A stretch of 64,000 bases of DNA from Myxococcales bacterium (GTDB taxonomy: Bacteria > Myxococcota > Myxococcia > Myxococcales > Anaeromyxobacteraceae): NCBI GenBank assembly GCA_021806645.1, contig JAJZQX010000006.1, forward strand, positions 62,001-126,000, read 5' to 3'. Position 1 is the stretch's first letter. Each line of letters starts with the position of its first letter. Below the pieces are notes generated by a model. That model searched no databases. It worked only from the letters and a program-made list of their open reading frames with translations, and was not told where the DNA came from. Made by a program: the position numbers and the translations under genes. Of this stretch, positions 1 to 64,000 are shown piece after piece.

Positions 1-774
1 GTCAACTGCGGCGCCATCCCCGGAGAGCTGCTCGAGTCGGAGCTGTTCGGTCACGCCAGGGGCGCCTTCACCGACGCGGTGCGCGCCAAGAAGGGACTGG
101 CCGCGGAGGCCGACGGCGGCACGCTCTTCCTCGACGAGATCGGCGAGCTGCCGTTGCCGCTCCAGGTGAAGCTGCTGCGCTTCCTCCAGGAGGAGGAGGT
201 GCGGCCGGTGGGGGACAACCGCTCGCAGAAGGTGGACGTGCGGGTGGTGGCGGCCACGGCGCGCGACCTGGCGCAGGCGGTGGCGGCCGGCCAGTTTCGC
301 GAGGACCTCTTCTGGCGCCTCAACGTCGTCGCCGTGAAGCTTCCGGCGCTACGCGAGCGGTCCGATGACGTGGAGACGCTGGCCCGCCATTTCCTCCAGC
401 GCTTCGCCCTGCTGCGGCCCGAGCTGCCCGGGCTGCGCTTCACGCCGGAGGCCCTCGAGACGCTGCGGGCCCACCGCTGGCCCGGCAACGTGCGGGAGCT
501 GATGCACGCGGTGGAGCGGGCCGTGGTGCTGGCCGAGGGGTCCGCCATCCGGGAGGAGGACCTGCCGGACCCGGTGCGCGGCCTGGGTCAGGGCGCGACC
601 GGGGCGGTGACGGGCGGCGACCTCTCGGTGAAGCGGGGCGCCCGCGCGCTGGAGGAGCGGCTCATCCGGGAGGCGCTGGCGCGGACCGGCGGCAACCGGA
701 CGCGCGCCGCCGGGCTGCTCGACCTCTCCTACCGGGCCCTGCTCTACAAGATCCGGGACTACGGGCTGGAGTGA
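1..774 (+). CDS. NtrC-family sigma-54 activator, C-terminal part
   Basis: This gene is cut by the left edge; 257 residues are visible and the true start lies outside. The fragment covers most of an AAA+ sigma-54 activation domain. The L1 loop motif reads GAFTDA at visible residues 21-26, where the family consensus is GAFTGA. Walker B is [13 protein letters not shown] and the arginine-finger region follows [11 protein letters not shown]. The C-terminal end (about residues 215-257) is a Fis-type helix-turn-helix ending in [13 protein letters not shown]. Such proteins open sigma-54 RNA polymerase promoters, usually after phosphorylation of an N-terminal receiver that is not visible here. The next genes are minor pilins, so PilR of the PilS/PilR pair is the natural candidate, but this rests on position only. 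Confidence 0.9.
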
Positions 775-965
775 CGGCGCCCGGCAGCGGCCCGACCCGG
801 CCGGTGTGCACCAAGTCGCGGATCCGATACTTCTTGCATGTGGGTGAGCCGGGTCGATCCGACTTCATCCGCACAACAACGCGACGAGACACGCCATTCC
901 GGTGTCCGTTCCCCCGGCCGCCGCGCCCGCGGCTTGCATCGAACCCCACGCAGGGAGGTCCAAAG

Positions 966-1655
966 GTGCCCACATTCCCCAGGAAGCCGCGGGGCTTCAC
1001 GCTCATCGAGCTGATGGTGGTGGTGGCCGTCATCGGCATCATCGCCGCCCTAGCCTCCTTCTCGATGTCGAGGTCGCGGCCGCGCGCCAGCCTCTCCGGC
1101 TCGTCGGTCGAGCTGCGCGCCCTCCTCCATCAGGCTCGTCAGCAGGCGCTGGTCTCCGGCGCCGACGTGGCCGTGTTGGTCTTCCCGGGCGTCTCCGGCA
1201 CCACCGACTCGCTGGGTCGCATCGTCGTCTACCAGGACGGCGCCTTCGACTTCTTCAATCCGGCCTCGGCGGTCCACTTCGGAGGCTACAACCCGATGGT
1301 GCTGGCCGCCGGCGCCCGCGGCGAGGTGATCACCACCTTCGACCTGCCTCGCGACGTGACCTTCGGGCCGGCCACCGGGCTCGGCACCAGCGCGGCGCTC
1401 CCCGAGCCCTTCTCGACCATCCCGGTCACCGCCGAGTGCACCTTCTGCGCCGGCATCGGCGCGGCGCGGCGGGGCGCGGTGGTCTTCGACCCGCGCGGCC
1501 GGGCTCGCTTCTACGGCGCCGACGGCGCTCCGCTGGCGGTGGACGGCGGCTCCATCTCCCTCACCGCACCGGCGCTCCAGGGCGCCGTGCCGCTGGTCCG
1601 GCTCGTCGCCATCACCGCCACCACCGGCTCGCTGCAGTCGGTCAACCTGGACTAG
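966..1655 (+). CDS. GspH/FimT-type minor pilin
   Basis: The product is 229 residues with a type III prepilin signal: a short basic leader, then PRGFTLIELMVVVAVIGII, cleavable after Gly with Glu at +5 of the mature protein. The body resembles GspH/FimT/FimU pseudopilins, which sit in the priming complex at the pilus tip. The GTG start at 966 is chosen because GGGAGGT (953-959) lies 6 bases upstream; the open frame runs further back without a ribosome site. It is the first of a pilin-like set followed by pilV, pilW, pilX and pilY1, with 9 bases to pilV. The gap 775-965 upstream should hold the promoter, but no convincing one was found. Confidence 0.85.
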   Translation: MPTFPRKPRGFTLIELMVVVAVIGIIAALASFSMSRSRPRASLSGSSVELRALLHQARQQALVSGADVAVLVFPGVSGTTDSLGRIVVYQDGAFDFFNPASAVHFGGYNPMVLAAGARGEVITTFDLPRDVTFGPATGLGTSAALPEPFSTIPVTAECTFCAGIGAARRGAVVFDPRGRARFYGADGAPLAVDGGSISLTAPALQGAVPLVRLVAITATTGSLQSVNLD

Positions 1656-1664
1656 GGAGGCCCC

Positions 1665-2195
1665 ATGCCACGCCAAGGGATCCAGCGGGGGATGTCGCTC
1701 ATCGAGGTGATGGTCGCCGTGGCGCTGCTGCTGATCGCCGCCGTCGGCGTCGCCCAGATGACCAGGGCCGGCACGGCCCTCAACGCCGACTCGCGGCGCA
1801 TCACCCGCGCCTCGGCCATCGCCCAGGACCTGCTGGGCCAGATCCAGACCTGGGACTACGACGATCCGCGGATCGCCAACACCGCCACCGCCAACGACGC
1901 CGACTACGGCGACGGCTCGCAGTCGTTCGAGGCGGCCACCGGCTTCATCGCGGACCACGGCGAGGCCGACCTCACGCTCAACGGGCTCGACTGGAACGGG
2001 ATCCCGCTGGCCGAGCTGGCCGCTGCCGGCTACCAGCGGTACTGGAACGTGGCCGAGCCCGACGACACCAACTCCAACGGGATACCCGACGGCAAGCGGA
2101 TCGCGGTGATCGTCCGCTGGCCCCACGGGACCGGCTTCCGGCGGCTGGTGCTCTACACCGCCAAGGTCAACCCCTCACCAAGCGAGCGCCTATGA
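1665..2195 (+). CDS. pilV: PilV-type minor pilin
   Basis: This 176-residue protein has the prepilin motif RGMSLIEVMVAVALLLIAAVG near its N terminus (cleavage after Gly, Glu at +5), matching the PilV family of type IV pilus modification proteins. These minor pilins help build the tip complex that carries PilY1. The remainder is a globular domain with an acidic, Asn/Asp-rich segment around residues 60-85. The stop overlaps the pilW start in an ATGA (2192-2195), so the two are translationally coupled. The assignment rests on the N-terminal class and gene order, since minor-pilin bodies diverge strongly. Confidence 0.85.
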   Translation: MPRQGIQRGMSLIEVMVAVALLLIAAVGVAQMTRAGTALNADSRRITRASAIAQDLLGQIQTWDYDDPRIANTATANDADYGDGSQSFEAATGFIADHGEADLTLNGLDWNGIPLAELAAAGYQRYWNVAEPDDTNSNGIPDGKRIAVIVRWPHGTGFRRLVLYTAKVNPSPSERL

Positions 2196-3448
2196 CCACG
2201 CCCCGCCAGCCGCAGCGCGGCTTCACCCTGGTCGAGCTGATGGTCGCGCTCGGCATCTCGGTGGTGGTGATCGCCGGGTCGCTCATGCTGCTCAACGCGC
2301 AGCGCCGCAGCTTCCAGGGCGGCTCGGTGGATCGCGCGCTCCAGGAGTCGGGGCGGGTGGCGCTGGCCGAGCTCTCCAGCAACCTGCGCCTGGCAGGCTA
2401 CGGGATGGATCCCGGCATGGCTTTCGACTTCGGCCAGGCCCTCTCCCCGCAAGCGCAGGCCACGCTGCCGGAGGGGGTGGCGGGCGTGCAGTTCGGCGGC
2501 TTCGAGTGCCCGGCGGGGGCGGTCACCTGCCGCGACAAGATCGACGCTCCCGACGAGATCGTCTTCCACTACCGCGATCCGTACTTCGGCCACCTGCTCA
2601 CCGGCGCCACCACCAGCTCCCTGATGATTCGAGGTCCGCTCCCCCAGCCCCTCGACAAGGGGCAGATCCTGCAGGTGATCTGTTACGGCGGCGACCAGGT
2701 CTTCGCCTACGTCACGGTGGACGCCAGGGTCGAGCCGACCACCGCCAGCGACGTCAGGATCTCGCTGACGGCCGGGCAGAACGCCCCCGACACCTCGCCG
2801 GTCTTTCCGCTCCAGAACAGCCTGCTGACCAACACCTGCTACACCGGCACCGCGCGGGTCTTCGCCATCGACCGGTTCCGGTATTACGTCCAGACCTACG
2901 ACACGGCCGGCGCGGTGCGGCCCTGGGGGACGGCCGGCGCTCGCCCCTACCTCATGCTCGACCAGGGCTTCACCGACGCCGCCGGGTCGAAGAAGGTCTC
3001 GATGGTGGCCCCGGACGTCGAGGACCTGCAGTTCGCCTACGTCTACTCGCTGGCGGCGCCCGGGACCCAGCTCCGCGGCGCCACCGCGGGGACGCAGCTG
3101 ACCAACGCGGCCGACGTCATCGACCTGGCGCCGGCCTCCACGCCGTCGATCCCGGTCTACTCGACGCCGGCGCGCGACCCGGCCCGCACCACCGGCCACC
3201 CGTCCAACATCCGGGCCGTCCGGGTGGGCGTGGTGGTGCGCCAGGCGGACGCCGACACCACGGTCTTCGAGCCGGACCTTCCAGCCCTGGGTAACCGGGC
3301 GGCGCTGGTCCGTGAGGCCAACCGGCGGCGCGCCGTCTTCGAGACCACCGTGCCGCTCCCCAACCTCGACAGCCGGGCGCCGACCTTTCCCACCGTCGGG
3401 GATCCGGCCCTGATCGCGGACACCAACCTGAACTTCGGCGGAGGATAG
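2192..3448 (+). CDS. pilW: PilW-type minor pilin
   Basis: The product is 418 residues starting at the ATG at 2192, which overlaps the pilV stop. The reading frame stays open for more than 1 kb upstream, but the prepilin leader (PQRGFTLVELMVALGISVVV) places the start here. Length and position fit PilW, usually the largest minor pilin of the set. The body contains Cys pairs and conserved GYGMDPG and SLMIRG segments typical of PilW proteins. It is expected to be processed by prepilin peptidase and to join PilV, PilX and PilY1 at the pilus tip. pilX follows 5 bases downstream. Confidence 0.87.
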   Translation: MTTPRQPQRGFTLVELMVALGISVVVIAGSLMLLNAQRRSFQGGSVDRALQESGRVALAELSSNLRLAGYGMDPGMAFDFGQALSPQAQATLPEGVAGVQFGGFECPAGAVTCRDKIDAPDEIVFHYRDPYFGHLLTGATTSSLMIRGPLPQPLDKGQILQVICYGGDQVFAYVTVDARVEPTTASDVRISLTAGQNAPDTSPVFPLQNSLLTNTCYTGTARVFAIDRFRYYVQTYDTAGAVRPWGTAGARPYLMLDQGFTDAAGSKKVSMVAPDVEDLQFAYVYSLAAPGTQLRGATAGTQLTNAADVIDLAPASTPSIPVYSTPARDPARTTGHPSNIRAVRVGVVVRQADADTTVFEPDLPALGNRAALVREANRRRAVFETTVPLPNLDSRAPTFPTVGDPALIADTNLNFGGG

Positions 3449-3453
3449 GACCC

Positions 3454-3954
3454 ATGCGCCACGACAGCCAGCGCGGCAGCGCGCTCGTCATCGCCGTCAT
3501 CGTCATCATGGTCATGGCCGTCATCGGCGTGGCCATGCTCCGCTTCGGCGCCCGCGAGCTGGCCGGCTCGACCGCATTGCAGCGGCAGCAGGCCCTCTCG
3601 GCCTGCGCCGACGCCGGCCGGCAGATCATCCTCTCGCAGTTCCGCGCCGTCGGCCCTCCGCCCACCGAGCTGCCGGCGCTCGACCAGCCCATCGACCCGT
3701 CCACCGGGACCCGGGTGGTCGGCGGCCACTACGACTCGCCCGGCGTCGTCGTCGCCCAGGTCAGCGCCCTGCCGGAGACCGCCTTCGGCCCCGACCGCGG
3801 CGGCGTCAACTCGCTCGGCAACCGGATCTTCGTCACCGGCGGTGGCGCCAAGCCCATGAAGGTGATCGTCCACTGCCAGGTCGGCGGCCAGGCCGGCGAC
3901 CCCACCTCCGGCCGGCAGCTCGAGGTCGAGTTCGGCCTCCGGTTCGGCATCTAG
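3454..3954 (+). CDS. pilX: PilX-like minor pilin
   Basis: This 166-residue protein has the N terminus SQRGSALVIAVIVIMVMAVIGVAM, a prepilin-like leader and hydrophobic helix. It lacks Glu at position +5, as is usual for PilX and for its type II counterpart GspK. Loss of Glu5 is associated with a tip position, because no subunit packs above it. It is followed by AxELAGSTALQRQQALSACADAG, the alpha-helical signature of the PilX N-terminal family. The gene sits between pilW (5 bases) and pilY1 (19 bases) in one operon. Confidence 0.85.
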   Translation: MRHDSQRGSALVIAVIVIMVMAVIGVAMLRFGARELAGSTALQRQQALSACADAGRQIILSQFRAVGPPPTELPALDQPIDPSTGTRVVGGHYDSPGVVVAQVSALPETAFGPDRGGVNSLGNRIFVTGGGAKPMKVIVHCQVGGQAGDPTSGRQLEVEFGLRFGI

Positions 3955-3973
3955 TCCCACCAGGAGCGCACCC

Positions 3974-6900
3974 ATGAAGCCCACCCGACTGCTCGCCGTC
4001 CTGGCCGCCCTCGCCGCCGCCGCCACCGCCGCGCTGCTCCTTCTGCCGCTCCGTGGCCAGGGGGTCGGCGAGTGCTGCAACGCCGCCACCTCGCTGGCGG
4101 CCACCGTCAACGCCCCGGTCAGCGGCGACCAGAAGTTCTTCGAGATGCCCAACGGGCCGTCGAACGTGATGTTCCTGGTCGACAACTCGGGGTCGATGGG
4201 CCAGCTGGTCCAGTGCGGTGACGGCTACTTTGGCAGCAGCGGCGCCAAGTGCCCGTGGCCGGCCAGCTCCGACCTGCCCAGGCCCGGCTCCGGCGTCACC
4301 GGCAGCTGCACGCTCCCCAACTCCCCCAACCTGGCCTGGATGACGCTGAAGGACGGCAACGGCGTCGCCTACACCAAGCTCACCGCGCCCGACCAGTTCG
4401 ACCCGGGCCACGGGGCGACGGCCAACGTGGACGGCCTGCTGGACAACCCGACCTGGGGGTCCGGCTGCACGGGCGACAACTGCCTCTTCAACAAGGGCAG
4501 GATCTACACCTACGGCAACTGGACGCAGACCTCGGCGACGCCCATCGCCAGCTGCAACTCGACCGGGCTCGGCACGCTCAACGCCGTCGAGCTGGCCAAG
4601 TGCGACGCCTGCCTCGCCTCCAGCGGCTACTACTTCCTCATCAACAGCGGCGGAACCCGGAGGGTGATCTTCGACGGCTGGTGGCTCAACCTCAACCCGC
4701 CCAAGTTCATGACCGCCCGCAAGGTGATCAAGGCCACGGTCTGGATGGACGCCGCCGACCCCTCCATCTCCAAGAACCTCGACGCGGCCCGCTTCGGCCT
4801 CGCCGTGCTCAACGGGACGCGGGTGGTGGTGCCGCTCGGCCCCGACAAGCCCCACTCCTTCGACTCCACCGGGACCGGCGCGGCCGCCAACCGGGCCGCC
4901 ACGGCCGTGGTGCGCCAGAAGATCGTGGACGCGCTCAACCGGGTGGGGACCGGCTACCCCAACCTCGCCAACGGCGCCACGCCGGTGGCGGGGGCGCTGG
5001 TGGACCTGGGCAACTACTTCTCCGGCAAGATGTCCTCGGGAAACCTCGTCGAGACGTCCGCCGGCACGGTCAGCGCCCCGTGGGCCGGTCCGGGCTCGCA
5101 GCAGTGCACCATCTGCTGGGGCTGCCAGAACAGCGCCATCCTGCTGGTGACCGACGGCTCGCCCAACTCGGAGACGGTCCCGGCGACCTTCAACGGCTCG
5201 CCCTCGAGCTGGACCACCTACGACGAGGCGACCTACGTCTCCAACTGCGGCGCCAAGACGAACAGCACGAGCACCAGCTACCCGAGGTGCATCTCACCGT
5301 CGCTGGGACGGGCCACGCTGGTGCCGCGCATCGCCTCCTGGCTCCACGGCGTGGACAAGCGGTCCGAGCTGACCACCCCGCTCGACCAGGTGGTGGCGGT
5401 GAGCACTATCGGCTACGGCATCCAGACCGTCTTCGGCCCCACCTCGCGGCAGTGGACGCTGCTGACCGCCGCCGCCAACATGGGCGGCGGCAAGGCCTAC
5501 GACGCCACCACGCCGGCCGAGCTGGCCAACCAGGTTGCCGCCGCCGTCAAGGACGTGGTGGAGCGCGCCAACTCCTTCTCGGCCCCGGCCGCCTCCTCGC
5601 TCTCCACCATCCACACCGCGGCCTCCGAGGTCTTCATCACCCGGTTCACGCCCAACGACACCTCCTTCTGGCAGGGGCACGTCTACCAGTGGCTGCTCTT
5701 CGACGAGTTCCTCAACGGCTGTGACTCCACCAAGCCACCTGGCGGCCAGACGCCGGTCACCTGCCGGGGCAAGACGGTCAACCCGAACTTCAACGGCAGC
5801 GTGGGGGCCAACGGGCTCAGCACCTGCGCCGACGTCTTCATGGTCGACGCCGACTGCGACGAGGTGGCCGAGAACGTCAGGACCGGCGCCTTCGAGAAGA
5901 AGGGCTCGGGCGGTACGGCCGCCACGCAGATCTGGGACGCCGGTCGGGTGCTCTCCTGCCCGTACACCTCGACCCCGGACGACGACGCCGCGTGCAAGCT
6001 CACCAGCGGCACGGCCCGCCCCGGCTACCGGAGGGCGGCGACCGGCCAGGCCGACAGCCGGAACATCTGGACCTGGGTGAACGGGGCCAAGGTCCCGGTG
6101 GTCCCGGCCAGCGTGGCCACGCTCCAGCCGTTCATGAACATGACCAAGGAATGGTGCTACGCCAACCTGCCGCTGACCAAGCTCTGCGGCGGCACCAGCG
6201 GCGTGGCCTGCCCGGCCAGCGCCGCCGCGGTCACCGCCGCGCAGCTCACCACCTGTGCCACCGCGGTCGTCAACTGGGTTCGCGGCTACGATGTCCTCGA
6301 CCTGGACGGCGACAACTGCGGCGGGCCGGGGGTCAACGCCGGCTGCACGGCCGGGACCAACGGCGAGGAGCGCGACGCGGCCAACTGGTCGAAGGCCGGC
6401 GCCAACCATTTCTGGAAGCTGAGCGACGTCTTCCACTCCTCGCCCGTGCTGGTGAAGCCGCCGGTCTCCGAGCCTGTCTGCGACACCGGCTACGACAACC
6501 AGTGCAAGTCCACGCTGCGCAGCCCGCAGGAGTTCGCCGGCCGGGCCACCCAGACGCCCATCGAGCAGTACGTCGTGGGCAACTACTGCGGGCTCACCTC
6601 GAACGCGACGCTCGATGCCTACGGCAAGTACTGGTACGACAACCGGCAGCGGCAGCGGCTCCTGCTGGTCGGCGCCAACGACGGCATGCTACACGCCTTC
6701 GATTCCGGCACCGTGCCGAACGGCGCCACGCCCAACCCGAAGACCTGCGAGTACACCTATGGTCCCGGCACCGGCGGCGAGGTCTGGGCCTTCGTCCCAC
6801 CCGACCTGCTCCCGCGCCTGAAGGACATGCTCACCGGCCACCAGTACATGGTGGACGGCTCGTCCATGGTGCAGGAGGTCTGGGTGGACGGCAGCGGCTC

Positions 6901-8797
6901 CGGCGCGGCCGACGGCATGAAGCAGGCGGACGAGTACCACGCCATCGCCGTCGTGACCGAGCGCTCCGGCGGCACGCAGCTTCACGCCCTCGACGTCACC
7001 AACCCGGCCGATCCGACGCTGCGCTGGTCGTTCCCCCCCCCGTGCTCGGACGACCAGCGCTACATGGGCCAGTCCTGGTCCGACTTCGCCCCCAAGGCCC
7101 CGCCCATCGGGCCGGTCAAGCTCAGGCCGGGCGCCGGCGCGGCGGCCTCGGACGTCAGCCGCGGGTTCGAGGAGAAGTGGATCGTGATGATCAACGGCGG
7201 GTACGACCCGGCAATGTCGCAGGGGGCGGCCGTCTGGATGGTGGACGCCTGGACCGGCGGGATCTACTGGCGCTACACCAACGACACCTTCAAGAGCGAG
7301 CTGGGGTTCGGCGTGGGCACCAGCATGTTCCCGGTCCCCGCCGGCGTGGTGGTGGCCGACGTGGGCAACACCGACCGGCTGGTCTTCGACAACGATGGCT
7401 TCTTCGACCTGGCCGCCTGGGGCGACATGGGGGGCAACTTCTTCGTGGCCCGCTTCCAGGAGCCGGGCGAGCGGGATGCCGTCACGGGCCTGGTCACCAA
7501 CTGGCACGCCGCCCGCGCCTTCGAGGAGCGCCGCCGCGCCGACGACCTGCAGTACGCCCCGGGGCGCTCCGAGTTCTTCTACATGCCCGACCTGGCCTAC
7601 GAACCGGCCTCGCACAGCGTCCACGCCTACCTGGGCTCGGGCAACCGCGAGCGGATGATGCAGCAGGGCCAGGCCTGTGGGCCGGACAACCTGATGTCCT
7701 GCTGCAAGTCGGGCTGCTCCGCTGTCAGCGCCACCACCACCGACAACTACGGCTCCTGCGCCCAGACCAGCGGCTTCAGCTGCACCAACGGCCAGCTCAA
7801 CAACCAGCCGACCGGCAGCACCTGCGGCGCCACCGCCACCTGCGCCAGCGGAGGCACCTTCACCTCCAGCGTCGCCCTCAACATCACCTGCCCCGCCCCG
7901 GCCGCCTCGCCGCCCGGCACCGGGGTCTTCGGCCACACCTCCTCGGCCAGTTGCGACGCCAGCGGCACCTGCCCCGCCATCGCCGGGATGGGGGCCGACG
8001 ACGTGGGCGGCCTGTACGACGGCACCTGCACCAAGGGGCGCTTCTACGGCTTCCGGGCCTACGGCGGAACCGCCGAGAAGAAGTTCACTACCCTGCTCGA
8101 GGCCAAGACCTTCGACAGGGCGCGCTACACCGATGTCGCCTACACCTCGGCCGATTGCGCCGGCACCGGGAACAGCTGCGCGCTGATCGACACCACCAAG
8201 GCCAGGGCGGTGGTGGGGGCCGGCCTGCCCGACTGCACGGCGGCCGGCGGGGCGCGCTGCTATGCCAACCGGGACGACCCGGGGTGGTTCTACCAGTATG
8301 GCGACGTCTGCCCGACGCAGACCTGCCCGAGCTTCGGCGCCTGCTCGTCGGAGAAGACAGGCTCGGGCAGCCTGGTGACCTTCGGCTGCGTGCTCTGGAA
8401 CGGCTTCCAGCCCGTCGGCGCGCAGGGCGGCGGCGACCCCTGCACCGGCTCCCTGGGCACGCCGCTCACCTACGGCTACGCCAGCGACTACGTGACCGGC
8501 GTGCCTCGCTACGGCTGCGGCTACGCGATGAGCGGGGACACCACGCTCTACCGCGGCCAGCAGCGCTCCAGCGTCTCGCCCCCCAGCGCCCCGCTGGCCC
8601 GCATCACCGCGGGCGCCCGCGGAGGCGTCCAGTACAGCGGCCTGCAGCTCGACCCGGGCTCGGCGCCGCAGAACACCGCGGCCGGGACCAGGAGCGACTT
8701 CGCCGAGTCGGTCTACTGGCTGGAGGTGTCTCGCGAGCTGCACAGCTGCCGCCACGACCCGGCCGCCAGCAACACCATCTGCCCCGGCGCCCGCTGA
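3974..8797 (+). CDS. pilY1: PilY1-type pilus tip adhesin
   Basis: The product is 1607 residues with an N-terminal signal or anchor helix (about 5-26). A von Willebrand A-like domain follows, with MIDAS residues D70, S72 and S74 in FLVDNSGSMG and a later LLVTDGSPNSE near residue 391. From about residue 890 a PilY1 beta-propeller begins, marked by GANDGMLHAFD near 899, with a putative calcium loop DNDGFFDLA near 1138. The propeller is interrupted after about residue 1220 by Cys-rich segments. No CxxCH haem motif is present. PilY1 proteins cap the pilus, act as adhesins and prime assembly with minor pilins. The length exceeds the roughly 1160 residues of the Pseudomonas protein. ATG at 3974 follows CAGGAG. 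Confidence 0.92.
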   Translation: MKPTRLLAVLAALAAAATAALLLLPLRGQGVGECCNAATSLAATVNAPVSGDQKFFEMPNGPSNVMFLVDNSGSMGQLVQCGDGYFGSSGAKCPWPASSDLPRPGSGVTGSCTLPNSPNLAWMTLKDGNGVAYTKLTAPDQFDPGHGATANVDGLLDNPTWGSGCTGDNCLFNKGRIYTYGNWTQTSATPIASCNSTGLGTLNAVELAKCDACLASSGYYFLINSGGTRRVIFDGWWLNLNPPKFMTARKVIKATVWMDAADPSISKNLDAARFGLAVLNGTRVVVPLGPDKPHSFDSTGTGAAANRAATAVVRQKIVDALNRVGTGYPNLANGATPVAGALVDLGNYFSGKMSSGNLVETSAGTVSAPWAGPGSQQCTICWGCQNSAILLVTDGSPNSETVPATFNGSPSSWTTYDEATYVSNCGAKTNSTSTSYPRCISPSLGRATLVPRIASWLHGVDKRSELTTPLDQVVAVSTIGYGIQTVFGPTSRQWTLLTAAANMGGGKAYDATTPAELANQVAAAVKDVVERANSFSAPAASSLSTIHTAASEVFITRFTPNDTSFWQGHVYQWLLFDEFLNGCDSTKPPGGQTPVTCRGKTVNPNFNGSVGANGLSTCADVFMVDADCDEVAENVRTGAFEKKGSGGTAATQIWDAGRVLSCPYTSTPDDDAACKLTSGTARPGYRRAATGQADSRNIWTWVNGAKVPVVPASVATLQPFMNMTKEWCYANLPLTKLCGGTSGVACPASAAAVTAAQLTTCATAVVNWVRGYDVLDLDGDNCGGPGVNAGCTAGTNGEERDAANWSKAGANHFWKLSDVFHSSPVLVKPPVSEPVCDTGYDNQCKSTLRSPQEFAGRATQTPIEQYVVGNYCGLTSNATLDAYGKYWYDNRQRQRLLLVGANDGMLHAFDSGTVPNGATPNPKTCEYTYGPGTGGEVWAFVPPDLLPRLKDMLTGHQYMVDGSSMVQEVWVDGSGSGAADGMKQADEYHAIAVVTERSGGTQLHALDVTNPADPTLRWSFPPPCSDDQRYMGQSWSDFAPKAPPIGPVKLRPGAGAAASDVSRGFEEKWIVMINGGYDPAMSQGAAVWMVDAWTGGIYWRYTNDTFKSELGFGVGTSMFPVPAGVVVADVGNTDRLVFDNDGFFDLAAWGDMGGNFFVARFQEPGERDAVTGLVTNWHAARAFEERRRADDLQYAPGRSEFFYMPDLAYEPASHSVHAYLGSGNRERMMQQGQACGPDNLMSCCKSGCSAVSATTTDNYGSCAQTSGFSCTNGQLNNQPTGSTCGATATCASGGTFTSSVALNITCPAPAASPPGTGVFGHTSSASCDASGTCPAIAGMGADDVGGLYDGTCTKGRFYGFRAYGGTAEKKFTTLLEAKTFDRARYTDVAYTSADCAGTGNSCALIDTTKARAVVGAGLPDCTAAGGARCYANRDDPGWFYQYGDVCPTQTCPSFGACSSEKTGSGSLVTFGCVLWNGFQPVGAQGGGDPCTGSLGTPLTYGYASDYVTGVPRYGCGYAMSGDTTLYRGQQRSSVSPPSAPLARITAGARGGVQYSGLQLDPGSAPQNTAAGTRSDFAESVYWLEVSRELHSCRHDPAASNTICPGAR

Positions 8798-8798
8798 T

Positions 8799-8835
8799 CG
8801 CGAGCCCCGGGGCGGATCGCCGCCGCCGGCTCGCG
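8799..8835 (+). terminator. GC-rich hairpin just after pilY1
   Basis: CGCGAGCC (8799-8806) pairs perfectly with GGCTCGCG (8828-8835), and the interior contains a further GGCG/CGCC pairing. It begins one base after the pilY1 stop codon. No T-run follows, so this is a candidate pause or termination hairpin, or an mRNA 3' end protector, rather than a textbook intrinsic terminator. Confidence 0.45.
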
Positions 8836-8901
8836 GCCAAAGCACGGCGGGGCTCGGACGGCCCGGGTGGGCGTCCTGCTGGTTGCCCACGGACCTATAA
8901 A

Positions 8902-8930
8902 GAGGCATCACTTGGGCTCAAGGACGCCTC
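8902..8930 (+). other. Nested stem-loop in the pilY1-xre gap
   Basis: GAGGC (8902-8906) pairs with GCCTC (8926-8930), and inside it CTTG (8911-8914) pairs with CAAG (8919-8922). It follows an AT-rich TATAAA (8896-8901) that stands out in this GC-rich gap. It could be a second processing or termination hairpin, or part of a regulatory site for the downstream operon. No known riboswitch class was recognised. Confidence 0.3.
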
Positions 8931-8969
8931 GGTAACCCCCTTGGTGCGATATCGGGACCAGCCGCTTTC

Positions 8970-8999
8970 TTGATCCGATCGGGATCGATCGCGTAGCGT
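8970..8999 (+). promoter_or_regulatory. Predicted promoter of the xre-pilMNOPQ operon
   Basis: TTGATC (8970-8975) and TAGCGT (8994-8999) are separated by 18 bases. The ATG of the XRE gene lies 9 bases after the -10, too close for a Shine-Dalgarno leader, so the mRNA would be leaderless or nearly so. The spacer holds a GATCCGATCGGGATCGATC cluster with partial dyad symmetry that might be an operator, possibly for the XRE protein itself. Confidence 0.5.
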
Positions 9000-9008
9000 C
9001 TCCGTTGC

Positions 9009-9275
9009 ATGGCTCCTCAACCCCCGAAGAGCGCCGTCCGCGCGGAAGCCTCGCGCCGCCCGGCCAACAACGTGCAGCGCCTGCGCGAGGATCAGCTCCT
9101 CACCAAGGCGGAGCTGGCGCGCAAGGCCGGCGTCTCTCCGCTCACCGTGGCACGCATCGAGGCCGGGCAGGCGTGCCGGGTGGACACCAAGCGCAAGATC
9201 ATCCTGGCGCTGGGGATGACCCCCTCGGACCGGGCCAAGGTGTTCGGCAACGGCAGGAAGGGGCGGACGCCATGA
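9009..9275 (+). CDS. Small XRE-family DNA-binding protein
   Basis: This 88-residue protein has a helix-turn-helix of the XRE/Cro class at about residues 22-72, with the recognition signature KAELARKAGVSPLTVARIEAG followed by a third helix containing TKRKIILALGM. The ends are basic. No ribosome site precedes the ATG at 9009, and the predicted promoter is immediately upstream. Its stop overlaps the pilM start (ATGA, 9272-9275), so translation is coupled to the pilus assembly genes. An autoregulator of the pilMNOPQ operon is the likely role, by inference; the target DNA is unknown. Confidence 0.85.
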   Translation: MAPQPPKSAVRAEASRRPANNVQRLREDQLLTKAELARKAGVSPLTVARIEAGQACRVDTKRKIILALGMTPSDRAKVFGNGRKGRTP

Positions 9276-10330
9276 GCCGGGGCAAGCTCGCGGTCGGGCT
9301 CGACATCGGCTCCTCGGGGGTCAAGCTCGTCCAGCTCAAGGAGAAGAAGGGCGGCTACTCGCTGGTGGCCTACGGCACCGCGCCGCTGCCGCCGGAGGCC
9401 ATCGTGGACGGCAGCCTGATGAACTCGGCCGCCATCGTCCAGGCCATCCAGGAGCTGCTGGCCGCGCAGAAGGTGAAGACGCGCGAGGTGGCCATCGGCG
9501 TGCGCGGCCACTCGGTCATCATCAAGAAGATCTCCATGCCGCGCATGACGCAGGAGGAGCTGGACGAGTCGATCCTCTGGGAGGCGGAGCAGTACATCCC
9601 CTACGACGTGAAGGACGTGAACATCGACACCCAGATCCTCACGCCCGAGGGGGACGCCGCCGGCCAGATGGACGTCCTGCTGGTGGCCGCCAAGAAGGAC
9701 ATGATCAACGACTACGCGTCGGTCTGCGCCGAGGCCGGCCTCACCGCCACGGTGGTGGACGTGGACGCCTTCGCGGTGCAGAACGCCTTCGAGGCCAGCT
9801 ACGAGCTCTCGCCCAGCGACACCGTGGTGCTCATCAACGTGGGCGCCACGGTGGCCAACATCAACATCCTCTCGCGCGGCGTCACCACCTTCACCCGCGA
9901 CATCACCATGGGCGGCAACGCCTTCACCGAGGAGATCCAGAAGCAGCTCAGCATCTCCTACGACGAGGCCGAGGCCCTCAAGGTGGGCGGACACGGCGAG
10001 ACCGACGCGGTGGTGCCGCAGGAGGTGGAGCGGGTCATCCAGGGGGTGGCCGAGCAGATGGGCGGCGAGGTCCAGCGGTCGCTCGATTTCTTCGCCTCCT
10101 CGGCGGCCGACGCCCGCATCTCCCGCGTCTTCCTCTCCGGGGGCACGGCTCGCATCCCGGCGCTGTTCAAGGTCATCGAGGCTCGGGCCGGGGTGCCCGT
10201 CGAGATCCTCAACCCGTTCAAGAACATCGAGATCGACAACCGCAGGTTCGACCCGGCCCTCATCCTGGCCGGCGCGCCGGCTGCGGCGGTCGGGGTCGGG
10301 CTGGCGCTGCGCCGGCCCGGGGACAAGTGA
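9272..10330 (+). CDS. pilM: PilM, actin-like type IV pilus assembly protein
   Basis: The product is 352 residues. The N-terminal AVGLDIGSSGVKLVQL is the phosphate-1 ATP-binding motif of the FtsA/PilM actin fold. Later segments VVLINVGATVANINIL and RVFLSGGTARIPALF match phosphate-2 and the adenosine motif. PilM is cytoplasmic, binds the N-terminal INLLP peptide of PilN and links the motor side to the inner-membrane alignment complex. The frame is open upstream of 9272, but the ATG preceded by GGAAGGGG at about 9256-9263 and the start of homology fix this start. The 3' end overlaps pilN. Confidence 0.95.
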   Translation: MSRGKLAVGLDIGSSGVKLVQLKEKKGGYSLVAYGTAPLPPEAIVDGSLMNSAAIVQAIQELLAAQKVKTREVAIGVRGHSVIIKKISMPRMTQEELDESILWEAEQYIPYDVKDVNIDTQILTPEGDAAGQMDVLLVAAKKDMINDYASVCAEAGLTATVVDVDAFAVQNAFEASYELSPSDTVVLINVGATVANINILSRGVTTFTRDITMGGNAFTEEIQKQLSISYDEAEALKVGGHGETDAVVPQEVERVIQGVAEQMGGEVQRSLDFFASSAADARISRVFLSGGTARIPALFKVIEARAGVPVEILNPFKNIEIDNRRFDPALILAGAPAAAVGVGLALRRPGDK

Positions 10331-10923
10331 CCATGGTCCGGATCAACCTACTCCCAGTCCGGGTCTCGAAGAAGAAGGAGGCGGGCCGGCAGCAGCTGGT
10401 CGTCTTCGCCGCGGTGCTGCTGGCCGGGCTCGTCGGCAACTACTTCTGGGCCGCAGCGCGCGCCTCCGACCTCAAGGGACGAGAGGCCAAGCTGGCCCGC
10501 ACCCGGGAGGACATCGCCCAGCTCGAGCGGATCATCGGCGAGGTGAAGAACATCAAGGACGCCCAGCAGGAGCTGCAGAAGAAGCTCGACGTCCTGGAGA
10601 AGCTGAAGCAGGGGCGCAGCGGGCCGGTCCGGATGCTCGACGAGCTGGCCACGGTGACGCCGCGCCAGCTCTGGCTCACCAAGCTCGACGAGAAGGCCGG
10701 CGCCATGAGCTTCGCCGGGTCGGCGGCCAGCATCGACGACGTCTCCGAGTTCATGACCAGGCTGAAGCAATCGAAGTACTTCGCCAAGGTCGAGCTCAAG
10801 AAGACCACCGCGGTGAAGGGGACGGGGCGCACCGAGCGGCTGGTGAACTTCGAGATCAGCGCCACCGCCAGGTACAACCCGCTGGCGGCCGAGACGGCCG
10901 GCGCGCCCGGGAAGAAGGGGTAG
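10327..10923 (+). CDS. pilN: PilN, inner-membrane pilus alignment protein
   Basis: The product is 198 residues. The N terminus carries VRINLLPVR, the cytoplasmic PilM-binding motif of PilN. It is followed by a single membrane helix (about residues 23-43), a coiled-coil segment (about 48-90) and a small ferredoxin-like periplasmic domain. PilN pairs with PilO in the periplasm. GTG at 10327 overlaps the pilM stop in GTGA; the ATG at 10333 two codons later is an alternative start. pilO follows 4 bases downstream. Confidence 0.93.
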   Translation: MTMVRINLLPVRVSKKKEAGRQQLVVFAAVLLAGLVGNYFWAAARASDLKGREAKLARTREDIAQLERIIGEVKNIKDAQQELQKKLDVLEKLKQGRSGPVRMLDELATVTPRQLWLTKLDEKAGAMSFAGSAASIDDVSEFMTRLKQSKYFAKVELKKTTAVKGTGRTERLVNFEISATARYNPLAAETAGAPGKKG

Positions 10924-10927
10924 GGCG

Positions 10928-11560
10928 ATGGAACAGCTCATCGATCGGATCGCCAAGGCGCCCCTGGGGGTCAAGATCGGCGTGGTGGCCGGCGCGCTGG
11001 CGCTGGTGACGGCGCTCTCCTACTTCGTCTTCTCGCTTCCCTACGGCCCCTCCATCTCCGAGATCGAGACCCGCATCAAGAGGACGGTCACCGAGCAGGC
11101 CCGGCTGGAGCGCGACTTCACCGAGAAGCAGGCCATCGCCAACGACCTCAACCGCTTCCGCAAGGAGAAGGAGCTGCTCGAGCAACGGCTGGCCGAGGCG
11201 CTGGCCGAGCTGCCCGAGGAGAAGAACATCGACGAGCTGCTCCAGCTCTTCCAGGACCGGGCCCAGAAGGCCGGCCTGGAGATCGCCACCATCACGCCGG
11301 AACCGGAGAGGCCCGAGGGGTTCTACGCCCGCATCCCCATCTCCATGACGGTCGGCGGCACCTTCCACGAGATCGCCACCTTCTTCGACTCGCTGGGGCG
11401 GCTCAAGCGCATCGTCAACGTCAGCGACATCTCGTTCGCTGCTCCCAAGGACGTCGGCGGCAAGCTGGTGGTGGACGCCAAGTTCCTGGTCACCACCTTC
11501 ATGTTCGTCAACCAGGCCAAGAACCCGCCGGCCGGCGCCAGGAAGGCAGGGGCCAAGTGA
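10928..11560 (+). CDS. pilO: PilO, inner-membrane pilus alignment protein
   Basis: The product is 210 residues with one membrane helix (about 17-36). A coiled coil rich in Glu, Arg and Leu follows (about 45-100), then the PilO periplasmic fold containing LLQLFQDRAQKAGLEI and FHEIATFFDSLGRLKRIVNV. PilO forms heterodimers with PilN and contacts PilP, connecting the inner-membrane platform to the PilQ secretin. The ATG at 10928 is 4 bases after pilN, and the stop overlaps the pilP start (GTGA, 11557-11560). Confidence 0.94.
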   Translation: MEQLIDRIAKAPLGVKIGVVAGALALVTALSYFVFSLPYGPSISEIETRIKRTVTEQARLERDFTEKQAIANDLNRFRKEKELLEQRLAEALAELPEEKNIDELLQLFQDRAQKAGLEIATITPEPERPEGFYARIPISMTVGGTFHEIATFFDSLGRLKRIVNVSDISFAAPKDVGGKLVVDAKFLVTTFMFVNQAKNPPAGARKAGAK

Positions 11561-12089
11561 ACCGCCTCCACCTGGCCGCGCTGGCGGCGTTGCTGCTGGC
11601 CGCCGCCTGCGACAAGCCCAGGCCGGCCGCGCCAGCCCCGGCCGCGCCCTCCGCGCGCCCGACCGAGGTCGCCAAGGCGGCCCCTCCGGCCGGGGAGGGC
11701 GAGAAGAAGCCGGCCGAGATCTGGTCCTACTCGTCGGTGGGCAAGCGCGATCCGTTCCGCAGCTTCCTCTCCGAGAAGCGCGGAGGCGGCGCGTCGCTGG
11801 TCACCCGCTGCGCCACCCCGCTGGGACGTTACGAGCTGGAGCAGTTCAAGCTGGTGGCCGTCATCACCGGGCTGGAAGATCCGGTGGCCATGGTCCAGGC
11901 GCCCAACGGCACGGGCTACACGGTGCGCCGCGGTTCCTGCATCGGGAAGAACGGCGGCAGCGTGGCCGCCGTCCGCACCGGGGAGGTGGTGGTCGCCGAA
12001 TGGGCCACCCGCGCCGACGGCACCCGTGACCGGACCCAGACCGTGCTCAGCCTCCCCAAGCGGGAAGTCATCAACCTAGAGGACCAGCC

Positions 12090-12093
<4 letters not shown>
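11557..12093 (+). CDS. pilP: PilP, pilus inner-membrane lipoprotein
   Basis: This 178-residue protein has a lipoprotein signal ending LLLAAAC, so Cys18 would be lipidated. A flexible Pro/Ala-rich linker (about 20-55) leads to the PilP beta domain, marked by WSYSSVGKRDPFRSFL and LEQFKLVAVI. PilP binds PilNO and the N0 domain of PilQ, spanning the periplasm. GTG at 11557 overlaps the pilO stop, and the gene's own stop overlaps the pilQ ATG. The single Cys pair (Cys in TRCATPL and RGSCIGK) may form a disulfide; this is inference. Confidence 0.93.
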
Positions 12094-14867
<2,774 letters not shown>

Positions 14868-14886
14868 GCCTGGAAGGACGCTCACC

Positions 14887-15525
14887 ATGAACGCCCGCAC
14901 CTTGATGGTCCTGCTGCTCGCCGCCGCCACCGGCTGCGTCGACAACAACGCCTCGGTCCGCATCTCGGCCGCCTGCTTCCCCCCCACGCCCAACGACAAC
15001 GGGAGCTGCTCCTACCCGGCCAAGTGCGACTCGGTGATGATGGGCAACCTCTGGGTGGACACCACCTATGCGCCCACCGGCGGGACGCTCTACTGGCCGT
15101 TCCAGGCCGACAACCAGCGCCCCAGCACCCGCAACGGCGACGGCTCGACCAACACGGCCACCGCCTTCATCACCGGCTACAAGATCGCCTACAGCTCGTC
15201 CGCGGTCTCGGTCCCGGACGTCACGCTGGACGACAGCACCCGGACGGTGGAGGCGCTGGGGTCCACCCTCCTCTCCATTCCGGTCATCCCGTGGAACGTG
15301 GCGTCGCTGCTCAGCGGTGTTCCGGGCGGCCTCGCCGAGGTACGCGCTGAGATCCGGGCCACCGGCCACTACGGCGACGGCCAGGCCTTCGAGACCGGTC
15401 CGTTCTCGGTGGTGGTGAACGTGGTGGTCGGCGGCTGGACCGCGGCGACCTGCGCGGACTCGACGCAGTCGGTGGTCGGCTACTGCCCGCAGCGGGGGCA
15501 GACGAGCGTCTACGCCTGCAAGTGA
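14887..15525 (+). CDS. Lipoprotein of unknown function after pilQ
   Basis: I do not recognise this 212-residue protein. It has a clear lipoprotein signal (LLLAAATGC, Cys17 lipidated; the next residue is Val, which does not suggest inner-membrane retention). The mature part is rich in Ser, Thr and Val with six further Cys residues, and looks beta-rich and secreted. It is 19 bases after pilQ with CTGGAAGGACG (about 14870-14880) as ribosome site, so it is very probably the last gene of the pilM-Q operon. Outer-membrane location and some role in secretin assembly or surface structure are inferences from position only. Confidence 0.8.
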   Translation: MNARTLMVLLLAAATGCVDNNASVRISAACFPPTPNDNGSCSYPAKCDSVMMGNLWVDTTYAPTGGTLYWPFQADNQRPSTRNGDGSTNTATAFITGYKIAYSSSAVSVPDVTLDDSTRTVEALGSTLLSIPVIPWNVASLLSGVPGGLAEVRAEIRATGHYGDGQAFETGPFSVVVNVVVGGWTAATCADSTQSVVGYCPQRGQTSVYACK

Positions 15526-15562
15526 CCGTGGCTTGACCCTCCTGCGGGGGAGATCGGCTGCC

Positions 15563-15600
15563 TTGACGGACCGCGCGCGAGCGGGCTAGATACGGCCCGC
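15563..15600 (+). promoter_or_regulatory. Promoter with inverted repeat around its -10
   Basis: TTGACG (15563-15568) and TAGATA (15587-15592) are 18 bases apart, a good housekeeping-type promoter for this genome. The -10 is enclosed by a perfect 6-base inverted repeat, GCGGGC (15581-15586) and GCCCGC (15595-15600), which could be a repressor site. A CCCCG/CGGGG hairpin (15614-15629) lies in the untranslated leader before the roadblock gene. Confidence 0.6.
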
Positions 15601-15653
15601 TTCGTGACGCGGTCCCCGTCTTTTCGGGGATTTACGACGCGGAGCGGCGAGCC

Positions 15654-16013
15654 ATGAGCTTTCGAGAACTCCTCCAGCAGGTCGTCCAGAACGTCGATGG
15701 TGCGGTCGCGTGCGCGCTGATGGGCGTGGACGGCATCGAGGTCGACTGCGTCCTCCAGGAGGAGGTCGGGCTGGACGTCCGGACGCTGCTCATCGAGTAC
15801 TCCTCCCTCTTCCGTGCCGCGCGCGAGGCGGCGTCGGCCCACGAGGCCGGCGGCGTGTCGGAGCTCTCGGTCCAGTCGGAGCGGCTGCTGGTGGTGGCCC
15901 GGCTCGTCTCACCCGAGTACTTCATGGTGGTGGCCCTCGAGCCCGACGGCAACTTCGGCAAGGCGCGCTTCATGATGCGCGTCACCGCGCCGAAGCTGCT
16001 GGCGGAGCTGTAG
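15654..16013 (+). CDS. Roadblock/LC7-domain protein
   Basis: This 119-residue protein consists of a single roadblock/LC7 fold: an N-terminal helix (FRELLQQVVQNVDGAVACAL), strand segments GVDGIEVDCV and LVVARLVSPEYFMVVALE, and a C-terminal helix. In myxobacteria such proteins include MglB, the GTPase-activating partner of MglA in polarity control. No MglA-like GTPase lies alongside, so the partner is unknown. It heads a probable operon with efp, accB and accC, with 83 bases to efp. GGAGCGGCGA precedes the ATG. Confidence 0.8.
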   Translation: MSFRELLQQVVQNVDGAVACALMGVDGIEVDCVLQEEVGLDVRTLLIEYSSLFRAAREAASAHEAGGVSELSVQSERLLVVARLVSPEYFMVVALEPDGNFGKARFMMRVTAPKLLAEL

Positions 16014-16096
16014 GGGCTTTACTTCCCCGGCGAGCGCACCGGCCGGCGGCCGGTCCCCGCCGGTTCCGGCGATTCCAACAGGAGCAGGAGAAGCAG

Positions 16097-16669
16097 ATGG
16101 GCGACAGCATGGACACCTCGGCGTTCCGCCGCGGCCTCAAGATCGAGATCGACGGCGATCCGTGGGAGATCGTGGAGTTCCAGCACGTCAAGCCGGGCAA
16201 GGGCTCGGCCTTCGTGCGCACCCGGATCCGGAACCTGATCAACAACCGGACCATCGACCGGACCTTCAAGTCCGGCGACGTGGTGGGCAAGCCCGACATC
16301 GAGGAGAAGGAGATGCAGTACCTCTACCGGGACGGCGACCACTACAACTTCATGGACAACAAGAACTACGAGCAGACGTTCCTGACCGCCGAGCAGATGG
16401 GCGACGCCAAGAACTTCATCGTGGACAACACCACCACCCACATCCTGTTCTTCAACGGCAAGGCGATCGGCATCACCCTGCCGAACGCCATGGATCTCCG
16501 GGTGGCGAAGTGCGACCCGGGCGTCCGCGGTGACACCGTGTCGGGCGCCACCAAGCCCGCCACGCTCGAGACCGGCTACCAGGTCAACGTGCCCCTCTTC
16601 ATCAACGAGGGCGAGCTCCTGCGGATCGACACCCGCACCGGCGAGTACCTGACCCGCGTCACCGGCTAG
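16097..16669 (+). CDS. efp: Translation elongation factor P
   Basis: The product is 190 residues with the three beta-barrel domains of EF-P. The loop VKPGKG places the modified lysine at K35, equivalent to K34 of E. coli, suggesting the lysylated class; EpmA/EpmB genes are not in the window. EF-P relieves ribosome stalling at polyproline stretches. ATG at 16097 is chosen because AGGAGA (16086-16091) is at proper distance; ATG 16109 is too far. The frame is open upstream without support. This window itself encodes strong EF-P clients, notably the PPP repeats of GspI. Confidence 0.96.
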   Translation: MGDSMDTSAFRRGLKIEIDGDPWEIVEFQHVKPGKGSAFVRTRIRNLINNRTIDRTFKSGDVVGKPDIEEKEMQYLYRDGDHYNFMDNKNYEQTFLTAEQMGDAKNFIVDNTTTHILFFNGKAIGITLPNAMDLRVAKCDPGVRGDTVSGATKPATLETGYQVNVPLFINEGELLRIDTRTGEYLTRVTG

Positions 16670-16713
16670 TCCAGCCGTCCCCCCGGTCGTCCCACGAGAA
16701 GGAGCGAGAGCGC

Positions 16714-17235
16714 ATGGCCAGCAAGACCACCAAGCAGCCCGTCAAGGAAGCCGCCGCCGAAGCCTTCACCATCGAGGACGTCGAGAAGCTGGTGGCGCTG
16801 GTCGAGAAGACCGACGTCAGCCTCGTCGCCTGGAGCCGTGGCATCGAGAAGGTGGTCATCCGCCGCGGCGCCGTGGTGGCCATGGCCGCGCCCGCCCCGT
16901 ACACCGCGCACCACGCCCCGGTCGCCGCCCCGGTCCCGGGCGCGCCGGCCGCCGCGGCCGCCTCCAAGGCCGAGGCCAAGGCCGCCGAGGCCCCGGGCAC
17001 GCTGGTCAGCTCGCCGTTCGTGGGCACCTTCTACCGCGCCCCCTCGCCCGACTCCCCGCCGTTCACCGACGTCGGCCAGAAGGTGAAGAAGGGGCAGGTG
17101 CTCTGCATCGTCGAGGCCATGAAGCTGATGAACGAGATCGAGTGCGAGGTGGACGGTATCGTCGCCGAGATCTACGTGCAGAACGCCACCCCGGTCGAGT
17201 TCAGCGAAAAGCTCTTCCGCATCGTCCCGGGCTAG
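16714..17235 (+). CDS. accB: AccB, biotin carboxyl carrier protein
   Basis: The product is 173 residues. An N-terminal helical domain (about 17-50) is joined by an Ala/Pro linker (about 57-95) to the biotinyl domain, with VEAMKLMNE placing the biotinylated lysine at K137. The thumb-loop segment [18 protein letters not shown] is typical of AccB. It carries CO2 between biotin carboxylase and carboxyltransferase in the first step of fatty-acid synthesis. GAGAAGGAGCGAGAG precedes the ATG. It lies between efp and accC, a common bacterial order. Confidence 0.97.
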
Positions 17236-17250
17236 GCGACGAGACCCCAC

Positions 17251-18633
<1,383 letters not shown>

Positions 18634-18638
18634 AACCC

Positions 18639-18667
18639 GGAAATCCCTCGTCCTGACGGGGGATTCC
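18639..18667 (+). terminator. Hairpin after accC
   Basis: An approximately 12-bp stem with one bulged A is formed by 18639-18651 and 18656-18667 around a 4-base loop. It starts 6 bases after the accC stop. The bases following it are not T-rich, so termination is probable but unproven. It separates accC from the TPR gene. Confidence 0.45.
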
Positions 18668-18792
18668 GCCTTGCGCGACACCGAACCTTCCGTTACGCTT
18701 GGCGGACCCGAAGGGTCTGCGCAGGCGTCGCCGGCGTGTCCTCTAGCGGGCCAGTCGAACGATCCCCAGCCCCCCAGAGCCGCCCCGGTCCG

Positions 18793-21603
18793 ATGGCCCT
18801 CGACAAGAACAAGATCATCGCCGAGGCCACCAAGCTCGTTCAGAAGGGGGCCTACGACAAGGCGATCAAGACCTACGAGCGGATCCTCCAGGAGGATGCG
18901 AAGGACGTCCGCGTCCTGCTCAAGGTCGGCGAACTCTACCAGAAGAAGGGCGATGACCGGATGGCGGCCGACGCCTTCAAGCGGGTGGCGGAGACCTACG
19001 CGGATCAGGGGTTCTTCCTCAAGTCGGTCGCCGTCTACAAGCAGGTGGTCAAGCTCGACGCCGAGGACCTCCGGGTCAACGAGCGGCTGGCCGCCCTCTA
19101 CCAGCAGCTCGGGCTGCTCAGCGAGGCGATGGCGCAGTTCCAGCTCATCGCCGCGGCCCACGAGAAGGCGGGTGACGGGGCCAGGCTGCTCGACGCCCTG
19201 AAGCGGATGGTGGAACTCGACCCCGAGAACATCGGCTCGGTGGTCCGGCTCGGCAAGCTCTACCAGGGCGCCAACCAGCCAGGACCCGCGCTCGAGCACT
19301 ACCGGCGGGCCGCGGCGTCCTTGAAGGCCCACAACCGGGCCGACGACTACCTCAAGGTCGCCGAGCGGATAGTCGAGCTGGCGCCCGACGACCTGGTGCT
19401 GACGCGCGAGCTGGCCAACATCTACATGGCCAAGGGCGACACCAAGCGCGCACTGGCCAAGCTGCAGGTCTCCTTCAAGGCGGACGGCCGCGACGTCGAG
19501 ACGCTCAACTTGCTGGCGCAGGCCTTCCGTGATCTCGGGCAGAACACCAAGACCGTGCAGGTCTTCAAGACGCTGGCCGACGTCCACGAGCGGGAGGGCC
19601 GTCGCGCCGACGCGATCGACGCCTGGCGCAAGGTGGCGGAGCTGGCGCCTGGCGACCCCGATGCCGCCCGGGTGCTGGCCGGCGCCCGGGCCGAGCCGGC
19701 CGCCGCGCCGCCGCCGGGCCGGCGCCCCGCTCCGGCGATGCCGCTCGGGACACCGGTCGCCAAGGTGGCCGTCGCGCCGCCGCTCCCGGGCTTCACCTCG
19801 CCCCGTCCGGCGCCGGCACCCGTGCCGGAGCCCCCCCCCGCGCCGGCGGTCGGGGTCGAGGGGATCCCCAAGCTCCTCACCGAGGCCGACGTCTACCTGA
19901 AGTACGGCCTGACCGACAAGGCCATCGGCCACCTGCGCGCCATCCTCGCCATCGATCCAGAGACCCCGGCGGCGCTGGAGAAGCTGCGCGACCTGCACCA
20001 GGGCGCCGGGCGGCGAGCCGACGCCATCGAGGCGGCGGAGCAGGCCGTCCGGGCGGCCCTCGCCAAGGGGGACGTCGATCGGGCCAGGGGGTCGCTGCTC
20101 CGGCTTCGGCAGCTCGACCCGGGCCACCCCGACCTCGGCGAGCTGGCGGTCGCCACCGGCGCCACCGAGGAGATCCAGCTCAGCTCCGGCGAGGTGGAGG
20201 AGGAGCTCGAGCCGGGCGAACTCCCCGCGACGCCCGCCGAGCTGGAGCTGTCCGACCAGCCGTCGCGAGGGATCAGCGACGACACGCTGGCCGAGATGTC
20301 GGACGGCGCGGGCGGCGACGAGGTGGTCGAGGACGAGCCCATCCAGCCCCCCGCCCCGGAGCCCGAGCTGGACCTCGACGTGCCGGATGCCGACCTGCTG
20401 CGCGCGGCCATGGCCTCGATCGACTCCGACGAGGTGGTGGAGGACGTGGGCGGCGAGGCGCTCCCCGACCTGGGTGAGGAGCCGGGGGAAGAACCGTCGC
20501 CGCGCGGCGCGCCGGCGCTGGTCATCGAGGCGCCGGACGAACCCGCCGACCTTCCGGCGGCGCGGCCGTTCGCCCCGCCACCCAGGCGCTCAGCGCCAGT
20601 CCCCGCCGACCTCACCGACGACCTGGAGGAGGCCGACTTCTTCGCCCAGCAAGGCCTCCTCGCCGACGCGCGTGACGCGCTGCTGCAGCTCCGGGCGCTC
20701 CACGGCGGTCACCCCGTCCTCGAGGCGCGGCTCGCCGACGTGGACCGCCGGCTGGCCGCCAGGGCCGAGCCACCACCGGCTCCACCCCAGGCCCCCGGCC
20801 AGACGCCACCCGGCGCGCCAGCCCGCGGCCGGGCCGCGGCCGGCGCACCCCCACCGGCCGTCGGGCGGGGCGCCGCCCGCCAGAGCCCGTCGCTGATCGA
20901 GCCCTCGGCCGCCGACGGGGCCACCTTCGACCTCGGCGCCGACCTGGCGGAGGAACTCGACCGGACCCCGGACCTGGGCGGCCTCGACGACGAATTCCAG
21001 TACTCGGTCGAGGACGTCTTCAACCAGTTCAAGCGCGGCGTGGCCGTGACCGTGACGGCCGAGGACTCGGACACCCACTACGATCTCGGCATCGCCTACA
21101 AGGAGATGGGGCTCGTCGAGGACGCGGTCAACGAGTTCGAGACCGCGCTGCGGGGCAACAACCGCAAGAAGGAGATCGACAGCCTCTCGATGATCGCGAT
21201 GTGCCGGATGTCGCAGGGGCGACCGGACGACGCCGTCGAGCCGCTTCGCCGCGCGCTGCGCTCCGACTACCTGACCAAGGAGAGCGCCAAGGCGATCCAC
21301 TACGAACTCGGCGCGGCCCTAGATGGTCAGGGGAAGAGCGAGGAGGCCCTCTGGTGCTTCCAGAAGGTGTCCAGGGTGGACCCCACCTACCGCGACACCG
21401 CGGCCCGCGTCGCGTCGCTGGGCGGCGGGCCAGGCCGCCCTCCCGACGGCATGGCGGCTCCGGGGGCGCGCCAGGTGGTCGGACCCGGCAGGCCCGCGGT
21501 CGTTCCCACGGCGCCGCCACGGGCGGCCCCCCAGGCGGCCACCGCCTCGCAGCCGCCGGCGGCCAGCCCACCCGGGCCGAAAAAGAACATCGGATTCCTC
21601 TAG
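18793..21603 (+). CDS. Large multi-TPR scaffold protein
   Basis: The product is 936 residues. Tandem tetratricopeptide repeats fill roughly residues 1-290 (for example AYDKAIKTYERILQEDAKD), 355-460 and 750-870. They are separated by Pro/Ala-rich or acidic linkers (about 295-350, 470-600, 660-740). The tail is Pro/Ala-rich and ends in KKNIGFL. No signal peptide or membrane helix is seen, so it is predicted cytoplasmic. ATG at 18793 is chosen because the first TPR helix begins there; the frame extends 19 codons upstream with poor sequence. It is 12 bases before an ExeA-like ATPase gene, implying a functional pair. The precise function is unknown. Confidence 0.88.
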   Translation: MALDKNKIIAEATKLVQKGAYDKAIKTYERILQEDAKDVRVLLKVGELYQKKGDDRMAADAFKRVAETYADQGFFLKSVAVYKQVVKLDAEDLRVNERLAALYQQLGLLSEAMAQFQLIAAAHEKAGDGARLLDALKRMVELDPENIGSVVRLGKLYQGANQPGPALEHYRRAAASLKAHNRADDYLKVAERIVELAPDDLVLTRELANIYMAKGDTKRALAKLQVSFKADGRDVETLNLLAQAFRDLGQNTKTVQVFKTLADVHEREGRRADAIDAWRKVAELAPGDPDAARVLAGARAEPAAAPPPGRRPAPAMPLGTPVAKVAVAPPLPGFTSPRPAPAPVPEPPPAPAVGVEGIPKLLTEADVYLKYGLTDKAIGHLRAILAIDPETPAALEKLRDLHQGAGRRADAIEAAEQAVRAALAKGDVDRARGSLLRLRQLDPGHPDLGELAVATGATEEIQLSSGEVEEELEPGELPATPAELELSDQPSRGISDDTLAEMSDGAGGDEVVEDEPIQPPAPEPELDLDVPDADLLRAAMASIDSDEVVEDVGGEALPDLGEEPGEEPSPRGAPALVIEAPDEPADLPAARPFAPPPRRSAPVPADLTDDLEEADFFAQQGLLADARDALLQLRALHGGHPVLEARLADVDRRLAARAEPPPAPPQAPGQTPPGAPARGRAAAGAPPPAVGRGAARQSPSLIEPSAADGATFDLGADLAEELDRTPDLGGLDDEFQYSVEDVFNQFKRGVAVTVTAEDSDTHYDLGIAYKEMGLVEDAVNEFETALRGNNRKKEIDSLSMIAMCRMSQGRPDDAVEPLRRALRSDYLTKESAKAIHYELGAALDGQGKSEEALWCFQKVSRVDPTYRDTAARVASLGGGPGRPPDGMAAPGARQVVGPGRPAVVPTAPPRAAPQAATASQPPAASPPGPKKNIGFL

Positions 21604-21615
21604 AGTGGGAACGTC

Positions 21616-22536
21616 GTGACCTACCTCGACTTCTACGAGCTCAACCAGGAGCCCTTCTCGAACGCGCCGGTGTCGCGCTTCTACTTCGGCTCGGCGCAGC
21701 ACGCGCAGGCGCTGATGCGGCTCACCCACGCCGTCTCCAACATGAAGGGGCTGGCGGTCCTGGTGGGGGACATCGGCGCCGGCAAGACCACGCTGGCGCG
21801 GCGCATGCTCGACAGCCTGCCGGAGGAGGAGTACGAGGCCGCGCTGCTGGTCATCATCCACTCCGGCATCACCGCCGGCTGGTTGCTGCGCCGCATCGCC
21901 CTGCAGCTCGGCGTCGAGTCGCCGGCCGAGGAGAAGCTGGCGCTCCTCTCGCAGCTCTACCAGCGGCTGGTGAAGATCTACGAGCAGGGGAAGAAGGCGG
22001 TGGTGCTCATCGACGAGGCGCAGATGCTGGCCTCGCGGGAGCTGATGGAGGAGTTCCGCGGCCTGCTCAACCTCGAGGTCCCGGAGCGCAAGCTCCTCTC
22101 CTTCGTCTTCTTCGGCCTGCCGGAGATCGAGGACAACCTCCGCCTCGACCCGCCGCTGGCGCAGCGGGTGGCGCTCAAGTACCGGCTGGAGCCGCTCAAG
22201 CCAGAGGACACCGCGGCCTACATCCAGCACCGGCTGCGGCTGGCCGGCGCGCCCCGCATCCCCTTCGGCGGTTCGGCCATCCAGGCCATCCACGCCCACG
22301 CCCGCGGGACCCCCCGGCTCATCAACACCATCTGCGACAACGCCCTCTTCGAGGGCTTCGTGACCCGCACCCGCGAGATCGACGACAGGGCCATCGGGCG
22401 TGTCGCTCGCGACCTGGGGCTGGCCGTCTTCGAGGAGCCGGTGCCGCCGTCGCCGGCCCAGGCCGAACGGCCCAGTGCCCGTCCCCGCATCGACCTCGGG
22501 GACATCGACCGGTACCTCGAGTCGCTCACCAAGTGA
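21616..22536 (+). CDS. ExeA/GspA-like AAA ATPase
   Basis: The product is 306 residues. The N terminus YLDFYELNQEPFSNAP is the typical opening of ExeA/GspA-type ATPases. Walker A is GDIGAGKTT and Walker B is VVLIDEAQ, followed by sensor and lid segments ending GTPRLINTICDNALFEGF. ExeA works with ExeB to insert the type II secretin through peptidoglycan. This protein lacks the membrane helix and peptidoglycan-binding domain of ExeA, so it should be a soluble cytoplasmic ATPase. GTG at 21616 is the start. It is coupled to the TPR gene upstream and lies 18 bases before tamB. Confidence 0.85.
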   Translation: MTYLDFYELNQEPFSNAPVSRFYFGSAQHAQALMRLTHAVSNMKGLAVLVGDIGAGKTTLARRMLDSLPEEEYEAALLVIIHSGITAGWLLRRIALQLGVESPAEEKLALLSQLYQRLVKIYEQGKKAVVLIDEAQMLASRELMEEFRGLLNLEVPERKLLSFVFFGLPEIEDNLRLDPPLAQRVALKYRLEPLKPEDTAAYIQHRLRLAGAPRIPFGGSAIQAIHAHARGTPRLINTICDNALFEGFVTRTREIDDRAIGRVARDLGLAVFEEPVPPSPAQAERPSARPRIDLGDIDRYLESLTK

Positions 22537-22554
22537 CGCGGATCCGCCGCCGGC

Positions 22555-25500
22555 ATGAACTTGGCGGCGGGGCCCCGCGGCGGGACAATTCCTTTCTTGA
22601 CGAAGCGCCGGCTCGCTCTCGCCTTCCTCGCCCTCCTGGCGGTCCTCGTGGCCGGCTCGGTGGCCGGCCTGCGCACGCGGTGGGCCGGCGACCGGCTCTG
22701 CGCGCTGGCCTCGGTCCGGATCGGAGCGGCGACCGGGCTGGAGGTGGCCACCGCCGCATGCCGCATCGACCCCCTGACGCTCACGGTGGTGATCGAGGGG
22801 CTGCGGCTCGGCCCGGCCGGCGCGCCCGTCTTCGCCGCCGACGCCGTGGAGGCGAGGCTGGCCTTGATCCAGGGGCTGGGTGGCCGCCTCGACCTGGCCG
22901 GGCTGCGGCTGACGCGACCGCGGGTGGTGGCGACCATCCCGCCGCCGTCGGCCACGCGGAGAGCCTGCCCGCCACCGGCGCTCGGGCAGTTCGACCTCGG
23001 CCGGCTCGACCTGACCGACGGCTCGGTGGAGCTCGCGCTCGGCGGCGGCGGCCGCGTCGCCGTGGACGGGCTGAACGTCGAGGCGAGCCCGGGCAGCCGG
23101 GCGCGCTGGCGCTTCGGCCGCTCGGTGCGCCGGCTCCACGTCACGGCCGGCGCGGCCGAATTGCGGGTGGCGGCGGCGGGGCGGGCCTGGCGGCTGCGGC
23201 GGCCCGCGGTGGACGGCGTGCTGGCGCTCGACCTCTCCGAGGCGTCGCTGTCGAACGCCGAGGCGACGGTCGACGGCGTGCTGCTGGGGATCCACGGGAG
23301 GCTCCGGACGCTCTGCAACCCGGTGCTCGACCTCACCGCCACGGTGGAGGGCTCGCTGGCCAGGCTGGTGGCACTGACGGGCCAGTCGGCCAGGGACTGG
23401 GACGCCCAGCTCAAGGTGGTGGCCCGGGTGAAGGGACGCCCGGCGGCGCCGGAGCTGAGCGCCACGGTGGACTTCGCCCAGCTCGGGGCCGGCGGGATCA
23501 AGCTCGGGGCGGGCCGCGCCGAGGCGCGGCTGGCCGGCGGCAAGGTGCTGGTGGACCGCTTCACGCTCCCCTTCGGCGGCGGCACGCTCCAGGCCTCGGG
23601 CGAGGTGAAGCTGGCGGCCGGCGTCCCCATCGAAGCGACGGCGCAGCTCGACGGCGTGGACCTGGCCGAGATCCTGGAGAAGCTCTCGGTGCCGGGCGCC
23701 TGGGTCACCGGGCGGATGACCGGGACCGCGCACGTCACCGGGAACGTCTGGCCTCCCGCCATCACGGTGAGCGTGGACTCGCAGGTGCGCCACTTCCGCG
23801 CGCTCACCGGCCCATGGCGCCAGGCCAGGGCGACCGACCAGGCCATGGTGGAGTTCGCGCAGGGGCAGGTTCACGTACCCTTCCGGATCACGCTGGACGG
23901 GCTCTTCTTCGAGAAGGCACGCGTCGAGGTGGGGCGCGGCGCCGTCGACGTGGACGCCGAGGTCTACTTCGATGCCGAGCGCGGCTTCCAGGTCAGTGCC
24001 TCCGGCGAGGTGGACCTCGCGCCGCTCGGCCACGTCGCCGGCTTGAAGGTGGCCGGGCGGGGCACCGTCACCGCGCGCGTCGTCGCGGCCCCCTACGGGC
24101 TGCCCCACGCCGAGGCCAGGGTCAGGCTGGAACGGTTCCGCTTCCTCGACGTCGATCTCGGGACCGTCTCGGGCGACGTGGTCCACGCCGCCGACCGGGT
24201 GCTCCGCTTCTCCAACCTGGAGGGGCGGCGAGGAGGGAGCGCCTACCGCGGCTGGCTGGCGGTGGACCTGGGCGCCTCGCCGGTCCGGATCGCCGGTTCA
24301 CAGTTCACCGTGAGTGGGGTGGCGCGCGACTACCTGGACGCCATCACCGACTGGCTGCCCAGCTCCCGGGCCTTGCGCGGGGTGATCGACGGCCGCATCG
24401 AGACCATGACCGTCTCGGCGGCCGGGCCGGCGTCGGCGCCCGACATCCAGTTCGAGGGGCGCTTCGGCCCGTGCCAGGTGATGGGGCGAAGCTTCGACGG
24501 CGGGCAGACGGCGGGCACGGTGCTCAAGGCGGCCATGGTCCGTTTCGACCGGCTCGAGCTGACCTCGGGGCCGGGGACGGTGGGGGCGGTCGGAACCTGG
24601 GAGTTCACGCCGCCGCAGCCATGGGCGCTCACGCTCTCCGCGGCCGGCCTGCCGGCCGCCACGCTGGCGCTGCCGGGCGGGGGCTGGACCGGCTCCATCT
24701 CCGGGAGCGCGGCGCTGGCCGGCTCATGGGAGCAGCCCAAGGTCCGCTTCGCCCTCAACGGCGACTCGCTGGCGATCCGAGGTTCCGCCTTCGGCACCGT
24801 CCAGCTGGGCGGCACCATCGAGGAGCACCGGCTGCTGGTTACCGGTGGCGCCGATGGGATGCGCTTCTCGGCCGAGGCCCGGCTCGACGGACGAATGCCC
24901 TACCAGGCGCGGGCCGACCTGAAGATGGAGGACGCTGCGCGGCTCTGGCCAGGCGGCCCGCCCGGCGGCTTCCGCGCCTCGGTCGAGGGGCTGGCGACGG
25001 CCAGCGGCGAGCTGGCGGAGCCGCGGACCGCCCGCGGCCGGATCGAGCTGGCCCGGCTCACCGCCACCGTCGGCGACTTCCGCGTCGAGAACGCCGCGCC
25101 GGTCGCGCTCCGCTTCGACGGTGGGCGGGTGGACATCGAGGCTCTCGAGTTCCGCGGCCCCAACACGGAGTTCTCGGTCAGCGGCGGGATGGGCGGTGGC
25201 CTCGACCTCGACCTCGACGCTTCCGGCGCCATCGACCTGCGCTTCCTGGCCGCCATGGTGCCGGTGCTGACCCGTCCTCACGGCCGGCTCACGCTGGAGG
25301 CCCACGTCGGGGGCACCGCCGAGGCGCTGGAGCTGCTGGGCGACGGGAAGGTGGAGGAGGGCGGGTTCCAGCTGCGCGGGACCAACGCCGTCTTCGAGGG
25401 CTTGAGCGGCGGCCTCTCCTTCTCCCAGAACCGGGTGATCTTCGACGGGGTCGAGGCCCGCGTCAACGGCGGCAAGGCGACCATGTCGGGCGAGGTGCAG

Positions 25501-26529
25501 CTGGTCCGGATGCTCCCATCCCGGCTGCGGCTCGAGGCGCAGCTGGAGTCGGTGCCGGTGGCGGTGCCGTCCTACCTGCCGGTGACGCTGTCGGGACGGC
25601 TGGAGGCGGCGGGGACGCCCGACGAGACGGTGGTGACGGGGCGGCTCCACGTGCTGCGGGCCCGTTACACCGAGAACGTCGACCTGGAGAAGCGCGTGCT
25701 GGAGCTGCGCCGGCAGCGAGCCGCGGCGGCCAGGAGCTACGACAAGTCGGCCGAGTGGCTCCGCTTCGACCTGCAGCTTGCGGTGGACGGGGACGCCCGC
25801 GTCGAGAACGACATGGCGCGTGGTGGGGTCCGCGGCGAGCTGTCCCTGGTCGGCAGCCTGGCGGCGCCCGGGCTGATCGGCTCGCTCTCCATGACCGAGG
25901 GCAGCCGCGCTATGTTCCGCGGCAACGACTTCGCCCTGAGCCGCGCGGTGGTCGAGTTCACCGAGCGGGACCGGGTGGAGATGGGACTCGACGTCTACGG
26001 CGAGACGCGGGTGCGCGACTACCAGGTCTTCATCCACGTCTTCGGCTCCCTCACCGAGCCGAAGCTGGCGCTCACCTCCTCGCCACCGCTCTCGCAGCCT
26101 GACATCATCACCCTGCTCTCCATGGGCTACACCTCGCGCGACACCCCGGCCAGCGCCGGCGTCACGGGCATGGCCCAGGCGGCCGCGGCCCAGGCCCTCA
26201 TCTCCGCCTCCGGCCTCGACGAGCAGGTGCGGCGCTTCATGCCTCGTGGCGAGGTGCTGCAGGACCTCTCGGTGCGGGTCACCAGCGCCTACGCCGAGGC
26301 GACCAAGCAGGTCGAGCCGCGCGCCGAGTTCGAGTCCTGGCTGGTGAAGGACCGGTTGAAGCTGCGCTACCAGGCGCCGCTCTCCGGGGCCAAGGGCCAG
26401 AAGGCCCAGGCCGAGCTGCGGCTCGGCGACCACACCGCGGTCCAGTACCAGTGGGACAACGACAACCCGGACAGGCTCGGCGGTGACCACGGGATCGACC
26501 TCAAGCTGCGCTGGGAGTGGCACGAGTGA
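22555..26529 (+). CDS. tamB: TamB/DUF490-family envelope protein
   Basis: The product is 1324 residues with an N-terminal membrane anchor (about 17-38, LALAFLALLAVLVAGSVAGL). The long repetitive beta-rich body typical of AsmA/TamB lipid-bridge proteins follows, and the C-terminal TamB domain (about 900-1324) contains ITLLSMGYTSRD. TamB family proteins span the periplasm and are implicated in phospholipid transport to, or protein assembly in, the outer membrane with the Omp85 protein TamA. TTG at 22597 is an alternative start that would give a shorter leader. The stop overlaps the start of the Omp85 gene, which supports the TamA-TamB pairing. Confidence 0.88.
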   Translation: MNLAAGPRGGTIPFLTKRRLALAFLALLAVLVAGSVAGLRTRWAGDRLCALASVRIGAATGLEVATAACRIDPLTLTVVIEGLRLGPAGAPVFAADAVEARLALIQGLGGRLDLAGLRLTRPRVVATIPPPSATRRACPPPALGQFDLGRLDLTDGSVELALGGGGRVAVDGLNVEASPGSRARWRFGRSVRRLHVTAGAAELRVAAAGRAWRLRRPAVDGVLALDLSEASLSNAEATVDGVLLGIHGRLRTLCNPVLDLTATVEGSLARLVALTGQSARDWDAQLKVVARVKGRPAAPELSATVDFAQLGAGGIKLGAGRAEARLAGGKVLVDRFTLPFGGGTLQASGEVKLAAGVPIEATAQLDGVDLAEILEKLSVPGAWVTGRMTGTAHVTGNVWPPAITVSVDSQVRHFRALTGPWRQARATDQAMVEFAQGQVHVPFRITLDGLFFEKARVEVGRGAVDVDAEVYFDAERGFQVSASGEVDLAPLGHVAGLKVAGRGTVTARVVAAPYGLPHAEARVRLERFRFLDVDLGTVSGDVVHAADRVLRFSNLEGRRGGSAYRGWLAVDLGASPVRIAGSQFTVSGVARDYLDAITDWLPSSRALRGVIDGRIETMTVSAAGPASAPDIQFEGRFGPCQVMGRSFDGGQTAGTVLKAAMVRFDRLELTSGPGTVGAVGTWEFTPPQPWALTLSAAGLPAATLALPGGGWTGSISGSAALAGSWEQPKVRFALNGDSLAIRGSAFGTVQLGGTIEEHRLLVTGGADGMRFSAEARLDGRMPYQARADLKMEDAARLWPGGPPGGFRASVEGLATASGELAEPRTARGRIELARLTATVGDFRVENAAPVALRFDGGRVDIEALEFRGPNTEFSVSGGMGGGLDLDLDASGAIDLRFLAAMVPVLTRPHGRLTLEAHVGGTAEALELLGDGKVEEGGFQLRGTNAVFEGLSGGLSFSQNRVIFDGVEARVNGGKATMSGEVQLVRMLPSRLRLEAQLESVPVAVPSYLPVTLSGRLEAAGTPDETVVTGRLHVLRARYTENVDLEKRVLELRRQRAAAARSYDKSAEWLRFDLQLAVDGDARVENDMARGGVRGELSLVGSLAAPGLIGSLSMTEGSRAMFRGNDFALSRAVVEFTERDRVEMGLDVYGETRVRDYQVFIHVFGSLTEPKLALTSSPPLSQPDIITLLSMGYTSRDTPASAGVTGMAQAAAAQALISASGLDEQVRRFMPRGEVLQDLSVRVTSAYAEATKQVEPRAEFESWLVKDRLKLRYQAPLSGAKGQKAQAELRLGDHTAVQYQWDNDNPDRLGGDHGIDLKLRWEWHE

Positions 26530-29500
26530 ACGGCGGCCTGGCCTCGCTCCTCGCCCTGGCGCTGCTCCCCGGGCGGGTCTCCGGGGCCACCCCGCAGCCG
26601 GCCGCGGCGCCCGTCCAGCCGGCGGCGGCGCGGGAAGGCCACCCCGGCGCGCGCCGCGCCGCCAGCATCAGGCTGCTCCTCCCCACACGCGAGGACGACC
26701 CGGCGCTCCAGGCGCTGGTGGCGCTGGAGCGCGGCGCGCCGGTGACCATCCCGGCGGTGCGCCGTACCGTCACCCGGCTCTTCCAGTCGGGGCGGTGCCG
26801 CGACGTGGTGGTCACCGAGCACGAGGCGCCGGCGCCGCCCGGGAAGTCCGGCCGCTGGGTCGACCTGGTCGTCGAGTGCCTGCCACCACGCATCCTCACC
26901 GCGATCACCTGGCGGTTCGACGGTCCGTCACCACTCGGGGAGCGCGAGCTCAAGAGCGCGCTGCAGGTGACCATGGGCGATCCCATCGACCAGGACGACG
27001 TCGAGAGGATCTCGGTGCGGGTCCGGGAGGCGCTGCGGGAACAGGGCTGCCTGGCCGCGGAGGTGACCGGAACGCTGGAGGGGGAGCCTGGCACGACGCT
27101 GAGCCTTCGGGTGAAGGCCGGTCCTCCCACCCTGGTGACGGCGGTGCGGCTCCCTGGGGCCGGTGCCGACGAGGCGGGGCTGCGGGCCCTCATGGCGACC
27201 CGGCCTGGCGGGGTGCTGCTGGAGGACCGGCTGCGCGCCGACCTCGAGGTGCTGGAGGAGGGCCTGCACGCCACCGGCCACCGGCGCGGGCGCGTCGGGC
27301 CACCCGCCACGCGCGAGGTGAAGGGCGGGGTCGAGGTGGAGATCCCGGTGCAGCCCGGGCCGCTGATGGCGCTCGAGGTCCGCGGCGTCGAGGCGTTCAC
27401 GGATCGTGTCATCCGGTCGCAGCTCCGGCTCGACGGCGGGGCGGCGCTCGACGACGCCGCCATCGACGCCGGGGTGGAGCGGCTCCGGGCCTTCTACCGC
27501 GCCAACGGGTACGCCCTGGCCCGGATCGAGGCCGACGAGCGACGCGCCGGCGATGGGCTGGTGGTGACCATCCACGTCGGCGAGGGGCGGCCCTACCGGC
27601 TGGGCGCGCTTCGGGTGGAGGGGGCCGGGACGCACGGCGAGCCGGCGGTGCGCGAGCGGCTGCGGGCCCTGCTGGAGGAGGAGCAGGGGACACCGCCGGA
27701 GAGCCAGGCCAACGACTGGGCCAGGGCGCTGGCGGCCTCCATTCCCACCGCGCCGCCGCGGCCTGCGCCGCCGTCCCGGCCGGCGCCGGAGACCGTGCTC
27801 GACGAGCTGCAGGTCGATCGGGCGCTCGAGCGGCTCGTCGACGAGTACCGGAACGACGGCTACCTCGAGTCGGCGTCGCTGGGCTGGTCGGTCACCGCCT
27901 ACGCCGCCAGCGGGCAGCTCGACGTGGTGGTCCGGCTGCGCGAGGGAGAGCGGACCACCGTCGATTCGATCGGCTTCGAGGGGAACGCCCAGGTGCCGCT
28001 CACCGACCTGGCTCGGGAGGCCCGCCTGGCCCCTGGCCAGCCGCTGGCGTTCGACAAGGTGGACGCGACCCGGTCCGCGCTGCTGCGGCTCTACCTGGCC
28101 CGCGGCTTCCTCTACGCGAGGGTGGAGGCCAAGGAGGAGATCGACCGCGACCGCCACCTGGCGGCGCTCCGCTTCGTGGTGGAGGAAGGGCCCCGGGTCC
28201 GGATCGGGCGGGTGCTGGTGAGCGGCAACCGGCGCACCCGGGCCTCGGTGATCCGGCGCGCCATCTCGGTCAAGGAGGGCAAACCGTACGACCCCGAGGC
28301 GATGACCCGGACCCAGGCGGCGTTGCTGGGGCTGGGGGTCTTCCGTTCGATCGGGCTGCGGCTCTCCGACGCCGAGACGCCCGAGGCGGTGAAGGACCTG
28401 AACGTCGAGCTGTCGGAGCGCCCCTGGCTCTACATCTCGGCGAGCGCCGGCTTCTCCATCGCCAACGGGCCGCGCGCCGCCGTCGAGTGGGGCCAGCCCA
28501 ACCTGCTGGGGCGGGCGCTGGAGCTGACCACCCGCGCCAAGGTGAACTACCCGCTGGCGGTCTTCCGCCCCGACCTGAAGGACGTCAGCCCGAAGAACCG
28601 CTGGGAGGGGCGCGCCGACGTCGGGCTGCGCGCGCCGCAGCTCACCCCGCTGCCGCTGGCCGCCCACCTCGACCTGATCGCCGAGCGGCTGCGCCGGCGG
28701 GCCTACGACATGTCGGACATCTCGACCGCGATCGGGGCCGACCACGCCTTCACCGCCCGGATCACCGCCTCGCTGCAGTACGAGCTGATGGTCGGCACCC
28801 TGCTGCGGACCGGCGTCGCCGCCTCCTTGACGCAGGCCGACCTCGAGCGGCTCCGCTTCGACGAGGGGACCACCTCGCTGCAGGCCGTCCGGGCGTCCGG
28901 CACCCTCGACTACCGTGACAACGCCGCCCACCCGCACTCCGGGTGGTTCGCCACCGGCTCGGTCGAGTGGGCCCACTCGGTGGGCGCCGCGGGCGAGACG
29001 TACCTGGGCTTCTTCCCGGGGAGCGACATCTACAGCAACCTGGTCAAGCTGCAGGGGACGCTCTCCGGCTACCTGCCGGTGAGTCGCGGCATCACGCTGG
29101 CCCTCTCCGCGCGCGGCGGCCGCGTTGACCCGCTCGACGCCGCGTCGCGCACCATCGTCCCCAGGCGCTTCTTCCTCGGCGGGGCCACCACCATGCGCGG
29201 CTTCGCCGAGGAGGAGATGGTGGCCCAGGACCTGCGCAATGGCCTGGCCGACCAGTCCCACCACTGCGCCAGCTCCATCAGCGCCGGCGGCGAGGCGGGT
29301 CGGGCCGGCTGCACGGGCGTCGGCCACAACCTGGCCAACGGCACGATGGTCACGAGCGAAGGAGGGGAGGCCTTCATGCTGTTCAAGGGGGAGCTCCGGA
29401 TCGGCCTCTTCAAGAGCGTGGAGCTGGGGCTCTTCGTCGACCTAGGCAACCTGTGGGCCAATCCGGCCAACTTCCACCTGCTCGACCTGCGCCCCAACGC

Positions 29501-29627
29501 CGGCTCCGGGATCCGCTTCGTCACCCCGGTCGGCCCGGCGGCGCTCGATCTCGGCTTCAACCTGCTGCCCGACACACGGATCAACGAGCGACTCTGGGCG
29601 CTCCACTTCACCATCGGGCTCTTCTAG
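26526..29627 (+). CDS. Omp85-family outer-membrane assembly protein (TamA/BamA type)
   Basis: The product is 1033 residues with a signal peptide (GLASLLALALLPGRVSGA), a long series of POTRA domains over roughly residues 40-640, and a C-terminal 16-strand barrel. FLGGATTMRGFAEEE is the Omp85 loop-6 signature, with the usual phenylalanine-ended last strand (HFTIGLF). It inserts beta-barrel proteins or cooperates with TamB. GTG at 26526 is preferred because GGGAG (26513-26517) lies 8 bases upstream; GTG 26517 is an alternative. At over 600 residues the POTRA region is longer than the three domains of classical TamA. Position next to tamB favours the TamA role; BamA is not excluded. Confidence 0.88.
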   Translation: MNGGLASLLALALLPGRVSGATPQPAAAPVQPAAAREGHPGARRAASIRLLLPTREDDPALQALVALERGAPVTIPAVRRTVTRLFQSGRCRDVVVTEHEAPAPPGKSGRWVDLVVECLPPRILTAITWRFDGPSPLGERELKSALQVTMGDPIDQDDVERISVRVREALREQGCLAAEVTGTLEGEPGTTLSLRVKAGPPTLVTAVRLPGAGADEAGLRALMATRPGGVLLEDRLRADLEVLEEGLHATGHRRGRVGPPATREVKGGVEVEIPVQPGPLMALEVRGVEAFTDRVIRSQLRLDGGAALDDAAIDAGVERLRAFYRANGYALARIEADERRAGDGLVVTIHVGEGRPYRLGALRVEGAGTHGEPAVRERLRALLEEEQGTPPESQANDWARALAASIPTAPPRPAPPSRPAPETVLDELQVDRALERLVDEYRNDGYLESASLGWSVTAYAASGQLDVVVRLREGERTTVDSIGFEGNAQVPLTDLAREARLAPGQPLAFDKVDATRSALLRLYLARGFLYARVEAKEEIDRDRHLAALRFVVEEGPRVRIGRVLVSGNRRTRASVIRRAISVKEGKPYDPEAMTRTQAALLGLGVFRSIGLRLSDAETPEAVKDLNVELSERPWLYISASAGFSIANGPRAAVEWGQPNLLGRALELTTRAKVNYPLAVFRPDLKDVSPKNRWEGRADVGLRAPQLTPLPLAAHLDLIAERLRRRAYDMSDISTAIGADHAFTARITASLQYELMVGTLLRTGVAASLTQADLERLRFDEGTTSLQAVRASGTLDYRDNAAHPHSGWFATGSVEWAHSVGAAGETYLGFFPGSDIYSNLVKLQGTLSGYLPVSRGITLALSARGGRVDPLDAASRTIVPRRFFLGGATTMRGFAEEEMVAQDLRNGLADQSHHCASSISAGGEAGRAGCTGVGHNLANGTMVTSEGGEAFMLFKGELRIGLFKSVELGLFVDLGNLWANPANFHLLDLRPNAGSGIRFVTPVGPAALDLGFNLLPDTRINERLWALHFTIGLF

Positions 29628-30577
29628 TGCTCACCGGCCCCGGCCCCGGTCGAAGCCGCGAGCAGCTCGTACACCAGCCCCCAGCGGACGCCCCGGTCGG
29701 AGACCGTGAGGGTCCCGAAGCCGGTGAGGGCCATCGCCTCGGCCACCACCACCGCCCCGGCCACGATGACGTCGGCCCGCTTCGGCTCCATTCCGGGGAG
29801 CCGGGCCCGCTCGGCGAGGGGCAGCGCCGCCAGCCGCTCGATCAGCCCCTCGATCTGGGCGCGGGCCAGCGATGAACCGTGGACCCGCTCCCCGTCGTAG
29901 ACGGGGAGCGCCTGCTCGACCGCTGCCAGCGTGGTGACGGTTCCGGCCACGCCGACCAGCCGCCCGCCGCCGCGCCCGCCGCCGCCCATGCCGGCGAGGG
30001 GCTGGAGCGCCGCACGCGCCGCGCTCCGGAGCGTGGCCAGCGTGGACGCATCGATCGGATCCGCGGCCACGTGACGCTCGGTGAGCCGCACCGCCCCGAC
30101 CTGCAGGCTGCGCCGCCCTAGCGGCGACGGGCGGTCACCAAACGTGAATTCGGTGGAGCCGCCGCCGACGTCGAGCACCGCCAACCCCGCCGAGCCCGCG
30201 CTGGCGCCGAAGTCGCGCCAGGCGCTGGCCCAGACCAGGCGCGCCTCCTCGTCGCCGCTGATGACGCGCGGGGTGAGCCCGGCCTCGACCCGGGCCGCCT
30301 CGAAGAACTGGTCCCAGTTGGAGGCGTCGCGGGCGGCGCTGGTGGCCACGCAGTCGATGGCGGTGGCCCCGAGCCGCCGCGCCTCGGCGGCGTAGGCGGC
30401 CAGCACGCGGACGGTCTCGGCGATGGCGGCCGGGTCGAGCCGGCCGGTGGCGTCCACGCCGCGCCCCAGCCGCGTGATCTCGGCCCGCTCGGCGAGCGTG
30501 ACCGCCCCGCGCCCGCCGGCCCCGGCCACCAGCAGCAGGACGGTGTTGGTGCCGACGTCGATGGCGGCGACGGGCAT
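29624..30577 (-). CDS. Ppx/GppA-type phosphatase
   Basis: The product is 317 residues. The N-terminal VAAIDVGTNTVLLLV and the LDVGGGSTEFTFG loop are the two nucleotide/phosphate motifs of the ASKHA-fold Ppx/GppA family. VISGDEEARL carries the catalytic glutamate. The family hydrolyses polyphosphate and/or pppGpp. This is the short form, lacking the C-terminal HD domain of E. coli Ppx. It is last in the tol operon, 6 bases after tolB. Its stop codon shares the CTAG at 29624-29627 with the convergent Omp85 gene. Confidence 0.9.
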   Translation of the reverse strand: MPVAAIDVGTNTVLLLVAGAGGRGAVTLAERAEITRLGRGVDATGRLDPAAIAETVRVLAAYAAEARRLGATAIDCVATSAARDASNWDQFFEAARVEAGLTPRVISGDEEARLVWASAWRDFGASAGSAGLAVLDVGGGSTEFTFGDRPSPLGRRSLQVGAVRLTERHVAADPIDASTLATLRSAARAALQPLAGMGGGGRGGGRLVGVAGTVTTLAAVEQALPVYDGERVHGSSLARAQIEGLIERLAALPLAERARLPGMEPKRADVIVAGAVVVAEAMALTGFGTLTVSDRGVRWGLVYELLAASTGAGAGEH

Positions 30578-30583
30578 GGTTAG

Positions 30584-31891
30584 TCAGTCCGCCGGGAACG
30601 GGCCCCAGGCCGGGGTCATCAACTCGGCGCCGCTGGCGATCACGGTCTGCCGGTCGCCGCCTGGATCGGCGACCAGCAGCTGCGGCGTGCCACTCCGGTC
30701 GCTGGTGAAGGCCAGCATCCGCCCGTTGGGGGCCCAGCTCGGCTCCTCGTTGGTCCGCCCCTGGTCCTGCGTGAGCCGCTGGATCCGGCCGCCGTCCACC
30801 GAGATGGTGAAGACGTCGAAGACCCGGCGCTCGTCACGTGCCGTGAAGGCGATGAGGTCGCCGCGCGGGCTCCACTGCGGGGTCTGGTTGTAGCTCCCCT
30901 GGAAGGTGATGCGCCGCTGCTGGCTGCCGTCGGCGTTCATCACGTAGAGCTGCGGCGTCCCGGCGCGGTCCGAGACGAAGACCAGCTTCTTGCCGTCCGG
31001 CGACCAGGACGGGGAGAGGTCGAGCGCGGAGCTGGTGGTGAGCCTCCTCGCGCCGCGGCCGTCGGGGTTGCACGTCCAGACATCGGTGCCGTTGCCGTCG
31101 ATGGCGGTGAAGGCGATGCGGCTGCCGTCGGGCGACCAGCTCCCGCCCATGGACGCATGGCCGGTGTTGACCCTGCGGAAGCTCTTGTCGGAGAAGCGGT
31201 ACCGCCAGAGCTCGGGGATGCCGCTCCGGTAGCTGGTCACCAGCAGCTCCCCGCCGCGCGGGTGCCACGCCGGCATGAGCAGCAGCGCCTTCTCGCTCAG
31301 CAGCACGCGGGCGTTCTGGCCGTCGGCGTCGAAGACCACCAGCTCGCGACCGTCCCTGGTCCTGCGGATGGCGGCGATCCTGGTCCGGAAGATGCCCGGT
31401 TCGCCGGTGTAGTGACGCACCACCTCGTCGGCGATCCGGTGGCCGAGATCGCGAGCCTCCGTGGCCGGCAGGGTCAGCGCCAGGACCTCGCGACCGGCGC
31501 GGACGTCGAGGATCCGGAGGTCGGCGGAGAAACCACCGGGCCCCTTCGACACCCGGGCCTTCACCAGCCCGTCGGCGCCGACGTCGGCCCAGCGGGAGAA
31601 CTTGATCGAGGCGGCCGCCAGCCCCTCCCCGGGATCGGCGAGGAAGCTCCTGGGGTCGAGCACCTCGAAGAGGCCACACCTCGCCAGGTCGGCGCGCACC
31701 ACCCCGGCCACCTCGGCGGCGGCGCGCGCATCGCCCCCGGCTAGGAACGAGGCCACGGCGATCGGGAGCGGGTGGAAATCGGGCGCGTCCACCACCACGC
31801 GGGGGCGATCGGCGCTCGCGGCGGCGGCCGTGGCGGTGGCGAGAGCGAGGGTGAGGGCGAGACAGGCGGCGGTGAGGCGGGCGAAGCGCAT
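30584..31891 (-). CDS. tolB: TolB, periplasmic Tol-Pal component
   Basis: The product is 435 residues with a Sec signal (ACLALTLALATATAAAASA). An N-terminal TolB domain (about 30-160, DFHPLPIAVASF and GVVRADLARCGLFEVLD) is followed by a beta-propeller of PD40/WD40-like repeats such as SPSWSPDGKKLVFVSDR. TolB connects the inner-membrane TolQRA motor to Pal. It is 20 bases after the tolA/tonB-like gene. No pal gene follows, as it does in many bacteria; ppx/gppA takes that place. Confidence 0.95.
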   Translation of the reverse strand: MRFARLTAACLALTLALATATAAAASADRPRVVVDAPDFHPLPIAVASFLAGGDARAAAEVAGVVRADLARCGLFEVLDPRSFLADPGEGLAAASIKFSRWADVGADGLVKARVSKGPGGFSADLRILDVRAGREVLALTLPATEARDLGHRIADEVVRHYTGEPGIFRTRIAAIRRTRDGRELVVFDADGQNARVLLSEKALLLMPAWHPRGGELLVTSYRSGIPELWRYRFSDKSFRRVNTGHASMGGSWSPDGSRIAFTAIDGNGTDVWTCNPDGRGARRLTTSSALDLSPSWSPDGKKLVFVSDRAGTPQLYVMNADGSQQRRITFQGSYNQTPQWSPRGDLIAFTARDERRVFDVFTISVDGGRIQRLTQDQGRTNEEPSWAPNGRMLAFTSDRSGTPQLLVADPGGDRQTVIASGAELMTPAWGPFPAD

Positions 31892-31911
31892 GGCGTTCCT
31901 TCTGGTTCGGG

Positions 31912-32652
31912 TCAGATCTTGAAGTCGACCTGCAGGCCGCGGCGGCGGTAGGCCTCTCGGGCGTCCTCGGGAGGGGGCGGCAGGCGGGTGTCGAGCACCG
32001 CCCGCTCCAGCGCCTCGTCGAAGACCGGGTTGCCGCTCCGCTTCACGAACTCGTGGCGGAGCACCCGGCCGTCGGGCTCGATGAAGAGGACGATGGTCCC
32101 CCGCAGGTAGAGCCGTTCCTTCTCGCCGATGGTGGAGGGGACGCGGTAGTTGCGGCGCAGGGCCCGGACCACCCGAGCGAGGTACTGATCGCCCACCGCC
32201 TCGCCCGAGTCGCCGAGCGGGTCGCCGTCGGGGCTACCGGCCGCCAGCTCCTGCTTCATCCCGGAGATGAGGTTGGAGAGCCGCCGCTCGCCCCGGGTTC
32301 CGCCGGTCCGCGCCGTCGAAGGACCGGGCGTCGCCCTGGTGGTGGGGACCGGCCTGGCGGATGGGCCGGGGCCGGGCTCCGGCGCGGCTGGTTCCGGGGA
32401 GGTCACCGGCGCGGTCTCGGGGCCGGTGTCGGCTGGCGGTGGCTCCGGCTCCTTGCGCGGCAGGTACTCCTTGGGGCGCGCCTCGCCGAGCCGGACCAGC
32501 CGCGCCACGATGGGCTGCTGCGCGCTGTCGAACACCGGGCCTCGCCGCTGGATCGCCAGCACGCCGAGGACCGTGTGGACCGCCACCGAGGCGACCACCG
32601 CCGGCCAGAGCCGGTCGCGCCGGACCAGGGCGCTGTGGGCCAGCCCGGTCAC
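31912..32652 (-). CDS. TolA/TonB-like energy-coupling protein
   Basis: The product is 246 residues. A single N-terminal membrane helix (about 18-35, VVASVAVHTVLGVLAI) is followed by a Pro-rich spacer (about 60-115) and a C-terminal TonB/TolA-type domain (about 155-246) with YLRGTIVLFIEPDGRVLRHEFVKRSG and FDEALERAV. In this operon it should take the TolA place, passing force from TolQR to TolB at the outer membrane. The spacer is much shorter than in E. coli TolA. GTG at 32652 is the start, 6 bases after tolR. Confidence 0.85.
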   Translation of the reverse strand: MTGLAHSALVRRDRLWPAVVASVAVHTVLGVLAIQRRGPVFDSAQQPIVARLVRLGEARPKEYLPRKEPEPPPADTGPETAPVTSPEPAAPEPGPGPSARPVPTTRATPGPSTARTGGTRGERRLSNLISGMKQELAAGSPDGDPLGDSGEAVGDQYLARVVRALRRNYRVPSTIGEKERLYLRGTIVLFIEPDGRVLRHEFVKRSGNPVFDEALERAVLDTRLPPPPEDAREAYRRRGLQVDFKI

Positions 32653-32658
32653 CTCAGC

Positions 32659-33111
32659 TCACCTCGCCCCGTCGGCGCGGCGGGGCTTCCCTCCGGGCGG
32701 GTTGGTGATCATGCCGACGCCGGTGATGCCGGCCCGCTGCACGGTGGCCATCACGTCCACCACCACGCCGTAGGGGAGCGCCTTGTCGGCCATGAGGAAG
32801 AGCTCCTTCTCCTTCTGCACCCGGGCGTTGGCCCGCAGTACCTCCTCGAGCCGGTCGGCCGGGATGCGGACGGCGTCGTCCCCGGCGCCGAGCCAGAGCG
32901 AGCGGTCGAGCTTGACGGAGAGGACCAGCTTCTGCTCCTCGGCGTCGATGGCCTTGGCGCGCGTCTCGGGCAGATCCACCGCCACGCCTTGCTGGATGAG
33001 GGGCGCGGTGACCATGAAGACGATGAGCAGCACCAGCATCACGTCTACCAGCGGCGTGATGTTGATGTCGGTGAGGGTGGTGCGCCCGCCGCCGCTGGAA
33101 GAGAGGGCCAT
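32659..33111 (-). CDS. tolR: TolR/ExbD proton-channel subunit
   Basis: The product is 150 residues with a single membrane helix bearing the conserved aspartate D23 (DINITPLVDVMLVLLIVFMV), which is essential for proton use in this family. A periplasmic domain with the ELFLMADKALPYGVVVDVM segment follows. A Pro/Gly/Arg-rich C-terminal tail of about 15 residues extends past the usual end. It lies between tolQ (3 bases) and the tolA/tonB-like gene and works as a dimer inside the TolQ pentamer. Confidence 0.94.
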   Translation of the reverse strand: MALSSSGGGRTTLTDINITPLVDVMLVLLIVFMVTAPLIQQGVAVDLPETRAKAIDAEEQKLVLSVKLDRSLWLGAGDDAVRIPADRLEEVLRANARVQKEKELFLMADKALPYGVVVDVMATVQRAGITGVGMITNPPGGKPRRADGAR

Positions 33112-33114
33112 GGG

Positions 33115-33849
33115 TCACTTGCTGAAGAAGTGGCGCCGGACGATGTTGAGGAAGTCGGACGAGAAGTTCTGCATCTCGCCGTCGAGCACCCGGATGCGCG
33201 ACACGAAGAAGTTGTAGGCCACCACCGCCGGGATGGCGGCGAAGAGGCCGACGGCGGTGGCGATGAGGGCCTCGGAGATGGGGCGGGCCACCGTGGCCAG
33301 GTTGGCGTTGCCCATCTGGTAGATCTTGTGGAAGGCGCTCATGATCCCCCAGACCGTGCCGAAGAGGCCGACGAAGGGCGCCGCGCTGGCGGTGGTGCCG
33401 AGGAAGGAGACGCGCCGCTCCAGCGCGGTCACCTCGGAGGAGGCTGCGCGCTTCAGCGCCCGCTCCACGTTCTCGATGCCCCCCAGCTCGTCGCTCATGC
33501 CGCCGGCCTCCCCCTCCTTGCGCTGGGTGACCTTGGAGAGCTCCACGTAGCCGGCGCGGAAGACGGCGCCGATGGGCGAGGCGGGGAGCGCCTCGGCCGC
33601 CTGGTAGATGGCGTCGAGCCGCTTCGACTGCCAGAAGGCGGCGAGGAACTTGGCCGACTCCCGCTCGGCGCGGCGCAGCTGCAGCGTCTTGTTGACGATG
33701 ATTGCCCAGGAGACGGCCGAGGCCCCCGCCAGCAGGAGCAGCACGCCCTGCCCGACCGGGCCCGAGCTGGTGATGATCTGGAGGTAGTCGATGCCGCCAC
33801 TCCCGGCGGCGGCGAGGGGTGCGGTGGCGGCGAACGTGATTGGCGTCAT
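33115..33849 (-). CDS. tolQ: TolQ/ExbB proton-channel subunit
   Basis: The product is 244 residues with three membrane helices: about 28-48 (GQGVLLLLAGASAVSWAIIV), about 138-160 and 180-205. The last two contain the family motif GLFGTVWGIM and ALIATAVGLFAAIPAVVAYN. TolQ forms the channel for TolR. ATG 33849 (MTPITF) is preferred. ATG 33888 lies upstream of a probable -10 (33879-33884), so it would not be in the transcript. First gene of tolQ-tolR-tolA-tolB-ppx. Confidence 0.93.
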   Translation of the reverse strand: MTPITFAATAPLAAAGSGGIDYLQIITSSGPVGQGVLLLLAGASAVSWAIIVNKTLQLRRAERESAKFLAAFWQSKRLDAIYQAAEALPASPIGAVFRAGYVELSKVTQRKEGEAGGMSDELGGIENVERALKRAASSEVTALERRVSFLGTTASAAPFVGLFGTVWGIMSAFHKIYQMGNANLATVARPISEALIATAVGLFAAIPAVVAYNFFVSRIRVLDGEMQNFSSDFLNIVRRHFFSK

Positions 33850-33878
33850 GGGTCCGAAGGGCAGGAGAAGGTTGCGAT

Positions 33879-33884
33879 TTTCTA
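33879..33884 (-). promoter_or_regulatory. Extended -10 of the tol operon
   Basis: On the minus strand, TGC followed by TAGAAA forms an extended -10, with no clear -35. A CCCGC/GCGGG dyad lies just upstream. It would start transcription about 20 bases before the tolQ ATG. The rest of the tolQ-lipoprotein gap (33889-34145) shows no gene and no recognised RNA. Confidence 0.4.
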
Positions 33885-34145
33885 GCATGAACCCGCCAGC
33901 GGGCCACATCTGCCGCGCCCGGTCCGTGGCTGAGTGGGCGGCGGGGCCGCCCATGTGGGTTCGGGTCGGAGGCGTGGAAGAGATCGGGCGTGCCGCCTGT
34001 TCACGCCCATGGTGCCCGTGAACGTCTCCTGAACGGTTCGCAGGGTCGCAACCGCCCCGATTTCTTCGGGTTGGTACGTGGCATGCCGGTTGCTGAATTC
34101 CCGGGTGTCCGGCCGCGTCTGGTCCGAGGTACACGGAGACTCCCA

Positions 34146-34895
34146 ATGCGCAAGCTCGCCCTTCTCGCCGTCGTCCTCATGCCCCTGGTCAGCGGCTGCG
34201 TCTCGTCCACCTCCCCGGATCCCGGGAGCGGTTCGGCCACCATCTACTGGAACTTCCAGTCCTTCGACTACCAGATCGCCGGCGACTTCACCGCCACCTC
34301 CTCGGGCTGCCTCCGGGCCGGCGTCAACGAGGTCGACCTGACGGTTCGCGACGTGGGCGGGGCCACCGTCCACTACCAGTCCCACTTCTGCCAGGACGCC
34401 ACCAACGGCGTGCCGGGCGCGGTGGTGACGCTCCTGCCCGGGAGCTACAGCTTCGAGGCGACCGCCTTCCGTGGTCCCGATCACTACACGGCCGCCCCGG
34501 TCTTCTCCAGCACCGGCACCTTCACAGTGGCCAACGGGCTCGACACGCCGGTCGACACCACGCTCGACGTCCTGTCGCCGCAGCCGCTGCTGGTCCTCTA
34601 CTCCGAGAACGGCACCGTCAGCTGCAGCGGCGTGAGCAGCGTCAACTATGCGGTGTCGGACGCCGTCGGCCTCGTCGAGGCCGCCACCGTGAGCTGCGAT
34701 CCCTACAACGAGCTGCTGGTGCGGGGCGTTGGCGGTGCGGGGCTGACGCTGGGGACCACCTACACCATCGACTACCTCCAGATGCTAGACGCCGCAAGTT
34801 ACTCCATGTACGAGAGGTGCTCCGTCCCGGTGGTACCCAACGGCTTCTCGGTCGTCGTCGACCTGCCCCCGACCTCGACGCCGGGCTGCTACTGA
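34146..34895 (+). CDS. Orphan lipoprotein of unknown function
   Basis: This 249-residue product is not recognised as a known family. The signal ends VLMPLVSGC (Cys18 lipidated, then Val-Ser-Ser). The mature protein is rich in Ser, Thr, Val, Gly and aromatic residues, with about six further Cys, suggesting a disulfide-bearing beta-sandwich on the outer membrane or surface. GGAGA (34135-34139) is 6 bases before the ATG. The gene stands alone between divergent tolQ and murI, with a strong hairpin after it. Its general character resembles the lipoprotein after pilQ, but no residue-level relation was established. Confidence 0.8.
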   Translation: MRKLALLAVVLMPLVSGCVSSTSPDPGSGSATIYWNFQSFDYQIAGDFTATSSGCLRAGVNEVDLTVRDVGGATVHYQSHFCQDATNGVPGAVVTLLPGSYSFEATAFRGPDHYTAAPVFSSTGTFTVANGLDTPVDTTLDVLSPQPLLVLYSENGTVSCSGVSSVNYAVSDAVGLVEAATVSCDPYNELLVRGVGGAGLTLGTTYTIDYLQMLDAASYSMYERCSVPVVPNGFSVVVDLPPTSTPGCY

Positions 34896-34923
34896 TCGCC
34901 CGGGCCTGAGCCAGGGCCAGGAC

Positions 34924-34959
34924 CACGACCGGCCGGGCCTCAGGGCTCCGCCGGTCGTG
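34924..34959. terminator. Perfect 10-bp hairpin after the lipoprotein gene
   Basis: CACGACCGGC (34924-34933) and GCCGGTCGTG (34950-34959) are perfectly complementary around a 16-base loop. A short CCGTTTCC follows. This is the best terminator-like structure in the window and separates the lipoprotein gene from murI. Confidence 0.65.
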
Positions 34960-35015
34960 CCGTTTCCGCCAGGTGCGTCGGCCCCTCACGCTCGCCGCGG
35001 GGCGGGCGCTTCGGG

Positions 35016-35021
35016 TAGAGT
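35016..35021 (+). promoter_or_regulatory. Predicted -10 of murI
   Basis: TAGAGT lies 10 bases before the murI ATG, with no Shine-Dalgarno sequence between. The -35 region is not recognisable. The arrangement suggests a near-leaderless transcript. Confidence 0.35.
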
Positions 35022-35031
35022 GCGCGCCCGC

Positions 35032-35814
35032 ATGGCTCGCATCGGCATCTTCGACTCCGGCGTCGGCGGTCTCACCGTGCAGCGGGCGCTGATCGAGGCC
35101 CTGCCCGGCGCCGACACCATCTACCTCGGCGACACCGCCCGGCTGCCCTACGGCACCAAGTCGGCCGCCACCGTCACGCAGTACTCGCTCCGCAGCGCGC
35201 GCGTGCTGGAGGCGCGGGGAATCGACCTGCTGGTGGTCGCCTGCAACACCGCCTCGGCGGTGGCGCTCCCGGCGCTGCGCGCGGCGCTGCCGATGCCGGT
35301 CATCGGGGTGGTGGAGCCGGGCGCGCGGGCGGCCGTGAAGGCGACCACCGGCGGGCGGATCGGCGTCATCGGCACCGCCGGCACCATCGGCTCGGGCGCC
35401 TACACGGCGGCGCTCCGGGCGCTGCGTCCGGACGCCCTGGTGGTGGCGTGGGCCTGCCCGCTCTTCGTGCCGCTGGCCGAGGAGGGCTGGACCGATCCGG
35501 CCGACGAGGTGGTGCGCGGCGTGGTGCGGCGCTACCTGGCGCCGCTCAAGGCGGAGCGGATCGACACGCTGGTGCTCGGCTGCACCCACTACCCGCTGCT
35601 CAGGGCCGCCATCGCCGCCGAGCTGCCGGGGGTGACGCTGGTGGACTCGGCCGAGACGGTGGCGGCCGAGGTGAAGGCGCTGCTCCCGGCGTCCACAGGG
35701 CGGGCCGCCACCCACCGGTTCCTGGTGACCGACACGCCGGAGAAGTTCCTGGCCGTGGCCGGCCGCTTCCTGGGGCGGCCGGTCGAGTCGGCCGAGCACG
35801 TGGACGTAGAATAG
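35032..35814 (+). CDS. murI: MurI, glutamate racemase
   Basis: The product is 260 residues. IGIFDSGVGGLTV supplies D8 and S9, and the two catalytic cysteines are C71 in VVACNTASA and C184 in LGCTHYPLL. The enzyme makes D-glutamate for peptidoglycan. ATG at 35032 matches the family N terminus; GTG 35020 in frame would overlap the predicted -10. It opens a block of wall and division genes: an unknown protein, ftsE, ftsX and an envC-like gene. Confidence 0.96.
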   Translation: MARIGIFDSGVGGLTVQRALIEALPGADTIYLGDTARLPYGTKSAATVTQYSLRSARVLEARGIDLLVVACNTASAVALPALRAALPMPVIGVVEPGARAAVKATTGGRIGVIGTAGTIGSGAYTAALRALRPDALVVAWACPLFVPLAEEGWTDPADEVVRGVVRRYLAPLKAERIDTLVLGCTHYPLLRAAIAAELPGVTLVDSAETVAAEVKALLPASTGRAATHRFLVTDTPEKFLAVAGRFLGRPVESAEHVDVE

Positions 35815-35864
35815 CGCCTGGGCGGGTCGCCCTCCGGCGTCTGGCGCGCCCACGGTGGCGCTGC

Positions 35865-35870
35865 TACAGT
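35865..35870 (+). promoter_or_regulatory. Predicted -10 of the 189-residue protein gene
   Basis: TACAGT ends 9 bases before the ATG at 35880, without a ribosome site between. CTGGCG (35841-35846) at 18 bases spacing is a weak -35 candidate. A leaderless start is implied. Confidence 0.35.
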
Positions 35871-35879
35871 CCGGGACCA

Positions 35880-36449
35880 ATGGCCGGCGACGTGAAGAAG
35901 ATGGTTGTGGGGTTCAACCACAACATCAAGCACAAGGGGAAGATGTACCACATCCAGACCGAGGACTCGGGCCTGGAGAACCCCCACCTGATCACGCACC
36001 TCTTCGTCGGCGGCAACATCCTCGCCTCGAAGAAGACCTCCTATGCCGACATCGTCGGGGCCGACAACCTGGCCGCGGTGGTGCGCGAGCTGATGGAGGA
36101 GCAGCACAAGGAGATGCTCCGCAACCTCATCAACGGCGTCTACGACGACGTCGACGAGGCCTACGCGGCGCAGGCGCAGTCGTTCCAGCCCGGCGAGATC
36201 AAGGCCGACGGCCGGACCGTGCAGCTGGAGCCCTCGATGCGCGCCGAGGCTCGCGGCGCCCCCCGGCCGGTCGCGCCGGCGGCCGCCAGGCCGCTCCCGC
36301 CCGAGGTGCTGGCCGCGCGGCAGGAGCCGGCGCCGGTGCTGCGCAACGACGGCGCCGAGACGCTCTTCGGCGAGGACCTGATCAGCGAGAAGAGCCTCGA
36401 CGAGGTGATCCTCTCCTACCTGGCCGAGGACATGGGCGAGCGCCGGTAG
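35880..36449 (+). CDS. Unrecognised protein between murI and ftsE
   Basis: The product is 189 residues. The N-terminal 110 look like a compact folded domain with conserved-looking features (VVGFNHNIKHKGKMYHIQTED, THLFVGGNILASKKTSY), a helical stretch LMEEQHKEMLRNLINGVYDDV, then an Ala/Pro linker (about 120-155). The acidic C terminus ISEKSLDEVILSYLAEDM could be an amphipathic docking helix. No signal peptide or membrane helix is seen, so it should be cytoplasmic. ATG 35880 is chosen because the folded domain begins there; the frame is open upstream in the murI shadow. It lies 42 bases before ftsE. Function unknown; a link to wall synthesis or division is positional inference. Confidence 0.78.
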   Translation: MAGDVKKMVVGFNHNIKHKGKMYHIQTEDSGLENPHLITHLFVGGNILASKKTSYADIVGADNLAAVVRELMEEQHKEMLRNLINGVYDDVDEAYAAQAQSFQPGEIKADGRTVQLEPSMRAEARGAPRPVAPAAARPLPPEVLAARQEPAPVLRNDGAETLFGEDLISEKSLDEVILSYLAEDMGERR

Positions 36450-36491
36450 TCATCTTGCCAGGGGCGGGGCACCTACGCCCCGGGGCCGCCC

Positions 36492-37181
36492 ATGATCCAG
36501 CTCTTCCACGTCACCAAGGAGTACCCGGGCGAACCGCCCGCGCTCGCCGACGTGACGCTGCACGTGACCAAGGGCGAGTTCGTCTTCCTCACCGGCCCGT
36601 CCGGCGCGGGCAAGTCGACGCTGCTCAAGCTCATCTTCTGCGCCGAGGCCCCCACCTCCGGCCAGCTCCTCCTCTTCGGCCGCAACGTGGCGCGCGTCTC
36701 GCCCGGCGAGATCCCGTGGGTGCGGCGCCACATCGGCGTGGTCTTCCAGGACTTCAAGCTGCTGCCGGAGCGGACCATCGGCGAGAACGTGGCGCTGCCG
36801 CTGGAGGTCCGCTCGCTCCCCCGGCGCGAGATCCGGCGGAAGGTGCTGGGGCTGCTCCGCTCCGTGGGGCTGGAGCACCGGGCCGAGAAGTTCCCGCCCT
36901 CGCTCTCCGGGGGCGAGCAGCAGCGGGTCGCCGTGGCGCGGGCGCTGGCCGCCGACCCGGCGCTCCTGCTGGCGGACGAGCCGACCGGGAACCTCGACGC
37001 CGACCGGACCCTCGAGGTGATGGAGCTGCTGGCGGCCGCCAACGCGCGCGGCACCACCGTGGTCATCGCCACGCACGACCGCTCCCTCCTGCAGCGCTAC
37101 ACCCGGCGGGTGGTGGCGCTGGAGCGCGGACGGCTGGTCTCCGACGGCGACTCGATCCGCCAGGCGGGCGCCAATCCATGA
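36492..37181 (+). CDS. ftsE: FtsE, cell-division ABC ATPase
   Basis: The product is 229 residues. Walker A is GPSGAGKST, the signature LSGGEQQRVAVARAL, Walker B ALLLADEPTG and the switch histidine lies in IATHD. VFQDFKLLPERTIGENV is typical of FtsE. With FtsX it drives activation of wall hydrolases through EnvC-type partners at the septum. The stop overlaps the ftsX start in ATGA (37178-37181). Confidence 0.95.
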   Translation: MIQLFHVTKEYPGEPPALADVTLHVTKGEFVFLTGPSGAGKSTLLKLIFCAEAPTSGQLLLFGRNVARVSPGEIPWVRRHIGVVFQDFKLLPERTIGENVALPLEVRSLPRREIRRKVLGLLRSVGLEHRAEKFPPSLSGGEQQRVAVARALAADPALLLADEPTGNLDADRTLEVMELLAAANARGTTVVIATHDRSLLQRYTRRVVALERGRLVSDGDSIRQAGANP

Positions 37182-38059
37182 TGCGCCGTCCCGTCGAGGC
37201 CATCCGCCGCGCCTACACCGCCCTGGTGCGCAGCCCGTACGTCGCCATCACCGGCACCGGGACCATCTTCGTGGCGGTCCTCTCGATCGGCCTGGTCGCC
37301 GCCGGGCTGGGAACGGCCGAGCGGCTGCTCGGCGCGTGGGCCGGCGAGGTGCGCCTCTCCGTCTACCTGGCCCGCGGGGCCGACCTCCCCACGGTGGGCG
37401 CGGCGGTGGCGGCGCTGGCGCCCGGCCGCGCCGTCGAGGAGGTGCCGGCCGCCGAGGGGCTGCGCCGCCTGGCGCAGAGCCTCGGCGACGAGGCCAGCCT
37501 GCTCGACGGCGTGGGCGCCGACGCCCTCCCCGACTGCGTCGAGGTGGCGGTCCCGGGGATCGCGCTCGGCGAGGCCAAAGCGCTCTCGCGCCGGCTGCGC
37601 GCGGTGCCTGGCGTGGCCGAGGTGGACTACGGCACCGCCTGGCTGGAGCGGCTGGAGCGCTTCCTGGACCGGGCCCGCGCCGCCGGGCTGGGGCTGCTCC
37701 TGGTGCTCGGCCTGGCCACCGCGGTGCTGGTCTCCAACACGCTCCGGCTGGCTGTCTACGCCCGGCGCGAGGAGATCGAGATCATGAAGCTGGTCGGCGC
37801 GACCGATGCCTTTGTGGGGGCGCCGTTCCTCGTGGAGGGGGTGCTCCAGGGGGCGCTGGCGGGGGGGCTGGCGGCGGCCACGCTGCTCGGGCTCCAGGCC
37901 GCGCTCCTGCCGCGCCTGGCCGCGGCGTTCGGCCCCTTCGCGGCGCTCGCTCCCGGCGCCATGCTGCCGTGGCCGCTGCTGCTCGGCGTGGTGGGCGGCG
38001 GCGCGGCCATCGGGCTGCTTGCCAGCGCGCTGGCCATCTTCCGCTTCCTCAGGCGCTGA
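37178..38059 (+). CDS. ftsX: FtsX, cell-division membrane protein
   Basis: The product is 293 residues. A cytoplasmic N terminus (MMRRPVEAIRRAYTALVRSP) precedes helix 1 (about 25-48), then an extracytoplasmic domain (about 50-160) and three more helices (about 170-190, 215-245, 260-285). RREEIEIMKLVGATDAFV is the FtsX family signature between helices 2 and 3. The large outside domain recruits the EnvC-like protein encoded 3 bases downstream. The frame is open upstream, but overlap with ftsE and homology define the ATG at 37178. Confidence 0.94.
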   Translation: MMRRPVEAIRRAYTALVRSPYVAITGTGTIFVAVLSIGLVAAGLGTAERLLGAWAGEVRLSVYLARGADLPTVGAAVAALAPGRAVEEVPAAEGLRRLAQSLGDEASLLDGVGADALPDCVEVAVPGIALGEAKALSRRLRAVPGVAEVDYGTAWLERLERFLDRARAAGLGLLLVLGLATAVLVSNTLRLAVYARREEIEIMKLVGATDAFVGAPFLVEGVLQGALAGGLAAATLLGLQAALLPRLAAAFGPFAALAPGAMLPWPLLLGVVGGGAAIGLLASALAIFRFLRR

Positions 38060-38062
38060 CCC

Positions 38063-39175
38063 ATGCCAGCCGTCGCGCTCGCCGCCCTCACCGCGCTCAC
38101 CCTCGCCTTCGACCCGAGGTCGCAGCTCTCCACGCTGGAGCGGCGGCGCGAGGCCGAGGCGACCGCGGCGCGGCTGCTGGCCGACCAGGAGCGGTCGGTC
38201 TTCGACGAGCTGCGGCTGGCCGAGGAGGCGGTGGGGCGCGCGCAGCAGGACCTGGCCCGCGTCGAGCAGGCGCGGAACGCCGCCGAGCGGGCGCTGGCCG
38301 AGGCAGCTGCCGCGGAGGGGGAGGCCTCGGGGCGCTTGAACGCGCTCCTCGACGAGCTGCGTCCCCGGCTGGCGGCGCGGGCCCGGATGGGGCGGGCCGG
38401 CGAGCTGGCCGTGCTGCTCTCGGCGCCGTCACTCTCCGAGCTGGTGAAGCGGCGCAACCTCCTCGATCGGGTCTTGCGGCGCGACGCGGTGCTGGTCGCC
38501 GGGGCCCGCGACGCCTGGGCCGGGCGGGAGCGGGCCCGCGCCGGGCGGAAGGCGGAGGCGGCGCGGCTGGCCGGGGCGGCCGCGTCGCTCACCGAGCTGC
38601 GCGAGCAGGCCCGGGCGCGGCGCGAGGAGCGGGAGACGCTGCTGGCGGCGCTGCGGACGGCGCGTGGGTTCCACGAGCGCGCCGCCGCCGAGGCGGCCGC
38701 GCAGGCCCGGGCGCTGGCCGTCTTCGTCGCCACGCTGCCGGCGCGTGGTGAGGCGTGGATCGCGGGCGGCCACTTCGCCTCGCGCAAGGGGAAGCTCCAC
38801 CTCCCCTCGCCGGGGACCGTCACCGTCGGCTTCGGCAAGGTGGTCAACCCCAGGTTCAACACGGTGACCGTGCAGCACGGGCTCGACGTCGAGGCGCCGG
38901 CGGGCGCGCCGGTGGTGGCGGTGGCACCGGGGCGGGTGGTTCACGCCGGCTGGTTCAAGGGCTACGGCAACCTGCTCATCGTGGACCACGGGGACGGCTA
39001 CCACACCCTGATGGCCCACCTGGCCTCGATGCGGACGGCCATGGGCGAGGAGGTGGAGACCGGCGACGTGCTGGGGACCGTGGGCGACTCCGGGTCGCTG
39101 AAGGGGCCCTACCTCTACTTCGAGCTGCGCGAGAAGGGGCGGCCGGTCGACCCGCGCCCGTGGCTGGCGAACTAG
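38063..39175 (+). CDS. EnvC-like factor with degenerate LytM domain
   Basis: The product is 370 residues: a short signal-like N terminus, a long Ala/Arg/Glu-rich coiled coil (about 20-225) and a LytM/M23 domain (about 245-370). Metal ligands are lost. The usual HxxxD motif reads Q271-H-G-L-D275, with Gln in the place of His, and the usual HLHF reads Y350-L-Y-F353. E. coli EnvC likewise has LYFE and activates amidases instead of cutting wall itself. With ftsEX directly upstream, this should be the EnvC-type hydrolase activator. Its amidase partner is not in the window. The stop codon lies inside an 18-bp inverted repeat arm. Confidence 0.88.
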   Translation: MPAVALAALTALTLAFDPRSQLSTLERRREAEATAARLLADQERSVFDELRLAEEAVGRAQQDLARVEQARNAAERALAEAAAAEGEASGRLNALLDELRPRLAARARMGRAGELAVLLSAPSLSELVKRRNLLDRVLRRDAVLVAGARDAWAGRERARAGRKAEAARLAGAAASLTELREQARARREERETLLAALRTARGFHERAAAEAAAQARALAVFVATLPARGEAWIAGGHFASRKGKLHLPSPGTVTVGFGKVVNPRFNTVTVQHGLDVEAPAGAPVVAVAPGRVVHAGWFKGYGNLLIVDHGDGYHTLMAHLASMRTAMGEEVETGDVLGTVGDSGSLKGPYLYFELREKGRPVDPRPWLAN

Positions 39176-39353
39176 AGCGCATCCCATGACCCCCGGTCCG
39201 CTGCGGCAAACGATGCCGGCATTCGCGTGGCAGCCTCCTCCCTGCGCTGCTCAGCGGGTCATCAGCACGCCTCCGCTGCTCGGTCGTCGGGTGCCCCGCT
39301 CGGTGCTCGGCCTCGCTCGCCTCGCGACGGCCGGAGGTCATGGGATGCGCTCT
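39174..39353. repeat. 180-bp element with perfect 18-bp inverted ends
   Basis: The 18 bases at 39174-39191 (AGAGCGCATCCCATGACC) are the exact reverse complement of 39336-39353, with 144 bases between. Pairing can extend 5-6 bases further inward with one mismatch. The inside holds a perfect ATGCCGGCAT palindrome (39213-39222) and no credible gene. The left arm includes the last two bases of the envC-like stop codon; the right arm ends 10 bases before the predicted ctpA -10. No target-site duplication is visible. It has the form of a MITE-like or interspersed palindromic element, or a giant terminator/attenuator. Confidence 0.7.
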
Positions 39354-39363
39354 GCCATCGGGC

Positions 39364-39369
39364 TACACT
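39364..39369 (+). promoter_or_regulatory. Predicted -10 of ctpA
   Basis: TACACT ends 6 bases before the ATG at 39376. The -35 would fall at about 39340-39346, inside the right arm of the inverted-repeat element, and is not a good match. No ribosome site is present between -10 and ATG. Confidence 0.4.
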
Positions 39370-39375
39370 GCCGGG

Positions 39376-40686
39376 ATGCGCACCAAGCTCGTCCGGGGCC
39401 TCCTCGCCGCGCTGCCCGTCGCCGCCGCCTTCCTGGCGGGGCTCTCCCTCGATCACGTCGCGCTCGCGGCCAGGAAGCCCGACCGTTACCGCCCGCTCGA
39501 CACCTTCGCGGCCGTGCTCGCCCACGTCGAGAACAGCTACGTCGAGGAGGTGAACCAGCAGGAGCTGGTCTACGGGGCCATCGACGGGATGATGGGCCGG
39601 CTCGATCCGCACTCGGTGTTCATGCGCCCGGAGCTCTTCAAGGCGCTGCGTGACGAGACCAGCGGCGAGTTCGACGGACTCGGGCTGGAGCTGACCATCC
39701 AGGACGACCAGCTGGTGGTGATCTCGCCGATGGCCGACTCGCCCGGCGAGCGGGCCGGCCTGCTCCCCGGGGACCGGCTCGTCTCCATCGACGGCACCTC
39801 TACCCGCGACATGACGCTGGTGGAGGCCGGACGCCGGCAGAAGGGGCCGCCCGGCAGCAAGGTGGTGCTGGAGGTGATGCGAGACGGCTTCACGGCGCCA
39901 CAGCGGCTGACGTTGCTGCGCGACCGGATCCGGCTGCAGAGCGTGGAGTGGCGTGTCCTCGACGCCCCGCGGCGGTATGCCTATGTCCGGATCAAGGGCT
40001 TCCAGGATCGGACGGACCGATCGCTGCGCAAGGCGCTCGACGACGCCCGCGCCGCGGTGAAGGGCGACCTGCGCGGGCTGGTGCTCGACCTGCGCAATGA
40101 CCCGGGCGGCCTGCTCGACCAGGCGGTGCGCGTGGCCGACGCCTTTCTTTCCAGCGGGATCATCGTCACCACCGAGGGGCGAGACCGGCGCACCGTCGAG
40201 GTTGAGAAGGCGCACGAGAAGGAGACCGAGCCCAACTACCCGCTCATCGTGCTGGTCAACAAGGGAACGGCCAGCGCCAGCGAGATCGTGGCCGGCGCGC
40301 TGCAAGACCACCGGCGGGCCGTGGTGATGGGGACGCAGACCTTCGGAAAGGGCTCCGTCCAGGCGATCATCGACCTGGATGGGGGCGCGGGCCTGAAGCT
40401 CACGGTGGCCCGGTACTACACGCCGCGCCACCGCTCCATCCAGGAGCTGGGGATCACGCCCGACGTGATGGTGGCCGGCGCCGCGCCGCCGCTGCGCGAA
40501 GACGGGGTGGCCGAGAAGGACCTGAAACGTCACCTGCGCCATGACGCCGGCGAGCGGTCGAAGCCGCCGGCGAAAGGCGCCGGCGAGGACTACCAGCTGC
40601 GGACGGCGCTCGACTACCTGAGGGCGGTAGACATCTTCACGGGCGCCGACCAGGGGCCGGTCGGTCCGGCCCAGCCGGGGCGGTAG
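39376..40686 (+). CDS. CtpA-type carboxyl-terminal processing protease (S41)
   Basis: The product is 436 residues with an N-terminal signal or anchor (about 6-30). A PDZ domain lies at about 90-170 (GEFDGLGLELTIQDDQLVV, ERAGLLPGDRLVSIDG) and the S41 catalytic core carries Ser300 in NKGTASASEIVAGAL and Lys325 in TFGKGSVQ. Such periplasmic proteases trim or degrade wall hydrolases and lipoproteins, and the position next to ftsEX-envC fits that. ATG at 39376 gives a proper signal; ATG 39340 upstream would put the start inside the inverted repeat. The C-terminal tail after about residue 385 is charged and Pro-rich. Confidence 0.93.
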   Translation: MRTKLVRGLLAALPVAAAFLAGLSLDHVALAARKPDRYRPLDTFAAVLAHVENSYVEEVNQQELVYGAIDGMMGRLDPHSVFMRPELFKALRDETSGEFDGLGLELTIQDDQLVVISPMADSPGERAGLLPGDRLVSIDGTSTRDMTLVEAGRRQKGPPGSKVVLEVMRDGFTAPQRLTLLRDRIRLQSVEWRVLDAPRRYAYVRIKGFQDRTDRSLRKALDDARAAVKGDLRGLVLDLRNDPGGLLDQAVRVADAFLSSGIIVTTEGRDRRTVEVEKAHEKETEPNYPLIVLVNKGTASASEIVAGALQDHRRAVVMGTQTFGKGSVQAIIDLDGGAGLKLTVARYYTPRHRSIQELGITPDVMVAGAAPPLREDGVAEKDLKRHLRHDAGERSKPPAKGAGEDYQLRTALDYLRAVDIFTGADQGPVGPAQPGR

Positions 40687-40849
40687 CGGGCCAGCCGCGT
40701 CGGCTCGAACCCCGGATCGGGTGCGGCTCGGCGAGCGGGCAGAGCCCGGCTCGGGGTGCCCGCGTTACGGTCACTCCGGGCGGGGCCACCGTTCTCGTCC
40801 AGCCGGGCATCGGCGACGAAAACAGGAACAATGTCGCCTGGTTGACCGG

Positions 40850-40877
40850 TTGACTTTTCAGTCTGGATGAGTAAAGT
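40850..40877 (+). promoter_or_regulatory. Promoter and structured leader of the GT2 gene
   Basis: TTGACT (40850-40855) and TAAAGT (40872-40877) are 16 bases apart, giving an untranslated leader of about 97 bases before the ATG at 40982. The leader contains an imperfect GGCCTCGG/CCGAAGCC pairing near 40884-40916 with an alternative GCCC-GAA-GGGC hairpin inside it. The segment 40687-40849 upstream shows nothing recognisable. Confidence 0.5.
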
Positions 40878-40981
40878 ACGCGCGGCCTCGGTCTTGCTGC
40901 CCGAAGGGCCGAAGCCACAACCAACCGCACTTCGATTGAGCTGGAAGGCCGCGGCGGCGAGCCAACCCGCATGGGTCATCA

Positions 40982-42493
40982 ATGAGTTCTCTGGAGTTGT
41001 CGGTCTTCATCGCCTACTCGCTGTTGCTGCTGGTGCTCTCCATCTACGGCTCCCACCGGATCCGGATGGCCTACCTGCACTACCGGCACAAGTACCGGCT
41101 GCCGACGCCGGCCGGACGGTTCGCGGAGCTGCCGAGCGTCACCATCCAGCTGCCGATGTTCAACGAGCTCTGCGTCGCCGAGCGGATCATCGACTCCGCC
41201 TGCGCCCTCGAGTATCCGCGCGAGAAGCTCGAGCTCCAGGTGCTCGACGACTCGACCGACGAGACCCAGGGGATCGCGCGAGCCGCCGTGGAGCGCTGGA
41301 AGGCCAGGGGCATCGACATCGTCTACCTCCACCGCGTCAACCGGCAGGGCTTCAAGGCCGGGGCGCTCGAGCACGGCCTCACCACCGCCAAGGGCGAGTT
41401 CGTGGCCGTCTTCGACGCCGACTTCCTGCCGCCCGCCAACTACCTGCTCCGCTCCATCCACCACTTCACCGACCCCAAGGTCGCGGTGGTGCAGGCGCGC
41501 TGGGGCCACATCAACCGCGACCACTCGCTGCTGACCCGGGCCCAGGCCATCTTCCTCGACGGCCACTTCATGGTGGAGCACTCGGCTCGCAGCCGCTCCG
41601 GCCGCTTCTTCAACTTCAACGGCACCGCCGGCATGTGGCGCCGCGCCGCCATCGTCGACGGCGGCGGCTGGCAGCACGACACGCTCACCGAGGATCTCGA
41701 CCTCTCCTACCGGACGCAGGTGAAGGGCTGGCGCTTCGTCTTCCTGCCCGACGTGGTGGCGCCCGCCGAGCTGCCCGAGGACATGAACGCCTTCAAGGCG
41801 CAGCAGCACCGCTGGGCCAAGGGCTCGATCCAGGTTGCGCTGAAGCTCTGGCCGATGCTGCGAAAGGCCGGCCTGCCGCCCGAGCAGAAGAAGGAGGCCT
41901 TCTTCCACCTGACGGCCAACATCGCCTGGGTGGTGATGATCCCCCTCTCCATCCTGCTGCCGGTCTCCTGCGTGGTGCGCGTCTCACACGGCTGGTTCGA
42001 GGTGCTGCTGGTAGACCTGCCCTTCTCGGTGCTGGCCACGCTCTCGGTGATGATGTTCTACGCCATCAGCCAGGCCGAGCAGGGCGCGTCGTGGTGGCAA
42101 CGGGTCAAGCACCTGCCCTTCGTGATGGCGCTCGGCATCGGCCTCTCGGTGAACAACGCCCGGGCCGTCATCGAGGCGCTGATGGGCTACGAGACCGGCT
42201 TCGTCCGCACGCCGAAGGCCGGGGTGGGTGGGGCCGCGGCCAGGAAGGCCTCGCGCGGCGCCTACCGGGCCATGGCCACCTTCCAGCCGCTGGTCGAGCT
42301 GGCGCTTGCGGCGTACATGACCTACGGCATCGCCTACCTGATCGAGCGCGAGGTCTACTACTCGATCCCGTTCCTGGTGCTCTTCCAGGTCGGCTTCGGC
42401 TACGTGGCGCTCACCTCGATCTACGAGGGGCTGCGCGGCACGGTCATCCGCTGGGTCCGCGTCTTCACGCCGGTCGCGAGCGCTCCGCCCTAG
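40982..42493 (+). CDS. Cellulose-synthase-like GT2 glycosyltransferase
   Basis: The product is 503 residues. One N-terminal membrane helix (about 5-25) precedes a GT2 catalytic domain with the processive-enzyme motifs: DDSTDET, FDADFLP (DxD), TEDLDLS and QQHRW (the QxxRW motif). Four or more C-terminal helices follow from about residue 315. This set defines membrane beta-glycan synthases such as CslA-like or curdlan/cellulose-type enzymes. The product sugar cannot be read from sequence, and no PilZ domain or BcsB-like partner is next to it. No ribosome site precedes the ATG. It may contribute to extracellular matrix. Confidence 0.9.
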   Translation: MSSLELSVFIAYSLLLLVLSIYGSHRIRMAYLHYRHKYRLPTPAGRFAELPSVTIQLPMFNELCVAERIIDSACALEYPREKLELQVLDDSTDETQGIARAAVERWKARGIDIVYLHRVNRQGFKAGALEHGLTTAKGEFVAVFDADFLPPANYLLRSIHHFTDPKVAVVQARWGHINRDHSLLTRAQAIFLDGHFMVEHSARSRSGRFFNFNGTAGMWRRAAIVDGGGWQHDTLTEDLDLSYRTQVKGWRFVFLPDVVAPAELPEDMNAFKAQQHRWAKGSIQVALKLWPMLRKAGLPPEQKKEAFFHLTANIAWVVMIPLSILLPVSCVVRVSHGWFEVLLVDLPFSVLATLSVMMFYAISQAEQGASWWQRVKHLPFVMALGIGLSVNNARAVIEALMGYETGFVRTPKAGVGGAAARKASRGAYRAMATFQPLVELALAAYMTYGIAYLIEREVYYSIPFLVLFQVGFGYVALTSIYEGLRGTVIRWVRVFTPVASAPP

Positions 42494-42564
42494 GAGCATT
42501 CCGGAGGGGGCCCAGGCGCGACGCTCCCGGTCCCTGGTGTATTCCGGCGGCGGACCGCTGCGCC

Positions 42565-43086
42565 TCAACCGCGCAGCGGCAGCGGCTTCTCGTACACGGT
42601 GACGCCGCCGTCGAGGCGGCCCACCGCGGCGAAGCCGAGCCGAGCCCAGAACCCCTCCACCTCCCGGTTCTCGTCGGTCACCGAGAGCCGCAAGGTTCCG
42701 CAGCCGGCCTCGACCAGCGCCGCCTCCAGCGCCGCCACCGCCTCGCGCCCCAGCCCCTGGCCCTGCAGCGCCTCGCGCACCAGCAGGAGGCCGAGGTGGG
42801 CCGTCCCGGGCTCGGGCTGGTCGAGCCAGAGATCGAGCAGCGCGGCCGGCGCACCGCCACGCCGGAGCGTGAAGAGGTAGACCCGCCGGAGTGGGTCACC
42901 CTCGGTCTCCTCGATCAGCCGGGCCGCGTCATCCCCGCCGGCCGGCTCCCCGTCGCCGCGGGCGAAGTAGTCGGGACACCCGTCCAGGCAGGCCTGCAGC
43001 GCGGCCAGCGCCGGGCGCGTCGCCTCGACCACGGTGAGCCGGGCGGTGGCCGACAGCGTGGGGGCGGGGGCGGTGAAGGTGTCCAC
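42565..43086 (-). CDS. GNAT-family acetyltransferase
   Basis: The product is 173 residues. The acetyl-CoA binding loop is LLLVREALQGQGLGREAVAALE, followed by TLRLSVTDENREVEGFWARLGF, the typical C-terminal half of the GNAT fold. The substrate is unknown. GTG at 43086 is 4 bases after the HAD gene stop, so it is the third gene of the ftsY-HAD-GNAT unit. It converges on the GT2 gene with 71 bases between. Confidence 0.88.
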   Translation of the reverse strand: MDTFTAPAPTLSATARLTVVEATRPALAALQACLDGCPDYFARGDGEPAGGDDAARLIEETEGDPLRRVYLFTLRRGGAPAALLDLWLDQPEPGTAHLGLLLVREALQGQGLGREAVAALEAALVEAGCGTLRLSVTDENREVEGFWARLGFAAVGRLDGGVTVYEKPLPLRG

Positions 43087-43090
43087 CGCG

Positions 43091-43804
43091 TCAGTCCTCG
43101 GATTCGAGCCCGAGCAGGCGGCGGGCGTCGGGGTGCTCGAGCGACTCGGCCACCGCGTCCGGTCGGCAAGCGCGGAGCGCCGCGACGTCCGAGTTCCCGG
43201 TGGCCACGCAGAGCACGGCGCAGCCCACCTCGCGGGCGGCCAGCACGTCGCGCGGCGTGTCGCCGATGATCAGCACGTCGGCGGGGGCGACGGCGCGTCC
43301 CAGCGCCGCCGACACCCGGCTGACGGCCGCGGCCACCAGCCGGGCCCGCGCCTCGCCGTCCTCGGCGAAGCCGTGCATGCCGGACGGCGACCAGTCGAAG
43401 TAGTCCTCCAGCCCGGCGTGGCGGAGCTTGAGCTGGGCGCCGAGGGCGAGGTTGCCGGTGCAGAGGCCGACCGCGTCACCGCGGGCCTGGAGCGTGCCCA
43501 GCGTGGTGGCCGCGCCGGGCAGGACGCGAAAGCCGGGGGAAGCGAGTTCGCCCGGCAGGTGCTCGAGGTAACGGACCAGGATGGCGTCGGCTAGCGCCGT
43601 GTCGAAGCCGCGGCTCGAGAGGGCCAGGGCCTCGCGCACGATCATCCGGTCGGTCATGCCGTCGAACTTCATGGCGGCGACCGGCTCGGCCACCGGGCCG
43701 ACCAGGTCCTCCATGGCCCTGGTGAAGGCGCGGCGGCCGGCGCCGCCGGCGCGCAGCAGCGTGCCGTCGATGTCGAAGAGGTAGGCGGCGAAAGGAGAGC
43801 TCAC
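43091..43804 (-). CDS. HAD-family hydrolase, phosphoglycolate phosphatase-like
   Basis: The product is 237 residues. Motif I is LFDIDGTLL, with nucleophile and acid/base aspartates. The cap covers about 20-90, motif II is the threonine in LCTGN, and motif IV is IIGDTPRDVLAA. It is closest in character to Gph/PGP-type phosphatases, but substrate is not predictable. The GTG start at 43804 overlaps the ftsY stop (GTGA); the open frame beyond it is a shadow within ftsY. Confidence 0.87.
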   Translation of the reverse strand: MSSPFAAYLFDIDGTLLRAGGAGRRAFTRAMEDLVGPVAEPVAAMKFDGMTDRMIVREALALSSRGFDTALADAILVRYLEHLPGELASPGFRVLPGAATTLGTLQARGDAVGLCTGNLALGAQLKLRHAGLEDYFDWSPSGMHGFAEDGEARARLVAAAVSRVSAALGRAVAPADVLIIGDTPRDVLAAREVGCAVLCVATGNSDVAALRACRPDAVAESLEHPDARRLLGLESED

Positions 43805-45180
43805 TCGAAGAGCGCCTCCACGAACTCGTCCGGGGAGAAGGCGCGCAGGTCGGGGACCGCCTCGCCCACGCCGACCCAGCGCACCGGCAGCCTCAGCTCG
43901 TCGCAGATGCCGATGACCACGCCGCCCTTGGCGGTACCGTCGAGCTTGGTGAGCACCAGCCCGGTCACTTGCAGCGCCTCGTGGAACTGCCGGGCCTGGG
44001 CGATGGCGTTCTGGCCGCTGGTGGAGTCGAGCACCAGCAGCACCTCGTGCGGCGCGCCCGGCGCGGCCTTGCCGAGGACCCGCTTGACCTTCTTCAGCTC
44101 TTCCATGAGCGGCGCCTTGGTGTGGAGCCGGCCGGCGGTGTCGCAGATCACGACGTCGGCCTTCAGGGCCACGCCCTGCCGCACCGCCTCGAAGCAGACG
44201 CTGGCGGGATCGGAGCCGTCCTTGCCGCGGATCACCGGCGCGCCCACCCGCCCGGCCCAGATCTCGAGCTGCTCGCCGGCGGCGGCGCGAAAGGTGTCGC
44301 CGGCGCCGAGCACCACCGAGTGGCCGGCCGCCCGCAGCTTGGCGGCCAGCTTGCCGACGGTGGTGGTCTTGCCCGAGCCGTTGACGCCCACCACCATCAC
44401 CACCCACGGCCGGACCGCGCCGGGCCCGAAGGGCGCCAGCGCGGCGGCGGCGCCGTCGAGCGAGAGGATGCGGGTGATCTCGGCGCGGAGCGCCTGCCTG
44501 AGCTGGGCCGGGTCGGCCAGCGCCTTGGCGCGGACCCTGCCGCGCACCGCCTCGAGCAGGGCGGTGGCGGTCTTGACGCCGATGTCGGCGGTGAAGAGCA
44601 GCTCCTCGAGGTCGGCCAGCACCGTGTCGTCGATGGCCCGGCCGCTGCCGAGCAGGCCGTCGAGCCGGGCCATGAAGCCGCCGCGGGTCTTGGCCAGCCC
44701 GGCGGAGAGGGTCTTGCCGGCCTCGGCCTGGGCCTTCTCCAGCTGGGAGGCCTGCTCGGCGAGCCGCGCCGTCTCGGCCTCGGCGGCGGCGCGCTCCGCC
44801 TCCTCGCCGGCGCGGCGCTCGGCCGCCTCGCGCTCCAGCCGCCTGCGCTCCTTCTCGAGCCGCTCCTGCTCCTTCTTCCGCCGGTAGGCCTCCTTGCGCG
44901 CCTCTTCGTCCAGGCCGGAAGCCGGAGCGGAGGGGGCGGGGCGCGGAGGAGCCGAAGCGCCGGCGGGCGCGGCCGCGGCGGGCGGGGGCGCCTGGCCGGC
45001 CGGCGCGTCCGGCCTGGCCTGGCCGGCGGGTCGGGTGTCGTCGGCGCTGGGCGCGTCGCGCCGGTTGCGCCGCAGCACCCGGACTCCGGCGGCGGCCAGG
45101 AGGAGCACGACGGCGGCGACGAGGGCGACGAGGGCGACGCCGTCGGCGTCATTCGCGGTGAGGGCGAGCGGGGGAATCAC
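43801..45180 (-). CDS. ftsY: FtsY, signal recognition particle receptor
   Basis: The product is 459 residues. An N-terminal membrane helix (about 14-35, [21 protein letters not shown]), a Pro/Ala-rich and then highly charged coiled segment (about 40-155), and the NG GTPase domain (about 160-459). GTPase motifs are [21 protein letters not shown] and [10 protein letters not shown]. It receives SRP-ribosome complexes at the membrane. A real membrane anchor as seen here is less common than the peripheral acidic domain of E. coli. GTG at 45180 has GGAG about 9 bases upstream. Confidence 0.95.
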
Positions 45181-45215
45181 GGTGCGGGCTCCGGGGAACA
45201 GCTCGGGCCGCCGAG

Positions 45216-45245
45216 GATATAGGTCCCCCGGCGCGGGGGTGTCAA
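45216..45245 (-). promoter_or_regulatory. Near-consensus promoter of the ftsY unit
   Basis: On the minus strand, TTGACA (45245-45240) and TATATC (45221-45216) are 18 bases apart; CTATAT at 17 bases is an equally good reading. This is the best sigma-70-type match in the window and shows that ftsY is transcribed separately from smc. The leader to the GTG is about 30 bases. Confidence 0.7.
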
Positions 45246-45312
45246 CGCGCCCAAGCGGACGCTCGCCTGCCAGGACGGCCGTTCCCGGGCCCGGGGAGGC
45301 GCCCCGCGTGCG

Positions 45313-48300
45313 CTACGCCGCGCTGGCCTCGCGAGCCCGGTCGGAGAGGCGCACCGACACCAGCTTGGAGACGCCCGGCTCCTCCATGGTCACCCCGTAG
45401 AGCGTGTCGACCATCTCCATGGTCCGCTTGTTGTGGGTGATGAGGATGAACTGCGAGGTCTTGGACATCTCCTTGACGATGTCGTTGTAGCGGCCCACGT
45501 TGGCGTCGTCGAGCGGCGCGTCCACCTCGTCGAGCAGGCAGAACGGGGTCGGCTTGATGAGGAAGATGGCGAAGATGAGCGCCACCGCGGTGAGCGCCTT
45601 CTCGCCGCCGGAGAGCAGGTTGACGCTCTGCAGCTTCTTGCCGGGCGGCTGCGAGAAGATCTCCACGCCGGCCTCGCCGTCGCCGCCGTCGTCCTGCGTC
45701 AGCACCAGGCCGGCGCGGCCGCCGTTGAAGAGGCGCGGGAAGACCTGCTGGAACTTCTCGTTGACGCGGTCGAAGGTCTCGCGGAACCGCTCCCGGCTGG
45801 CCCGGTTGATCTTGACGATGGCGGTCCGGAGATCGGCCAGCGAGCCCTCGAGGTCGGCCTTCTGCGTGGTCATGAAGGTGTGGCGCTGCGCCAGCTCGTC
45901 GTATTCCTCGATGGCGGTGAGGTTGATGGCTCCCATCCGCTCGGCCTGCGACTTCAGCTCGTCGAGGCGCTGCCGCTCCGGCTCGCCGGGCGGCTTGTCG
46001 AGGTGGAAGCGGGCCAGCTCGTACTTGAGTTCGGCCTGGCAGCGCTCGCGGGTCTGCTCCTCGAGGTGGGAGCGCTCCAGGGCCTGCTCGCGGGCGGTGA
46101 GCGCCGAGGCGGAGAGTTCGGCGCGCAGCCCCTCGACGCGGGCGCGAAGGTCGCGCACCTCCGCCTCGCGGGCCCGGCCGCTGGCCTGCAGCCCATCGTG
46201 GACGCTCCGGGCGTCGCCGAGTTCCGCCTGGACCTGCGCCAGGTCGGCGGCGAGCCGGCCCAGGTCGACGCGGGTCCCCTCCACGCGGCCGCGCAGCTCG
46301 GCGGCGCGGGCGTTCTGCCCGGAGAGGGCCGCGAAGATCCGGGCCCGCCGCTCCTCCACCTCGCGGCGGCCGTCGTCGATGCGGCGGAGCGCGGCGCCGA
46401 TCGACTCGCGCCGCTCGGAGTCGGCGGCCACCTTCACCTTCAGGTTGAGCACCTCGGCGGTGATCTGATCGGCGCGGCCACGCAGGCCGTCCAGGCGCGC
46501 CGAGGCGGCGCGGGCCCGCTCCTCGCAGCGCGAGACCTCGGCCTCGGCGGTGGCGGCGGCCAGCCGGTGCTCCTCCTCCTCGCGGGCCAGGCCGGACAGC
46601 CCGTCCTCCAGCTGCGATCGCTCCAGCTCCAGCTGGCCCATCCGCTGCGCCACCCGCTCCAGCTCCTCGCCGAGCCGGGCCAGGTCCTTCTCCTGGTCGA
46701 GGAGGGCCAGCTCCTTGTCGCGGCCGTCCTTGTCGAGCGACTTGAGGGCCGCCTCGAGCTGCAGGAGGCGGGTCTGCAGGGTGCGGTGGCGCTCCTGCGC
46801 CAGCGCGAACTCGGCCTCGAAGGTGCGGACCCTCTCTTCCAGCTCCTGCACCTCGCGGCGGCGCTGCAGCGCGCCGTGCCCTTCGCCCTCGAGCGGCCCG
46901 CCGGTGACCACGCCGGAGGGATCGAGCACCTCGCCGTCGAGCGTCACCAGCGTCCGCTTGGGATCCGAGGACTGCCAGAGCTCCAGCGCCGAGGGCAGGT
47001 CCCGGACGATGAGCGCGTCGCCGAGGAGGAAGCGGACCACCTTGTCGTAGGAGGGTTCGTACTTCACCACGTCGATGGCGCTGGCGACCACGCCCGGGTG
47101 GCGGGCGGTCTCGGGCAACCAGGACGCGGCGTCCTGGAGCCGCGCCATGGGGATGAGCGAGGCGCGTCCCTCGGCGGCGGTCTTCAGGTAGTCGATGGCC
47201 TCTACGCCCTGCGAGTGGCTCTCCACGATGACGTACTGCAGCCGCTCGCCCAGCACCGCCTCGATGGCGTTCTCGAACTCGGGCGACGCCGAGACCACGT
47301 CGGCCACCAGCCCGAAGATGCCGCGGTCGCGCCCGTCGCCCTGGCCGGCGCGGGTCATGATGGACCGGACGCCGCGGCCATAGCCCTCGTAGTTGCGCAG
47401 GACCTCGACCAGCGTCTGCAGGCGAGAGCGCTTGTCCTGCAGTTCCTCGCGCAGCGTGATGAGCTTGGCCTCGTTCTGGATGAACTCGGAGCGGGTCCGC
47501 TCCAGCAGCTGCTCCTGCGCGCCGCGCTGCTCCTCGAGCCGCAGCTTGAGCTGGCGCGTCTGCCCGAGCTTCTCGGCGTACTGCGAGCGTGAGCCGTCGA
47601 GCCGGGTGGTCCGGTCGGCCAGGTCAGCGGCCTCGCCACGATTGCGATCGTGCCGGGCCTTCAGGTCGAGCCGCTGCCGCTCGATCTGCGCCAGCTGGCT
47701 CCTGTGGCCGGTGGCGAGGTTGAGCGCCGCGGCGGCCTCGGAGCGGGCCCCGTCCAGCTCGCCCTGCGCCTGCCCCTGGTCGCGCCCCAGCTCGCGGATG
47801 GCGGCCTCGGACTCCCCGAGCCGGGTGTCGTCGGCGCCGGAGAGGGAGGTGAGGTCGTCGCGCTGGCGCAGCAGAGCCTCGCGCTCCTCGGCCAGCCCCT
47901 CGGCCTGCGCCTTGAGCGCCTCGACCTCGGTGGCCTGGGCCTGGGTCCGCTCGCCGATCTGCTCGAGCTCCCGGCCGGCGGCCTCCACCGAGACCTCGGA
48001 GACGCGGGCGGCGCTGGAGAGCTCGTGCTCGCGCCCGGTCAGGCCGTTGAGCCGGGCCTCGCTCTCGGAGAGCCGGCTCCGGTCGGTCTCGGCGGCCGCC
48101 TCGAGCTCGACCAGGCGAGCCGCCAGCTCGGCCTCCTCCACCTTGGCGACGGCATGGCGTTCCTCGGCGGCACGGCGCGTGGCGGTCAGCTCGAGGTAGC
48201 GGGCGGCGGCGGCGGCCAGCTCCAGCTCGCGGATCTGCCCCTTGAGCGCCTTGTACTTCTCGGCCCGGCGGGCTTGCCGGTTGAGGCTCTCGAGCTGCTT

Positions 48301-48909
48301 GCCCAGCTCCTGCACCAGGTCGGCGACACGGGTGAGGTTCTGCTGGGTGGCCTCCATCTTCCGCTCGGCCGCCTCGCGCCGCTTCTTGTACTTGGTGATG
48401 CCGGCCGCCTCCTCGATGATGGCGCGCCGATCCTCGGGACGGGCGGAGACGATCTGGCCGATGCGCCCCTGCTCGACGATGGAGTAGGCGGTGCGGCCGA
48501 TGCCCGAGCCGAAGAAGATGTCGTTGACGTCGAGGAGCCGCGCGCCGACTCCGTTGACGAGGTACTCCGACTCGCCGGTCCGGTAGAGGCGGCGCCCCAC
48601 GGTGATCTCGCCGAAGCCCTGGTACTGGACCGGCAACTCGGAGGGGCGGTCGTTGATGAAGGTGAGGACGACCTCGGCGATCGACAGCGGCGGCTTCGAC
48701 TCGGAGCCGTTGAAGATCACGTCCTCCATCGACCGGCCGCGCAGCTGGCGAGCCGACTGCTCGCCGAGGACCCAGCGGATGGCGTCGGCGACGTTCGACT
48801 TGCCGCAGCCGTTGGGACCGACCACGCCGGTGACGCCGTCGTCGAAGACGACCACCGTCCGATCCATGAACGACTTGAAGCCGAGCACGTCGAGCCGCCT
48901 GATCCTCAT
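45313..48909 (-). CDS. smc: SMC, chromosome condensation ATPase
   Basis: The product is 1198 residues, the normal SMC length. The N-terminal head has Walker A GPNGCGKSN (about 31-39). Two long coiled coils flank a hinge (about 515-665, IFGLVADVVSASPEFENAIEAVLGERL). The C-terminal head has LLSGGEKALTAVAL and Walker B FCLLDEVDAPLDD. SMC compacts and segregates chromosomes with ScpA and ScpB, which are not nearby. The ATG at 48909 (MRIRRLDVLGFKSF) is chosen over GTG 48927 because the predicted -10 lies between the two. The gene stands alone. Confidence 0.97.
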   Translation of the reverse strand: MRIRRLDVLGFKSFMDRTVVVFDDGVTGVVGPNGCGKSNVADAIRWVLGEQSARQLRGRSMEDVIFNGSESKPPLSIAEVVLTFINDRPSELPVQYQGFGEITVGRRLYRTGESEYLVNGVGARLLDVNDIFFGSGIGRTAYSIVEQGRIGQIVSARPEDRRAIIEEAAGITKYKKRREAAERKMEATQQNLTRVADLVQELGKQLESLNRQARRAEKYKALKGQIRELELAAAAARYLELTATRRAAEERHAVAKVEEAELAARLVELEAAAETDRSRLSESEARLNGLTGREHELSSAARVSEVSVEAAGRELEQIGERTQAQATEVEALKAQAEGLAEEREALLRQRDDLTSLSGADDTRLGESEAAIRELGRDQGQAQGELDGARSEAAAALNLATGHRSQLAQIERQRLDLKARHDRNRGEAADLADRTTRLDGSRSQYAEKLGQTRQLKLRLEEQRGAQEQLLERTRSEFIQNEAKLITLREELQDKRSRLQTLVEVLRNYEGYGRGVRSIMTRAGQGDGRDRGIFGLVADVVSASPEFENAIEAVLGERLQYVIVESHSQGVEAIDYLKTAAEGRASLIPMARLQDAASWLPETARHPGVVASAIDVVKYEPSYDKVVRFLLGDALIVRDLPSALELWQSSDPKRTLVTLDGEVLDPSGVVTGGPLEGEGHGALQRRREVQELEERVRTFEAEFALAQERHRTLQTRLLQLEAALKSLDKDGRDKELALLDQEKDLARLGEELERVAQRMGQLELERSQLEDGLSGLAREEEEHRLAAATAEAEVSRCEERARAASARLDGLRGRADQITAEVLNLKVKVAADSERRESIGAALRRIDDGRREVEERRARIFAALSGQNARAAELRGRVEGTRVDLGRLAADLAQVQAELGDARSVHDGLQASGRAREAEVRDLRARVEGLRAELSASALTAREQALERSHLEEQTRERCQAELKYELARFHLDKPPGEPERQRLDELKSQAERMGAINLTAIEEYDELAQRHTFMTTQKADLEGSLADLRTAIVKINRASRERFRETFDRVNEKFQQVFPRLFNGGRAGLVLTQDDGGDGEAGVEIFSQPPGKKLQSVNLLSGGEKALTAVALIFAIFLIKPTPFCLLDEVDAPLDDANVGRYNDIVKEMSKTSQFILITHNKRTMEMVDTLYGVTMEEPGVSKLVSVRLSDRAREASAA

Positions 48910-48917
48910 GGTCCACC

Positions 48918-48946
48918 GCGATATCACGCCCCCCGTCGGGTTTCAA
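48918..48946 (-). promoter_or_regulatory. Predicted promoter of smc
   Basis: On the minus strand, TTGAAA (48946-48941) and TATCGC (48923-48918) are 17 bases apart, with the -10 ending 8 bases before the smc ATG. This implies a leaderless or nearly leaderless mRNA and decides the start codon. Confidence 0.5.
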
Positions 48947-49106
48947 TACAAGCCATTGATCACGCTGGGGATTCCGGGAAGACCGAGGACCCGCTCAAGC
49001 GCGGTGGCGCGAATTCGCCCATCGTTCCGGCGCGTTACGTGACACGCCATGTATCGCCACGCTCCTTGAGGGAGCCCCCTTTTCCCCGGGAGTCCGGGAT
49101 GTGCTC

Positions 49107-49112
49107 TAAACT
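49107..49112 (+). promoter_or_regulatory. Predicted -10 of the chemoreceptor gene
   Basis: TAAACT ends 8 bases before the ATG at 49121, with no ribosome site between and no clear -35. It lies in the smc-chemoreceptor divergent gap, where nothing else was recognised. Confidence 0.4.
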
Positions 49113-49120
49113 CGTCGCCG

Positions 49121-51610
49121 ATGCGCCTCCTTGGCCCGCTGCTCCGCAACGTCGCCGTCGCGCTGGCGCTCGTCGCGCTCCTCGACCTGTGGTTGGGAAC
49201 CTCGTCGCTGACGCTCACGTCCGGGCAGGCCGGGGCGCTGGCGCTCGCCTTCGGATCCGGCTGGATCGCCGAGGTGGTGCTGGTCGGCCTCGCGCTGGTG
49301 GGACTGACCCGGCCGCTGCGGCGGGCGCTCGCCGCCACGGCCACCTCCACCGAGGCCGAGGCCGAGGCCGTCGCCCTGGCGACGGCGGCGTACCGCGTTC
49401 CGGTGGGTGGGGCGCTGGCCGCCGGCCTGGCGGGCGGCCTGGTGGCCGCCGGTTGCCTGGTGGTGGTGCGCCAGGCCGGGCTGCCCACCGATCTCGCGAT
49501 GGCACAGGCTGGCGTCGGCGTGGCCACGGCCATCCTCGGGGCCATGGCGGTGTACGCGCTGTGCGCCTCGACGGTGGGGGCGGCGCTGGAGCGGCTGGGC
49601 CCTCGCGCCGAGGGCCGCCTCCATGGCACGGTGCGGGGGAAGATCCTGCTGGTCTCCTTGGGGCTCAACACCGTCGGCCTGCTGCTCTTCGCCGCCACCG
49701 GCTACGTGAACTACCGCGTGGACATCGAACAGGAGTACCTGGCGGAGGCGCGGCGGGCGCAGCAGAGCGCGCTGGGGCTCCAGGCGGGGCGCTCCGCCGG
49801 CGCGCTGGTGGAGCAGGTCTGGTCGGTCACGGCCGCGCCCGCGGCCCTGGTGGGCGCCGGTGGCGCGATCGAGGCGCGCAGCGGTTCCGGCGACGCGCCC
49901 TTCGCCCGCGCCGGGACCGCGCCCGGCACGGTCCGGCTCCGGGACGGCTGGCTGGTGGCGTCACGGGCGCCCGCCGGTGGCCTGGTGGTGAGCTGGCTCT
50001 CGGAGGCGCCACTGCGCGAACGCCGGCGCGCCTACTGGACGTCGCTCGCCTCGACCAGCCTCTTCGTCTACCTGGCCACCGCGCTGATGGCCATCGTGGC
50101 CGCCCGCTCCATCACCAACCCGCTGCGAACGCTGGGGCGCGCCGCCGGCCGCATCGCCTCGGGCGACCTGACCACCACGCCATCGGCCACCTCGCGCGAC
50201 GAGGTCGGGCTGCTGGCCGGCGACTTCCGGCGCATGGCCGAGGGGCTGAAGGTGCTGGTGGTGGACGTGCAGGCGGCCAGCCTGGGCGTCTCGAACGGCG
50301 CCCGGGAGGCCAGCGCCATCGGCGAGCGGGTCCGCCACGGGGCGCTGGGGCAGCACGGCGGCGTCGTGGCGGTGCAGGCCGCGGTCGAGGCCATGGAGAG
50401 CTCGGTGGCCCAGGTCTCGCGCGGTGTCGGCTCGCTCTCGGAGTACGTGGTGGCGACGACCTCGGTGGTCGGCGAGATGGCCGCCGCCCTGGACGAGGTG
50501 CGGCGCAAGGGAGCGGAGCTGGACCGGACCATGGACACGGCGCTGGAGGACGTGGACCACCTGGCCGGCGCCGGGCGCGAGGCCGAGGCGACGCTGGGCG
50601 AGCTGGAGACGTTGGCCGGACACGCCACGGGGACGCTGGCGGCTGTGAAGGCCTCGATGGCGGCGCTGGAGCGGGCCGCCGAGGAGAGCCAGGCCAACGC
50701 CGGGCTGGTCGCCGATATGGCGGAGCGGTCGGGCGGCGTGGTCGAGGAGACGGTGCACGGCATCGAGACGCTGCGCGCTGCGGTCTCGGACGCCCACCAG
50801 CGGGTCGCGGCGCTGGGTCGCCGCTCCGACGACATCGACCAGGTGGTGGACTTCATCTCCGAGGTGGCGGGGCGCACCAACCTGCTGTCGCTCAACGCCT
50901 CGATCATCGCCTCGCAGGCCGGGGAGCACGGCAAGGCGTTCGCGGTGGTGGCCGACCAGATCCGGGACCTGGCGGCTCAGATCGCCCGCTCCACCAAGTC
51001 GATCGGCGACATCATCCACGCGGTGCGAGAGGACGTGGAGGCGACGGCGGCGCTCATCGACCGCGGCGACGCGCTGGCGGTCGAGGGGGTGCAGCTGGCG
51101 CGCAATTCGCTGGTGGCGCTCGGCCAGATCCAGCGGACCACGGCGCTGGGGACGCAGGCCGCGGGGGAGATCCGGGCGGCCGTGGAGGTGCACGCGGGGT
51201 CGTCGCGGGACCTGTCGGAGCTGGTCGGGTCGGTGGCGATGGGCTCCAGGGCGGTCACCGGGGCGGTCCAGCTGGTGGGGCGGAGCGTGGCGGCGGTCGG
51301 CTCTGTGTCACGGAGCGTCAATGCGCTGGCGGAGCAGGTGGCGCGGGCGCTGGAGGACCAGGCCGGTCAGGGGCGGCGGCAGATGGACAACCTGGCTCGC
51401 CTGGAGCGGATGATCGGTGACATCACGCTGGCGGTGGAGGCGCACGACCACGCCACGCGCCGGGTGCGCGAGTCCCTCGGGGACCTCTCCAGCACCACGG
51501 GCGACCACGAACAGGCGGTGGAGGGGCTGACCGGGGTCGCCGACCGGATCGGGGCCAGGGCCAGGGAGCTGGCGGACCGGGTCGGGCGCTTCCGGGTCTC
51601 CGAGCGCTGA
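49121..51610 (+). CDS. Methyl-accepting chemotaxis-like protein
   Basis: The product is 829 residues. Five hydrophobic segments (about 8-26, 41-64, 96-117, 128-152, 170-195) precede an extracytoplasmic part (about 198-305) and a sixth helix (about 308-332). A HAMP domain (about 333-385, SITNPLRTLGRAAGRIASGDL) and a long cytoplasmic signalling hairpin follow. The tip reads VAGRTNLLSLNASIIASQAGEHG with FAVVADQIRDLA after it, which is clearly MCP. Two usually conserved tip residues, equivalent to Tsr E385 and R388, are I596 and Q599. No che genes adjoin it. The ligand and output pathway are unknown. Confidence 0.88.
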   Translation: MRLLGPLLRNVAVALALVALLDLWLGTSSLTLTSGQAGALALAFGSGWIAEVVLVGLALVGLTRPLRRALAATATSTEAEAEAVALATAAYRVPVGGALAAGLAGGLVAAGCLVVVRQAGLPTDLAMAQAGVGVATAILGAMAVYALCASTVGAALERLGPRAEGRLHGTVRGKILLVSLGLNTVGLLLFAATGYVNYRVDIEQEYLAEARRAQQSALGLQAGRSAGALVEQVWSVTAAPAALVGAGGAIEARSGSGDAPFARAGTAPGTVRLRDGWLVASRAPAGGLVVSWLSEAPLRERRRAYWTSLASTSLFVYLATALMAIVAARSITNPLRTLGRAAGRIASGDLTTTPSATSRDEVGLLAGDFRRMAEGLKVLVVDVQAASLGVSNGAREASAIGERVRHGALGQHGGVVAVQAAVEAMESSVAQVSRGVGSLSEYVVATTSVVGEMAAALDEVRRKGAELDRTMDTALEDVDHLAGAGREAEATLGELETLAGHATGTLAAVKASMAALERAAEESQANAGLVADMAERSGGVVEETVHGIETLRAAVSDAHQRVAALGRRSDDIDQVVDFISEVAGRTNLLSLNASIIASQAGEHGKAFAVVADQIRDLAAQIARSTKSIGDIIHAVREDVEATAALIDRGDALAVEGVQLARNSLVALGQIQRTTALGTQAAGEIRAAVEVHAGSSRDLSELVGSVAMGSRAVTGAVQLVGRSVAAVGSVSRSVNALAEQVARALEDQAGQGRRQMDNLARLERMIGDITLAVEAHDHATRRVRESLGDLSSTTGDHEQAVEGLTGVADRIGARARELADRVGRFRVSER

Positions 51611-51644
51611 GCCCGGGGACCTGGGACGGCGGAGGCCGGAGACC

Positions 51645-52562
51645 TCACGGCGCCGCGGCCCCCGCCGGCCGCATCAGCGGATGCCCGAGGCTCCCGAACA
51701 CCTGCAACCCGTACGTCCCCTCGCCGCTGCGAGCCCCGGCCAGCGCGGCGTCGAGCAACGACGCGAAGCCCCGGTTCTCGGGCCTGGACGAAAACGCCGG
51801 GGCCAGCTTGAGCCGCGCCTTCCCGAACAGCGGCGAGAACTCCAGCCGCGGCTGCCACGCGAAGTAGAGCCCCTCCCCCGTCAGCTCGACGTCGCCTCCG
51901 GTCGCCCCGAGCTTCTCGAACGTCCCCTTGCCGTCCTTGAGCACCAGCTCGACCGCCACCTCCCCGAACCTCGCCGCCGGGAGCGTCAACGGGCCCGCCC
52001 CCGGCACGTTGAACTTGCCGCCCGTCAGCCCCGCCTCCTTGACCGCCAGCACCAGCCGGCCCTCCGGCGCGCCCTTCCCGTCAGCCGGGATCGACAGCCG
52101 CGCCGTTCCCGCGGCCACGCCGGTCAGGTCGACTCCGGTCACCATCCGCAGCGGCAAGGCGCGGGCCAGGTCGATGCCGTCCAGCTCGGCCCGGTACTCC
52201 CGCGGGCCGGCCGCGAGGTCGAAGGCGCCCCGCACCCGCCCGTCATAGAGCCAGGCCTGCACCGCCAGCCGTCGCCGCCCCGTGAGGAGTGGCCAGAGCG
52301 GCAGCGTCAGGTCGATCCGGTCGATCGGGACGGTGAGCCCGGCCTCGTCCTTGAGCGTCACCTGGCGCAGCGAGAGCCCGATGACCCCGGCCGGCCCGGC
52401 CTCGGCCGCTTCCAGCTTCCAGCCGCGCGAGGCCGCCTCCGCCGCGAGCCGCTCCAGCACCGCGCCGGACGGGAAGGTCCAGCGCAGCGCCAGCAGCAAC
52501 GCCACCAGGAAGAACGCTCCGTAGAGCAGGCGGGGCTTCCAGGTGCTCCAGTCGATGGTCAT
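51645..52562 (-). CDS. gspN: GspN-type type II secretion protein
   Basis: The product is 305 residues with an N-terminal membrane helix (about 15-33, LLYGAFFLVALLLALRW). A beta-rich periplasmic body with AsmA-like character follows, as in the GspN family of delta-proteobacterial type II systems. It is the last gene of the gsp operon. ATG 52562 is chosen over ATG 52571, because GGGGA sits 10 bases before the former and abuts the latter. GspN is dispensable in many systems and its exact role is not settled. It converges on the chemoreceptor gene with 34 bases between. Confidence 0.82.
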   Translation of the reverse strand: MTIDWSTWKPRLLYGAFFLVALLLALRWTFPSGAVLERLAAEAASRGWKLEAAEAGPAGVIGLSLRQVTLKDEAGLTVPIDRIDLTLPLWPLLTGRRRLAVQAWLYDGRVRGAFDLAAGPREYRAELDGIDLARALPLRMVTGVDLTGVAAGTARLSIPADGKGAPEGRLVLAVKEAGLTGGKFNVPGAGPLTLPAARFGEVAVELVLKDGKGTFEKLGATGGDVELTGEGLYFAWQPRLEFSPLFGKARLKLAPAFSSRPENRGFASLLDAALAGARSGEGTYGLQVFGSLGHPLMRPAGAAAP

Positions 52563-52582
52563 GGCGCGCATTCCCCGAGGGC

Positions 52583-53140
52583 TCAGCTCTTCAGCTGGTA
52601 GGTCGCCACCACCACCGTGGCGTCCACCAGCTTCGGATCGTCGGTCCGCGTGGCGATGCGGAGCCGGCGCACCTTCACCAGCCCGGGGCCGCGCTCGAGA
52701 CCCTGGATCAGCCGTGCCAGCTTGCCGAGGTCGATGCGGACCAGGTTCACCTCGACGCTCTCCTCCATCACGCCGTCGAGTTCCACCGGCGCGCCGGTGG
52801 GGCGAAGGTCGGTCACCTCGACGCCCAGGCCGGAGCCCACCTGCGAGACATGGCTCATGAGCTGGATCGGCTGGCCCTTGAGCCGGGCCTCCAGCGCCGC
52901 CCGCTCCAGCTGCACGCGCCGGTAACCGCCGGCCAGCTTGCCCACCTGGTCCAGCACCTTGGTCTTGTCGGCGATGTGCGACTCGCGAGCCCGCACCGAG
53001 GCGCCCATCCCGGCGGCCACCAGCGAGCCGAGGAAGAGGAGGACCGCGGCGGCGGCGGCACCCACCATCACCCGCTCGCGGGGAGAGAGCCGGCCCAGCC
53101 AGGCCTCGAGTCCGGCGCGGAGCTGCTTGAGCCGTTCCAT
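52583..53140 (-). CDS. gspM: GspM, type II secretion inner-membrane protein
   Basis: The product is 185 residues: a cytoplasmic N terminus, one membrane helix (about 28-50), a coiled-coil stretch (about 55-85) and a ferredoxin-like periplasmic domain. GspM partners with GspL in the inner-membrane platform and is the counterpart of PilO. ATG 53140 is preceded by GGGGAG at 5 bases spacing and overlaps nothing; the frame extends upstream without support. Confidence 0.88.
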   Translation of the reverse strand: MERLKQLRAGLEAWLGRLSPRERVMVGAAAAAVLLFLGSLVAAGMGASVRARESHIADKTKVLDQVGKLAGGYRRVQLERAALEARLKGQPIQLMSHVSQVGSGLGVEVTDLRPTGAPVELDGVMEESVEVNLVRIDLGKLARLIQGLERGPGLVKVRRLRIATRTDDPKLVDATVVVATYQLKS

Positions 53141-53142
53141 GG

Positions 53143-54756
53143 TCACTCCCCTCCCGGCGTGCCCTCGGCGCAGCCGAGCGCCGAGTCGATCGAGAACTCG
53201 AACTTCCCGTCCAGGGTCCGCTTGCGCGCACCGCCGGAGCGGGCGTCGGCGAAGCACCTGGAGCCGTGCAGCGAGGCCACCAGCCGGTCCACGTGCTCGG
53301 CGGCGTCGGCGACGCCCTGCAGGTGGAGCTTGCGGTCGGTGATGTCGATCTTCTCCAGCTTGAGCGGCAGCCCCTCCGGCAGCCGGCTGGAGAGGTCGTC
53401 GATCACGTCCACCGCCGAGGTCTTGGGGATCGACGCGCCGGGCACACCGCGGCCGCGCAGCGCCGAGAGGGCCTCCTCGTAGTTGGAGAAGCACCTCTTG
53501 AGCACCTTCTCCTCGGCGTCGCAGAGCGCGCGGTCGAGCGCCGCCTCCTGGCGCGACAGGGTGTAGAGCTTCACCACCTGGGAGGCCACCGCCAGCAGCA
53601 GGATCGCGCCCGCCGCCATGGCCAGCCGCGCCACCTTGCCCTTGAGGTGCTCGAAGTCGCGCGTGTAGGCGAGGGCGCCGCGCCGCAGGTTGACCCGGCC
53701 GGCCCTGGCCCCGAAGTGGCCGCGCAGCGCGGCCGCCAGCGCCAGCGCCAGCGAGCCGGCCTGCGCCGCCGGCAACGAGGCGGCCGGCCCGGAGAGCGCC
53801 AGGGGAAGGACCGGCCCGTCCACCTCGGCCGCCAGCCGCTCCGCCAGTCCGGCCCGGCGCCCCAGCCCGCCGGCCAGCCAGAGCCGCGTCACCGGCACCG
53901 GCCCGACCCTGGCCCGCCAGGCGCGCAGCGTCGCGCGCAGCTCGCGGACCAGCGGGACCAGCGCGCGGGTCAGGGCCTCCTCGACGCGCGGCTCGACGGA
54001 GAGCGCCGCCAGCATGTCCGGCAGCGGCTCACCGTCCGGCTCGGCCGAAAGGAGCAGGGCCGCGTCGGCCTCCGAGATGCCGAGCTCGCGGGCCAGCGCG
54101 CGACCCACAGTGGCCGCGCCGAACGGCACGGTCCGCGCCGCCGCCAGCAGGCCGCCCACGGTGACACAGACCTGGGTCCGGCTCTCGCCCAGGTCGAGCA
54201 GGGCCTCGCAGGCCGGAGGCGCGCCGGCCGCGGCCGGCTCGCCCGCCAGCACGCCGGGGGCGAAGAGCGCCGAGAGCACGGGCGCGGGCGGCGCCACCAC
54301 GCGCGGGTCGATGCCGGCGCCGGCCAGCGTGGCCAGCAGCCCGGCCAGCTCGGCCTTCGGCCCCACGCCGACCCAGAGGTCGGTCGCCGTGCCCCGCACC
54401 CCCAGCGACTCCCAGTCCCAGGCCGCCTCGTCTAGCTCCCACGGGATCTGCGCCTCCACCTCGAAGGCCAGGGTCTGGGCGATGCGGCGCGGGTCGGTGA
54501 AGGGGAGGGTGATGACGTGCGACGCCATGGTCGCTCCGGGGACGGCGGCCACGCAGCCGTCGGGGCGCCAGCCCTGCTCGGCGAGCAGCCGGGCCAGCGC
54601 CTCCGCCTGCCGCGCCCACGGCGCCTCGCCCTCGGCAGCCGGCGCCAGCGCCACGGTGGCGTGGCCGAGCACGGTGAACCCGCGGTAGCTGCTCTCCAGC
54701 AGGACCGCCTTCACCGCGCGGGCCCCCAGGTCGAGCCCAAGCATGGTCTGCGCCAT
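53143..54756 (-). CDS. gspL: GspL, type II secretion cytoplasmic/inner-membrane protein
   Basis: The product is 537 residues. The cytoplasmic actin-like domain begins MLGLDLGARAVKAVLLE and includes LWLAGGLGRRAGLAERL. A membrane helix (about 375-395, LAMAAGAILLLAVASQVV) leads to a periplasmic domain with a Cys pair. GspL recruits the GspE ATPase and pairs with GspM, combining the roles of PilM and PilN. ATG 54756 is chosen because GAGGAG is 8 bases upstream; GTG 54765 overlaps the gspK stop. It is longer than the roughly 400 residues usual in enteric systems. Confidence 0.9.
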   Translation of the reverse strand: MAQTMLGLDLGARAVKAVLLESSYRGFTVLGHATVALAPAAEGEAPWARQAEALARLLAEQGWRPDGCVAAVPGATMASHVITLPFTDPRRIAQTLAFEVEAQIPWELDEAAWDWESLGVRGTATDLWVGVGPKAELAGLLATLAGAGIDPRVVAPPAPVLSALFAPGVLAGEPAAAGAPPACEALLDLGESRTQVCVTVGGLLAAARTVPFGAATVGRALARELGISEADAALLLSAEPDGEPLPDMLAALSVEPRVEEALTRALVPLVRELRATLRAWRARVGPVPVTRLWLAGGLGRRAGLAERLAAEVDGPVLPLALSGPAASLPAAQAGSLALALAAALRGHFGARAGRVNLRRGALAYTRDFEHLKGKVARLAMAAGAILLLAVASQVVKLYTLSRQEAALDRALCDAEEKVLKRCFSNYEEALSALRGRGVPGASIPKTSAVDVIDDLSSRLPEGLPLKLEKIDITDRKLHLQGVADAAEHVDRLVASLHGSRCFADARSGGARKRTLDGKFEFSIDSALGCAEGTPGGE

Positions 54757-54761
54757 TATCG

Positions 54762-56039
54762 TCACTCCTCACGCCAGTGGATCAGCCGCCCCAGGCCCTT
54801 CGCCTCTTCGCGGGCCTGGCTGGGCTCGAAGGTCACCACCGCCTCGACGTTCTTGACCACCGCGCCGGCGACTCCCTGGCCGCGGATGCGGAAGACGAAG
54901 GAGCGGTCGGTGAAGACTCCGCGGCTGTCCCTGTTATTCGGATCGGCGTAGTAGGAGTAAACGCCGACCCCGAGCGACTCGAGCACCGCCGCGAACTGCT
55001 GCGGCGTCATGGCGAGGAGCCCGCCCATGCGGATCAGCTTCACCGCCTCGAACAGCCGGTCGGGAAAGGTCGGATCCGAGAAGACGGGCTGGAGCGGCGG
55101 ATCGGCCATGATGCGGGCGAAGACCAACGCCTCGGCCGGCGTCTCGGCGTTGACGTTCATCTTCCCGCCGCGCATCGGGTAGACGGTGAGCCGCTCGCCG
55201 AAGGCGGCCATGTGCAGGTCGGAGAAGCCGGCCACCATGAAGAGCTCGTCGAGCGAGTCGAAGCGGGCGTTCTTGGCCTTGTAGCGGTCCGGGCCGCGGT
55301 CGAAGAGGTAGTTCTCGTCGCCGAAGCCGTTCTCGAACGGCCGGTCGGCCAGGCCGGTGACCACCGACTGCTGCTGGTCGTCGTCCACCCAGTCCGTGAA
55401 TCCGGCGGCCAGCTCGCCGCGGCTCTGCTTGACGCCATTGGCGTCCTCGCGCTCGAAGAGCGGGTCCCAGCGCCGGTCGGCCACCAGGGCCATGAAGCTG
55501 GCCAGCTGCCCGCCAAGCAGGTCACCGAGCCCGTCGAGCTGCGCGTTCACCTTGCGGTCCTCGTCGTCGATGGTGGCCGAGAAGCGCCCCGCCACCACGG
55601 CCGGCTTGCCGTGACCTGCCGGCACCTCGCCGTCCGGCGCCCGGGAGGGACCAGCGCCGGTGCCGGTGTTCTCGTCCCGCGTGCCGCGAGGGAAGAGGTT
55701 GGACACCAGCATCGAATCGACCGGGACCAGCTTCCAGACCTGGATGCGCGGCATGGCGCCCGCCATGGCGCCACCGGCCAGCCCGGCCGCCGCCGAGGAC
55801 TGGGCGTCGAGCTGAGCCTGGAAGTGGAGCACCAGCCGCGACAGGTTGACCGCCCCGCGCGCCTGGGCCAGCGCCACCAGTTCGTCCCGGCCGTTGGCGG
55901 CGATCTGGAGCCCGACCCGCGCCTGGTAGGCGAGATCCATGGCCAGCGCCGTCACCAGCGCCACCGCCACCATCACCACCAGCAGGGCGGCGCCACGCTC
56001 CCGGCGCCCGTCACCCCCGTCCGGTCTCGTGGAGATCAC
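54762..56039 (-). CDS. gspK: GspK, tip pseudopilin
   Basis: The product is 425 residues. The N-terminal RRERGAALLVVMVAVALVTALA is a prepilin-type segment without Glu at +5, the hallmark of GspK, which caps the pseudopilus. The body shows the GspK helical domain, with an NVNAETPAEAL motif and Asp/Asn-rich segments fitting calcium sites. GTG 56039 lies 2 bases after the gspJ stop; the frame is open upstream in the gspJ shadow. It forms the tip with GspI and GspJ. Confidence 0.9.
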   Translation of the reverse strand: MISTRPDGGDGRRERGAALLVVMVAVALVTALAMDLAYQARVGLQIAANGRDELVALAQARGAVNLSRLVLHFQAQLDAQSSAAAGLAGGAMAGAMPRIQVWKLVPVDSMLVSNLFPRGTRDENTGTGAGPSRAPDGEVPAGHGKPAVVAGRFSATIDDEDRKVNAQLDGLGDLLGGQLASFMALVADRRWDPLFEREDANGVKQSRGELAAGFTDWVDDDQQQSVVTGLADRPFENGFGDENYLFDRGPDRYKAKNARFDSLDELFMVAGFSDLHMAAFGERLTVYPMRGGKMNVNAETPAEALVFARIMADPPLQPVFSDPTFPDRLFEAVKLIRMGGLLAMTPQQFAAVLESLGVGVYSYYADPNNRDSRGVFTDRSFVFRIRGQGVAGAVVKNVEAVVTFEPSQAREEAKGLGRLIHWREE

Positions 56040-56041
56040 GG

Positions 56042-56692
56042 TCAGAACCCCAGCGGCGCCGTGATGGCGACGCGCGCCTGCGTGGTGAACTTCTCGGTCC
56101 GGCCGTCGGCCAGCTTCAGCTCCAGCTCGACGCGGACGCGGGTCGGCAGCTCGTTCAGCTTCTCCGGCGTCCGGGTGGACCACTCACGGACCCACTCCTT
56201 GCGCTTCAGGTCCCAGTACTGGAGCGAGAGCTTCTTGACATGGGTGGCGACCAGGTCGGTGCGCCCGCCGCGATCCGGCTCGTCGTCGAGGCGCACCTTC
56301 TCGCGCCGGAAGAGCGCGTCCTCCCCGCTCATCGGATCGCGCTCGACCAGGTACTCGACCACCGCCTGGTCCGACTCCTTGGCGTCCTGCACCAGCCGGA
56401 CGTGGGCCATGGTGGTGAAGAGCAGCGTGTCGCCTTCGCCCTTGAAGAGGGTGGGGCGATCTCGGAACCGGCTGTGGTCGTAGTGCTCCGAGAGGAAGGC
56501 CATCGAGAGTTCCCGCGACAGCCGCGTCAGCGCCAGCCGCGCCCCGGCGTACCGCTCGCCCTGCTCCCGCGCCACCGTGGCGGCGTGATCCACCTGCTGG
56601 AGGACGCCGGCCGCCATGGCGCCGATCACGGCGGTGATCGCGATCGCGATCATCACCTCGAGCAGCGAGAAGCCGCGGGGCGTCCGGCTCAT
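56042..56692 (-). CDS. gspJ: GspJ, minor pseudopilin
   Basis: The product is 216 residues with prepilin motif PRGFSLLEVMIAIAITAVIG (cleavage after Gly, Glu at +5). The body matches GspJ: QGERYAGARLALTRLSRELSMAF near the start, then a beta domain. It joins GspI and GspK at the pseudopilus tip. The start overlaps the gspI stop in ATGA (56689-56692). Confidence 0.92.
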   Translation of the reverse strand: MSRTPRGFSLLEVMIAIAITAVIGAMAAGVLQQVDHAATVAREQGERYAGARLALTRLSRELSMAFLSEHYDHSRFRDRPTLFKGEGDTLLFTTMAHVRLVQDAKESDQAVVEYLVERDPMSGEDALFRREKVRLDDEPDRGGRTDLVATHVKKLSLQYWDLKRKEWVREWSTRTPEKLNELPTRVRVELELKLADGRTEKFTTQARVAITAPLGF

Positions 56693-57483
56693 CGGGCCCT
56701 CGGTGGTGGCCCTGGCGGCGGGAAACCTGGCGGCGGGAAACCCGGTGGCGGGAAGCCCGGCGGCGGGAAGCCCGGCGGCGGGAAGCCCGGCGGCGGGAAG
56801 CCCGGCGGCGGCGTGCCGCCCATCCGCTTCTGCGCGCCCGGCGTGAGCACCACCAGGTACGTGACCAGCGCGAAGGACTCCGTCGCCTTGCCGTCCTTCC
56901 AGCCCACCGTGAGCCGCACCTCGCGGAGACCGGACTTGAGCGTCTCTCCAAGCCCGGTCAGCTGCCGCTGGATCATCGCCACGGCCGTCCCCGCCAGCGG
57001 CGAGCCGGCCAGCGAGCCCATCGGGCCGCCGGCGCCAACACCCGGACCTCCGCCCGTGCCGCCGCCCTTTCCAGGCCCCTTGGCGTCGAGCCCGAGCAGG
57101 CCGGCCACGCCGCCGTCGATGCCGGTGAGCGCCTTGAGCACGGCGTCGGGTCCCAGCTCGAGCCGCGGCTTGATGGCCTCCAGCTTCCAGGTCACCTCGG
57201 GGTGGCCCTCGTCCTCGAAGGTGCCCTCCTCGGTCTGGTCGAAGTCGCGGAAGCCGTCCTCCTCGAACGTGGCCTCGGCCTCGGCCAGCCGACCGCGGGC
57301 CAGCATGGTGGCCACCTCGAGCTGGCGGGCGCGGACGTGGTTGTGAAGGGCGCCGCCCACCACGTCGGAGACGGCGGTGAGCGCCAGCGCCAGCACCGCC
57401 AGCGCCACCATCACCTCGAGCAGGGTGAAGCCCCGGTTCCGCCGCGGTCCGCCGGCGCCGCGGTTGGTGCGCGCGCCGGTCAT
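56689..57483 (-). CDS. gspI: GspI, minor pseudopilin with (PPPGF)6 tail
   Basis: The product is 264 residues, about twice the usual length of 120-130. The prepilin motif is NRGFTLLEVMVALAVLALAL. After the normal GspI N-terminal region, an insertion rich in Gly (GKGGGTGGGPGVGAGGPMG, about 150-170) is followed by more pseudopilin-like sequence. The C-terminal 40 residues are six PPPGF repeats and a PPPGPPPRAR end. The tail should need EF-P for efficient translation. ATG 57483 overlaps the gspH stop. The core assignment is firm; the extensions are unusual. Confidence 0.88.
   Translation of the reverse strand: MTGARTNRGAGGPRRNRGFTLLEVMVALAVLALALTAVSDVVGGALHNHVRARQLEVATMLARGRLAEAEATFEEDGFRDFDQTEEGTFEDEGHPEVTWKLEAIKPRLELGPDAVLKALTGIDGGVAGLLGLDAKGPGKGGGTGGGPGVGAGGPMGSLAGSPLAGTAVAMIQRQLTGLGETLKSGLREVRLTVGWKDGKATESFALVTYLVVLTPGAQKRMGGTPPPGFPPPGFPPPGFPPPGFPPPGFPPPGFPPPGPPPRAR
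56722..56811. repeat. Six tandem 15-bp units in gspI
   Basis: The unit on the + strand is GAAGCCCGGCGGCGG, coding PPPGF on the minus strand. Four copies (56752-56811) are identical, and the two at the gspI 3' side (56722-56751) differ by one to three bases. Period 15 keeps the reading frame, so copy-number change would alter only tail length. Confidence 0.95.
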
Positions 57484-58094
57484 CGGTCGGCCTCCACCTT
57501 GCCGGTCACGACGCGAGCCCGCCCGGTGAAGGGCTCGAGCACCACGGTGTAGACGAAATCGCCGTCCACCACCGGGATGAAGGCCCGCTGGGCCTGCCCC
57601 CCGGGGAAGAAGTGGACGTAGGCCACGCCCTCCTCGATGGGCTGGCTGCGCCCCTCGATCCGGATCGGGCCGAACGCGGTCTTGCCCGGCAGGACGCGGC
57701 GAGGCGCCAGCCGGTCGTCGAAGGCGCCGAAGCGGGTCTGCGCCATGAGCCGGCGGCGGTCGGCGTCCCGTTCGTCGGGGAAGCGCTCCTCCAGCTCGCG
57801 CGAGACCCGGGAGGGCTCGTCCTTCGCGGCCAGCGTCACCGCCCGTGGCGCGCACTCGGCCCAGGTGGCGTGGTTGTCGATGTCGATGGCCATCCGGCAG
57901 GTGGTGTGGCGGAGCGCGGCGGTGTCGAAGAGGTAGCGGAGCGAGCCGGCCAGCTCGCCGGCGGCCTGCCGGGCGTTGGCCCCGCTGATGCCGCGCAGCG
58001 CCGGGATGGCGGCGGCGGAGATGATCCCCACCACGGCGATCACCACCATCAGCTCGATGAGGGTGAACCCTCGCTGGCGCGCGCCTCTCGTCAC
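57480..58094 (-). CDS. gspH: GspH, minor pseudopilin
   Basis: The product is 204 residues with prepilin motif QRGFTLIELMVVIAVVGIIS and a GspH-type beta domain (ARQAAGELAGSLRYLFDTAALRHTTCRMAID). GspH lies just under the tip complex. GTG at 58094 is the start, 7 bases after gspG; the stop overlaps gspI. A charged insert (about 75-100) lengthens the protein relative to enteric GspH. Confidence 0.9.
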   Translation of the reverse strand: MTRGARQRGFTLIELMVVIAVVGIISAAAIPALRGISGANARQAAGELAGSLRYLFDTAALRHTTCRMAIDIDNHATWAECAPRAVTLAAKDEPSRVSRELEERFPDERDADRRRLMAQTRFGAFDDRLAPRRVLPGKTAFGPIRIEGRSQPIEEGVAYVHFFPGGQAQRAFIPVVDGDFVYTVVLEPFTGRARVVTGKVEADR

Positions 58095-58101
58095 GAAGTT
58101 C

Positions 58102-58515
58102 TCAGGGGTTCACGATGTCGGCGTTCTCGCCGTCGCCGCCGGGCTGCTTGTCGGCGCCGTAGCTCTTCACGTCGAAGGCGTCGGCGTGGGCCTGGCCGGG
58201 GTAGAGGTAGATGTACTCCTGCCCCCACGGGTCGAGCAGCTTGCCGCCCTTGTTGGGCTTGATGAACTTCTCCTGGATGAGGACGCCGAGCCCCTCCTCG
58301 GTGGTCGGGTAGCGGCCGCGCATCACCTTGAAGGCGTCCACCCCCTGGCTGGCGATGTTGCGGACGTCGGTCTCGGCCTGCTTGGTCTTGGCCTCGCCGA
58401 GCCGGCCGACCACGTTGACGGCCACCGCCGAGGCGATCAGGCCGATGATCACCAGCACCACCATGATCTCGATGAGGGTCATGCCGCGCTGGGCGCGGCG
58501 CTTGCGGGCTTGCAT
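58102..58515 (-). CDS. gspG: GspG, major pseudopilin
   Basis: The product is 137 residues. RRAQRGMTLIEIMVVLVIIGLIA is the prepilin motif, followed by the highly conserved major pseudopilin core RGRYPTTEEGLGVLI and DPWGQEYIYLYPG. It polymerises into the pseudopilus that drives secretion through GspD. ATG 58515 is preferred because GGAGG lies about 8 bases upstream and gives a normal 11-residue leader; GTG 58563 would overlap the gspF stop and give a 27-residue leader. Confidence 0.95.
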   Translation of the reverse strand: MQARKRRAQRGMTLIEIMVVLVIIGLIASAVAVNVVGRLGEAKTKQAETDVRNIASQGVDAFKVMRGRYPTTEEGLGVLIQEKFIKPNKGGKLLDPWGQEYIYLYPGQAHADAFDVKSYGADKQPGGDGENADIVNP

Positions 58516-58559
58516 GTGGACGGCCTCCGTGGAGGTGAGGGTGGACGGGCGCAGGGTGG

Positions 58560-59786
58560 TCACCCGGCCAGCGTGTTGATCTGCAGGATGGGCATGAGCA
58601 CCGAGAAGACGATGAAGGTCACCACCAGGCCCATCATCACGATCATGAGCGGCTCCATGAGCGAGGTGAGCGCGCCGACGGTGGTGTCCACCTGGTCCTC
58701 GTAGGCGTCGGCCACGTTGCCCAGCATCTCCTCCAGCGAGCCGGAGCGCTCGCCGATGGCCACCATGTGGTGGACCAGGGGCGGGAACTCGCCGGAGCGC
58801 TTGAGCGGCGCGGCGATCGACTCGCCCTCCTGGATGGCCTGGCGGGCCTGCTCGATCACCTCGGCCAGCCGCACGTTGCCGACCACGTTCTTGACGATGT
58901 CCATGGCCGCCAGCAGCGGCACGCCGCTCTTAAGCAGCGTGGCCAGGGTGCGGGAGAAGCGGCCGATGGCGATGGTCCGGATGAGCCGGCCGAAGATCGG
59001 GACGGTGAGCTTGAAGCGATCCCACCGGGCCCGGCCGGCCGGGGTCTCCTTCCAGCGCAGGAAGCCCCAGAACGCGGCGCCGGCCAGCAGCAGCAGCGCC
59101 CACCACCAGTTGGAGACGAAGGTGGAGAAGCCCATCAGCAGCCTGGTGGTCCAGGGGAGCGTCACCTGGGTGTCCTCGAAGATCTTGGTGATCTTGGGGA
59201 TGACCACCGCGAAGAGGATCAGCATGATGGCGCCGCCCACCACCGCCATGGCGGCCGGGTAGGTGAGCGCTCCCATCACCTTGGAGCGGAGCCGTGCCTG
59301 CCCCTCGGTGAAGTCGGCCAGCCGCACCAGAACCACGTCGAGCGCGCCGGAGGACTCGCCGGCCCTGATCATGTTGACGTAGAGGCTGGTGAAGACCTTG
59401 CGGTGGACGGCGAGGGCGTCGGCCAGCGAGGCCCCCTCGTTGACCCGCTGCTTCACGTCGGAGATGACGCGCTTGAGCCGGTCGTGCTCGACCTGCTCGA
59501 CCAGGGCGTTGAGCGCCTCGACCAGGGGGATGCCGGCGTGCACCAGCACCGCCAGTTGCCGGGTCATGATGGCGAGGTCGTCGGCGCTGACCCGCCCCAC
59601 CACCCAGCGGCGCACGTTCACCTCGCGGGCCTGCTGCGCCTGCTGCTGCTTCTCGCCCAGCACCTCGGTGAGGAAGACGCCGTCGCGCTTCAGCGCGGCG
59701 CGCAGGGTCTTGGGGGACTCGGCCTCCTTGAGCCCCTGGACCGGCTTGCCGGCGGCGGACAGCGCCTTGTACTCGAAGACCGGCAT
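58560..59786 (-). CDS. gspF: GspF, type II secretion platform protein
   Basis: The product is 408 residues. MPVFEYKALSAAGKPVQG opens the family, two GspF domains (about 65-190 and 270-395) follow, and three membrane helices lie near 165-190, 215-235 and 375-400. MTRQLAVLVHAGIPLVEAL and GESSGALDVVLVRLADF are signature stretches, repeated in the second half as ATLLKSGVPLLAAMDI and GERSGSLEEML. It is the inner-membrane platform, homologous to PilC. The start is 4 bases after gspE. Confidence 0.95.
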   Translation of the reverse strand: MPVFEYKALSAAGKPVQGLKEAESPKTLRAALKRDGVFLTEVLGEKQQQAQQAREVNVRRWVVGRVSADDLAIMTRQLAVLVHAGIPLVEALNALVEQVEHDRLKRVISDVKQRVNEGASLADALAVHRKVFTSLYVNMIRAGESSGALDVVLVRLADFTEGQARLRSKVMGALTYPAAMAVVGGAIMLILFAVVIPKITKIFEDTQVTLPWTTRLLMGFSTFVSNWWWALLLLAGAAFWGFLRWKETPAGRARWDRFKLTVPIFGRLIRTIAIGRFSRTLATLLKSGVPLLAAMDIVKNVVGNVRLAEVIEQARQAIQEGESIAAPLKRSGEFPPLVHHMVAIGERSGSLEEMLGNVADAYEDQVDTTVGALTSLMEPLMIVMMGLVVTFIVFSVLMPILQINTLAG

Positions 59787-59790
59787 GGCC

Positions 59791-61593
59791 TCAGTGCCGA
59801 TCTTCCGCGGTGACCGAGAGGATCTCGGCGGCGGTGGTGATCCCCAGCGCCACCTTGTAGGCGCCATGCTGCATCAGCGAGAGCATGCCGTGATCGACGG
59901 CCGCCTTCTTGATGGTGGACGAGTCGGTGTTCTTGAGGACCAGGGCGCGGATGTCGTCGTCCACCAGCATCAGCTCGTAGATGCCGGTGCGCCCCAGGTA
60001 ACCGGTCTGCTGGCAGGCCGGGCAGCCGGCCGCCTTGTAGATGGCCCTGGGGTTGCCGGCCTGCGCCAGGATCTCGTCGGAGAGACCGACCTGCTCGCGC
60101 TCCTCGAGCGTGGGCACGTAGGGCTTGCGGCACTCGGGGCAGAGGACGCGAACCAGCCGCTGGGCCAGCACGCCCACCAGCGACGAGGCCACCAGGAACG
60201 GCTGCACCCCCATGTCCACGAGGCGGGTGATGGCGCCGGCGGCGTCGTTGGTGTGGACGGTGGAGAGCACCAGGTGGCCGGTCAGCGAGGCCTGGATGGC
60301 GATCTCGGCCGTCTCCAGGTCGCGGATCTCGCCCACCATGATCACGTCCGGGTCCTGGCGCAGGAAGGCGCGCAGGCCGCCGGCGAAGGTCAGCTCGATC
60401 TTGGGGTTGACCTGCACCTGGCCGATGCCCTTGAGCGGGATCTCGACCGGGTCCTCGATGGTGAGGATGTTGAGATCGGGTGAGTTGATCTTGGAGAGGG
60501 CGGCGTAGAGCGTGGTGGTCTTGCCGCTGCCGGTGGGGCCGGTCACCAGCACGATGCCGTGGGCGCGGGTCACCAGCGCGTCCATGATCTTGAGCTGCCA
60601 GGGCTCGAAGCCGATCTCGGCCAGGTCGAGGATGACGTTCGACTTGTCGAGGAGGCGCATCACGACCCGCTCGCCGTTGGCGGTGGGGACGGTGGAGAGG
60701 CGGATGTCCACGTCCTTGCCGGCGATCTTGATGCGGATGCGGCCGTCCTGCGGGAGCCGCTTCTCGGCGATGTTGAGGCCGCCCATGATCTTGATGCGGC
60801 TGGCGATGGAGGCCTGGTAGCGCTTGGGGGCGCGGATCACCTCGCGCAGCACGCCGTCGATCCGGTAGCGGACCGAGATGTCCTTCTCCTCCGGGTTGAT
60901 GTGGATGTCGCTGGCCCGCTCCTTCACGGCCCGGAAGAGGAGCGAGTTGACGAGCCGGATGATGGGGGCCTCGTCGTCGGCGTCGAGGAGATCGGTCGGC
61001 TCCTCCAGCTCATGGGCGACGCTCTCGAGGTCCTCGGTCTCGAGCCCCTCCATGATCTTGTCGTGCTCGTCGGCGGCCCGGTCGTAGGCGGCGTTGATGG
61101 CGTCGAGCACCACCTGGGCGGGCGTGACCTCGATGGCCACCGGCTGGCCCAGCAGCGCGGCCACCGAGTCCTGAGCCGCGGTGTCGAGCGGATCGACCAC
61201 CGCCACCCGCGCCACCTCGCCGCTCGACCGGAGCGGCAGCAGCCGGGCCTGCTTGGCGAAGTTGATGGGGACCTTCTTGACCAGCGCCGGATCGATCGCC
61301 TCCGCGTCGATCCGCTCGAGGAAGGGCAGGTCGAGCTGGATGGCCAGCGCCCGGAGCACCTCGGCCTCGGTGCAGCCGTGGAGCCGCACCAGGATCTCGC
61401 CCAGCCGCTCGCCGGCATGCTCCCCCTGTTGCGCCGCCAGCGCCTCGGCCAGCTTGGCCGGCGTGAGCCCGGCCACCTGGGCGAGGATCTCTCCGAGCGG
61501 CCGCCCGCAGAGGTAGGCGGGGGCGTTGGTCACCAGCGTGGTCCGTTCGCTGCTCGCCAGCGGCAGGACCTCGGTAGGTCCATCGCCGTTCAT
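59791..61593 (-). CDS. gspE: GspE, type II secretion ATPase
   Basis: The product is 600 residues. An N-terminal MshEN/N1E-type region (about 30-150) is followed by the secretion ATPase core: Walker A GPTGSGKTT, Asp box, Walker B RAFLRQDPDVIMVGEIRD, and His box STVHTNDA. The zinc-binding tetracysteine is CPECRKPY then CPACQQTG, present as in most GspE proteins. It powers pseudopilus assembly together with GspL and GspF. The start overlaps the gspD stop in ATGA (61590-61593). Confidence 0.96.
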   Translation of the reverse strand: MNGDGPTEVLPLASSERTTLVTNAPAYLCGRPLGEILAQVAGLTPAKLAEALAAQQGEHAGERLGEILVRLHGCTEAEVLRALAIQLDLPFLERIDAEAIDPALVKKVPINFAKQARLLPLRSSGEVARVAVVDPLDTAAQDSVAALLGQPVAIEVTPAQVVLDAINAAYDRAADEHDKIMEGLETEDLESVAHELEEPTDLLDADDEAPIIRLVNSLLFRAVKERASDIHINPEEKDISVRYRIDGVLREVIRAPKRYQASIASRIKIMGGLNIAEKRLPQDGRIRIKIAGKDVDIRLSTVPTANGERVVMRLLDKSNVILDLAEIGFEPWQLKIMDALVTRAHGIVLVTGPTGSGKTTTLYAALSKINSPDLNILTIEDPVEIPLKGIGQVQVNPKIELTFAGGLRAFLRQDPDVIMVGEIRDLETAEIAIQASLTGHLVLSTVHTNDAAGAITRLVDMGVQPFLVASSLVGVLAQRLVRVLCPECRKPYVPTLEEREQVGLSDEILAQAGNPRAIYKAAGCPACQQTGYLGRTGIYELMLVDDDIRALVLKNTDSSTIKKAAVDHGMLSLMQHGAYKVALGITTAAEILSVTAEDRH

Positions 61594-64000
61594 CGGTCCG
61601 GACCTCCAGCGGGTGGGCCGCCCGGCGGCGTCTCCTGCGGTGCGGTGACCGGGGGCGGGTTGGCCGGCTGGGAACCGAACGGCGCCGGCCTGGCCGGGAG
61701 CCCCGGCTCGGGCGCCTCCGGCAGGTCGGGCTGCGGCTCGATCTGGTCTGGGCCATCCGGCTCCTGGGGCGCGGGCGGTGCCGCCGGTGGGCCGGCGTCG
61801 CCGGGGATCTCAGCCGGGCTCGAGGGCGCGCGGACGGTGGAGGCACCAGCCGGCGTCACCAACCGCTCGGTGGGCCCGCCCGGGCCCCCGTTCTCGACCT
61901 TGGAGGTCTCTTCGAGCACCTCGCGCCGCAGCCGGCCGTAGGGCCCGGTCTTCCGGGCGAAGTCGATGCCGACGTCATAGCCGGGTTGCCGGCCGTAGAA
62001 GGCCTCGACGAAGTCCTGCTGCTCCTTGCGCTTCTTCTCGTAGATGCGCCGGTAGTCGGCCTCGTCGCGGATGATGTAGGGCGTGAGGAAGAGCAGGAGG
62101 TTGGTCTTCTGCTTGGTGGTCGAGGTGTCGCGGAAGAGCCAGCCGAGGATGGGGATGCTGCCGAGGAACGGCACCTTCTTCACCGAGTGGATGGTGCGCT
62201 CCTGCATCAGGCCGCCGATGACGATGGTGGACTGATCCCGCGCCACGATCTCGGTCTTGATGGTCCGCTTGGACGTGGTCGGGCCCAGTACCGGGTCGGT
62301 GGAGGCGATCTCCTCGGTCTGCTCGTCCACCAGCAGCTTGACGCTGTCGCCCTCGCCGATCTGCGGCTTGATCTTGACGCGCAGCTCGACCGGCTGGCGC
62401 TGGATGGGCGTGGCGAAGGGGTTGAAGCCGCCGCTCAGGCCGCCGCCGAGCAGCCCACCAAGGGCGGAGCTGCTGGCGCCGGTGCCGCTGGTGAGCAGGC
62501 TGGAAAGGCCGGGCGAGGTGGTCGCCGCCTGGAACGGCACGGTCTGGCCCACCGTGATCTCGGCCTCCCCGTTGTCGGCCGCCAGCAGGGTCGGCGTCGA
62601 GAGCACGTTGACGTCGGACGACTTCTGCAGCGCCTGGATCATGACCCCCATGTTGGGGATGTTGAGGCCGAGGTCCTTCAAGGCCGCCGAGGTGGGGCCC
62701 GCGAAGCCGGTGAGGAAGCCGCCCAGCGAGATCAGGTTCATGGCGTTGCCCATCACGCCAAGCGTGTTGACTCGCCCCGGCGAGGACGCGATGGGGATGA
62801 AACCGGTCCCGTCCTTGGTCGTCACCGGCACCGCGCCGTGCATGCCGACGCCGAAGACCGAGTCGTTGGTGAGGTTCACCTCCATGATCACGGCCTCGAC
62901 GAAGACCTGGCGGCGGGGGCGGTCGAGCTTCTCGATCAGCCGCCGGACGGTGACGATGTCGGCGCCGCTGGCCTGCACCACCAGCGCGTTCTGCGTCTTG
63001 TCGGCGGTGATCTTCACCTCGCCGGTGAAGAGCTCGGCGGAGGCGGCGGCCCCGCCGCCGGCAAACCCGGTCGGGCGGGCCATGCCCGGCGGGCCGGGCA
63101 GCGGGGGCGCCGCGGCGCCCGGAGCGGTCTTGCCCGGCTTGCCCTGCGACAGGTTGGACAGCGTGGTGGCGAGATCCTCGGCGCTGGAGTTCTTGAGGAA
63201 GATGACGTGGATGCCGCCGCTCTCGGCGGTCGGCACGTCGAGCTGCTGCACCACCTCCATGATCCGCTCGAAGCTCTTCTCGTCGGAGATGACGATGAGC
63301 TTGTTGGTCCGCTCGTCGGCGATCACCTTGGTGATCTGCATCTCCACGCCGGCGCCGTGGGCGGCGGCCAGGTTCTGCGCGGGGACCCCGGGCTGTGGAA
63401 CCCCCGGCGCGGGCCGGAACGGCGTCGAGATGAGGGGGCGCCGACCGGGCCTGCCGGGAGCGCCGGCGGCCTGCCCGAAGATCTGGTTCACCTTGTCGGC
63501 GATCTCCTTGACCGGCGCGTAGCGGATCTGCACCAGCTTCACCAGCTCGCCGCCGCCGGCCCTGTCGATCGACTCGATCAGCCTCTCGATCCGCCGGATG
63601 TTGACGCCCGAGTCGGTGATGAGCAGCAGGTCGGGCGGGACGGCCTGCAGGTCGGCACCCTGCGGGGAGATGAAGTTGCCCATGATGCCGCGCATCTGGT
63701 CGGCGTCGGCGTACTTGAGCCGGATGATCTTGGTGATGGGCTGCTCGGTGCCAGGCGTCGCGGCACCGTCGGTGGTGTAGGTCGGGATGGGCGTCTTCTT
63801 GGCGTCGCCGGTCCGGATCAGCTTCCAGTACCGACCGGTCTGGTAGAGGGCGATGCCGTTGGAGGAGAGCGCCGCCAGGAAGGCGGCGTAGGCCTCGTAG
63901 GCGGTGACCGGCGTCTTGGAGAGGAGGGTGATCTTCCCCTTGGCCACGTCGTCGCTGTAGATGAAGTTGCGGCACGTCCAGCGGCTGGCCTGCTCCAGGA
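61590..64000 (-). CDS. gspD: GspD, type II secretion secretin (5' end missing)
   Basis: About 803 residues are visible; the frame runs open through the window end, so the start and signal peptide lie outside. Visible in order: part of N0, then N1, N2 and N3 domains with Pro/Gly-rich inserts (for example near 63060-63130 and 63360-63470), and the secretin core with VFVEAVIMEVNL, NVLSTPTLLAADNGEAEI, VIGGLMQE and PFLGSIPILGWLFR. After the core, a Pro-rich tail of about 80 residues replaces a typical S-domain. It forms the outer-membrane exit ring. gspC is not in the window. Confidence 0.95.
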   Translation of the reverse strand, partial: LEQASRWTCRNFIYSDDVAKGKITLLSKTPVTAYEAYAAFLAALSSNGIALYQTGRYWKLIRTGDAKKTPIPTYTTDGAATPGTEQPITKIIRLKYADADQMRGIMGNFISPQGADLQAVPPDLLLITDSGVNIRRIERLIESIDRAGGGELVKLVQIRYAPVKEIADKVNQIFGQAAGAPGRPGRRPLISTPFRPAPGVPQPGVPAQNLAAAHGAGVEMQITKVIADERTNKLIVISDEKSFERIMEVVQQLDVPTAESGGIHVIFLKNSSAEDLATTLSNLSQGKPGKTAPGAAAPPLPGPPGMARPTGFAGGGAAASAELFTGEVKITADKTQNALVVQASGADIVTVRRLIEKLDRPRRQVFVEAVIMEVNLTNDSVFGVGMHGAVPVTTKDGTGFIPIASSPGRVNTLGVMGNAMNLISLGGFLTGFAGPTSAALKDLGLNIPNMGVMIQALQKSSDVNVLSTPTLLAADNGEAEITVGQTVPFQAATTSPGLSSLLTSGTGASSSALGGLLGGGLSGGFNPFATPIQRQPVELRVKIKPQIGEGDSVKLLVDEQTEEIASTDPVLGPTTSKRTIKTEIVARDQSTIVIGGLMQERTIHSVKKVPFLGSIPILGWLFRDTSTTKQKTNLLLFLTPYIIRDEADYRRIYEKKRKEQQDFVEAFYGRQPGYDVGIDFARKTGPYGRLRREVLEETSKVENGGPGGPTERLVTPAGASTVRAPSSPAEIPGDAGPPAAPPAPQEPDGPDQIEPQPDLPEAPEPGLPARPAPFGSQPANPPPVTAPQETPPGGPPAGGPDR

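Follow-up and report, generated by a model that had tools for sequence, protein, structure and literature searches.

What kind of sequence is the 180-bp palindrome lying between an envC-like and a ctpA-like gene in this 64,000-nucleotide stretch of Myxococcales DNA (hereafter the window)? The initial annotation described it as a MITE-like element with perfect inverted ends, and proposed that it might end the ftsEX-envC transcript, control ctpA or be a non-autonomous mobile repeat.

The element and its gene neighbours

The inverted ends are real. The 18-nt arms at 39174-39191 and 39336-39353 are exact reverse complements, and a repeat finder stretches them to 39174-39196 and 39331-39353 (23 nt, 96% complementarity with 22 of 23 positions paired, 134 nt apart). 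At up to three mismatches, the arm sequence occurs at two places in the window, both of them the arms, where 0.07 occurrences are expected. Upon folding, the entire 180 bp, interior included, form a single long hairpin, with energies of -106.3 kcal/mol (z -6.3) for the plus strand and -119.0 kcal/mol (z -8.7) for the minus strand, neither of which was reached by any shuffle. The element contains no transposase and is too short to encode one. Neither strand of 38900-39600 matched an Rfam covariance model at E <= 1. The features of the locus are as follows.

38063-39175, plus strand: envC-like gene (peptidase M23 domain), the upstream neighbour, after ftsE and ftsX
39173-39175, plus strand: envC stop codon TAG, part of CTAG 39172-39175, at the boundary of the element
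39174-39353, unstranded: whole palindromic element with type-B arms, 180 bp
39174-39196, plus strand: left arm; the AG of the envC stop codon is in the arm or at its edge
39198-39329, minus strand: conserved hairpin core (model R1, 105.8 bits in the window's plus direction; the minus strand folds better)
39236-39240, plus strand: left-hand bases of the invariant mismatches, TC-C-TC (GA-G-GA when read on the minus strand)
39255-39269, unstranded: apical helix region, covarying in the family and decayed in the window copy
39284-39288, plus strand: right-hand bases of the invariant mismatches, TC-G-TC (GA-C-GA when read on the minus strand)
39331-39353, minus strand: right arm, reverse complement of the left arm (22/23)
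39376-40686, plus strand: ctpA-like gene (peptidase S41 and PDZ domains), the downstream neighbour

The left arm does take in part of the envC stop codon: it begins at the second base of the TAG triplet (39173-39175) and hence supplies its last two bases. As for ctpA, a start at 39376 is backed by alignment with the relative G002, and the start at 39340 given in the list of open reading frames falls within the element. Ahead of the supported start, about 10 nt past the end of the right arm, a TACACT hexamer (39364-39369) aligns with TAGACT in G002. This match suggests that insertion of the element may have parted a -10 from its -35. The geometry thus agrees with the proposal that the right arm occupies the -35 area of ctpA, but a scan around the right arm and upstream of ctpA found no sigma-70-type promoter pattern. 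Neither was an intrinsic terminator, that is, a hairpin followed by a T-run, found in 39050-39450; without the T-run, the idea that the element ends the ftsEX-envC transcript is unsupported, as is a regulatory role of the element in general. In this operon, it most likely now separates envC and ctpA as a passive hairpin spacer.

Distribution of the family, its arms and its core

With the window element as the query, its own genome yielded a single full copy, a 55-bp fragment carrying the same arm type and five places matching the interior only. The latter are elements of about 180 bp with different arms (AGTGCCCCGACCCAGGCAAGATG). A type-A query retrieved nine full or nearly full copies from this genome, at unrelated sites and several of them 97-98% identical, together with many solo-arm relics, and a covariance model of the core gave 12 matches there. 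One solo type-A arm, GTCATCTTGCCAGGGGCGGGGCAC, lies in the window at 36449-36472 (unstranded), exactly at the TAG stop codon of the gene before ftsE; it is a relic of a sister subfamily in the same gene cluster.

Matches were also found in 21 of 41 genomes of relatives, mostly to query positions 31-160, which correspond to the core without the arms. The core covariance model recognised at least 35 of 195 genomes of the same phylum, from at least 19 of 90 genera; as no more than 17 candidates were scored per genome, these counts are lower bounds. A pattern scan of the genome collection returned 89 stretches in named genomes, belonging to Anaeromyxobacter (A. oryzisoli, A. terrae, PSR-1), to Myxococcales or Deltaproteobacteria records and to one Syntrophaceae MAG; the core model gives low scores to the weakest of them. 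Viral contigs, phages and plasmids held no family copies detectable with the queries used. We found no description of this hairpin family in the literature searched, a silence that does not prove that there is none. The family thus spans Myxococcota and MAGs labelled Deltaproteobacteria, and its members have arms of about 24 nt around a core of about 132 nt, with no transposase inside. Element lengths were taken from cases with clean ends, since automatic extensions beyond about 200 overran into flanking DNA.

The arms and the core have had very different fates. Clustering of 123 arm pairs gave 18 arm types; within a type, 18.6 of 22 positions agree between the left and the right arm, and 9.5 of 22 agree between types. 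The family therefore has at least 18 arm types unrelated in sequence, yet pairing between left and right is kept within each copy. As for the interior, which could have been regarded as neutral filler between the arms (144 bp in the window copy), it is the most conserved and structured part of the family. An alignment of 21 core sequences contains 36 consensus pairs, 23 of which have changed on both sides. Paired cells amount to 96.8% (77.3 +/- 1.0 in shuffles), and there are 140 double changes, compared with 52.9 +/- 5.2 in shuffles and 11-19 when the alignment is slid.

Amid these covarying pairs, some mismatches are the same in all 21 sequences. They comprise T.C, C.T, T.C and C.T flanking the covarying pair 44/95, T.T at 54/86 and G.G at 39/100. 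In the window, the first group corresponds to T39236-C39237 and T39239-C39240 against T39284-C39285 and T39287-C39288. On the minus strand, these mismatches read 5'-GANGA-3' on both sides, that is, as tandem G.A/A.G mismatches, which are stable in RNA. The predicted RNA folding energy is lower for the minus strand in 21 of 21 sequences, and this strand recovers more of the consensus in 18 of 21; with DNA parameters, neither strand recovers the consensus better. We infer from these predictions that the minus strand may be the functional form. Given the covariation beside invariant mismatches, the core fold is probably under selection.

Insertion sites and candidate mobilising enzymes

In well-preserved copies, the elements are placed at stop codons with short flanking duplications, either TGA/TCA or TA within CTAG, so that the stop codon of the upstream gene is kept. 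Direct TGA/TGA or TCA/TCA flanks are found in 13 of 17 C1 copies (from the A. oryzisoli-type genome G021 and from G011) and in all eight C3 copies (from G006), the latter with one variable base before the arm. As tallied by eye, 21 of these 25 copies have direct repeats, and TGA is never paired with TCA. The recent type-A copies of the window's own genome (L010-L013) have TA/TA or CTAG/CTAG flanks, which are self-complementary and, taken alone, could belong to the repeat itself. Two sites filled in G006, an Anaeromyxobacter genome, are without the element in G019, another genome of this genus, the orthologous flanks being 87-97% identical. Of the two, L121 corresponds to a clean site in G019, at CCCTAG, and L117 to one that is less tidy on one of its sides.

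Among 98 distinct copies, about 70 of the 79 flanks that read into the element have a stop codon at the element boundary; with a stricter but cruder gene caller, 36 of 64 copies are at a stop codon. The surrounding genes are arranged in tandem in 36 cases (21 versus 15 by orientation), convergently in 13 and divergently in nine. Stops make up 8.8% of non-coding TGA/TCA occurrences. About half of the non-coding CTAG sites in these loci are already stops, however, and the enrichment is thus no proof of targeting for the CTAG types. Stop-codon placement may reflect either target choice or the survival of harmless insertions. At several operon junctions, the start codon of the downstream gene lies at the opposite boundary of the element. 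The family thereby shows a route into tight operon junctions that harms neither gene: the duplicated TGA keeps the stop codon, and C1 ends (..CCA) followed by TGA remake an ATG, as at L245. In the whole window, CTAG is strongly under-represented: dinucleotide shuffles predict about 71 sites, and 20 are present.

Which enzyme moves the elements was addressed by searching for insertion sequences that combine arms of type A, B or C with a transposase; none was found, the complete genome G006 included. Unpaired arm matches in G006 and G011, considered as possible insertion-sequence ends, proved to be relics of the element or a match in coding sequence. The window's own genome, G006, G020, G021, G015, G115 and G188 have no IS630 transposases (PF13358), and IS5/IS427 transposases (PF13340) are missing from the window's own genome, G006, G011, G015 and G036; several of these genomes have recent element copies. 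PF01609 transposases are absent from G020 and G015, and nine identical copies of one PF01609 insertion sequence in G006 have ends unrelated to the hairpin element. The latter insertion sequence (L327, L329, L334, L339, L343 and L345-L348) is about 1.4 kb or more in length and starts with TGAGAGAGCGTGAAGG.

The window's own genome encodes an IS1182-family transposase (NF033551, 310 bits) within a 1.7-kb insertion sequence (L326:491-2216). Its terminal inverted repeats are GAGCACCGATCTGCATGA and GAGCACCGAACAGCTTGA, and it sits at CTAG, the centre of the palindrome GGCCGCCTAGGCGGCC. The arms of L195 start with GAGCACCGAACAG, identical over 13 nt to the terminal inverted repeat of this insertion sequence, and those of L251 and L194 are similar. 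This link, drawn from one insertion sequence and a few distant arm types, provides a lead for some arm types and is no demonstration for the window copy.

Origin of the window copy and relation to known repeats

The type-B arms of the window copy are common to G016, G018 and G023 and are nearly single-copy in its own genome. The label of MITE-like mobile repeat is borne out at the level of the family, by its scattered copies, inverted ends and target duplications and by orthologous sites that are filled in one genome and free of the element in another. The window copy is flanked by TA on the left and TG on the right, and a target duplication is not readable. Together with the type-B arms and the decayed apical helix, this suggests that the copy is probably old.

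The same junction was compared in one relative of the genus, G002. Its envC is 83% identical, and the envC-ctpA junction is about 41 bp long, devoid of the core and of an intact element. This is no clean empty site: the alignment shows arm-like remnants on both edges, CACCCCCTGACCC and GGATTCGCTCT, that resemble both arm tips. With its look of a deletion scar, the junction would be as likely to result from internal deletion as from absence of the element. The search for further copies and empty sites, suggested in the initial annotation, yielded dispersed copies and, elsewhere than at envC-ctpA, element-free orthologous sites. The alternative named there, a single copy fixed in place in all relatives, is at odds with the dispersed family and with the missing intact element at the G002 junction.

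The envC-ctpA element is probably old, a palindromic MITE-like copy that is non-autonomous, was moved in trans and is now a passive spacer. A DDE-type transposase acting in trans would cut at the arm tips, and the arms would turn over along with the mobilising enzyme, which might be of the IS1182 type for at least one arm type. The core would be retained because its fold, with the minus-strand tandem G.A, is needed for mobility, maintenance or host tolerance. A fixed regulatory hairpin, at which the ftsEX-envC transcript would end or be protected, or which would control ctpA by covering its -35 region, appears improbable by comparison. Its location between the two genes, the strong fold on both strands and the TACACT hexamer aligned with TAGACT of G002 would fit such a role; however, there is neither a T-run terminator nor a sigma-70 pattern, the family is scattered over unrelated genes in both orientations to transcription, and G002 does without the intact element at this very junction. 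That palindrome-directed mutation, namely template switching in quasi-palindromes, keeps the arms and the core paired in an otherwise ordinary MITE, with no structural selection, is more improbable still. Long imperfect palindromes are indeed hot spots for template-switch correction, but this process should erase mismatches, whereas T.C, C.T, T.T and G.G are the same in 21 of 21 sequences beside pairs changed on both sides.

The preferred reading also has to be weighed against mobilisation through a recognised folded single strand, RNA or ssDNA, as is thought for REP hairpins and TnpA-REP; the core would then be what is recognised, and the arms a mere stem. The covariation all through the core, its invariant mismatches, the lower RNA folding energy of the minus strand, the free turnover of arm sequences with pairing kept and the fact that no cognate DDE insertion sequence was found for the main arm types all point that way. 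Nevertheless, duplications in both directions (TGA/TGA and TCA/TCA) are not given by a one-sided HUH/Y1 mechanism, and certain arm tips match the IS1182 terminal inverted repeat, so that we regard this possibility as doubtful. In its widest form, the proposal would be that of phylum-wide mobile hairpins recognised by a folded core, with tandem G.A on one strand, rather than by their termini; the ends and possibly the enzyme would be exchangeable, and insertion at stop codons would leave gene junctions intact. We consider that form unlikely as well.

Among known repeats, ERIC, NEMIS/Correia and RUP are about 100-200 bp long, have no transposase and mostly show terminal inverted repeats, TA termini, target duplications and transcripts that form stem-loops (Delihas 2007, PMC2229807). 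The present family resembles them in size, absence of a transposase, inverted ends, TA at the termini, duplications and the long hairpin. Unlike those repeats, which belong to other phyla and were compared by description, its arms change almost completely between lineages, it keeps an asymmetric core with invariant mismatches, and stop codons are its usual site. It also shares with REP/BIME sequences the presence of imperfect palindromes near gene ends, and the GTAG termini of REPs often give flanking ORFs their TAG stop (PMC3733652). However, a REP is a 20-40 bp palindrome tagged at one end with GTAG or CGTC, and the family, about 180 bp long with duplications at both ends and in both orientations, falls outside that definition.

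As for IS1182 relatives such as IS1272 and ISPse1, members of the IS1182 family are reported to target palindromes (PMC4923244, PMC5678879). ISPse1 has a 4-bp duplication (PMC3281130), and IS1272/TnSha1 makes none and removes a portion of its target hairpin (PMC4923244, PMC5678879). Some element arm tips share the terminal inverted repeat of the IS1182-family insertion sequence described above; unlike the IS1182 family, the hairpin element has no transposase, and the searches returned no insertion sequence carrying its arm types A, B or C.

The family is thus ordinary in kind, a palindromic MITE, and unusual in its conserved mismatched core, the turnover of its ends and its stop-codon sites. 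For most palindromic bacterial MITEs, the mobilisers are unknown and the relevance of the fold is usually unclear; in this old and diverse family, covariation next to invariant mismatches makes selection on the fold probable and points to the strand and the bases that matter for testing it. The turnover of the arms also raises the question of whether such a parasite can switch transposases. Some loci depart from the common architecture. In some elements of G021 (L163, L165, L166 and L172), the apical hairpin is filled or replaced by a second palindrome (CTTCGACTCCGGCGCGCAGCG...), giving hairpins nested in hairpins. The core-model matches L270, L284, L250, L206 and L280 have no detectable paired arms and represent decayed copies or a distinct armless form.
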